Below, piece by piece: positions 1-34,333 of a stretch of DNA of 34,333 nucleotides. Each line of letters begins with the position of its first letter. Position 1 is the stretch's first letter. The stretch spans positions 1-34,333 of the forward strand of contig NZ_WTPX01000040.1 in NCBI RefSeq assembly GCF_013036045.1. Reading direction: 5' to 3'. The translations under genes and the position numbers were made by a program. This DNA is from Alienimonas chondri. GTDB lineage: Bacteria; Planctomycetota; Planctomycetia; Planctomycetales; Planctomycetaceae. The notes under the pieces were generated by a model. That model was not told the DNA's origin. It ran no database searches and saw only the letters and a list, made by a program, of their open reading frames with translations.

Positions 1-1
1 G

Positions 2-889
2 CCCCGCGCCACATTCCAACCGCCCGCCTGTGCGGCCCCGATCTGTGCCGCCCCGGCCCCGATCTGTGCGGCGCCCGCTCCGATCTGTGCCGCTCCGACG
101 CCTCCCCCGAGTTGCGTGGCGCCGCGGACCTGTGCCGCCCCGCCGGTCTGCGAGACGGAACTGGTGCCCCGTCGCGTCACCAAATACGCCCGGCGTGAAT
201 GCGTCACCTGGAAGGAAGTCGAGTGCGTCGCCTACCGGAACTGCCGTGAGGAGTACGTCGAACCGGTGTGCAAAACCGAGTGCCGCACCGTGGATCGCGG
301 CTGCTGGAAGCGAATCTGGGTGCCGAAGCTGGTGACCGAGGAGTACACCACCACCGACTACGTCCGCCGGAGCCGCGTTCGCCGCATCCCCTACACCTAC
401 ACCAAACAGGTCGCGGAACGCTGCGAGAAGATCGTGCCGTACTGTGCCACGACCTACGTTCCCCGCCCGGTGCGGACCGTCATGCCGGAACCGGACTGCG
501 GCGCCCCGGACTTCGCTCCCCGCTTCGCCCCCGGCGACATCTACTCGAGCGATTCCTCGAGCACGTACTACGGCGCTGAAGCAGGCGATTCGATGAACTA
601 CGGCGGTTCGATGTACGGGGACGCGTCCGGCCTCCCTCCGGTCGGCATGCCGATGCCGCACACCGGCGTGCCCAACATCGAGTATCTGAACCCCACGCAG
701 ATGCCGAGCGATACCTCGACGCTGCGTCCGATCCCCAGCGACAACTTCACCGAGGACACGGACAACGCCCCCCCGGTGTCCGCGCCGGCGCCGAACGAAC
801 TCGACCAGACTTCGATGGCGCCGAGCGTCCCCGCCCGCGCCGCGGCGCTCGGCTGGTCCGAGCAGGCTTCCCGAGCCAGGCAGTTCTGA
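2..889 (+). CDS. Cys-rich repeat surface protein, 5'-partial
   Basis: The reading frame is open from the first bases of the window, so the true start lies upstream; an internal GTG at 116 is not a convincing start because the same Cys/Ala/Pro pattern continues before it. The visible part is about 295 residues. It opens with heptad repeats of the type PICAAPA, continues through a basic, Cys-, Tyr- and Val-rich region (CETELVPRR, CVAYRNCREEYVEPVCKTEC, YTYTKQVAERCEKIVPYC), and ends in a low-complexity acidic/Pro/Ser tail without cysteine. The alternating Cys, Tyr-Thr and Val-Pro pattern recalls the Cys-rich, YTV-type proteins described from planctomycete cell walls; assignment to that group is inference. 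A role in a disulfide-linked outer surface layer is plausible. It ends just before a strong terminator shared with the convergent receiver gene. Confidence 0.75.
   Translation, partial: PRATFQPPACAAPICAAPAPICAAPAPICAAPTPPPSCVAPRTCAAPPVCETELVPRRVTKYARRECVTWKEVECVAYRNCREEYVEPVCKTECRTVDRGCWKRIWVPKLVTEEYTTTDYVRRSRVRRIPYTYTKQVAERCEKIVPYCATTYVPRPVRTVMPEPDCGAPDFAPRFAPGDIYSSDSSSTYYGAEAGDSMNYGGSMYGDASGLPPVGMPMPHTGVPNIEYLNPTQMPSDTSTLRPIPSDNFTEDTDNAPPVSAPAPNELDQTSMAPSVPARAAALGWSEQASRARQF
38..100 (+). repeat. 21-bp tandem repeat, three copies, inside the Cys-rich gene
   Basis: The string ccgatctgtgc recurs at 38, 59 and 80, exactly 21 bases apart, with near-identical flanks. Each unit codes for about PICAAPA in the open frame. 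The array may extend further left of the window. Confidence 0.85.
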
Positions 890-918
890 TCTCGAGGAAA
901 CGGCCCTCGACACGATGT

Positions 919-957
919 CAAAACAGCCCGCGTCCCTTAGGGACGCGGGCTGTTTTG
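919..957. terminator. Bidirectional intrinsic terminator
   Basis: A perfect 18-bp stem (919-936 with 940-957) closes on a three-base loop (tta). The stem has a GC core (gcccgcgtccc) with an A run at its left foot and a T run at its right foot, so it can act on both strands. It lies between the stop of the Cys-rich gene (889) and the stop of the convergent receiver gene (972). Confidence 0.9.
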
Positions 958-971
958 GTTGGGAACGCGAC

Positions 972-1484
972 TTAAGCCGCTGCCGGCAAGGCGGCTTGAT
1001 AAGCGGTGCGAAGGGCGGAATCCAACGCCGCCAGCAAATCGCGTCGAGCGACCGGCTTGGCCAACACCCGGTGGACCGTCAGCGCCGCCGCGTCGCGACG
1101 CATCGCATCGTCCGCCTCCGCGGAGATCAGGATGCCCGGCGCCGCGGGGTTCACCGCTCGCAGTTCTGCAAACGCTTCCAGGCCGTTGCTTTGCGGCATC
1201 TGAAAGTCGAGCACCGCCACGTCGACGCGCTCGCCGCGGATGATGCGGACCGCTTCTCCGCCGTGGCTCGCTTCGAGCAGTTCCAAGACCCCGACGAAGC
1301 GTTCCAATACGGCGAGAACGACTTCACGGAGGGCGTCGTTGTCCTCGGCAACCAGCACGCGGAAGGGCGGCTCGACAAGCACTTCGCAGGGCGGAGCCTC
1401 ATCCAACGTCGCGCGACCGGGCGCCGGGAGGTCTCCAAGGCTCACGACCCCGGCCGGCCGGGGCGGCGGGTTCGAAGCGGACAT
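972..1484 (-). CDS. Stand-alone response regulator receiver protein
   Basis: This is a single CheY-like receiver domain with no output domain. Using the ATG at 1484, the protein is 170 aa: about 40 residues of Pro-rich leader, then FRVLVAEDND with the acidic pair, the phospho-acceptor Asp93 in VAVLDFQMP, a Ser at the usual switch Thr/Ser position (ILISAEA), and the conserved Lys143 in LAKPV. I prefer this ATG because AAGGTG sits six bases upstream; an in-frame GTG at 1493 would add three residues but would overlap that Shine-Dalgarno sequence. With no DNA-binding domain it probably acts through protein contacts or as a phosphorelay intermediate. A histidine kinase lies 3.6 kb away on the same strand, but three unrelated genes separate them, so partnership is only a guess. 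Confidence 0.85.
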   Translation of the reverse strand: MSASNPPPRPAGVVSLGDLPAPGRATLDEAPPCEVLVEPPFRVLVAEDNDALREVVLAVLERFVGVLELLEASHGGEAVRIIRGERVDVAVLDFQMPQSNGLEAFAELRAVNPAAPGILISAEADDAMRRDAAALTVHRVLAKPVARRDLLAALDSALRTAYQAALPAAA

Positions 1485-1661
1485 GCGGTGCACCTTACAA
1501 TCGGAGGGCGGGAGACCGATTCGCCTGCACGTCCTGTACCATCCGCAACAAGAACCCCGCTAATAACTCGCAATCATCTCGCGGACAGAGGTTTACGACG
1601 AGCGACTCGTCGTAGCCGAAATGTGCCTCCCCCGCCGCATCGGCAGGCCGAGGCGGTTCGC

Positions 1662-2726
1662 TCAGCTGAAGCGATCGAACGCCGCCAGGAAGAACGACGA
1701 CAGACGTTCGTCGTATTCCGCTTCCGCGAGATCGCGGCTCTGGTTGTGTTTGGCCTTCGGCACGAGCCAGGCCGTTCCGCGGACGGCGGCGGCCAGACCG
1801 CGGGCCTGATCCGGCGTGACGTAGCTGTCCCGGGCCCCGCTGACGAGCCAGACCGGCCGGTCCCGCAGTCCCTTCAAATCATGCTGCAAAGCGAGGTGGC
1901 GGACGCCCTTTTTGCGGTCCGCCGCCTTCCGCATAAACCACATCGATTGGCGAAGGTGCCACGTGGGGATCAGCGGCACGAACCACTTGGGCACCGCCAG
2001 CATCGCCCACTTCCGCCCGAACTCCGTGACGACGCTATCGGTGACGAATCCGCCGTCCGCGGCGACGGCGACCACCCGCGGCTCCCGCGCCGCCGCCGCC
2101 AACGCCACGCAGGCGCCGCGGCTGACGCCGAAGAGCCCCACCGGCAACCCGCTCGGCAGCCCCAGTTCTGCGGGATCGTCCAACGCCGTCCTCGTGACGG
2201 CCAAGGCGTCGGCGACTTCCGACTCGGTAGGCCAGTGGCCGGGGGAATGGTTCGGATCGCAGTCGCTGTCGAACATCCCACGGTGTTCGAACGACACGAT
2301 CGTGAAGCCGGCCGGCGGCAACGCCGCCGCGTAACGCTGCCAAAACCACTTTGAGCCGCCGGTCTCCGAGCAGAACACGATGACGCCGCGAGGCGGCCCG
2401 TGCGCCGGGGTCACCGCGACCGACAGCGACAACGGCTCGCCTCGGTCGTTCGTCACGCCCTCGACCCGAACCCGCGCGAGCGTCGCGTCGTCGTTCGGAG
2501 CGGCGGGGACGAGATTGAACGGCGGCTCCCGTTCAAAAAACGGGAGGGCGAACTGCACCGCGGCGCGGCGAATCAGCAGATCGACGACCAGCAGGGCCAA
2601 CAACAGCCCGACGCCGACCACAATCCAGATGGTCCAGCCATGCCAGAGTTCCGCATCCCAGAACGGGATCTGAGAGGGCACGCCGCCCGCGGGCCATCCG
2701 GAGAACGCCAGCGGGACGAGAATCAC
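1662..2726 (-). CDS. Membrane-anchored alpha/beta hydrolase
   Basis: The 354-aa protein has one N-terminal membrane segment (about residues 31-52, TIWIVVGVGLLLALLVVDLLI) followed by an alpha/beta-hydrolase domain. The nucleophile elbow is GVSRG with Ser202. Asp300 (SGARDSY) and His327 (KAKHNQ) are placed to complete the triad. The strand before the oxyanion region (GVIVFCSETGGSKWFW) fits serine hydrolases of the DUF1749/BAAT-like type, but the substrate cannot be read from sequence. The domain is probably tethered to the membrane; its orientation is not clear. The start is a GTG with no strong ribosome site, so the N-terminus could shift. About 200 bases separate it from fabF upstream, so an operon is uncertain. 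Confidence 0.8.
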   Translation of the reverse strand: MILVPLAFSGWPAGGVPSQIPFWDAELWHGWTIWIVVGVGLLLALLVVDLLIRRAAVQFALPFFEREPPFNLVPAAPNDDATLARVRVEGVTNDRGEPLSLSVAVTPAHGPPRGVIVFCSETGGSKWFWQRYAAALPPAGFTIVSFEHRGMFDSDCDPNHSPGHWPTESEVADALAVTRTALDDPAELGLPSGLPVGLFGVSRGACVALAAAAREPRVVAVAADGGFVTDSVVTEFGRKWAMLAVPKWFVPLIPTWHLRQSMWFMRKAADRKKGVRHLALQHDLKGLRDRPVWLVSGARDSYVTPDQARGLAAAVRGTAWLVPKAKHNQSRDLAEAEYDERLSSFFLAAFDRFS

Positions 2727-2934
2727 GAGCCGGTCCGGGTGCCGCGGAGAGGAGCGCCCGCCGCCGCGGGTGCCCCATCCTAGGCGCCGAGGCCGATTGT
2801 GGCAGCCGTCGAAGGGGAATGAATGGAACGATTCCTCGCGACTGGCAATTTTCCCGTCATGGGAGGCACGCGGACCGCGATGCCGCCGCCCCGCCCAACT
2901 TGCCGAAACCGCAGGGATGCCCGCCCCTTCGACC

Positions 2935-4227
2935 CTAGCCGGTGAAGCGTCCCAGGATCAGGGAGACGTTCTGCCCGCCGAACCCGAAGCTGTTCGACAA
3001 TGCCCGCTCGACCTTGGCGTCCCGGGCGGCGTTGGGGATGTAGTCCAGATCGCACTGCGGATCGGGCGTGGTGTAGTTGATCGTCGGCGGGAGCACGCCG
3101 TCGCGGATTGCCAGCAGGCACAGGATCGCTTCCACGCTGCCGGCCGCGGCGATCAGGTGCCCCATCATGCTCTTCGTCGAACTGACGGGCGTCTTCGAGG
3201 CGTGTTCCCCGAGCGCCTGTTTGATGGCGGCGGTCTCCGTGCGGTCGTTAACGAGCGTGCTGGTGCCGTGGGCGTTGACGTAATCCAGCTGATCCGGGCC
3301 GACGCCCGCATCCTGCATCGCGCCGCTGATGCACGCGACCGCGCCCCGGCCCTCCGGGTGAATGTCGGTGATGCGGTAGGCGTCCGCGGAGGAGCCGTAC
3401 CCCAGCACCTCGCCGAGGATTTCCGCCCCGCGGGCCTTCGCCCGGGAGAGTTCCTCAAGCACGACCATCCCCGCTCCCTCGCCGAGGACGAACCCGTCGC
3501 GGTCCGCGTCGAACGGCCGGCTGGCCGCCTGCGGATCATCGTTGCGGGTGGACAGGCTGGTCAGCAGGTTGAAGCCCGTCAGCCCGAACGGGTGGATCAT
3601 GCTGTGGGCGCCGCCGGAGAGCATCACGTCGGCGTCGCCGCGGCGGATAATCTCCGTCGCTTCGCCGATCGCCTGGCTGCTCGCGGCGCAGGCGGTCAGG
3701 CAGTTCAGGTTCGGCCCCTGAGCGTCGAACAGCGCCGACAGGTGAGCCGCCGGCATGTTCGGCTCCTGCTCCAACTCGAACTTCGCGTCGAGCCGTTCCA
3801 AGCCGAGTTCGGTGAACTTCGCCAGGTCGAGATCGCCGCTGGCCTGCGCCTCCGCGACCATCTGCATGAAGGTGGGGAAGTTCTGCTGCCCCTCCCCGGC
3901 GCCGAGGTAGATGCCGAAGCGAGTGGGGTCCGGGGCGTGGGCGGGATCGTCCAGCAGGCCGCTCTGGCCGACGGCCTGCTTCGCCGCGCCGACGGCGAAG
4001 CGAATGTTCGGCCCGGCCTGCGAGAACGGCTTCGGGTCGTCGACTTGGGCGTCGAAATCGTAGTCCTTCACCTCCGCGGCGAAGGTCGTGGGGAACTTTG
4101 AGGCGTCGAATCGAGTGATCGGCCCGATGCCGCTCCGCCCCTCGCGAACGGCCGCCCAGACGGATTTCACGTCGTTGCCGACCGGCGTGACGGCTCCGAG
4201 ACCGGTGATGACGACGCGACGACGCAT
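2935..4227 (-). CDS. fabF: 3-oxoacyl-[ACP] synthase II-type condensing enzyme
   Basis: This 430-aa ketosynthase performs decarboxylative condensation of malonyl-ACP with acyl-ACP in fatty-acid elongation, or in a related acyl pathway. All landmarks of the thiolase fold are present: N-terminal RRVVITGLGAVTPVG, the active-site Cys180 (NCLTACAASS), His320 (NAHGTST), the catalytic Lys and His357 in SSTKSMMGHL, and the C-terminal NSFGFGGQN. Between about residues 110 and 165 it departs from E. coli FabF: the usual segment is replaced by a longer acidic helical stretch (GEGQQNFPTF to EQEPNMPAAH), and GGTN is GGQN. No acpP, fabG or fabD is adjacent, so it could be a second, specialised ketosynthase rather than the only FabF. 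The ATG at 4227 fits the family N-terminus exactly. Confidence 0.88.
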   Translation of the reverse strand: MRRRVVITGLGAVTPVGNDVKSVWAAVREGRSGIGPITRFDASKFPTTFAAEVKDYDFDAQVDDPKPFSQAGPNIRFAVGAAKQAVGQSGLLDDPAHAPDPTRFGIYLGAGEGQQNFPTFMQMVAEAQASGDLDLAKFTELGLERLDAKFELEQEPNMPAAHLSALFDAQGPNLNCLTACAASSQAIGEATEIIRRGDADVMLSGGAHSMIHPFGLTGFNLLTSLSTRNDDPQAASRPFDADRDGFVLGEGAGMVVLEELSRAKARGAEILGEVLGYGSSADAYRITDIHPEGRGAVACISGAMQDAGVGPDQLDYVNAHGTSTLVNDRTETAAIKQALGEHASKTPVSSTKSMMGHLIAAAGSVEAILCLLAIRDGVLPPTINYTTPDPQCDLDYIPNAARDAKVERALSNSFGFGGQNVSLILGRFTG

Positions 4228-4347
4228 GGAGATTGATCAGGTGGGAACGACGGCGCCGCCGTCCCGCGACGGGGCGAGCGTCAGTGTAGGAGAAGTCGGC
4301 CGAACTCGGGAAGCGGGGCTGTCCGAAAGCCTCGCCGCGGACCGCGT

Positions 4348-5013
4348 TCAGCCGGCGGCACGCAGACGTTCCGCGAACGCCTCTTCCAGTTCGAAGGTCG
4401 CCGCGTCGGCACGCGTCGCAATCAGTTCCGCGGCGAACTCGATCGGGAATCCGGACAGTTCGACGCTGCGATCGATCCTCTCGTATTTGCCCTCAACCAA
4501 GCGATGCACGGCGATCGCGTCGTTCTCCCAGACCCAAACCTCCGGCACGCCGATCCCCGCGTAAATCGGCAGTTTGGACACGCCGGGGCTGGTCACGTCG
4601 ACCTCGACCACGAGATCCGGCGGGACGTCGCCGCCGTCGAGGTCGGGAACGTTGCGGTCAAGTCCGAGATCGACGTTCGATCGAGCGACGTGAAACGCCT
4701 TGTCTGCCTCCGCTCCGCCGACAGTCTGCTTTCGCCAAGTCGTCGACCCCACCGGAGTGATTGCCGTACGACGGACACGGCCGTACCCGGCAACGAAATA
4801 GCTCAGCAGTTCAGCCACGGAATCATGCCGTTTGCCTGGCATTCCGACCTCCAAACGGCGGGACTTCGAATCGTACGTCAGCCGTAGCCGTGCGTTTCCG
4901 TCGTCGTCACGCATCTCGCAATAGGCGTCCCACGACACGCCGGTCAGCACAAGGGGCGGCGTGAGCCGTCGCAGCGTTTGCCGGGGCGGAGCGAACGGGG
5001 CAGCGGTGGACAT
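4348..5013 (-). CDS. Uma2 family (DUF820) putative endonuclease
   Basis: The 221-aa protein belongs to the Uma2/DUF820 family, which has a PD-(D/E)XK restriction-endonuclease-like fold. The hallmark block is at residues 131-161: PPDLVVEVDVTSPG, with Asp133 and Glu137 as likely metal ligands, followed by KLPIYAGIGVPEVWVWE. An upstream acidic pair (Glu102/Asp104, in GGAEADKAFHV) is at the usual place. The family is numerous in planctomycetes and cyanobacteria, and its biological role is largely unknown; some members sit near transposon-like sequence, but none is visible here. The gene is flanked by short gaps on both sides (about 120 and 67 bases) and has no obvious functional link to fabF or the kinase. 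Confidence 0.88.
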   Translation of the reverse strand: MSTAAPFAPPRQTLRRLTPPLVLTGVSWDAYCEMRDDDGNARLRLTYDSKSRRLEVGMPGKRHDSVAELLSYFVAGYGRVRRTAITPVGSTTWRKQTVGGAEADKAFHVARSNVDLGLDRNVPDLDGGDVPPDLVVEVDVTSPGVSKLPIYAGIGVPEVWVWENDAIAVHRLVEGKYERIDRSVELSGFPIEFAAELIATRADAATFELEEAFAERLRAAG

Positions 5014-5080
5014 CGATTCGCCGGAAGGAGAACAGTCGATTAATGTTAGGCCGGCAATGCCCTGATCGGAAGGAGCAGCT

Positions 5081-6712
5081 TCACGCCGCTTTCCGCAACG
5101 CCCGCTGCGGCTCCGCGGCGTGCCGCGGAAGCCGTACGCAGAACTGACTGCCGAGTCCTTCGCCGTCGCTTTCGGCTTCGATCGTGCCGCCGTGGTCGGT
5201 CACGATGCGATGCGTCATCGACAGCCCCAGTCCCGTGCCGGTGCCGTCGCCGCGGCGGGTGAAGAACGGCTCGAACAGGTGATCGCGGACTTCCTCCGTC
5301 ATGCCGCAGCCGGTGTCCTCGACGGTCACTTCGATCGCATCGGCGGTCGGGCGAACGGCGAGCGTGACCGTGCCGCCGTCCGGGGTCGCTTCGAGGGCGT
5401 TCAAGGTCAGATTCAGCAACACCTGCTTGATCTCCGGCCCGTTGACGCTGGCGATCGCTCCGCCGGCTCGATCTTCAGGACCGCCGGTGACGACGCAGCC
5501 GGCCGGGCCGGGGTCGAACTCGACGCGACGGTCGGCGTACTTGCTCATCGGACGCACCATTTCCAGCACCTCCTCCGCGAGGGTGCGGACGTCCGTCGGT
5601 TCTTTCACCCCGCCGTTGCCCTTGGCGAATGTCAGCAGCTTGCGGGTGATGTCGCTGCACCGAGCGGTTTCCCGGGCGATCATCTCCAGATAGCGCTCCG
5701 CGAGGGTCCGCTCCTGAGGCGTGCAGCCGACGAGCAATGCGTCCGCGCGGGCGGTCAGGCTTTGGGCAGCCATCCCGATCGCGGACAACGGGTTGTTGAT
5801 CTCGTGGGCCAAGCCCGCGGACAGCGTGCCGACGCCGGCCAGCCGTTCGCTGCGAACGAGTTGCCGGGACTGCTCGCGGACCCGGCGGTCCAGTTCCTGA
5901 TTCATCTCGCTGAACCGATCGGCCATGTGGTTCACCGCCCCGGCGAGCTCGCCGACCTCGTCGTTGTACCACTGCTTGACCCGATGAGAGACGTCCCCCC
6001 CGGCGATCTGGCGGGCGCTGCGGTGCAGATCGCGGAGCGGAATCCCCAGCCGACGGTAGCCGTAATACACCAGCCACGCGGAGCCGCTGAGCACCAGCGT
6101 CGTCAGGCCCAGCACCCAGTAGAGCAGTCGCCGATGATGGCGGCGGTACTGCGAGAATCCCCGGTGCAGATTCGTCTGCGGGTTCGGCAAATGGTGCAGG
6201 TCTTCTTTGATGGAGACGGCAAGGCGGAACAACTCCGTTCGCAAGGCGCCGGCACGGGCGGGGTCGAATTCCGCCCCTTCCGCGGGGATGAGTTGGGCGG
6301 CCAAACCGGACATCGACTGAAACCCGGCGCCGATCCTCCCCAGCCGCGGCCCGTCGACCACCCATTGACGCTGTTGAAGACTGCCGACGGGGGCGGCGTC
6401 GTAGTTGCGGATCATCTCCACTCGCGCCTGTTCCGCGGCGGCGACTAGCCCCAGCACCTCGCGTTGTAACCCTTCCGCGAGAATCCGATCCGGCAAAGCG
6501 GACTGCGGCAGCGTATGGAACTGAAGATTGTCGACGGCCTGCTCCAGCGAAGCCCGATTGGGGAGGGTCGTCAGGCGAGCGTCGATCTCTTGGGTGGCCC
6601 GGTCGCTTTCGTTCAGCGTGATCAGTGCCGCTCCGCTGAGCACGACCATCATCGCGGCGGCGAGGACCACCCCGCCGTACAGTCGCACCCGTAGGCTTCG
6701 AGCGAAAAACAC
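5081..6712 (-). CDS. Membrane sensor histidine kinase
   Basis: With the start chosen here the protein is 543 aa. Order: transmembrane helix 1 (about 7-32), a helical periplasmic sensor of about 160 residues, transmembrane helix 2 (about 196-217), HAMP linker (about 215-270), HisKA dimerisation domain with phospho-acceptor His303 in LAHEINNPLS, and a HATPase domain with N box (NLTLNALEA, Asn438), G1 box (EDTGCGM) and G2 box (GTGTGLGLSM). The H-box and G-boxes fit NtrB/AtoS-like kinases that usually pair with receiver or sigma-54-activator proteins. The start is a GTG at 6712 because a perfect AGGAGG lies eight bases upstream; the frame stays open another 35 codons but that stretch looks non-coding. 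No response regulator is adjacent, so it is an orphan kinase. A PP2C phosphatase gene precedes it on the same strand. Confidence 0.92.
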   Translation of the reverse strand: MFFARSLRVRLYGGVVLAAAMMVVLSGAALITLNESDRATQEIDARLTTLPNRASLEQAVDNLQFHTLPQSALPDRILAEGLQREVLGLVAAAEQARVEMIRNYDAAPVGSLQQRQWVVDGPRLGRIGAGFQSMSGLAAQLIPAEGAEFDPARAGALRTELFRLAVSIKEDLHHLPNPQTNLHRGFSQYRRHHRRLLYWVLGLTTLVLSGSAWLVYYGYRRLGIPLRDLHRSARQIAGGDVSHRVKQWYNDEVGELAGAVNHMADRFSEMNQELDRRVREQSRQLVRSERLAGVGTLSAGLAHEINNPLSAIGMAAQSLTARADALLVGCTPQERTLAERYLEMIARETARCSDITRKLLTFAKGNGGVKEPTDVRTLAEEVLEMVRPMSKYADRRVEFDPGPAGCVVTGGPEDRAGGAIASVNGPEIKQVLLNLTLNALEATPDGGTVTLAVRPTADAIEVTVEDTGCGMTEEVRDHLFEPFFTRRGDGTGTGLGLSMTHRIVTDHGGTIEAESDGEGLGSQFCVRLPRHAAEPQRALRKAA

Positions 6713-6720
6713 GGGCGGCG

Positions 6721-6726
6721 CCTCCT
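6721..6726 (-). promoter_or_regulatory. Shine-Dalgarno AGGAGG of the histidine kinase
   Basis: cctcct on the plus strand reads AGGAGG on the minus strand, eight bases before the GTG at 6712. It decides the start of the kinase against longer in-frame alternatives. Confidence 0.8.
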
Positions 6727-6767
6727 GGCCTATGAGCGGAAAACGGGGTGCGAAGATCGCCCCGGAC

Positions 6768-6788
6768 GGCCGACCACGAGGGTCGGCC
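6768..6788. other. GC-rich hairpin between phosphatase and kinase genes
   Basis: ggccgacc and ggtcggcc form a perfect 8-bp stem around a five-base loop (acgag). It lies in the 183-base gap between the PP2C stop and the kinase start, in what would be the kinase 5' leader. There is no U run, so it could be a pause or processing site rather than a terminator. Chance occurrence in such GC-rich DNA is possible. Confidence 0.3.
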
Positions 6789-6895
6789 CGCACGTTACCA
6801 ACCCTCGGCCGACGCACCTACCGGAAGTTTCGCATCCGAAGCAACGAACCGGCCTGATCACCTCCGCGACCGGCCCGGTTCACCGCTGACGCGAG

Positions 6896-8269
6896 TCATT
6901 CCGGCTTCGCGGCGGGGCTTTGGGCAAGATCGGGCGGCGGCGAAGGAGGGGATGGCGGGGGAGTCGCCTTGGGTTTCGCGCGGGCGGCGGCGGGCCGGTC
7001 CGACGAGGGGCGGCGCGTCTGGATCAGCCCCTTCATCTGCACGTCGATCATCCGGCAGAGATGCAGAAACGAACCGCGCAGGTCCGCCGAAGCGGCGGCC
7101 GTGGCCGCCCGGGAGCGGTGCTTCTCCACGCGTTTCGGATCGATTCCCCATCCCTCCTCGATCGCGGTTCGCTGGAGTTGTGCGGCCAGTTGACCGGCCT
7201 CGGCGACGATCGCCCGATCCACCACCGCCGGGGCACTGCGATAGGCCCGCCACATCGCCGTCTCGCTGCCGGAAGTATGAAGCGGCCGCTCCTTCGGACC
7301 GCGATACCACCGCTGCCAGATGCGGAATCCCGCCGCCGCCAACAACGCCCCGCCGGCCGCGGTGACCAGCGTGCCCTCCAGGTAGTGGCCGAACAGCAGC
7401 AGAGCGAATCCGGTCACCAGCACCGCGGCCAACGCCCAGGCCGCCGCAAGCAACCAGGGATTGATCGGGCGGGTCGGATCGCCGGGCGTTTTATGCGACA
7501 GCCCCTCCGGCACCTCCCCGACTTTCGCCACCACGACGGTCGTGTTGTCGGAACCGCCACGGAGATTCGCCAGATTCACCAGCATTTTGGCGGCTTCCTC
7601 CGGCGGCAAACCGCCGGCGATCGCGCCGATTTCATGGTCGTGCACATGGCCCGTCAGTCCGTCGCTGCACAGGACGTACACGTCTCCCGGCAGGACGGCG
7701 AACGGTCCTTCGATATCCACGGCGACATCGGGACTCGGCCCGAGCGACCGGGTGATCACGTTGCGGGGTTCGTTCAACATCACCGTCTCCGGGTCCATCC
7801 CCTGACGGATCAACTCCCACTGCAAACTGTGATCGAACGTCAGCTGGTCGCAGCGCTGGCCGCGGATGCGGTAGCAACGGCTATCGCCGACATGGGCAAT
7901 CGCGGCGCCCTGCGGGGTGAGGGCCAATGCGGTGCAGGTCGTGCCCATGCGGGCGAAATCCGGCGTGCTCTCCCCCTTGGCGTAGATGGCCGCGTTCGCC
8001 CGGACCACCGCGGCGGCGAGTCGATCGGCGGGATCTCCGCCGGTGGTGTCGCGGAGGTAGTCCTGCGGCACGACCTCCGAGGCGATGCCGCTGGCCAGTT
8101 CGCCGACCGCGTGCCCGCCCATGCCGTCGGCGACCAGCAGGAGATGCCCGTGGTCCTCGAAGGCTTCCTGCGTCCCGGCGAGACGCACCGCGGAGGCATC
8201 TTCGTTGTTCTGCCGCCGTAGCCCGACGTCCGTCCGAACGGCGTAGCGGAGCGGTTGCGCGAACAGCAA
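6896..8269 (-). CDS. PP2C-family Ser/Thr phosphatase with membrane anchor
   Basis: This is a metal-dependent protein phosphatase of the bacterial PP2C/PrpC type, which dephosphorylates Ser/Thr (sometimes Arg) on proteins. From the TTG at 8269 it is 457 aa. PP2C motifs: RTDVGLRRQNNEDA near the N-terminus, VADGMGGHAVGE (Asp48 and DGMGG), CSDGLTGHV (202-204) and GGSDNTTVVV (240-244). After the domain come two membrane helices (about 271-293 and 297-316) and a soluble C-terminal tail of about 140 residues ending in a Pro/Ala/Lys-rich stretch. The start is uncertain: there is no good Shine-Dalgarno, the frame is open back to 8539, and an in-frame GTG is near 8386; TTG places the domain at the usual distance from the N-terminus. 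No Hanks-type kinase is adjacent. Confidence 0.85.
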   Translation of the reverse strand: MLFAQPLRYAVRTDVGLRRQNNEDASAVRLAGTQEAFEDHGHLLLVADGMGGHAVGELASGIASEVVPQDYLRDTTGGDPADRLAAAVVRANAAIYAKGESTPDFARMGTTCTALALTPQGAAIAHVGDSRCYRIRGQRCDQLTFDHSLQWELIRQGMDPETVMLNEPRNVITRSLGPSPDVAVDIEGPFAVLPGDVYVLCSDGLTGHVHDHEIGAIAGGLPPEEAAKMLVNLANLRGGSDNTTVVVAKVGEVPEGLSHKTPGDPTRPINPWLLAAAWALAAVLVTGFALLLFGHYLEGTLVTAAGGALLAAAGFRIWQRWYRGPKERPLHTSGSETAMWRAYRSAPAVVDRAIVAEAGQLAAQLQRTAIEEGWGIDPKRVEKHRSRAATAAASADLRGSFLHLCRMIDVQMKGLIQTRRPSSDRPAAARAKPKATPPPSPPSPPPDLAQSPAAKPE

Positions 8270-8417
8270 AACAGATCCGGAGACGACGGAACGACGCGAA
8301 ACGGGACCGCAAAACTGTAGGAGTTCCGCTCCCCCGCCGCCATCACGGGGACCGACGCGTCCCGCCCGTGAAACCGCCCTTCCCACCGTCCCCGGCCGGC
8401 GACTAAACCCCGCGGCG

Positions 8418-8897
8418 ATGGCCTCCGCCCCGCCCCGCCGCCGCGCCCCCGGCATGCCGCACGCATGCTGCGCCGACGCCCCTCCGCTTCGCTGGGGACG
8501 GTTGCCGCTGATTGCGGTCGCGATCTTGCTGCTGGGCACGGGTTGTCAATCGACGCATCGTCGACTGACGATCGATAGCCAACCCCGCGGGGCGCTGGTG
8601 GAGGTCGACGGGGAGCAGATCGGCTACACCCCCGCTTCGATCAGCTACGATTACTACGCCACGCGTCGGATCACGCTGATCAAAGACGGATTTGAGCAGG
8701 AGAGTTTTCTGCTGCCCGTGGAGGCGCCCTGGTGGCAACTCCCGCCGCAGGAGTTCATCGCGGACAACTTCCTGCCGAGGCAGGTCGAAGACCGCCGGCT
8801 CGTGATGCGGACGTTAAAGCCGAAGGTGATCGCCCCGACCGAGGACGTGCTGATCCGAGCCGATCAGCTCCGCGGCCGCAGTCAGACCGAGCAGTAA
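8418..8897 (+). CDS. PEGA-domain lipoprotein
   Basis: The 159-aa product has a Pro/Arg-rich start, a hydrophobic helix (LPLIAVAILLLGTGC) ending in a lipobox with Cys43, and then a PEGA-type beta domain (RRLTIDSQPRGALVEVDGEQIGYTPASISYDYYATRRITLIKDGF; the middle part carries the P-x-GA-x-V-x-V-D-G pattern). PEGA domains occur in surface and envelope proteins and probably bind other envelope parts. Lipidation and export are inferred from the lipobox. A second ATG at 8454 (codon 13) gives a more normal signal peptide and may be the true start. It is divergent from the PP2C gene; the roughly 150 bases between them should hold both promoters, but I see no clear elements. Confidence 0.8.
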   Translation: MASAPPRRRAPGMPHACCADAPPLRWGRLPLIAVAILLLGTGCQSTHRRLTIDSQPRGALVEVDGEQIGYTPASISYDYYATRRITLIKDGFEQESFLLPVEAPWWQLPPQEFIADNFLPRQVEDRRLVMRTLKPKVIAPTEDVLIRADQLRGRSQTEQ

Positions 8898-8933
8898 CGG
8901 CCCGGTCGTGAAGCCTCGCCGGCGGCGGCTCGC

Positions 8934-9971
8934 TTACGCGGCGCCACACGCTTCGACCTCGCCGCTCACGGTCGCGACGGCGTCGTGCGGGTGCAGACTT
9001 TCGAGGTGCCGCACGGTAATCGCGTAGTTCCGCACGCCGGCCACCGACGCAATCGCGGGGGCGAGCCGGCGGGCAGCGTCCTCGCAGAACATCGGATTGT
9101 CCGCGTTGAGCCGCGCAAACTCCCGTTCGTCGGCCCGTTTGACCGCGCCCTGCGTCGCCGTGCCGAGCGCCGCCTCCGCGGTTTCGACCAGATCCAGCCA
9201 GCCGAAGCTCGCGGTCTCTGCGTCCAAGGTCACGGTCACGTCCGCCTTGCTCCGCTGGCTGTGCGGATGACCGGCGATCGATCCGCCCTTGGACAGCCAG
9301 GTTCGGACATCGTCCGCGGAGACCGTGTCCGCCGCCCCGAACGCTTCGCGGAAGGCCGCGTCGGTCAGATCGCGGGAGAGGGCGGCACTGCAGGGGCAGG
9401 TGCTGGAGTATTCGATCTGCACCGACGCGGTCAGCGACACGCCGTCCGGGGTGAACGCGGCGCCGCAGCGAACGGGATAGTGGCGCCACCCGGACTCGCC
9501 GGAGACCAACGACGGCTGCCGCACGGGCAACGTCAGCGACACGTCGCAGAAGGCGCCCTCGCTGATCTCGCCGTGCGACTCGCACATCTCCTGGACGAGC
9601 TTGCCCAAGCGTGCCGGCGTCAGTCCTTCCTCCAACGCCTCCTGCGCCCGGAGATAGAGCCGGGACATATGGATGCCGCGGCTCCCCGGATCGTCGAGGC
9701 TCACCGCGAGATCGCACACCGCCGGCAGCAGAGCCGGGCGACCGTCGACCGTGACGGCGGCGACCGCTTGCACGCCGTCCATCCCGACCCGGTCCAACCG
9801 ACCGTACACCCCGGGGGCAGTGGAGACGGCCACATCCGGTAGAGCGTCTCCCGCCGGTTCGCCCGCGGGTTTGCCCAACGGGAGAGACGCCGGAGCGCCG
9901 GCCGGGGACGCCGTCGTCGAAACGGAATCGCTGCGACCAGCGGGCGGGGGGACGACGGCGGGAGACAGCAT
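8934..9971 (-). CDS. folE2: GTP cyclohydrolase IB (FolE2 type)
   Basis: FolE2 converts GTP to 7,8-dihydroneopterin triphosphate, the first step of folate (and queuosine) synthesis, replacing zinc-dependent FolE. Family marks: GIHMSRL (about 99), EISEGAFCDVSLTLPV, YSSTCPCSAALSR with the catalytic-region cysteines 192 and 194, GHPHSQRSKADV (about 234), RADEREFARLNADNPMFCED, and HPHDAVA near the C-terminus. The ATG at 9971 gives 345 aa, still longer than the usual 260-310; the extra roughly 45 residues are a Pro/Ala/Gly-rich leader with no visible function, so the true start may be further inside. The frame extends upstream to 10067 without good initiation signals. The neighbour upstream is unrelated. 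Confidence 0.92.
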   Translation of the reverse strand: MLSPAVVPPPAGRSDSVSTTASPAGAPASLPLGKPAGEPAGDALPDVAVSTAPGVYGRLDRVGMDGVQAVAAVTVDGRPALLPAVCDLAVSLDDPGSRGIHMSRLYLRAQEALEEGLTPARLGKLVQEMCESHGEISEGAFCDVSLTLPVRQPSLVSGESGWRHYPVRCGAAFTPDGVSLTASVQIEYSSTCPCSAALSRDLTDAAFREAFGAADTVSADDVRTWLSKGGSIAGHPHSQRSKADVTVTLDAETASFGWLDLVETAEAALGTATQGAVKRADEREFARLNADNPMFCEDAARRLAPAIASVAGVRNYAITVRHLESLHPHDAVATVSGEVEACGAA

Positions 9972-10087
9972 CGGCGAGGCGGGCACGCGGTAGGGGACGG
10001 GGATTCTAGCCCCGCAACCGGCCCGCTCATACCGCCGCCATGGGGGTGAAGCCGTCGAAGCCCCCATCGCAGCGACGCCGCTCCGCG

Positions 10088-11830
10088 TTACCGGATCACC
10101 CGACGCGGGCCCTCGGCGGTCTGCAACCGCACGGGGGTGAAGTCCTCGCCGGTCCGTTCGCGGTAGAGCTTCAAGGCATGCACCGCGTGGTACATCCCGC
10201 CGACCGCTTTGCCGCCGACCTCCGCGTTGCGGCCGGCCAGCAGATCGGTCGCGACGCGGCCGACGCCGGCCCGCACCCAGGCGCTGTCCAGTTCGCTCTG
10301 CGGAAGGGCCATCATCAGGAACTCGAGCGTGTGGCCGCTGGACCCGATCCGCGTGACGAGATCCCGCTGGTGCGACCGCCCCTGAAAATACTTGTCGCTG
10401 AAAGAACCGTCCGGGTTTTGCAGGCTGCGCGCCAACGCGGTGTAGCGGCTGACTTTCTCATGCGCCAGCAGCCATTGCCCCCGCAGGCGGTTCCCCTCCT
10501 GCAAGCGAGCGTTCCGGGCGCTGGCGAGGGCGTACAACCCGTGCGTGCCGCCGCAGGCGTGCTTCGTCGGGTCGCTTTTCAACTCTTCCTCGACGAGCCG
10601 CGACATGCTCCAGCCTTCACGGCGGGCGTTGACCCATTGGGCGTCGCTGTCGAGGTACACGCTGAACGCCCACAGCGTCCACGTGACCTCTTCCGTGCGG
10701 TTGATGCGGACCTCGCGCTTGGCCGTTTCGATCCACTCCGCGATCGTGAAGGGGCGGCCGTCGCCGTCGCGAAGCACGAAATCCTGCGGCAGATCGCTCA
10801 TCGCCAAGAAGGCCAGGATCTGGTTCGGGTGCCCTTCGAAGTCGTACATCGTGCCGCTGTATTCGTGCGCCTTCGGACCGAAGCGGCCCCGCACGAACCA
10901 CGGCTCGTTCTTGAACTTCGGACCGGACGCGATCCAGTCCAGCGCCCGCACCTGCCGGCCGTCGGCGATCAACACGTAGTCTTCACGCAGCGCCATCAGC
11001 CCGTGGCCGATCTGCCAGGGCGAGTTACTGCGGGCGTTGCGGCTCTCGCCGGTCAGCAGGCGGGCGGAGGCGATCCGAATCGCTTCGTCACAGGCCGTCG
11101 CCAGCGGATCCACCGGTTTGACGACCAGTTCCTGCTCCGGGACGTCCATCGCGAGCGGGTCGCCCGGCACGGCGGGGCCGTCAATCACGTCCGCAGCGTC
11201 GACCGCGGTCGACGGCACGGCCTTGAGTTCGCCGGCGATCCGCCGAGCGCCGAGGGAGTCCGTCGGGGCGTCGCCGAGGACGATCCTCGCCTCCTCGCCG
11301 GCCGGACCGGGGACGACTTCGGAACGCTCCACCGGCGGCGCCAGTTCGATCCGACGCACCGAGACGCGGCCGGGGTCCGCCAAGCGGGTCGGCTCGACGA
11401 CGGCGGTGGGATTGTCCGCGGTCGCGGGATCGACGCGCTGCGGACTGGCGAGGGCGGGGCCGGTCCGGCCGACGAGGCTCAGGAGCGCTTCCGGGGCGCC
11501 GAGGTTGTCCGGCTTCGCGGACGCATCGCGGGCCGGTTCGAGGAAGTCGCCCATGCGGCGCTCGACGGCGAGCGGATGGGGGACCGGACTGCTGATCGTC
11601 ACCCGAACGACCGGTCGCGGGGCGACCAGCGGGGACCGGGCGGGCGTGTCGGCCAGCGCATCGACGCCCGTTGCGGCCAGTCCCGCGACGGCGAGAATCC
11701 CTCCGAGAGCAGTCCGCCGCACCGCACGCAAACGGTTGCGGCGCGAGTCGGTTGCGGCGGGACGGGAAGGCGTCGGGCGGGGCGGGATCACGCTCAGTCC
11801 GTGCGGTAAGTGGATCGCGGTCCCGTCCAT
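10088..11830 (-). CDS. Secreted alpha/alpha-toroid-like protein of unknown function
   Basis: I do not recognise a named family. The 580-aa product has a basic N-terminus and one hydrophobic stretch (about 41-60, TALGGILAVAGLAATGVDALA) ending in ALA-D, like a signal peptide. Residues 65-240 are Pro/Val/Ala-rich and probably disordered. From about 245 on, the sequence is helical with motifs spaced like an alpha/alpha toroid of the terpene-cyclase/prenyltransferase kind: SPWQIGHGLMALRE, HACGGTHGLYALASAR (424-439), LQNPDGSFSDKYF (470-482), RIGSSGHTLEFLMMALP. The NPDGSF element resembles the QW/DGSW repeat. No DXDD or prenyltransferase zinc site is evident, so an enzymatic role is doubtful. The start could also be a GTG 13 codons downstream. 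Confidence 0.72.
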   Translation of the reverse strand: MDGTAIHLPHGLSVIPPRPTPSRPAATDSRRNRLRAVRRTALGGILAVAGLAATGVDALADTPARSPLVAPRPVVRVTISSPVPHPLAVERRMGDFLEPARDASAKPDNLGAPEALLSLVGRTGPALASPQRVDPATADNPTAVVEPTRLADPGRVSVRRIELAPPVERSEVVPGPAGEEARIVLGDAPTDSLGARRIAGELKAVPSTAVDAADVIDGPAVPGDPLAMDVPEQELVVKPVDPLATACDEAIRIASARLLTGESRNARSNSPWQIGHGLMALREDYVLIADGRQVRALDWIASGPKFKNEPWFVRGRFGPKAHEYSGTMYDFEGHPNQILAFLAMSDLPQDFVLRDGDGRPFTIAEWIETAKREVRINRTEEVTWTLWAFSVYLDSDAQWVNARREGWSMSRLVEEELKSDPTKHACGGTHGLYALASARNARLQEGNRLRGQWLLAHEKVSRYTALARSLQNPDGSFSDKYFQGRSHQRDLVTRIGSSGHTLEFLMMALPQSELDSAWVRAGVGRVATDLLAGRNAEVGGKAVGGMYHAVHALKLYRERTGEDFTPVRLQTAEGPRRVIR

Positions 11831-12058
11831 GGGCCGTCGTCGGGGAGCCGTCCCCGACTCTTCCTATCGGCTGGCGCCCCGCCTTCGCTTGCCCCGGTTC
11901 CGATTGATCCGTCCAGCCGGGACAGATCGACTCGCCCCACTCCCGGGGACCGCCCGGCGCCCTCTGCTACAATCCCCCGAACGTCCCTTCGGGCGCGACG
12001 GCCCCCCGTCGCTCGACGGCCTGTCGCTCGAACGCCACTTGATGAAACAGCGCCCTTG

Positions 12059-12586
12059 ATGAAGAAGTGCCAAAGCTGTGCGAAGCCTGCGGTCTTCCAC
12101 GTCACGGAGATCGAAGACGACGTGCCGACCGAGATCCACTTCTGCGAAGAGCACTTCCATGCCTACATGAAGGCGGAAGAAACTCCCGCGGCCGATCTGC
12201 CCGACGACCTCGCCGCGGACACGCTCAAAGCGGTGCAGGCGATGCAGGAGATTTCGGAGGCGGCCGCCGTCAAACGCGGAGCTGGCAAACGCTGCCCGCA
12301 CTGCGGCATCAGCTTCCACGAGTTCCGCGAGAAGGGCCGCTTCGGCTGCCCCGGGGATTACGAGGCGTTTCGGGAGCAACTCGTTCCGCTGGTCGAGAAC
12401 ATCCACGACGCCACGCGGCACGTCGGCAAAGTCCCCGCGGGCGCCGCGGGGGGCGAATCGAGCAGGCAGTTCCGGCTCATCCGTCTGCGGAAGGATCTGG
12501 CGAAGGCCGTCGCCGCGGAGGAGTACGAGAAAGCCGCCAGCCTGCGCGACGAGATCGGCGCTCTGGGCGGCGTCGAGTCGGAGTGA
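12059..12586 (+). CDS. McsA-like zinc-finger/UVR-domain protein
   Basis: The 175-aa protein has the layout of McsA, the activator of the protein-arginine kinase McsB: an N-terminal zinc site (CQSC at 4-7 with Cys29/His32 in HFCEEHFH), a second site (CPHC at 79-82 and Cys97 in FGCPGDY), and a C-terminal UVR domain (about 139-170, RLIRLRKDLAKAVAAEEYEKAASLRDEIG). In Firmicutes McsA works with McsB, CtsR and ClpC; none of these is in the window, so whether this one serves an arginine kinase is unknown. Some planctomycetes are reported to carry such proteins apart from mcsB. The ATG at 12059 places the CxxC at residue 4, as in the family. Its first base overlaps the stop of a five-codon frame (12042-12059). 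Confidence 0.85.
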   Translation: MKKCQSCAKPAVFHVTEIEDDVPTEIHFCEEHFHAYMKAEETPAADLPDDLAADTLKAVQAMQEISEAAAVKRGAGKRCPHCGISFHEFREKGRFGCPGDYEAFREQLVPLVENIHDATRHVGKVPAGAAGGESSRQFRLIRLRKDLAKAVAAEEYEKAASLRDEIGALGGVESE

Positions 12587-12596
12587 CTCCCAATAC

Positions 12597-12733
12597 GGCG
12601 AGCGGCGGGCGTCAGCCCGCTGTGCCTCCCGGCTGCTGCCTACTAAGCGCTAAGGGGGCACTCTGCGTGCCGGCCCCTGCCGCTTCGCTCGTACATTTAT
12701 GAGAACTCAGCGGGCTGACGCCCGCCGCTCGCC
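12597..12733. repeat. Palindromic intergenic element with 26-bp inverted ends
   Basis: A perfect 26-bp inverted repeat (12597-12622 and 12708-12733) bounds 85 bases of non-coding DNA. Each arm contains its own hairpin, gcgggc-gtca-gcccgc, so the unit can fold as two small stem-loops or one large one. This is REP/BIME- or MITE-like architecture. It fills the gap between two convergent genes (stops at 12586 and 12744) and could serve as their terminator. I see no target-site duplication and no second copy in the window. Confidence 0.75.
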
Positions 12734-12743
12734 TCAAGCCGCC

Positions 12744-13022
12744 CTACTCTTCCGGGACGTAGGGCATCAGGCCGATGAACCGCGCCCGCAGCACGGCTTC
12801 GCGAACGGCCCGCTGGTACAGGGCGCAGGTGCCGGTCCGGCGACGCGGCATGATCCGACCTTCGCGATCGACGAGGGTCTTCAGCAGCTTCACGTCCTTG
12901 TAGTCCACGTACACCGGGCGCGGCACTTCGCCGCCGCCGGTGAAGCGGCACTTCATCGGCTTTTTGACGCGTGCCCGCTTCTTACGGAGCTTGCGAAGGT
13001 TCAGTCGGTTGCTGCGGGCCAT
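12744..13022 (-). CDS. rpsR: 30S ribosomal protein bS18
   Basis: The 92-aa protein matches bS18 in length and sequence: basic N-terminus ([20 protein letters not shown]), [35 protein letters not shown] and [11 protein letters not shown] at the C-terminus. It binds 16S rRNA with bS6 in the small-subunit platform. In most bacteria rpsR sits with rpsF and ssb; here it stands alone, convergent with the McsA-like gene and downstream of an M24 peptidase. The Cys25 region reads [20 protein letters not shown], with extra residues where many homologues have CRFC and a short linker, so the zinc-type site seems lost. The frame is open far upstream, but the ATG at 13022 fits the family start. Confidence 0.95.
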
Positions 13023-13141
13023 AGGGGCGAAAACCGGGCGGGCGTCGGACGGCGACGCGACGGCTGGAACGTACGGGGGTGATATGGACGGACGGAGCGG
13101 GATCGTATCGCCGTCGGGGCGGTTCGTCACCCCACCGGCGT

Positions 13142-14329
13142 TCACCCCACCCGTTCGATCTGTATCTGCGGCTCTTCGCCGGTCACCAGCAGCGATCCGT
13201 CCGGCTCGATCAGCACGTCGATCTCGCTGCGGCAGCCGATCTCCCCGTCGACGTACACGCCCGGTTCGATGGTGAAACAGGTGTTCGGCAGGAACAGCCG
13301 TTCGTCTCTCGTCTCCAGGTCGTCCAGATGCGTGCCGGTGCCATGCGTCGTATCGATGCCCATGCTGTGCCCGGTGCGATGGACGAAGTATTCGCCCAGC
13401 CCCGCAGCCTCGATCACGCCTCGACTGGCCCGGTCGGCTTCCCAGCCCTGAACCGGCTCGCCGGCGGCGAATCGATCGCGAATCAAGTTCAGCGCCGCGT
13501 CGCGCGCCGCGACCACCACGGCAAAGGTCTTCGCTTCCCGCTCGGACGGATCCCGGCCGAAGGTGAAGCAGCGGGTGACGTCCGCGTAGGGGGCGTCCGG
13601 CCGATCGACCTTGCACCACATATCCAGCAGCAGGAAGTCGCCACGCCGCAGGGCGGTGTCGCCGCCGATGCCGGTTTCATAGTGGCAATCGGAGCCGTGG
13701 TGCCCGCGGGCGACGATCGGCGGCGAGTAGGACATGCAGCCCTTCCGCTCAAAGAACGCCAGCAGCCGGTCGCGCACCTCCGTTTCCTCGATCGTCCCCC
13801 CGTTGGCGGTCGCCTCGTGTATCAGCGACGTGGCGAAGGCGAACGCGGCTTCGACCACCTCCGCGGCCCGCAAATGATCGGCCCGCTGCCGCTCGGAGAG
13901 CGTCGACTCGAATCGGCCGATCAGGTCGCCGCTGCTGACGACCTCCACGCCGCAGTTGCGGACGAGATCGATCGTCCCGCCGTCCACTGTCGAAACGTAC
14001 GGGTTGCCGGCCCCGGGGACGTACTCCATCGCCACCGTCTTCGCCCCGCCGAGAACGGTCGCCAGTTCGGCGCTCAGCTCCTGCCGAGAGAGGTAAACGT
14101 GCTTCTCGCCCGGCAGATGGTCCAGACTGCCTCGCTCGATGCGGTGCACCAGCTTCCGCGGCTCCCCCTCGGCGGGGAGGTAGTAGAAGAGACGCCGGCT
14201 CTGATCGGGGCGTTCGTCCAGCCCCAGCAGCCGATGAGCGAGCGGGTTCGCCCCCCGGAAGTCGTACAGCAGCCAGCCGTCCAGGCCGGCGGAGGACAGT
14301 TCTTCACGGACGGCAGCGGGATCAAGCAT
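13142..14329 (-). CDS. M24-family metallopeptidase (Xaa-Pro aminopeptidase-like)
   Basis: The 395-aa protein has the two-domain form of prolidase-like M24 enzymes: an N-terminal creatinase-type domain (1-about 140) and a C-terminal pita-bread domain. The five metal ligands are all present: Asp236 (LLLDMWCK), Asp250 (YADVTR), His321 (HRTGHSMG), Glu355 (FTIEPGVY) and Glu369 (CRSEIDVL). It would release N-terminal residues before proline or cleave X-Pro dipeptides in the cytoplasm; no signal peptide is present. The substrate cannot be fixed from sequence. It lies 44 bases downstream of the secreted unknown and 119 bases upstream of rpsR, all on the minus strand. Confidence 0.9.
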
Positions 14330-14373
14330 CAGGCAGAAAGCGGCGGTTCGAAGGCGACGTGAACCGCCCGAGT

Positions 14374-15288
14374 CTATCGCCCCGCGATCCGTTTGGCCCG
14401 GTGGATCAAATCGGCGTCAGTCGCGGCCGTTTCCGCCAGCCACCCGCGGCACATCCGACCGTGCGTCCCGGCGTTCGGATCCGCAGCGCAGTCGAGAGCG
14501 AAACGAGCGGCGGCGAGTTGCAGCGAGCGGCGACGGAGGGCGTCCGGGTCGTCCGACGACGCGGCGGCGGTCAGCACCGCCGACGCCTGCCCCCACGCCC
14601 GCCACCCGGCGAGCCGATCGATCGCGGCCTCCGCGGCGACGTCGCTGGCCAGCAGGGCGGTCGCGAATCGGGCCAGCCGGTCGGCCTTCAGATTGAAGTC
14701 CCGATCCCGCGCGGCGACGTCCGCGGCGGTGAGGGCGGAGAGCGTGAAGCCGATCGGGCAGCGGGGCCGGACGCACAGCTTTTCGAGCCAGGCCACCGCC
14801 GGTTCGCCGCCGCACAGCAGCAAGCCCATCACGCAACCGGTCGCGTCATCGCCTCGCTTCGCCCGCGCGAGAATCGCACCGGAGAGCACGCCCGGACCGG
14901 CCTTCGCATCGGCCAGTCCGAACAGAAATCCGCAGGCGTCCGCGGCGTCGCCGCCGGTCGCCGGGTCTTCGAGGAGTTGTTTCAAACGGTCGGCCGGCAG
15001 CCCGCTGGCCGAGCGACGCAGCGTCGGCAGATCGAGTCGCATCAGTCCGGCGAGACAGGCGTTCCGCGTCCGCGGGTCGTGCAGACCGGCGGCGAGATCC
15101 GCGACCCGGGTCCGGTCCGCCGGCGGGCGGGGCAGCGTGAACTCGAACGGTTCCGCGTGGGCGGGCAGCGACGGCAGACTGCGGGCGGCGTCCATCCGCG
15201 GTCGCAGCGTCGCCCGATCCTGACCCTCGGCGGAGTCCAGACCGCTGACGGTCAACAGGAGGGCGGCGGCGAAACAACGAGCGATCAT
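14374..15288 (-). CDS. Secreted helical protein of unknown function
   Basis: I do not recognise a family. The 304-aa product starts with a plausible signal peptide (MIARCFAAALLLTVSGLDSAEG). The rest is rich in Ala, Leu, Asp and Arg with regularly spaced helices (for example DPRTRNACLAGLMRLDLPTL and repeated Asp-Ala/Arg-Leu patterns), consistent with HEAT-like repeats, though no repeat consensus is clear. Six cysteines (for example Cys56-type NACLAG, CGFLFG, GCVMGLLLCGG, CVRPRCPIG) may form disulfides outside the cytoplasm. The frame continues upstream through the Mrp gene region to 16563, but that part is antisense-frame noise; the ATG at 15288 with signal peptide is the natural start. Confidence 0.7.
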   Translation of the reverse strand: MIARCFAAALLLTVSGLDSAEGQDRATLRPRMDAARSLPSLPAHAEPFEFTLPRPPADRTRVADLAAGLHDPRTRNACLAGLMRLDLPTLRRSASGLPADRLKQLLEDPATGGDAADACGFLFGLADAKAGPGVLSGAILARAKRGDDATGCVMGLLLCGGEPAVAWLEKLCVRPRCPIGFTLSALTAADVAARDRDFNLKADRLARFATALLASDVAAEAAIDRLAGWRAWGQASAVLTAAASSDDPDALRRRSLQLAAARFALDCAADPNAGTHGRMCRGWLAETAATDADLIHRAKRIAGR

Positions 15289-15386
15289 GGGCGCCTGCCG
15301 GTCCTTCGGCTGCAAAGTACCGCGGGAACCTAGGGGTTCGCCCCGGGCGCGGGAACCGCGGTTCCCCGGGCGAACTGCCGACGGCC

Positions 15387-16460
15387 TCACAGCACTTCCA
15401 ATGTAGGCGTGCGGGCCTTCTCCAGCGCCCCGCGGGCTAATTCGAGCGCCGTCTTGCCCGCGGCGACCCGCAGCGGGTCGGCCGCGGAGCCGCCCTCGGA
15501 CAGCACGCCGGCGAACGTGCCCGCATCGCCCAGTTCCCGCACCTTGCCGTCCGCCGGGATCTCGCCGAGCGTCGGCACGCCCAGCGATTCCGCCTCGGTC
15601 CGCGCCCCGCCGCGGCCGAACAGATCGCCGGACATATTCTCCACCATCCCCAGCACGGGGATCTCCAATTGCCGGTACATCGAGACCGCCTTCACCGCGT
15701 CCAGCAGGGCGACCTTCTGCGGCGTGCACACGACCACCGCCCCGCCGAGCGCGGCGTTCTGGGCGAGCGTCAGGGCGACGTCCCCCGTGCCCGGCGGGAG
15801 GTCGATCACGAGGTAATCCAGTTCGCCCCACTCCGCCTGCTGAAGGAAGGAGAGGACGTACTTCTGCGTCATCGGCCCGCGGAGCACCGCCGCCGTGCGT
15901 TCGGGGATCACGAACGCGGCGCTCATCAGCCCTAGCGACTGCCCGCCCGGCAGCGAGACCGGGACGGGGACCAACCGGGGGACGGTCTTGCCGTCGGGGC
16001 CGCGGCGTTCGGTCATCTCCGGCGGGCCGTTCTTCGACACGCCGAACAGGTGCGGCAGCGACGGGCCGTGGATGTCGGCATCGACCAGCCCGACTTTCGC
16101 CCCGGCTTCCGCAAACGCGATCGCCAGACCCGCGGCGACGGTCGATTTCCCCACGCCCCCCTTGCCGCTGCCGACCGCGATGATGTTCTTGGCCGTCAGC
16201 CCCAGCCGACCGCCGGCGTTCCGGCCGATCACGCGGGGCTTCCATTCGATCGTCACTTCCCCGCCGCCCAAGGCCGCGACCACCTTCTCCTCGATATGCT
16301 CCCGCAGCGGATGCAGGACGCAGGGCGGGTGCAGCGTGACCGTCGCGGCGTCGCCGTCGACCGCGACCTCGCCGACGGCGTTCAATTCTCCCAGCGATCG
16401 ACCGAAGGCGGGATCGACGACGGCCCGCACGGCGGCGGCGGGATCGGACGGCAGCGACAT
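15387..16460 (-). CDS. mrp: Mrp/ApbC-type Fe-S carrier P-loop ATPase
   Basis: The 357-aa protein has an N-terminal MIP18/DUF59 domain (about 1-75) fused to a Mrp/NBP35 ParA-like ATPase. Visible motifs: deviant Walker A GSGKGGVGKST (97-107), VDADIHGPS with Asp127, IDLPPGTGDVALT (switch/Walker B region), and ENMSG (274-278). Mrp proteins carry and transfer [4Fe-4S] clusters bound by a CxxC pair after ENMS at the dimer interface. Here that segment reads ENMSGDLFGRGGART and has no cysteine; the only cysteines are at 47 and 245. So cluster binding in the usual way is doubtful, although the ATPase part is intact. It is divergent from a [2Fe-2S] ferredoxin gene 145 bases away. Confidence 0.9.
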   Translation of the reverse strand: MSLPSDPAAAVRAVVDPAFGRSLGELNAVGEVAVDGDAATVTLHPPCVLHPLREHIEEKVVAALGGGEVTIEWKPRVIGRNAGGRLGLTAKNIIAVGSGKGGVGKSTVAAGLAIAFAEAGAKVGLVDADIHGPSLPHLFGVSKNGPPEMTERRGPDGKTVPRLVPVPVSLPGGQSLGLMSAAFVIPERTAAVLRGPMTQKYVLSFLQQAEWGELDYLVIDLPPGTGDVALTLAQNAALGGAVVVCTPQKVALLDAVKAVSMYRQLEIPVLGMVENMSGDLFGRGGARTEAESLGVPTLGEIPADGKVRELGDAGTFAGVLSEGGSAADPLRVAAGKTALELARGALEKARTPTLEVL

Positions 16461-16605
16461 GGACGCAAGCGATAGAGGAAGTTTGACGAAGGAGGATCGT
16501 ACGACGATTTCCCCGCCTCGACACCGGGGCCGCCCCGGTGACGATCGACAGCGGCGACCGCATGATAACGATCCACGTTCATCCCCCTCCTATCGAGTCC
16601 ACCGC

Positions 16606-16962
16606 ATGCCCACCCTGACCGTCAAAGACCAAGGTTCTTACGAAGTCCCGGCCGACAAGCGGCTGGTGCGCGCCCTCACCGAAGACGCCGGTGCCGATCA
16701 ATTGCACGCCTGCGGCGGAGTGGCGAAGTGCACGACCTGCCGGGTGCGCATCACCGACGGCCTGCCCTCCAAAATGACGACCGCGGAAAAAGCCGTCCGC
16801 GAGGCGAAGGGGCTGGACGATCCGCAAATCCGCCTTTCCTGCCAGTTGCTGTGCGAACAGGACATGACGGTCGAAGTCATCAGCCGCTTCGAGGGTAGCG
16901 GTCGGAAAGACGCAGGGAGCCCGGTCGCGGAGGAGATCCAGCCGGAGCCGGAGTGGGTCTGA
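16606..16962 (+). CDS. [2Fe-2S] ferredoxin
   Basis: The 118-aa protein is a plant/adrenodoxin-fold ferredoxin. The four cluster ligands are Cys36, Cys42 and Cys45 (ACGGVAKCTTC) plus Cys79 (LSCQLLC), with the CX5CX2C spacing of this class. It would pass single electrons to a cytoplasmic partner. The C-terminus has an extra acidic tail (about 100-118, ending EEIQPEPEWV). The ATG at 16606 gives the family N-terminus (MPTLTVKDQG). It is divergent from the Mrp gene, which makes a shared Fe-S role plausible but unproven. Its stop lies six bases before the left arm of the inverted repeat that bounds the next gene. Confidence 0.92.
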   Translation: MPTLTVKDQGSYEVPADKRLVRALTEDAGADQLHACGGVAKCTTCRVRITDGLPSKMTTAEKAVREAKGLDDPQIRLSCQLLCEQDMTVEVISRFEGSGRKDAGSPVAEEIQPEPEWV

Positions 16963-16968
16963 GACTGC

Positions 16969-16997
16969 GAAAGCTCCAAGACCAAGAAATCAAAAAC
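16969..16997. repeat. Left arm of 29-base inverted repeat
   Basis: This pairs with 17380-17408 at 26 of 29 positions; the perfect core is 16974-16993. It is A-rich in a GC-rich genome. It would lie in the 3' end of the four-helix-bundle transcript. Confidence 0.9.
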
Positions 16998-17006
16998 TAA
17001 ATATGG

Positions 17007-17363
17007 TCAATCTGCGGAGTGGTTCCGAAGGATGGCGGTGAAGATACGGACGAGCTGTCCGGCTTCGTCTTCGAGTCTGTCCCGTTCGTCCGCGAGGACA
17101 GCGATGTCACGGCAGTCGAGCAGGCGAAGCCAATAGCCGCTCTCCTTCGCCTCCTTGCGGCTCACTTTGATTCGGTATCGAAAGTCCTTGCCGCCCAAAG
17201 CTTCGTTCGCTTCGAGGTAGTTTGCCCCGACCGAGCCGGAAGATCGAACCAGCTGCTTTGCGTCGACGGAATTACAAAGCGTTCGCGGCAGTTTGCGAAT
17301 CAACTGTCGCACCTCCCGTGCGAACCGCTCAGTGCGATCATCCAGGTCGAACGTCTGGCTCAC
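17007..17363 (-). CDS. Four-helix bundle protein (S23/IVS-encoded family)
   Basis: The 118-aa protein belongs to the family of small four-helix-bundle proteins first found encoded in 23S rRNA intervening sequences (TIGR02436-type). The family block is clear: a first helix with FAREVRQLIRKLP, then LVRSSGSVGANYLEANEALGGKDFRYRIKVSRKEAKESGYWLRLL, and a last helix with DEAGQLVRIFTAILR. Homologues form pentamers, and the related Avd protein of diversity-generating retroelements binds nucleic acid; no function is proven for most. The start is a GTG at 17363 with only a weak ribosome site. Base composition is lower in GC than its neighbours, which suggests recent arrival. Flanking inverted repeats would allow its transcript to close into a panhandle. 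Confidence 0.9.
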   Translation of the reverse strand: MSQTFDLDDRTERFAREVRQLIRKLPRTLCNSVDAKQLVRSSGSVGANYLEANEALGGKDFRYRIKVSRKEAKESGYWLRLLDCRDIAVLADERDRLEDEAGQLVRIFTAILRNHSAD

Positions 17364-17379
17364 GACTCGTCCGTCTTTG

Positions 17380-17408
17380 GTTCTTGATTTCTTGGTCTTG
17401 GAGTTTCC
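17380..17408. repeat. Right arm of 29-base inverted repeat
   Basis: Inverted copy of 16969-16997 with three mismatches; perfect core 17384-17403. It lies in the 5' leader of the four-helix-bundle gene and four bases from the stop of the HD-domain gene. Confidence 0.9.
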
Positions 17409-17411
17409 CCG

Positions 17412-18812
17412 TCACATATTCGTCTTCGTATCCCCCGCCCCGCCGACCGCTTTCGCCAGCGCCGTGTTGATCGCTTGATCGTGCTGATGGTCGCGGGCGT
17501 AGATGCGGAAGATCGCGAAGGCCAGCGGCAAGCTGCGGAACAGTTCGTCGTCGCTGAGTTCCGTGGGCCCGCCCGCCGCCGGGTCGAGCAGCCAATTCAG
17601 GCCGGAGACCGGCAGGTCGGCGCTGGGCCGGTGGTAGTGCCGGGCGCTGTCGACGGCGAGCTCCAGGTCCTTCAAGTCGTTCGGCAGATGCCGGCGGACG
17701 CGGGCTTCGATCAACTCCGGCTCGGAGTAGATCGTAGTGCGCTCGGCGACGCCGCTGTGGAAGGAGATCGTGCGTTCCGCGGCCATCTTCCAGCCGAACC
17801 GCCGGGCGAGGATGTCGTCCCACTTTTCGCCCAGCGCCCGGTCGGTCTCGTCGTCGGAGAGGGACAGCCGGGAGACGTCGACGAGGAAGCTCTGCTCCGT
17901 CAGTCTGCGGTAGGCGTCGAGGTGTTCCAGCGGGTCGCCGGGGAACAACCGGGCCATCGTTTCCGCGAACAGTTCCTCCAGCGCCAGATCGAACGCCCGC
18001 ACGGTGCGGTGGAAATAGACGGTGCGAAACAGGTTCGCCCGAGTCTCGATAAAGTTGATCAGCGCCGGCAGGCCGCGGGCGTGGATCGTCAGCCCGGCGG
18101 GGGTGAAGAAGCTGTAATGCGTGAGTCGGGAGAGGTCGAACGCCCGCGTGTTGTAGCCGCTCATGTAGGCGTCCCGCAGGACGAAATCCATGTTGTCGAC
18201 CGTGTAGATCCCGCTGAACAGACTCCGCAGTTTGCGAAGCCAATCCGGCTGATCGTCCGGCTCGCCGGCTCGGGGTCGACAGATGAGATAGGCGACCTGC
18301 CGGGGTTCGACCTCTTCCAGCGGACCGATCACCCCGCCGGGGTTGCGGCGGACGCCGCGGAGCAGGTCGCCGAGTTCATGCTCGATGATGTGGGCGCCGA
18401 GGCGCTCGTGCGTCAGGCCGAACTGATCGAGGTAGTGGTCGTCGAAGAAGTGCCCGAACGGCCCGTGCCCCACGTCATGCAAGAGCGCCGCCAGCCGGCA
18501 GAGCGTGACCACCAGCGGCTTGCTGGGCATGTTCGGACAGGAGGCGGCGAGGCTGTCGTACCACTCGTCGCTCACCTTCCCCGCGAGGTGCATCGCCCCG
18601 AGGACATGCTGGAACCGCATATGTTCGGCGCTGGGAAAAACGTACCAGGCCGTCTGTAGCTGGTGGATCGCCCGCAGCCGCTGGACCCAGGGGTGGTCGA
18701 TGATCTGGGCCTCGCCCACTTCTCCCGCCGGCAAGCCGGCGCCGCTGGTGAAGGGGATGTAACCGTGGATCGGATCGTGGGAGAGGCTTTCGTGGGAGTA
18801 GTCGCGGGGCAT
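17412..18812 (-). CDS. HD-domain phosphohydrolase (COG1078/dGTPase-like)
   Basis: The 466-aa protein is an HD-superfamily metal phosphohydrolase of the COG1078 kind, related to dNTP triphosphohydrolases. It begins RDYSHESLSHDPIHGYIPF, typical of the group. Metal ligands: His69 (RFQHVLGAMH), His112-Asp113 (LLHDVGHGPFGH), and an Asp in YTVDNMDFVLRD (206/209). The C-terminal half is the helical extension of the family. Cytoplasmic dNTP or nucleotide hydrolysis is the likely role; the exact substrate is unknown. The frame runs back to 18974, but the ATG at 18812 gives the conserved start and avoids overlap with the divergent gene. Its stop is 4 bases from the inverted-repeat element. Confidence 0.9.
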   Translation of the reverse strand: MPRDYSHESLSHDPIHGYIPFTSGAGLPAGEVGEAQIIDHPWVQRLRAIHQLQTAWYVFPSAEHMRFQHVLGAMHLAGKVSDEWYDSLAASCPNMPSKPLVVTLCRLAALLHDVGHGPFGHFFDDHYLDQFGLTHERLGAHIIEHELGDLLRGVRRNPGGVIGPLEEVEPRQVAYLICRPRAGEPDDQPDWLRKLRSLFSGIYTVDNMDFVLRDAYMSGYNTRAFDLSRLTHYSFFTPAGLTIHARGLPALINFIETRANLFRTVYFHRTVRAFDLALEELFAETMARLFPGDPLEHLDAYRRLTEQSFLVDVSRLSLSDDETDRALGEKWDDILARRFGWKMAAERTISFHSGVAERTTIYSEPELIEARVRRHLPNDLKDLELAVDSARHYHRPSADLPVSGLNWLLDPAAGGPTELSDDELFRSLPLAFAIFRIYARDHQHDQAINTALAKAVGGAGDTKTNM

Positions 18813-18972
18813 GGGAACGGGCGGGCAAACTGATCGACGGGGAGCGGGGCGGTGAATGGTATCGCCGAGCGACTTGATCCCCCGCCCATCGCCAGCCCGG
18901 CCGGGATGGGAATCGCATCGGTGAGCCGTGATGCTGTCGGTCGTTTCATTCCCCGATTCGCCGGAGACGCCC

Positions 18973-19704
18973 ATGTTTCAAACCGTCCTCTGCACCCTTC
19001 TGCTGCCGCTCCCCGCGCAGCCGCCGGCCGTCGAGGCCGACGCCGCGCAGCCCGCCGAGACGCCCGCCGCCCTCATCGACGGGACCGGTCCGGGGTGGGT
19101 GACGCTGGGCGAGAAGGACTTCGCCGACGTGAACGGAGATCCCGAGACGTGGCAGTGGAAGGACAGCGGTCTGTACTGCACCGGCAAGCCGGTGGGCGTG
19201 ATGCGCTCGACGAAGCCGTACAAGAACTTTGAGTACACGCTGGAATGGCGGCACCTCAAAGCCGCGGGCAACTCCGGCACGTTCGTCTGGGTGCCAGAGG
19301 AGAAGCTGACGGATCTGCCGAAGGGCCGACTCCCCGGGGGCGGGATCGAAGTGCAGATTCTCGATCACGGCTATACGGAGTTCTACGAGAGCCGTTTCGA
19401 GAAGCCGGGCGACTGGTTCAGCACCGACGGCGACGTCTTCCCCGTGGGTTCCTCGAAGATGACGCCCTTCCCGCCGCTCTCCCCGAACGGCTCACGCAGC
19501 TTTCCCTCAGAGCGCCGCAGCAAGGGCGTCGGCGAGTGGAATCATTACTACGTTCGCGCGATCAACGGCGAGGTCCGCCTGTGGGTCAACGGCAAAGAGG
19601 TCTCCGGCGGGACCGGGTGCGTGCCCGCGGAAGGCTTCCTCTGCTTGGAGGCGGAGGGTTCGCCGATCGAGTTCCGCAACCTGCGACTCCGCGAGTTGCC
19701 GTAG
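18973..19704 (+). CDS. Secreted DUF1080 (3-keto-disaccharide hydrolase-like) protein
   Basis: The 243-aa protein has a short signal peptide (MFQTVLCTLLLPLPAQPPAVEA) followed by one DUF1080 domain, a concanavalin-like beta-sandwich abundant in planctomycetes. Domain marks: TWQWKDSGLYCTGKPVGVMRSTKPYKNFEYTLEW (the Leu-Tyr-Cys/Thr-Gly and DFEL-like strand), NSGTFVWVPEE, GGGIEVQILDHGY, GEWNHYYVRAINGEVRLWVNGKEV, and the closing IEFRNLRLREL. Characterised members act on 3-keto-glycosides; many only bind sugars. GGAG lies six bases before the ATG at 18973, which supports this start over an in-frame ATG at 18928. It is divergent from the HD gene. Confidence 0.9.
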   Translation: MFQTVLCTLLLPLPAQPPAVEADAAQPAETPAALIDGTGPGWVTLGEKDFADVNGDPETWQWKDSGLYCTGKPVGVMRSTKPYKNFEYTLEWRHLKAAGNSGTFVWVPEEKLTDLPKGRLPGGGIEVQILDHGYTEFYESRFEKPGDWFSTDGDVFPVGSSKMTPFPPLSPNGSRSFPSERRSKGVGEWNHYYVRAINGEVRLWVNGKEVSGGTGCVPAEGFLCLEAEGSPIEFRNLRLRELP

Positions 19705-19714
19705 CGCCGGGCCT

Positions 19715-20419
19715 TCACGCCGCGACCGCGGCGGGGGGCGAGTCATCGGCTGCTGCGTGGCTCGCCGAGTCGGTCTGGCGAGCCGCGCGGGAGGCGGCGG
19801 CGGCTTCGCGGCGGCAGGTGATCAGCAGTTCGCACGCGCCGGCAGCCAGCGTGAGGTAACCGGACAGTTCAATCGATTCTTCGACCAATCGCTTCACCCT
19901 GTCCGCCTGAACCGAGTTCTCAATCGAATCCCACAACCGCGACCGGTCGAAGAGGGCCGCCGCCACGACGACCTGCAACCCGCCGCACAGAAAGAAGACG
20001 GAGGCTGGATGGGCGGTCCACTCCAGCGACTCCGCCCAGCGACGTCGGTCCCGCCACGCGACCGCCGCCGCCGCCGCCGCAATCGGAACCCCGGCGAGGT
20101 ACTTATAGGCGTCGTCGAAGGCCACCTGCTCAAACCAGAGATCCGCCTCACGGGCCGCCGCATACAGCAGCGCCCCGGCGCAGAACGCGATCGCCGTGAG
20201 TCCCCGCTGCGTCACCGCCCCAGCGGCGACGAGCGCCGCCCCGCCCGCCAATGCGACTGCGATCTGCAGCAGTTCCAAGGCTCCGTTTTCGACCGCGATC
20301 CCCGGGCCGTAGGCAATCACCGCCTGATACAGCGCCTGCACGCCCCCCTCGGCGGCGAGGGCGTAGGCGCAGTAACGGAGTAGCCGCCAGCGGTCCGGCG
20401 GAGAAGGAGCATGGGTCAC
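19715..20419 (-). CDS. Integral membrane protein, unknown function
   Basis: I do not recognise a family. From the GTG at 20419 the product is 234 aa with about six membrane segments (roughly 16-38, 47-69, 71-89, 107-122, 138-156, 185-202), short loops and an Ala/Arg-rich C-terminal tail. Motifs include EADLWFEQVAFDD and a conserved-looking charged loop WDSIENSVQADRVKRLVEESIELSGY between the last two helices. The longer frame to 20641 overlaps the divergent phosphatase gene and looks non-coding. It ends 10 bases from the stop of the convergent DUF1080 gene. Confidence 0.7.
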   Translation of the reverse strand: MTHAPSPPDRWRLLRYCAYALAAEGGVQALYQAVIAYGPGIAVENGALELLQIAVALAGGAALVAAGAVTQRGLTAIAFCAGALLYAAAREADLWFEQVAFDDAYKYLAGVPIAAAAAAVAWRDRRRWAESLEWTAHPASVFFLCGGLQVVVAAALFDRSRLWDSIENSVQADRVKRLVEESIELSGYLTLAAGACELLITCRREAAAASRAARQTDSASHAAADDSPPAAVAA

Positions 20420-20543
20420 AGAAAGACCGTATTGACGGTACGGGAATTGAGTCAGGGGGCGAGACTGTACCCCGGCACGGGGAAAGCAACCGGACCGCCC
20501 GGAGCGTTCGCATCGCCGGGGATCGATTCGTACGCTCGACGGC

Positions 20544-22067
20544 ATGCTTGCCGCCCTGCTGACCTGTTCGCTGATCGCCCCGGCGTCGCCCTCCGAGGAG
20601 ACGTTCGCCCTACCGATGAGCGGCGAGGTCACGGCAAACACCGCGATTCTGCAGGCCCGTCACCCGCCGGTCTCGCGCAGCTCCGGCGGCGCCTTCATCC
20701 TGCGCGAGGCCGACGCGGAAGGCGCTGGACAGCATTTCCCGGCGGGCGTGGTCGATCCGGAGCGAGATCTGATCATGCGACGAGCGTTCACCGGTCTGAA
20801 ACCGGACACGCGGTACGAATTCGTCTATCGCACCTATTGCGGCATCGAATCCCCGGTCGGCCGCTTCCGCACGCTGCCGGCGGCCGATTCGACCAAACCG
20901 GTGTCGTTCGTGGTCGTCACGGGGCTGAACTACGCGAAGTTTCACGGCAGCGAGGCGATCGATCGGAAGCAGCACCTCGAGCAGAACAACACGGAACTCG
21001 CCCCGCCGGCGCCGCCGGAACAGCGGAAACTCGGGTTCCCGATGCTCGAAGCGATCCGCAGGACGAACCCGCACTTCGTCGTCTACACCGGGGACACCGT
21101 CTACTACGACACGCCGACGGAGGGCCGGGCAGAGACGGTTGAAGAGATGCGAGCCAAGTGGCGCGAAAACTTCATCCAGCCGCGGTTCCGCGACCTGCTG
21201 GCGAGCGTGCCCGCCTTCCACATGAAGGACGATCACGACTTCCGCATGGACGACTCCGACAACACCGGCGACTACGCACCCTCGCCGGAGTTGGCCATCG
21301 AAACGTTCCGCGAACAGGTGCCCGTCGTCCCGCCCGGCGACGCGGAAACGCCCACCTACCGCACCGTTCGCTGCAACAAGGATCTGCAACTCTGGTTCGT
21401 CGAAGGCCGCGACTATCGCAGCCCGAACGCGATGGAGGACGGCCCCGATAAAACGATCTGGGGCGAGGAGCAATATCGGTGGCTCACGCGAACGCTGAAG
21501 GACAGCGACGCCACGTTCAAAGTCTTGGTCTCCCCCACCCCGATGGTCGGGCCGGACGACAAGCGGAAGACCGACAACCACACGAACTTCGGCGGATTCC
21601 GGCACGAACGACAGCGGTTCTTCGACTTCCTGAAGGAAGAGGGGATGCTCGACAGCGGCGAGTTCCTCGTGATGTGCGGCGACCGGCACTGGCAGTACCA
21701 CGCCGAGCACCCCAGCGGCGTGCACGAGTTCAGCAGCGGCGCGATCGACGACACGAACAGTCGCCCGGGACGTGTCGCCGGCGATCCGGACTCGACCGAC
21801 CCGGCGGGCAAAATCGTCCAGCATTACCTGATGGGCCGTGAATCGATCATCTCGAACGACGGCGAGGGGATGGAGCAGTACGGCGCCCCGGCGTCCGGCG
21901 GCTACCTCTTCGTTCGCGTCAGCCGCGGCGCGTGGCGCGGCCGGGGCGAGGAGGCCCGCCTGCATCTGATCCACAACGTGAGCCTGAAGCCGGGCGATCC
22001 GAACTACGGACCGCATCTCAAAACGCGGGCCTACGAAACTTACTGGTACCGGAACGCGACGCCCTGA
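20544..22067 (+). CDS. Secreted PhoD-like metallophosphatase
   Basis: The 507-aa protein has a Sec-type signal peptide (MLAALLTCSLIAPASPSEE), a beta-rich N-terminal domain (about 25-115, ending in GRFRTLPAAD) as in PhoD-type enzymes, and a metallophosphatase domain. Metal motifs: VVYTGDTVYYD (about 179-189), MKDDHDFRMDD (227-237) and VMCGDRHWQYH. It would hydrolyse phosphomono- or diesters outside the cytoplasm. The Tat motif typical of Bacillus PhoD is absent. The stop TGA at 22065-22067 shares one base with the ATG of the sulfatase that follows (TGATG), so the two are translationally coupled and probably act on the same polymer. Confidence 0.9.
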   Translation: MLAALLTCSLIAPASPSEETFALPMSGEVTANTAILQARHPPVSRSSGGAFILREADAEGAGQHFPAGVVDPERDLIMRRAFTGLKPDTRYEFVYRTYCGIESPVGRFRTLPAADSTKPVSFVVVTGLNYAKFHGSEAIDRKQHLEQNNTELAPPAPPEQRKLGFPMLEAIRRTNPHFVVYTGDTVYYDTPTEGRAETVEEMRAKWRENFIQPRFRDLLASVPAFHMKDDHDFRMDDSDNTGDYAPSPELAIETFREQVPVVPPGDAETPTYRTVRCNKDLQLWFVEGRDYRSPNAMEDGPDKTIWGEEQYRWLTRTLKDSDATFKVLVSPTPMVGPDDKRKTDNHTNFGGFRHERQRFFDFLKEEGMLDSGEFLVMCGDRHWQYHAEHPSGVHEFSSGAIDDTNSRPGRVAGDPDSTDPAGKIVQHYLMGRESIISNDGEGMEQYGAPASGGYLFVRVSRGAWRGRGEEARLHLIHNVSLKPGDPNYGPHLKTRAYETYWYRNATP

Positions 22068-23818
22068 TGACTTGCTCCTCCCTCGCCCTGCTGCTCGCCT
22101 CGGTCGCCTTTTTGGATAGCGGCGAAGAGCCGCCGCGGCCGAACGTCGTGATCGTCATGGCGGACGATATGGGGTTCTCCGACGCCGGTTGCTACGGCGG
22201 GGAGATCCACACGCCGCACCTCGATTCGCTCGCCGCGGACGGCCTGCGGTTTTCGCGGTTCTACAACACCGGGCGCTGCTGCCCGACGCGGGCGTCGCTG
22301 CTGTCCGGGCACTATTCCCACGCCGCGGGGATGGGCTGGATGATCTCCGACCGCGGCACGCCCGGGTACGCCGGCAGCCTGCGGAAGGACCGGCCGACGC
22401 TGTCGGAGTTGGTGAAGCCGGTCGGCTATCGCAGTTACCTCAGCGGGAAGTGGCACGTTTCTCCGCACACCGGCCCGCAGGGCCCGAAGGACAACTGGCC
22501 GATCGCTCGCGGGTTCGATCGGTTCTACGGCACGATCAGCGGCGGCGGGGATTACTACGACCCGGTCTCGCTGGTCCGCGACGAACAGCCGATCAGCCCC
22601 TTCGCCGACCCGCTGCGGCCCGCGCAGTTCACATCGGACGGCTCCGGCTATCACTACACCGACGCCATCGCCGACGAGGCCGTCCGTTTCGTCGGCGATC
22701 ATGCCCAGCAGCACGGCGACGATCCGTTCCTGCTGTACGTCGCCTTCACGGCGCCGCACTGGCCGTTGCACGCCTCGCCGGAACGGATCGGCCGCTATGA
22801 CGGCATCTATGACGAGGGATTCGAGGCCGTCCGCGAGCGCCGCCTCGCCCGTCAACAGGCGTCCGGGTTGTTGCCCGACACCACGACGCTCTCCCCGCTG
22901 CCGAGATCGTGGTCGCAGGTTCCGCAGGATCAGCGGGAGTGGGAGGCCGCCTGTCTGGCGACGCACGCGGCGATGGTCACGCAGATGGATGAGGGCATCG
23001 GCCGGCTTCTGGCGGAGTTGGACCGAGTCGGGGCGACGGAGAACACGCTCGTGCTGTTCCTCAGCGACAACGGCGGCAGCCCGGAAGGCATGGGGCGCGA
23101 CAAGCCGTTCGCCCCCCGCCCCGATGAGCCGACGGCCGATTCGGCGCCGCCGGAGGAGGTCCGGAAGAAGCGCACCTACCTCACCCGCGAGGGCTACCCG
23201 CTGCGTCGCGGGACGAACGTCATGCCGGGGCCGCCGGACACGTTCGTCACCTTCGGCGAGAGCGGGGCGAACGTCGCGAACACCCCCTTCCGCCTCTACA
23301 AAAGCGACGTGCACGAGGGCGGCATCAGCACGCCGCTGATCGCCCGCTGGCCCGCCGGGCTGCGGGCCGAACGACAGGGCGGGTTCGTCCGCGAACGGGC
23401 GCACCTCATCGACCTCGCTCCCACGCTGCTGGCGCTGAGCGGGGCGGAGTATCCGCAGCAGTTCGGCGGAGACGAGACGAAGCCGCTGCCGGGCCGCTCG
23501 CTGGTCGACGCCCTCGCCGGCTTCGAGAGCGGTCGCCCCGATCAACGGGCGCTCTACTGGGAGCACGAGGGGAATCGGGCGATCAGCCGGATGGGGCCGA
23601 AGGACGGCCGCGACTGGAAGCTCGTTGCCGAGGCCGGCGGCGATTGGGAGTTGTACGATCTGGCGACCGACCGGACCGAGCAGCACGACCTGTCCGTCGC
23701 GAACCCGGGCGTCGTCGAGGAGTTGTCCTCGCTGTGGACCAGTTGGGCCCGCACGAACGACGTGCTCCCGTTGGGCGGTTGGAGGGGACAGCCGAAGCCC
23801 CGCAATCGCACCCGATAG
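22067..23818 (+). CDS. Arylsulfatase-type sulfatase (S1, FGly)
   Basis: The 583-aa enzyme hydrolyses sulfate esters, probably on sulfated polysaccharide. A hydrophobic start (MTCSSLALLLASVAFLD) serves as signal peptide. The sulfatase signature is at 71-81, CCPTRASLLSG; Cys71 in C-C-P-T-R is the residue converted to formylglycine. The metal site is seen in VIVMADDMGFSD (Asp33/Asp34) and LFLSDNGGS (Asp334/Asn335), with GKWHVSPHTG and HLIDLAPTLLAL further on. An FGly-generating enzyme or anaerobic maturase must be elsewhere; none is in the window. The start overlaps the stop of the phosphatase gene by one base. Planctomycetes carry many such sulfatases. Confidence 0.95.
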   Translation: MTCSSLALLLASVAFLDSGEEPPRPNVVIVMADDMGFSDAGCYGGEIHTPHLDSLAADGLRFSRFYNTGRCCPTRASLLSGHYSHAAGMGWMISDRGTPGYAGSLRKDRPTLSELVKPVGYRSYLSGKWHVSPHTGPQGPKDNWPIARGFDRFYGTISGGGDYYDPVSLVRDEQPISPFADPLRPAQFTSDGSGYHYTDAIADEAVRFVGDHAQQHGDDPFLLYVAFTAPHWPLHASPERIGRYDGIYDEGFEAVRERRLARQQASGLLPDTTTLSPLPRSWSQVPQDQREWEAACLATHAAMVTQMDEGIGRLLAELDRVGATENTLVLFLSDNGGSPEGMGRDKPFAPRPDEPTADSAPPEEVRKKRTYLTREGYPLRRGTNVMPGPPDTFVTFGESGANVANTPFRLYKSDVHEGGISTPLIARWPAGLRAERQGGFVRERAHLIDLAPTLLALSGAEYPQQFGGDETKPLPGRSLVDALAGFESGRPDQRALYWEHEGNRAISRMGPKDGRDWKLVAEAGGDWELYDLATDRTEQHDLSVANPGVVEELSSLWTSWARTNDVLPLGGWRGQPKPRNRTR

Positions 23819-23821
23819 CGC

Positions 23822-23838
23822 CGGCCGCTTCACGGCCG
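23822..23838. terminator. Possible bidirectional hairpin between convergent genes
   Basis: cggccg-cttca-cggccg forms a 6-bp stem within the 27 bases between the sulfatase stop (23818) and the lipoprotein stop (23846). There is no U run. Position favours a terminator; sequence alone is weak support. Confidence 0.35.
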
Positions 23839-23845
23839 TCGACGT

Positions 23846-24754
23846 TCAATAAGAGCAGGCCGCGGCGGTCGTGATGCGGCCTTCGTCATCGAGGTGGCGG
23901 ACCCGCTGACCGCCGGGGATCGACCACAGGTCGTCCGGCAGGTTGCGGGGGTTCACCTCGATCTCCCCGAGTCGCATCGTCATCCCGGGCATGCCGGCCG
24001 CCGGCCAGGTGATGTGAATGGTGTGCGGGAGCACCACGTCGGTTTCCGGGTCGCGGCGGTGATCTTGCAGTTCCGCGCGGGCCAGCACCCGGTCGTTCGC
24101 GGCGTCGCGGAGTTCATGCGCGAGCACCTGACCGTGGGCGGCGTCCACATGGATCACCCGCAACACGCGCCGGCCGGAGGCGTCGGTCCGGTGCGACACG
24201 AGATGCCAGAGCGGACCGCCGTCCGGCGCCTTCTGCAACGTCACGGAGCGGGGATCAAGCGGGGCGACGCCCAGCACCTCCATCATCCAATCCGGGTCGA
24301 ACGGGATCTGCATCCCGCCGGACTGCTCCGCGGCGCACCGCACGGCGTCGAAGTTCGGATGCTTGCAGGTGAGCGTTTCCGGGCCGGGGCCGCCGATCTT
24401 CGGGTTCACCCAGCACCAGACGCGATCGGCGTTCGAACCGACGTCGGCGACCGGGATGACCGCCTTCGCCTTGAGTCGCAGGCGGCGGGGATACTCGACC
24501 GCGATCATGCCGCCGGCCTTGGGGTAGTTCGCCACCTGCACGGTCATCGACTGGCATTGCCAGCCCGCGGTGCGGGCGGCTTGATCGTTGATGTGCCGAA
24601 CGAGTTGCTCCCGGGTCAGATCCTCGGAGAGCGTCGGCCGGCCGTACCACGGTCCCTTCGCCTTGGGCGTGCAGCCGGCGCCCGTGCACAGCAGCGCCGC
24701 GCACGCCGTCAGGGCGAGGCGGACGGCAGGCGGCGGGGACGGGCGGCGGGTCAT
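23846..24754 (-). CDS. Lipoprotein of LolA/DUF1571-like type
   Basis: The 302-aa product has a lipoprotein signal peptide with lipobox CTGAGC (Cys28). The mature part is a beta-rich single domain: MTVQVANYPKAGGMIAVEYPRRLRLKA followed by strands GSNADRVWCWVNP, GGPLWHLVSHRTDASGRRVLRVIHVDAAHGQVLAHELRD and a C-terminal MRLGEIEVNPRNLPDDLWSIP. This resembles the LolA/LolB-like half-barrel fold found in DUF1571 and similar planctomycete lipoproteins; the assignment is by pattern and not certain. It would sit on the outer or inner membrane face. It follows the 24806 gene by 51 bases and may share its operon. Confidence 0.75.
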   Translation of the reverse strand: MTRRPSPPPAVRLALTACAALLCTGAGCTPKAKGPWYGRPTLSEDLTREQLVRHINDQAARTAGWQCQSMTVQVANYPKAGGMIAVEYPRRLRLKAKAVIPVADVGSNADRVWCWVNPKIGGPGPETLTCKHPNFDAVRCAAEQSGGMQIPFDPDWMMEVLGVAPLDPRSVTLQKAPDGGPLWHLVSHRTDASGRRVLRVIHVDAAHGQVLAHELRDAANDRVLARAELQDHRRDPETDVVLPHTIHITWPAAGMPGMTMRLGEIEVNPRNLPDDLWSIPGGQRVRHLDDEGRITTAAACSY

Positions 24755-24805
24755 CCGTGACCGGCGAGAGAAGCGACGAGCAGGCGGGGCGAGCGGCGAG
24801 AGCGG

Positions 24806-25306
24806 TTAGTCGGCGCGGTCCTTCAGCAGCGCCGGCAGGCCGGCTTCCAGCCCCCCGACTTCCTCCTCCGGCAAGGCGAGATCCGGCACCTCGTACGGCC
24901 CTTCCCCGCCGCTGCCGGTGAGCACCAGCAGGCGACCGTCTTCCGTGTCGCGGGCCTCGGTCAGTTCGATCCGGCCCTCGGAGAGCAGCAACAGGGCGAG
25001 CGTGTACCGCACCCGCGACTGTTCCTCGTTCCCCGCGTCGGCGGTTTCGCCCATCGAATCCAGCAGGGCGAGCAGTTCGTCGGCGTCCAGCGGAACCGCG
25101 GCCGGTTCTTCGACGGCGTCCGGCACGCGAACCGCCCAGTGACCGATCGTGCCGGCGGGCGGGCCGTCCCACTCGTCGAGCAGGAAGTCCATCCGCACCT
25201 GAGATCCGTCCTGATCGACCAGCGCACTGCGCACCGCCGCCCCGGGGGGGAACGGTTCGCCGGTGGCGGCACAGGTTTTGGACATCGGACGAACGTGGTA
25301 CTCCAC
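24806..25306 (-). CDS. Small acidic protein with N-terminal CxxTG motif, unknown
   Basis: I do not recognise a named family, though the pattern is familiar from planctomycete genomes. The 166-aa product begins with a short basic stretch and SKTCAATGEPFPPGAAVRSALVDQDG, which looks like half of a treble-clef metal site with only one cysteine. The rest is acidic, with a Leu-rich middle (DADELLALLDSMGE, RYTLALLLLSEGRIEL) and a closing acidic helix. The start is a GTG at 25306 with an AAGGGGG stretch about ten bases upstream; an ATG seven codons inside is possible. It starts 19 bases after the stop of a putative zinc-ribbon gene, so the two probably form an operon. Confidence 0.7.
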   Translation of the reverse strand: MEYHVRPMSKTCAATGEPFPPGAAVRSALVDQDGSQVRMDFLLDEWDGPPAGTIGHWAVRVPDAVEEPAAVPLDADELLALLDSMGETADAGNEEQSRVRYTLALLLLSEGRIELTEARDTEDGRLLVLTGSGGEGPYEVPDLALPEEEVGGLEAGLPALLKDRAD

Positions 25307-25325
25307 GGTGCGGAACCCCCTTCGT

Positions 25326-25547
25326 TTAGCGGTTCGCGTGCGAAGGGGACACCCCGGTTCCGGTCCCGGTCTTTCCCGAGGCAGGCGTCACCGGCGATGC
25401 CGCCGGGATCGTCACGGAGAACCGCCGCCCGCACCGCGGGCAGGCGCCCTTCGCCGTCCGCGCCCCGTCCCGATAGCCGCGGGCGTACTGCCCGCAACAG
25501 GACGTGCGAACGCCCACGAAGTCAGCGGGGGGGCGGGATTCGGTCAC
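25326..25547 (-). CDS. Small zinc-ribbon-like protein
   Basis: This 73-aa frame starts at a GTG. Its core is RTSCCGQYARGYRDGARTAKGACPRCGRRFSVTIP (in part), with a CC pair and a CPRC pair about 20 residues apart, a plausible four-cysteine zinc ribbon. The C-terminal 25 residues are Pro/Ser/Thr/Gly-rich and probably disordered. Support for it being real comes from the metal pattern and its place just upstream of, and in the same direction as, the CxxTG protein gene. No function can be assigned. The size and GC-rich context leave some chance that it is spurious. Confidence 0.5.
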   Translation of the reverse strand: MTESRPPADFVGVRTSCCGQYARGYRDGARTAKGACPRCGRRFSVTIPAASPVTPASGKTGTGTGVSPSHANR

Positions 25548-25650
25548 CGGGGAAGCATCGGCCGATCCTGTCCGCGCCGATCAACAGCATGGGGAGAACC
25601 CGCACAGCTTCACGCGGGGCGTTCGTTCGCCGCTCTCGTGAAGAAAGCGG

Positions 25651-26859
25651 CTAACTGGCGTCGCTCAGGAACGTCCGCAGCCGCTCCAGGCCCTGCTCGA
25701 TCGTGTCGGTGTCCGTGGCGTAGCTCATGCGGACGAAGCCCGGGGCGCCGAAGGCGTCGCCGGAGACGAGCGCCACGTGGGCGTCCTCCAGCAGCATTTC
25801 ACAGAACTCCGTGCTCGTTTCACAGGTCCGGCCGCTGCTGCCCAGCGGCTTGCCGAAGTGCGAACCGATGTCGAAGAATGCGTAGAACGCCCCGCCCGGC
25901 TCGCAGGGGGGCACGCCCGGCAGGCTGTTCACGCCTTCCAGCGCGATCGTGCGGCGTTCCGCGAAGGTCTTCCGCATCTCCTCGACGCAATCCTGCGAGT
26001 TCTCCATCGCGGCCTTCGCAGCGAACTGACTCACGCTGCAGGGGTTGCTGGTCTCCTGCGATTGCAGCTTCGTGCAGGCCTTCGCCAACGGCTCCGGCGC
26101 CAGCATCCAGCCGATCCGCCAGCCGGTCATCGCATAGGCCTTCGAGACGCCGTTGACCGTAATCGTGCGGGCCTTCACCTCGTCGCCCAACGCCGCGAAC
26201 GAGGTGAACTCCGCCCCGTCGTATAGCAGCTTCGAATAGATCTCGTCCGACAGGCACCAGACGTCCCGATTGACGATCACCTCGCCCAGCGCGGCGAGCT
26301 GTTCGCGGGTGTAGACCGCCCCGGTCGGGTTCGAGGGGGAGTTGAGCATCACCAGCTTGGTCGCGTCGGTGATCGCTCCGCCGAGCTGTTCGGCGGAGCA
26401 GATCCAGCCGTCTTCGCGGGTGGTCGGCAGCAGCACCGGCGTGGCGCCGGTCAGGGCGACGAGGTCCGCGTAGCTGACCCAGTACGGGGTCGGGATGACG
26501 ACTTCGTCGCCGGGATTCAGCAGCGCCGCGAGGACGTTGTGAATCGTGTGCTTCGCCCCGTTGGAGATCACGCACTCCGCCGCGTCGTACTGCACGCCGG
26601 TGTCGCGAGCGTGGGCGGCGACGATCGCGGCCTTCACCTCCGGCAATCCGCCGGCGGGGGTGTAGTGGGTCTTGCCGCTGTCCATCGCGTCCTTCGCGGC
26701 GGTGCGGATGTGCAACGGCGTATCGAAGTCCGGTTCGCCCAGCGTGAAGTTCAGCACGTCGGCGCCGCTGGCCTTGAGGGCTTTCGCCTTGGCGGCGGCG
26801 GCCATCGTGGCGGACGGGGCGATCCGAGCGAGGGCGTCGGACTGAACGAACTGCGGCAT
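25651..26859 (-). CDS. aspC: Class I/II aminotransferase (aspartate aminotransferase-like)
   Basis: The 402-aa PLP enzyme belongs to the type I-beta aspartate aminotransferase group, moving an amino group between aspartate (or a similar donor) and 2-oxoglutarate. Key residues: Lys240 in NGVSKAYAMTGWRIGW binds PLP; Asp205 (SDEIY), Asn177 (NSPSNPTG) and Tyr208 lie at the cofactor site; the N-terminal FTLGEPDFDTPLHI and HYTPAGGLPEVK are typical of this subfamily, as is VRMSYATDTDTIEQGLERL. The exact substrate (Asp, aromatic or prephenate) cannot be decided. It is divergent from a lipoprotein-chorismate synthase operon; a shared aromatic amino-acid theme is possible but not shown. A run of purine heptads lies just before its start. 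Confidence 0.92.
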   Translation of the reverse strand: MPQFVQSDALARIAPSATMAAAAKAKALKASGADVLNFTLGEPDFDTPLHIRTAAKDAMDSGKTHYTPAGGLPEVKAAIVAAHARDTGVQYDAAECVISNGAKHTIHNVLAALLNPGDEVVIPTPYWVSYADLVALTGATPVLLPTTREDGWICSAEQLGGAITDATKLVMLNSPSNPTGAVYTREQLAALGEVIVNRDVWCLSDEIYSKLLYDGAEFTSFAALGDEVKARTITVNGVSKAYAMTGWRIGWMLAPEPLAKACTKLQSQETSNPCSVSQFAAKAAMENSQDCVEEMRKTFAERRTIALEGVNSLPGVPPCEPGGAFYAFFDIGSHFGKPLGSSGRTCETSTEFCEMLLEDAHVALVSGDAFGAPGFVRMSYATDTDTIEQGLERLRTFLSDAS

Positions 26860-26864
26860 GAGAC

Positions 26865-26899
26865 GAAGTGGGAAGTGGGATGGCGGAAGGCGGAAGGGC
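26865..26899 (+). repeat. Degenerate purine-rich heptad repeat
   Basis: Five consecutive seven-base units read gaagtgg, gaagtgg, gatggcg, gaaggcg, gaagggc. They lie 5 bases upstream of the aminotransferase start (which reads the other strand) and 100 bases before the divergent lipoprotein gene. Confidence 0.65.
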
Positions 26900-26987
26900 G
26901 TCTCCCGGGGGGATTCTGCCCGTCGCGGCCCCGAACCGAAAGCCGGCCCCGCGGCGGGGGGCGCTTGGTAGACTCGTTCCCGCTTAC

Positions 26988-26992
26988 AGGAG
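26988..26992 (+). promoter_or_regulatory. Shine-Dalgarno AGGAG deciding a TTG start
   Basis: AGGAG lies six bases before the TTG at 26999. It supports the rare TTG start of the lipoprotein gene, for which no ATG or GTG precedes the signal peptide. Confidence 0.75.
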
Positions 26993-26998
26993 TTCGCT

Positions 26999-28411
26999 TT
27001 GCGTCGCTCGATTGCCCTCCCGCTGCTCGCCGTCGCCCTCTGCGTCGGTTGCGATCCGCCGCAGGACTACCGCGCGGAGACCGAACTGCGGGCCGACGGC
27101 ACCGTCGCCCGGATGGTGCAGCAGCAGAACCTCGAAGGCACCGAGGGCGAATGGGACGGCGTGCGGTCGGCGGAGGTCACGGACGCGGACGATTGGATGG
27201 ACCCGCTCGCCTCGGTGAAGAGCGGCGGCCCGGCGATGCTCGCCTGGGGTGATTTCGCCGACGCGGAAAGCCTCCCCGACCACATCGTCGAAAGCGACGG
27301 CGAGCCGATTCGCGTGGCGGAGCCGCCGATCGTGACGGACCACGGCGTGCTGAAGGTCTTTGAATGGAAGGAAACGGTGCGACCGGGACGGGTCTACATG
27401 GCCGCCGAAGAGGCGCGGGCGGCGCTCGTCTCGGAATGGATCAATCAGAAGGAGGCGTTGCTCGCGGAGGCGCTGCCGCCGAACACGGACGCGGGGCCAA
27501 TATTCCAGTGGCTCCGGACGCGCGGCGACGCGTACGCCGCCGAACTCTTCGCGATCTGGATCGCCGCGATCGAGCCGCGGGCCGAGGAAGGCGCCGCCGA
27601 TTCGACGCAAGGTTCGGTCGAACTTGAGGCAGCGAACGATCTGTTTTTCCGACTTTATACGGAGTTGGGCGTCGACTGGCCGGAAGAAGGCATCGCGGGA
27701 CTCGCCGACGGCGAGGAGGCCGCCAGGAGGAGATTTCGGCAACGCGTCGAAACGTTCGTCGCGGACCGGGTGACGGTCGACGGCGGGAAACCAGCCGACC
27801 CGGACACGGTGCGGCTTGTTCTTTCACTGCTCGACGCGGATGCAATGACGACTGACGCAGATTCGACCCCGCCCGTCACGGCGGAGGACCGTGCGATCGC
27901 GGAGGAGCGTGCCGCCGTGTCGCTCTACGGATCAGTGACCGCCCGTGACGAGCGGATGGGAGACCTCGGAGGACAGTTGACGCTCTCGTTGATCCTAATT
28001 CAGTGGAACAACACAGAGTTCGCCTACCGCCACAAGATGCCCGGCGTCCTGCTCGAAACGAACGGGACGCCGCTCTCCGGCGGGACCGCGTCCGCCGCCG
28101 AAACGTTGTTCCGATTCGACCGGTCCGATGCCTTCCCCGACGGCCGGGAGATGACGGCGACGTCCGCCCTGATCGACGAGGAGGCCCAGCGTAAATTGCT
28201 TGGCAGCGTGCCGGTTCGTTCAAAGTCAGAAGTTGAAACGTTCCTCGAACTCGTCGCCGATCCGGCGGCGGGCGCCGTGTGGGCTGAATGTTTGGAACAG
28301 GAGTCCGTCGAACCGCTCCGCAATCGGCACACCGGCGCCGCGGGGCATCTGCGGGAACTCTTGCTCGGGCCGGGCGGCGCTGTCGGGGACGATCCGGTCG
28401 CGGCGGGTTAG
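26999..28411 (+). CDS. Lipoprotein of unknown function
   Basis: The 470-aa product starts at TTG (see ribosome site). Its signal peptide MRRSIALPLLAVALCVGC ends in a lipobox with Cys18, so it is probably lipid-anchored. The mature sequence is acidic and mixed alpha/beta without a family I recognise; notable parts are YRAETELRADGTVARMVQQQNLEG, where a typical planctomycete lipoprotein opens with a beta-hairpin, a central helical region (GDAYAAELFAIWIAAIEPRAEE, DLFFRLYTELGVDW), and a C-terminal domain with LSLILIQWNNTEFAYRHKMPG. The middle third is less GC-rich than the flanks. The stop is 9 bases before aroC, so co-transcription is likely. Confidence 0.8.
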   Translation: MRRSIALPLLAVALCVGCDPPQDYRAETELRADGTVARMVQQQNLEGTEGEWDGVRSAEVTDADDWMDPLASVKSGGPAMLAWGDFADAESLPDHIVESDGEPIRVAEPPIVTDHGVLKVFEWKETVRPGRVYMAAEEARAALVSEWINQKEALLAEALPPNTDAGPIFQWLRTRGDAYAAELFAIWIAAIEPRAEEGAADSTQGSVELEAANDLFFRLYTELGVDWPEEGIAGLADGEEAARRRFRQRVETFVADRVTVDGGKPADPDTVRLVLSLLDADAMTTDADSTPPVTAEDRAIAEERAAVSLYGSVTARDERMGDLGGQLTLSLILIQWNNTEFAYRHKMPGVLLETNGTPLSGGTASAAETLFRFDRSDAFPDGREMTATSALIDEEAQRKLLGSVPVRSKSEVETFLELVADPAAGAVWAECLEQESVEPLRNRHTGAAGHLRELLLGPGGAVGDDPVAAG

Positions 28412-28420
28412 ACTCCCCGC

Positions 28421-29545
28421 ATGCCCGGCAACACCTTCGGCCACGCCCTCCGTCTGACCACCGCCGGCGAGAGCCACGGACCGGGGAACGTCTGCATTCT
28501 CGACGGCGTGCCGCCCGGCATCCCGCTGACCGTCGAGGACTTCGCCGAAGACCTCGCCCGGCGCCGGCCGGGGCAATCGAAGATCGTCACGCAACGCCAG
28601 GAGCCGGATACGCCGGAGATTCTGTCCGGCGTGTTCGAGGGCCGCACGACCGGCACCTCGCTGGCGGTTCTCATCCGCAACGCCGACCAGCGCAGCCGGG
28701 ATTATTCGGAGATTAAGGATCTCTACCGCCCGGGGCACGCGGATCACTCCTTCGATGCGAAGTACGGATCCCGCGATTACCGCGGGGGCGGACGCAGCAG
28801 CGCCCGGGAGACGAACGTCCGCGTCGCCGCGGGGGTCGTGGCGAAGAAGATTCTTGCCCATGCCTTCGACGCGAAGGTGCTTTGCTACGTCAAAAGCGTG
28901 GGCGACATCGATGCCGACGTGCCCGACCCCGCCGCGGTGACGTTGGAGCAAATCGAGACGCTGCCGAGCGGCGAGCCGAACGTCGTTCGCTGCCCGGACC
29001 ACAGCGCCGCCGCCGCGATGGTGGACCTGATCGATGCGATGCGCAAGGACCGCGACAGCGTCGGCGGGACCGCCGAGGTCGTCGCGACGAACGTCCCCGC
29101 GGGGCTGGGCGAACCGGTCTTCGACAAGATCAAAGCCGATCTCGCCAAGGCGCTGTTCAGCCTGCCGGCGGTCACCGGCGTGGAGTACGGCAGCGGCTTC
29201 TCCGCCGCGCGGATGCGAGGATCGAAGCACAACGACCTGTTTCAACCGCACCCCGACGGCCCGCCGCGGATCGGAGCGAGCAGCAACCGCCACGGCGGGA
29301 TGCTCGGCGGGATCACCAGCGGTCAGCCGATCGTGCTGCGGTGCGCGATCAAGCCGACCAGCTCCCTCCCCCGCGAACAGACCACCGTCAACCGGGCCGG
29401 CGAAGCGGCGACGATCGTCACCAAGGGCCGCCACGACCCCTGCCTGCTGCCGCGGTTCATCCCGATGGCCGAGGCGATGGTCGCGCTGACGCTCGCCGAT
29501 CACTACCTCCGCTGGCGCGGTCAGTGCGGTGAACCGGCCGTCTGA
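28421..29545 (+). CDS. aroC: Chorismate synthase
   Basis: The 374-aa enzyme makes chorismate from EPSP with reduced FMN, the last step of the shikimate pathway. Family marks: NTFGHALRLTTAGESHGPG (GESHG at 16-20), RRRPGQSKIVTQRQEPD, HADHSFDAKYGSRDYRGGGRSSARET, SRGSK-equivalent RMRGSKHNDLF, GGMLGGITSGQPI and the C-terminal GRHDPCLLPR. Length and all conserved blocks are complete. It follows the lipoprotein gene by 9 bases with no clear ribosome site of its own, so it may depend on coupled translation. Other aro genes are not in the window. Confidence 0.97.
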   Translation: MPGNTFGHALRLTTAGESHGPGNVCILDGVPPGIPLTVEDFAEDLARRRPGQSKIVTQRQEPDTPEILSGVFEGRTTGTSLAVLIRNADQRSRDYSEIKDLYRPGHADHSFDAKYGSRDYRGGGRSSARETNVRVAAGVVAKKILAHAFDAKVLCYVKSVGDIDADVPDPAAVTLEQIETLPSGEPNVVRCPDHSAAAAMVDLIDAMRKDRDSVGGTAEVVATNVPAGLGEPVFDKIKADLAKALFSLPAVTGVEYGSGFSAARMRGSKHNDLFQPHPDGPPRIGASSNRHGGMLGGITSGQPIVLRCAIKPTSSLPREQTTVNRAGEAATIVTKGRHDPCLLPRFIPMAEAMVALTLADHYLRWRGQCGEPAV

Positions 29546-29640
29546 CGAACAAGCTTACGACCGTTCGCACAGCCGTCGGTTGCGGGCGAACGCCCTTTTT
29601 CGGGAGCATCGTGGCGCTCTTTGCCCCGAAATTTCGTGCC

Positions 29641-30876
29641 ATGCCGCCCCGCCGCCTCGTCGCTCCGCTGGCTGTCTGGCTCTGCCTGACGACCGCGAGC
29701 GCCGCGTGGGCAGGGCTGGTGACCCACGTCGACTTCGGCCAATACGACGGGCATGACTTCAAGCTTCGCTTGGGCCAGGCGACGAGCGATGCCGGCGTCC
29801 CGACGTTCTCGGACTCGGAACGAGCGGAGATCCAAGCGAACGTGCTCGACGGACTTCGCAGGGCCTACGCAGAGTTCGACGTCACTTTCCAGACGACCGA
29901 TGCCGGCGCCACGGAGACGATCCGGTTAGACGACTTCTTTCCCGACAGCGGTACGGTCTACGGCCGGGTGGAACGGCTCGATTACCGCAATCAATCCAAC
30001 GGCGACGTCGCCCGGGTTTATACGGAGAACTTCGGGGGATTCATCGAACGGCACAAAGCACGGGATCAGCAGATCGCCGAACTCTCCGCGGCTCTCACCG
30101 GCACGGCGGCCCACGAATTGGGGCACAACCTCGGCCTCTCCCATCAGGACAGCTACGGAGACCCCGGATTCACGTACACCGGGCTGGAAGGAGCAATCGA
30201 TTCGGGCGGGGCGCAGGACGGACGTATCATGGCGACCGGCCTCACCGGGCTGAGCGAGGCGCAACGGGAGACCGATCGAACGTTCTCCCAGTTTTCAAAG
30301 CTCAAGCTGGAGTTCGCGGAGGGCCTCACCGTGACCGGACCGACGCCCAGCATCGCGGAGACGCTGCTGTCGCACGACACGACCGCGACCGCCCAGGCCG
30401 TGACGTTGGTCGCTCAGACGATCTCCGGATTCGAGGCCGCCAACATCATTGGATCGATCGGAACGGCGCTGGAGAGCGATCTCTTCGCCCTCGATTTGAC
30501 CTCATCGGGCTATCTCACGGTCGCCACGATCACGACCGGCGTGGAGACTGCGGTCGACACCGTCCTGTCCGTGTTCGACTCCGACGGCCTCCGGCTGGGC
30601 GAGGTGAACGACACGACGCTCGACGGCGATCTGTTCGGCGGCCCGTCGGCCGTGCAGACGACCGACTCGCTGCTGTACGGCCTGCGGATCGAGGGACCGG
30701 GCCGTTATTTCGCCCGCGTCGAAGGATTCGGGGGAGCCACCGGCGACTACGAGTTGCTGGTCGGGTTCGACAGCGACGTGTCCGCGGTCCCGGAGCCGGG
30801 CGCCGGGCTGTTGGCGCTTCTGGCGGGGGCGGTCGGCGTGGCGGTTCGACGGCGTCGGCGTAGGCTGTCGGCCTGA
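29641..30876 (+). CDS. Exported metzincin-like metalloprotease with PEP-CTERM tail
   Basis: From the ATG at 29641 the protein is 411 aa: signal peptide (MPPRRLVAPLAVWLCLTTASAAWA), a metalloprotease domain with HELGHNLGLSH (His158, Glu159, His162, His168; the full HExxHxxGxxH zinc signature) and a likely Met-turn in GRIMATG about 60 residues later, then a beta-rich pre-peptidase C-terminal-like domain (about 255-370, ending in GRYFARVEGFGGATGDYELLVGF), and a C-terminal sorting tail VPEPGAGLLALLAG with a six-Arg end (383-411). The tail predicts handling by an exosortase, which would be encoded elsewhere. A GTG at 29611 with GGGAG four bases upstream is an alternative start, adding ten residues. 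It lies about 95 bases after aroC. Confidence 0.88.
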   Translation: MPPRRLVAPLAVWLCLTTASAAWAGLVTHVDFGQYDGHDFKLRLGQATSDAGVPTFSDSERAEIQANVLDGLRRAYAEFDVTFQTTDAGATETIRLDDFFPDSGTVYGRVERLDYRNQSNGDVARVYTENFGGFIERHKARDQQIAELSAALTGTAAHELGHNLGLSHQDSYGDPGFTYTGLEGAIDSGGAQDGRIMATGLTGLSEAQRETDRTFSQFSKLKLEFAEGLTVTGPTPSIAETLLSHDTTATAQAVTLVAQTISGFEAANIIGSIGTALESDLFALDLTSSGYLTVATITTGVETAVDTVLSVFDSDGLRLGEVNDTTLDGDLFGGPSAVQTTDSLLYGLRIEGPGRYFARVEGFGGATGDYELLVGFDSDVSAVPEPGAGLLALLAGAVGVAVRRRRRRLSA

Positions 30877-30918
30877 TTCGCCGCTCGATTTCTCCGATTC
30901 CCCGACCGCCGTTCCCGC

Positions 30919-31335
30919 ATGTGGAAACAGACGACGCTCACCCTGCCGCCGCACCCCCGCGGCTTCCACCTCATCGCCCGACGGGTGATGGACGCCGTGC
31001 CGGAGATCCGCGAGTTACGCGTCGGTCTGTTGCACGTGTTCATTCAACACACCTCCGCCTCGCTGACGCTGAACGAAAACGCGGACCCGGACGTGCGGGT
31101 CGATTTTGAAACCGCGATGAACGCCGCCGTTCCGGAGGACCTGCCTTATGTGCACACGGTCGAAGGGCCGGACGACATGCCGGCGCATGTGAAGTCGTCG
31201 TTGCTGGGATCGTCGGTCAGCCTGCCGATCACCGACGGCCGACCGAACCTCGGCACCTGGCAGGGCCTCTACCTCTGCGAACACCGCGACCGCGCCACCA
31301 GCCGCACGCTCGTGCTGACCCTCAACGGGGAATGA
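30919..31335 (+). CDS. YjbQ/UPF0047 family protein
   Basis: The 138-aa protein belongs to the YjbQ/UPF0047 family of small trimeric beta proteins; some members have weak thiamine-phosphate synthase activity, and the true role is unsettled. Family signatures are nearly complete: FIQHTSASLTLNENADPDV (42-59), VEGPDDMPAHVKSSLLGSS (81-99), LPITDGRPNLGTWQGLYLCEHR (102-123). It is cytoplasmic. It follows the metalloprotease by 42 bases and precedes a tRNA gene on the same strand. Confidence 0.93.
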   Translation: MWKQTTLTLPPHPRGFHLIARRVMDAVPEIRELRVGLLHVFIQHTSASLTLNENADPDVRVDFETAMNAAVPEDLPYVHTVEGPDDMPAHVKSSLLGSSVSLPITDGRPNLGTWQGLYLCEHRDRATSRTLVLTLNGE

Positions 31336-31371
31336 CCCCGACGCCCCCGCCGGCTAGGATGCCGACGCCAA

Positions 31372-31445
31372 GCCCCTGTAGCTCAGCAGGATAGAGCATC
31401 GGATTCCTAATCCGAAGGTCGCGCGTTCGAATCGCGCCGGGGGTG
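31372..31445 (+). tRNA. tRNA-Arg (anticodon CCT)
   Basis: All arms fold: acceptor gcccctg with cgggggt (31438-31444; outermost pair G-U), D stem gctc/gagc, anticodon stem tcgga/tccga around loop ttcctaa with anticodon CCT at positions 34-36, variable loop aggtc, and T arm gcgcg-ttcgaat-cgcgc. The discriminator is G. CCA is not encoded, and a short T run (31447-31450) follows directly. It reads AGG codons, which are rare in these genes. Confidence 0.95.
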
Positions 31446-31627
31446 CTTTTGAGGGGGCGTTCGCGCAAACGCCGCGTTCGTCCGTGACGCCGGATGAAAT
31501 CGAGAGAACCCTGCCTCAGGGGGCGAGCAGTCGGAGAGAACGGGGCGGGTTCGACGGGGGCGGTCGCAACTGGTCGCGCCGCTCGTCAGAATCGCTTGTC
31601 GCTCCCTGTTCAAGCATTCGGTCGCTC

Positions 31628-33982
31628 ATGTCTTCGGAAACCCGGCGTTCCCTGTTGAAGCAACTCGGCGTCGGCAGCGCCCTCCTCACGCTGCCCGACC
31701 TGGGACACGCACAGGACGCCGCGAAGAGCGAGGGCGCGGACGATTCGACCCCGCGCGCCGCCGAACTGTCGTTCGCGGACACGCACGATCGCATCTTCCT
31801 CAGCGGCGAGTGCTGGGCCAATCCCATGGAGGATTGGGTCGTCAAGGACGGCATGGCCGAGTGCGCCACCACCGCCCTGAACCGCAATCTGCACCGCATC
31901 ACCCATCAACTGACCGACGCGTCCGGCCGGATGGAGATGTCGGTCGTCCTGGCCCGGGCGGAGCTGCGGAAGGTCGATCACGGCGCCGGGTTTCGCATCG
32001 GCATTCAGAGCGAACTGAACGAATATCGCAGCAACTGCTTCGCCCGGAACGGCGTCGACGCGGGGGTTCGCGACGGGGAGCTGTTCATCGGCAAGACGTC
32101 GAAGCCGTTCGATGGGTTGGACGATCCGCAGGATCTCAAACTGACGCTAACCGGCGAGGGCAACGGCGAGGCGTTCGACCTGACCCTCACGGCGACCGAC
32201 GCCGACGGAGCGGAGATCGGCTCGGTCGCCGCGTCGATCCCCGCGGCGCAAGCGCTCGGCAATGTGGCGCTGGTGAGTTCGTTCGGTCGGGAGATGAAGG
32301 GGGCCGGCGCCAAGGGACCGGCGACGGGGAGCCGTTACCGGTTCGACCGCTGGACCGTCGCCGGCGACGCGTTCACCGTCTCGCCGGAGCGCCAGTTCGG
32401 ACCGCTGCTGTGGTCCATGTACAGCCTGTCGGACTCGCGTAGCGACGAAGGCTTCGTCCTCAAGATGAGCGCGTTGACCGGACCGCTGGGCGAAAAGGAC
32501 AACCGCAACGTCGAACTATTCGTCGAACGGGACGGCGGCTGGCAGTCGCTGGGAACCGCCGAACTCGATTCGGATGCGTGGGTCGCCACGTTCCGCATTC
32601 CCAAATGGGACGCCTCGACCGACAAGCCTTATCGACTCGTCTACCGCGAGGAGCGCCCCAGCGGCGCCGAGACGGAGCATGAATGGACCGGCACGATCCA
32701 GGCCAATCCGAGCGGGCGGCCGCTGCGGATGGCGGCGCTGACCTGCCAGAACGATTACGGCTTTCCCTACGAGCCGGTCGCCGAGAATCTGCTGCGGCTC
32801 AAGCCGGATCTGCTGTATTTCTCGGGAGATCAGATCTACGAGAGCCACGGCGGCTACGGCCTGATTCGCCGGCCGGCCGATCGGGCGATTCTGAACTACC
32901 TCCGCAAGTACTACATGCACGGGTGGTCGTTTCGCGAGGCGATGAGAGATGCGCCGACCCTCTGCCTGCCGGACGATCACGATGTGTTCCAAGGGAACAT
33001 CTGGGGCGAGGCGGGGGCGCCGATGGACGTGACCGACGGCGGAGCGTCCAGCCGCGGCGGGTACATCGAACCGGCTCGGATGGTAAACGTCGTGCACAAA
33101 TCGACGGTCGCCCACCACCCGGACCCGTTCGACCCGACGCCGGTCAAGCAGGACATCAGCGTCTATTACGGCGACATGGTTTACGGGGACGTCAGCTTCG
33201 CGATCGTCGCCGACCGGCAGTGGAAGAGCGGCCCGGAACGGGTCGATACCGCCAGCGGCCGGGCCGACCACGTCCTCGACCCGGATTTCGACACTTCAAA
33301 GCTCGACCAGCCGGGCCTCGTGCTCCTCGGCGAGCGTCAGGAGGAGTTCCTGAAGCAGTGGGCGAAGGATTGGAGGGGGCATGGACTGAAAGTTTTGCTG
33401 AGCCAAACCGTGTTTGCCGGCGTGGCGACGCATCACGGCGGCTACAACGGCTATCTGAAAGCCGACCTCGACAGCGGCGCCTGGCCGCAGACGCCCCGGA
33501 ATCGCGCCGTCCGCATTCTCCGCGAGGCGATGCCGCTGCATATCAACGGGGATCAGCACCTCACGTCGCTGGTGCAATACGGCGTGGATCAGCAGCGCGA
33601 CAGCTGCTGGTCGTTCTGCACACCGGCGATCTCAGCGGGCTATCCGCGGTGGTGGCGCCCCGACGAAGTGGGCATGCCGCACGCCAATCGCCCGGCCCAC
33701 GGCATTCCAAATACCGGAGAATACGTCGACGGCTTCGGCAACCTGGCGTTCGTCTACGGCGTCGGCAATCCCGAAGTCGCCTCCAAACGAAACCGCTACG
33801 AACGGGCCCATCAGAAGGGCAGCGGCTTCGGCTTCGTCACCTTCGACACCCAGGCGAAGACCTATCGCCTCGAGTCGTTCCGCTTCCTGACTGACGCGAC
33901 CGGAGGGGAGGAGGCCGAACAATTCCCCGGATGGCCGGTCACGATCCATCAGGAGGAAAACGCCGGCCGGAATCGCCTGTAG
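31628..33982 (+). CDS. Tat-exported PhoD-like phosphodiesterase/phosphatase, long form
   Basis: The 784-aa protein starts with a twin-arginine signal ([21 protein letters not shown]), so it is exported folded. Residues about 45-245 form a beta-rich domain like a LamG/concanavalin sandwich ([18 protein letters not shown] to RYRFDRWTV), absent from the classical enzyme. A PhoD N-terminal-like domain follows (about 255-360), then the metallophosphatase domain with [10 protein letters not shown] (398-407), [11 protein letters not shown] (447-457) and [11 protein letters not shown] (638-648). The ATG at 31628 is chosen because it starts the Tat signal; the frame runs back to 31484 without one. Compared with the 507-aa paralogue at 20544 it is a different subtype. 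Confidence 0.9.
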
Positions 33983-34012
33983 GCCGGCTCGTCGAGGCCG
34001 GCCTCAAGGCGA

Positions 34013-34030
34013 ATCGCCCTGACGGGCGAT
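34013..34030. terminator. Possible hairpin between convergent genes
   Basis: atcgccc-tgac-gggcgat gives a 7-bp perfect stem with a four-base loop. It lies between the phosphatase stop (33982) and the minus-strand stop at 34034. A second GC-rich palindrome, aggccggcct, is just upstream at 33995-34004. There is no U run. Confidence 0.4.
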
Positions 34031-34033
34031 CGA

Positions 34034-34180
34034 GCTATCGCACCACGCCCAGCACGCGGGCGGCGGGGCGGGTGAGATCGACCGGAACGCCGCCGGTGGT
34101 GACGGCGGAACGTTCGTTGCCGGCCGCGTCGCGGGCGGTCACGCGGACGAACACGCGGCCGGCGCCCTGTCGATCGGCTG
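34034..34180 (-). CDS. C-terminal end of a planctomycete repeat protein (partial)
   Basis: On the minus strand the frame ending in TAG at 34034-34036 encodes GRVFVRVTARDAAGNERSA followed by VPVDLTRPAARVLGVV and the stop. The pattern VxVRVTARDAAGN is the last strand region of Ig-like/fibronectin-like domains that end many large planctomycete proteins. The frame stays open to the window edge, but beyond about 34170 the plus strand looks more like coding sequence, so I mark only the convincing part. The gene is cut or rearranged; see the finding at this place. Confidence 0.55.
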
Positions 34181-34333
34181 GCGCATCGAGGACGACCGCC
34201 CCGCCGCCGCTCCGGCGCCCGGGGGGCCGTCCATTTCGAGAACCCGCAACTTCAAGATCGGTTACGCCGTCGACCGCGTCGGCAGCAGCGGCGTGGGGGC
34301 GGTTGAGGTGTACATCACGCCCGACGGCGGCCG
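34171..34333 (+). pseudogene. Plus-strand domain fragment without a start
   Basis: The plus strand reads ALSIGWRIEDD, then RNFKIGYAVDRVGSSGVGAV, then EVYITPDGG up to the window end. This has the feel of an internal domain of the same large planctomycete protein type as the minus-strand fragment next to it. The frame has no ATG, GTG or TTG from its upstream stop (TGA at 34020) to this block, so it cannot start a gene here. It is either a rearranged fragment or an assembly join at a contig end. Confidence 0.4.

Follow-up and report, generated by a model that had tools for sequence, protein, structure and literature searches.

The window, a 34,333-nucleotide stretch of Alienimonas chondri DNA (positions 1 to 34,333 of contig NZ_WTPX01000040.1, assembly GCF_013036045.1), contains a gene for an S23 (23S rRNA-intervening-sequence) protein that is enclosed by two inverted arms and lies between two convergent genes, one encoding a ferredoxin-like and the other an HD-domain protein (Table 1). 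The first-pass annotation had described the arms as 29 bases long, matching as inverted copies at 26 positions and including a perfect core of 20; re-measurement gave the same figures (16971-16999 against 17378-17406; 26 of 29 positions identical, with a perfect run of 20). The unit as a whole stops 6 bases from the stop codon of the ferredoxin-like gene and 3 bases from that of the HD gene, in agreement with the earlier statement that it fills the convergent gap to within these distances. Its GC content was also correctly described as poorer than that of its surroundings: 0.55 for the unit and 0.34 and 0.41 for the arms, as compared with 0.68 for the window. Written on the plus strand, the 3′ arm is purine-rich and nearly identical in sequence to the 5′ arm. 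The arm pair scores 51, which was equaled by none of 673 pseudo-gene placements through the window; the two top placements (49 and 46) are the unit itself, and the next one reaches 32.

Table 1. Features of the S23 unit and of the genes that adjoin it (positions in the window).
Feature	Position	Strand	Remarks
Whole unit: left arm, S23 gene and right arm	16969..17408	.	gap between two convergent stop codons
3′ arm of S23 gene	16971..17006	+	86% complementary over 36 nt to the 5′ arm
5′ arm of S23 gene	17371..17406	-	core CTCCAAGACCAAGAAATCAAGAACC at 17379-17403(-)
S23 four-helix-bundle (23S rRNA-intervening-sequence) protein gene	17007..17363	-	118 aa, GTG start
Neighbor, outside the unit: [2Fe-2S] ferredoxin-like gene (Fer2)	16606..16962	+	stop adjoins the unit
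Neighbor, outside the unit: HD-domain gene	17412..18974	-	stop adjoins the unit

We characterized the S23 ORF by profile and structure comparison. It matches PF05635 at 43.8 bits (cut-off 33.8) and TIGR02436 at 62.7 bits (cut-off 24). At E ≤ 0.001, the gene matches no Pfam family other than PF05635; there is no tyrosine (Y1) transposase between the arms, and no insertion enzyme is encoded in the unit. The predicted structure (pLDDT 91.4) is a four-helix bundle, which aligned with 2rld at Z 17.2 (rmsd 1.7, 110 positions aligned) and with 2gsc at Z 16.4 (rmsd 2.4, 114 aligned), above the values of up to 12.7 that were obtained with unrelated helical bundles. The protein is a member of the S23/23S_rRNA_IVP family and has the fold of 2GSC and 2RLD. 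According to PMC4990558, S23 proteins have no known function; one solved relative has been described as a pentamer. A search of phage records with one query protein gave no S23 match. Diversity-generating retroelements combine a reverse transcriptase, Avd, and template and variable repeats. PF05635 reportedly resembles Avd (PMC10053308), but in our comparison the Avd chains gave Z values of 12.3–12.7, tied with the unrelated bundles, so that the fold alone does not establish kinship with Avd. One plasmid-encoded S23 protein matches bAvd below the cut-off (27 versus 40 bits).

The arms appear to represent a degraded heptamer tract, in which the spacings are 6, 8, and 7 and the highest lags are 6, 8, and 14. 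In the predicted RNA fold they close the whole unit as a panhandle (z = −4.9), and none of 100 shuffled sequences was as stable.

We then compared the site with that in G007, the one further member of this genus included. An S23 ortholog (85 of 115 residues identical) occupies the same site between the same neighbors. By the NG86 method, dN between the two genes is 0.21 and dS is 1.46, giving a dN/dS of about 0.14; the dS of the adjacent HD gene by this method is 0.44, about threefold lower. As YN00 gives 1.47 for the HD gene and no value for S23, the excess of S23 dS over that of HD is a result of one method, NG86. The first-pass annotation had reckoned with relatives that keep the gene between unrelated flanks; the arms in G007 do differ in sequence from those of the window, yet they are complementary to each other. 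The paired positions comprise 9 double changes, 18 unchanged pairs, 5 one-sided changes, and 3 broken pairs between the two genomes. As judged from these aligned arms, both arms have changed in pairs since the split from the congener. The arms of the G007 ortholog also show a clear lag of 7 (0.60 and 0.74), unlike the broken register of the window arms. No empty site was found for the window unit, the one congener compared carrying the gene as well. A recent insertion at this site is not supported, the ortholog being already in place in G007. Thus, the copy at the window site is ancestral to the genus, and it may now be inherited mainly vertically.

S23 genes from many phyla often have complementary arms. 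We took complementary flanks scoring at least 26 as arms and scored two sets of loci. At E ≤ 0.001, PF05635 was detected in 76 of 101 genomes from the family to which A. chondri belongs, 75 of them above the cut-off; the family set consisted of 72 loci, namely three from A. chondri itself and 69 taken down a ranked list of family genomes with some rows skipped. Two loci with an in-frame stop were retained among the 72, and arm orientation was scored with known strands. Arms were present in 64 of the 72 loci, as compared with 226 of 5112 mismatched pairs (4%), 3 of 72 loci in direct orientation, and 1 of 70 when the next 200 nt outward were used. The cross-phylum set was drawn from named genomes, which were scanned independently, and consisted of the best 80 of at least 583 confirmed candidates. 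Of these best 80, 51 have arms, including loci from Xanthomonas, Bacteroidota, Chloroflexi, Treponema, Acidobacteria, Clostridiaceae, and candidate phyla; the corresponding controls gave 248 of 6320 for mismatched pairs, 16 of 80 for direct orientation, and 2 of 65 for the outward flanks. The raised value in direct orientation indicates that heptamer tracts occur as direct copies too. Pseudo-genes placed inside the surveyed loci had complementary flanks in 3 of 283 and 9 of 642 cases. Arms were absent at the threshold from 8 of the 72 family loci and from 29 of the cross-phylum loci (best 80 of at least 583). An arm matches its partner at the same locus but rarely an arm of another locus. Chance or low complexity as the origin of the arms is ruled out by the backward-pattern, mismatched-pair, direct-orientation, outer-flank, and pseudo-gene controls.

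A. chondri has three PF05635 genes (the window gene, C300, and C124), and the first-pass annotation had suggested examining whether other such genes of the genome are flanked by complementary arms. C300 has clear complementary heptamer arms of a sequence other than that in the window (score 38). The heptamer flanks of C124 match mutually at 24, below the threshold, and this gene is one of the eight armless family loci. None of three conserved 23S motifs sought in the S23 loci examined was matched, and an 11-base 16S motif, matched alone in 17 loci, was taken as chance. With no 23S-located S23 gene among the loci examined, we rely on published work for the rRNA case.

The arms follow a heptamer design. 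Among lags of 5–10, the best was 7 in 61 of 64 family arms and in 46 of 51 cross-phylum arms (the latter from the best 80 of at least 583). Mean arm identity was 0.72 for the 64 loci and 0.73 for the 51 loci at lag 7, and 0.73 and 0.75, respectively, at lag 14 (the 51 loci again from the best 80 of at least 583), as compared with 0.25–0.33 at the remaining lags from 2 to 13. The 5′ arms are rich in purines (0.68–0.69). The heptamer words themselves vary between loci, some being common to several. In Coxiella, GACAGAT heptamers, two or three depending on the strain, have been described just upstream of the S23 ORF in the 23S rRNA intervening sequence (IVS) (PMC4990558); this rRNA case therefore shares the heptamer design. 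As far as that description goes, heptamers next to S23 have been noted for Coxiella alone (PMC4990558). We found no study in the open-access literature that links S23 genes generally to heptamer arms, subscription journals lying mostly outside the search.

Related plasmids differ by exactly the arms and S23 as one unit. Ten of 29 S23-bearing plasmid records, mostly cyanobacterial, were examined. All ten loci have complementary arms scoring at least 26 (mismatched pairs, 11 of 90), and lag 7 exceeds lags 6 and 8 in nine of them. Records with the same flanks were compared for four of the ten loci, and S23-less relatives were found in all four cases. Relative to the plasmids of Nostoc linckia and Tolypothrix, Trichormus plasmid C contains an exact 428-bp insert made up of the arms and S23, and the 200-nt flanks are 97–99.5% identical to those of the S23-less plasmids. 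The insert has GTAAT at either end, and the empty site has a single copy; this 5-bp direct repeat was seen at this one site only. The Scytonema copy is shorter than the Trichormus element by 14 nt, that is, by two heptamers. By eye, the same site carries an S23-less heptamer hairpin in Brasilonema pBOCT2 and neither S23 nor a hairpin in pBOCT1 and A. cylindrica; in Nostoc C052, it carries a decayed S23.

S23 genes between co-directional genes are also armed. In Anabaena sp. 90 (L233), S23 lies between cas6 and cas4, and a near-identical Dolichospermum sister plasmid (L243) has a different hairpin in its place; at another locus (L238), S23 lies inside a cas operon between cas10 and cmr3. Eighteen S23 genes have been reported in cas operons (PMC3936711). 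Given the other hairpin in the sister plasmid, S23 in these operons looks like an inserted gene, not a cas gene. In Xanthomonas arboricola (L122:1458-1911), an S23 element separates accB from accC. Its 5′ arm starts directly behind the accB stop codon and overlaps the S23 start (−11 to +19, depending on the start codon chosen), and its 3′ arm abuts the ATG of accC.

Arm-like heptamers are dispersed genome-wide in three lineages. The first-pass annotation had considered that the arms might be found only at the window site. With up to 3 mismatches allowed, the A. chondri genome contains 25 matches to the arm core, counting both window arms, and none to the backward pattern. Among 18 of these loci examined, 14 contain a convergent pair with a short loop when up to 5 mismatches are allowed. 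Of the 18 solo sites, 14 have a stop codon no more than 13 nt away from the hairpin, as called from GC3; four of the 18 are between convergent genes, both of which have their stops within that distance. Eight of 11 sites that could be mapped to G007 keep a hairpin there, as judged by eye, and one is ambiguous; two have a different, GC-rich hairpin in G007 (L076 and L072, as compared with L014 and L022, with CCAAGA, in A. chondri). Over the eight sites, 164 pairs are unchanged, 5 show double changes, 58 are changed on one side, and 50 are broken. Recent hops of the solo hairpins are not supported, eight sites being kept in G007; these hairpins are old. Near the end of A. chondri contig C163 (2900-4300; L029), there are three tandem copies of a 231-bp segment that carries a solo hairpin, possibly an assembly artefact.

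The second lineage includes Xanthomonas. Four Xanthomonas S23 loci, whose proteins are 83–88% identical to the crystallized Xcc0516, have GGGAATC arms. Seven genomes (four of Xanthomonas, two of Luteimonas, and one of Dokdonella) each contain 139–450 overlapping matches of the GGGAATC/GGGATTC type and none of the backward pattern, and in six of the seven (the four Xanthomonas, one Luteimonas, and Dokdonella) the S23 arms are of this type as well. The matches listed for Dokdonella include eight pairs that converge within about 160 nt and none that diverge. In X. campestris, Rehm et al. (2015) described 186 GGGAATC sites, which are biased toward stop codons and include 70 convergent pairs (PMC4692102). 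The third lineage is represented by G065 and G088, two genomes of one genus with AGTGGCC-armed S23 genes, which contain 134 and 92 overlapping matches, respectively (backward pattern, 1 and 3). G023, a member of the same genus without PF05635, has no AGTGGCC match, a single case; nor is there any match in five genomes of other genera, of which three lack PF05635 and two have S23 with other arms. Broken synteny prevented us from finding a clean AGTGGCC empty site in G023, and a 15-kb stretch compared between G065 and G088 showed many mixed repeat indels and no clean unit. Intergenic regions of these two genomes (L208 and L228) also contain other repeat families behind stop codons, such as GTGCGGGGTCGGGAGACCCGCGCACAACG and AGTAGGC heptamers, and these repeats differ between the two congeners.

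Arms and dispersal do not always go together. For the G007 S23 element, arm sequences were found at their own locus only (E ≤ 0.001, 40 of 61 candidates scored). Those of C300 are not dispersed in the A. chondri genome, with three weak matches elsewhere as compared with one for the backward control. Luteimonas cucumeris has 147 GGGAATC-type matches although its S23 locus scores 17 and has no arms.

How does the window unit relate to known systems? With the S23-bearing 23S rRNA IVSs of Leptospira and Coxiella, as described, it shares an S23 ORF that fills a unit of about 430 nt, complementary ends, and a GC content below that of the host; in the Coxiella IVS, heptamers precede the ORF (PMC4990558), although they are not known to define all IVSs. 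Ralph and McClelland suggested in 1993 that IVSs are mobile (cited in PMC4990558). Unlike IVSs, which are located in helix 9, 25, or 45 of 23S rRNA, the window unit lies between protein genes, behind their stop codons; we liken the two on the basis of gene and architecture, excision from the transcript by RNase III being a feature of the IVS. The GGGAATC and GGGGA(T/C)T repeats of Xanthomonas and Nostoc are likewise heptamer tracts that form convergent pairs close behind stop codons (PMC4692102), and GGGAATC is the same heptamer as in the arms of the four Xanthomonas S23 loci. The window heptamer is different in sequence and degraded, and the passages of PMC4692102 that treat the repeats describe them as quadruplex-forming simple repeats, with the link to S23 absent. 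The unit has terminal inverted ends. MITEs and insertion sequences have terminal inverted repeats together with a target-site duplication. In the REP/BIME and RAYT systems, a gene is flanked by inverted short repeats that are also dispersed as pairs in intergenic space; RAYT is a tyrosine (Y1) transposase and is thought to help REP sequences spread. The window arm repeats are similarly dispersed as inverted pairs, but S23 is a four-helix bundle instead of a tyrosine transposase, and its arms are heptamer tracts.

Three other explanations have to be weighed against that of a mobile element. The arms might be ordinary bidirectional terminators or 3′-end stabilizers of convergent genes, with S23 present by coincidence. 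An intrinsic terminator consists of a short GC-rich stem and a T run. The position of the unit and of most solo hairpins directly behind stop codons, with four of the 18 solo sites between convergent genes, is what a terminator would predict; against this, S23 genes between co-directional genes (accB/accC, cas6/cas4) have arms as well, and pseudo-genes placed in the surveyed loci seldom have complementary flanks. A terminator scan, which allows loops of 3–8 only and is blind to long loops, flagged no terminator-like site at the window arms and one site within the S23 ORF (0.7 expected). We regard this explanation as very improbable. The window site could also be that of a host gene that is no longer mobile and is autoregulated through an mRNA panhandle, the 3′ arm hiding the start until S23 binds. 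The ortholog that the congener carries at this position, the dN/dS of about 0.14 (NG86), the paired changes of the arms, and the strongly predicted panhandle (z = −4.9) all fit such a gene. The dS of S23, about three times that of the HD gene (1.46 versus 0.44, by NG86 alone), would be odd for quiet co-inheritance, and S23 elements elsewhere show presence and absence; overall, we find autoregulation of a settled host gene doubtful.

The remaining alternative takes the heptamer tracts as primary, generated near stop codons by slippage, template switching, or gene conversion, and S23 as a passenger or a binding protein with no role in their dispersal. The AGTGGCC tracts of G065 agree with it in being mostly single-sided runs behind stop codons, with a convergent pair in 4 of 18 small loci, some of which were chosen for a visible pair. 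So do the undispersed arms of the G007 and C300 elements, the many tracts of Luteimonas cucumeris, whose S23 locus is without arms, and the general lack of association between the Xanthomonas and Nostoc heptamers and mobile elements, as reported by Rehm et al. (PMC4692102). On this account, however, it would be hard to see why an arm matches its partner and not just any heptamer, why presence or absence in plasmids takes both arms together with S23, and why the S23-less congener G023 is without AGTGGCC tracts. We consider it unlikely that the tracts came first.

We therefore favor, with a probability of roughly 75% for the explanation as a whole, including its mechanism, the view that the window unit is an S23 element: a mobile S23 cassette of about 430 bp with complementary arms descended from tandem heptamers. 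In gene and architecture it would be of the same kind as the S23-bearing 23S rRNA IVSs, but located behind the stop codons of ordinary genes. The suggestion of the first-pass annotation that IVS-like elements exist outside rRNA as mobile or regulatory units is thus supported at the level of the class by the 72, 80, and 10 loci with their controls, as well as by the heptamers in a genuine rRNA IVS (PMC4990558) and by the presence or absence of arms plus S23 in plasmids. Mechanistically, read-through RNA is predicted to fold into the panhandle, which could insulate the host genes and cover the S23 start region, where the 5′ arm is purine-rich. The S23 protein might bind its own arm sequence, as RNA or as DNA. 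By analogy with RAYT and REP, S23 and host or other enzymes supplied in trans might help the arm hairpins spread, and the solo hairpins would be S23-less derivatives. The resemblance of PF05635 to Avd reported in PMC10053308 makes an RNA-level route thinkable, but our fold comparison did not set Avd apart from unrelated bundles.

A wider reading, to which we give somewhat less than even odds, is that S23 elements form a separate and very widespread class without a transposase, in which S23 recognizes and propagates its own arms, the rRNA IVS is one niche, and orphan heptamers are solo derivatives. The orphan repeats in question are GGGAATC of Xanthomonas, the CCAAGA hairpins of A. chondri, and the AGTGGCC tracts. 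Recognition may then take place at the RNA level, and copying may be carried out by a reverse transcriptase or another enzyme in trans.

S23, known as an IVS ORF since its description in 1993, and the heptamers of Xanthomonas and Nostoc, for which Rehm et al. report that no role was found (PMC4692102), are tied together by these elements, which offers a testable explanation for both. The tie also suggests why S23 genes occur inside cas operons. S23 elements provide a handle on whether a helical-bundle protein can drive the spread of hairpins. A kind of element that has so far been recognized mainly inside ribosomal RNA genes is now found between ordinary genes in many phyla.
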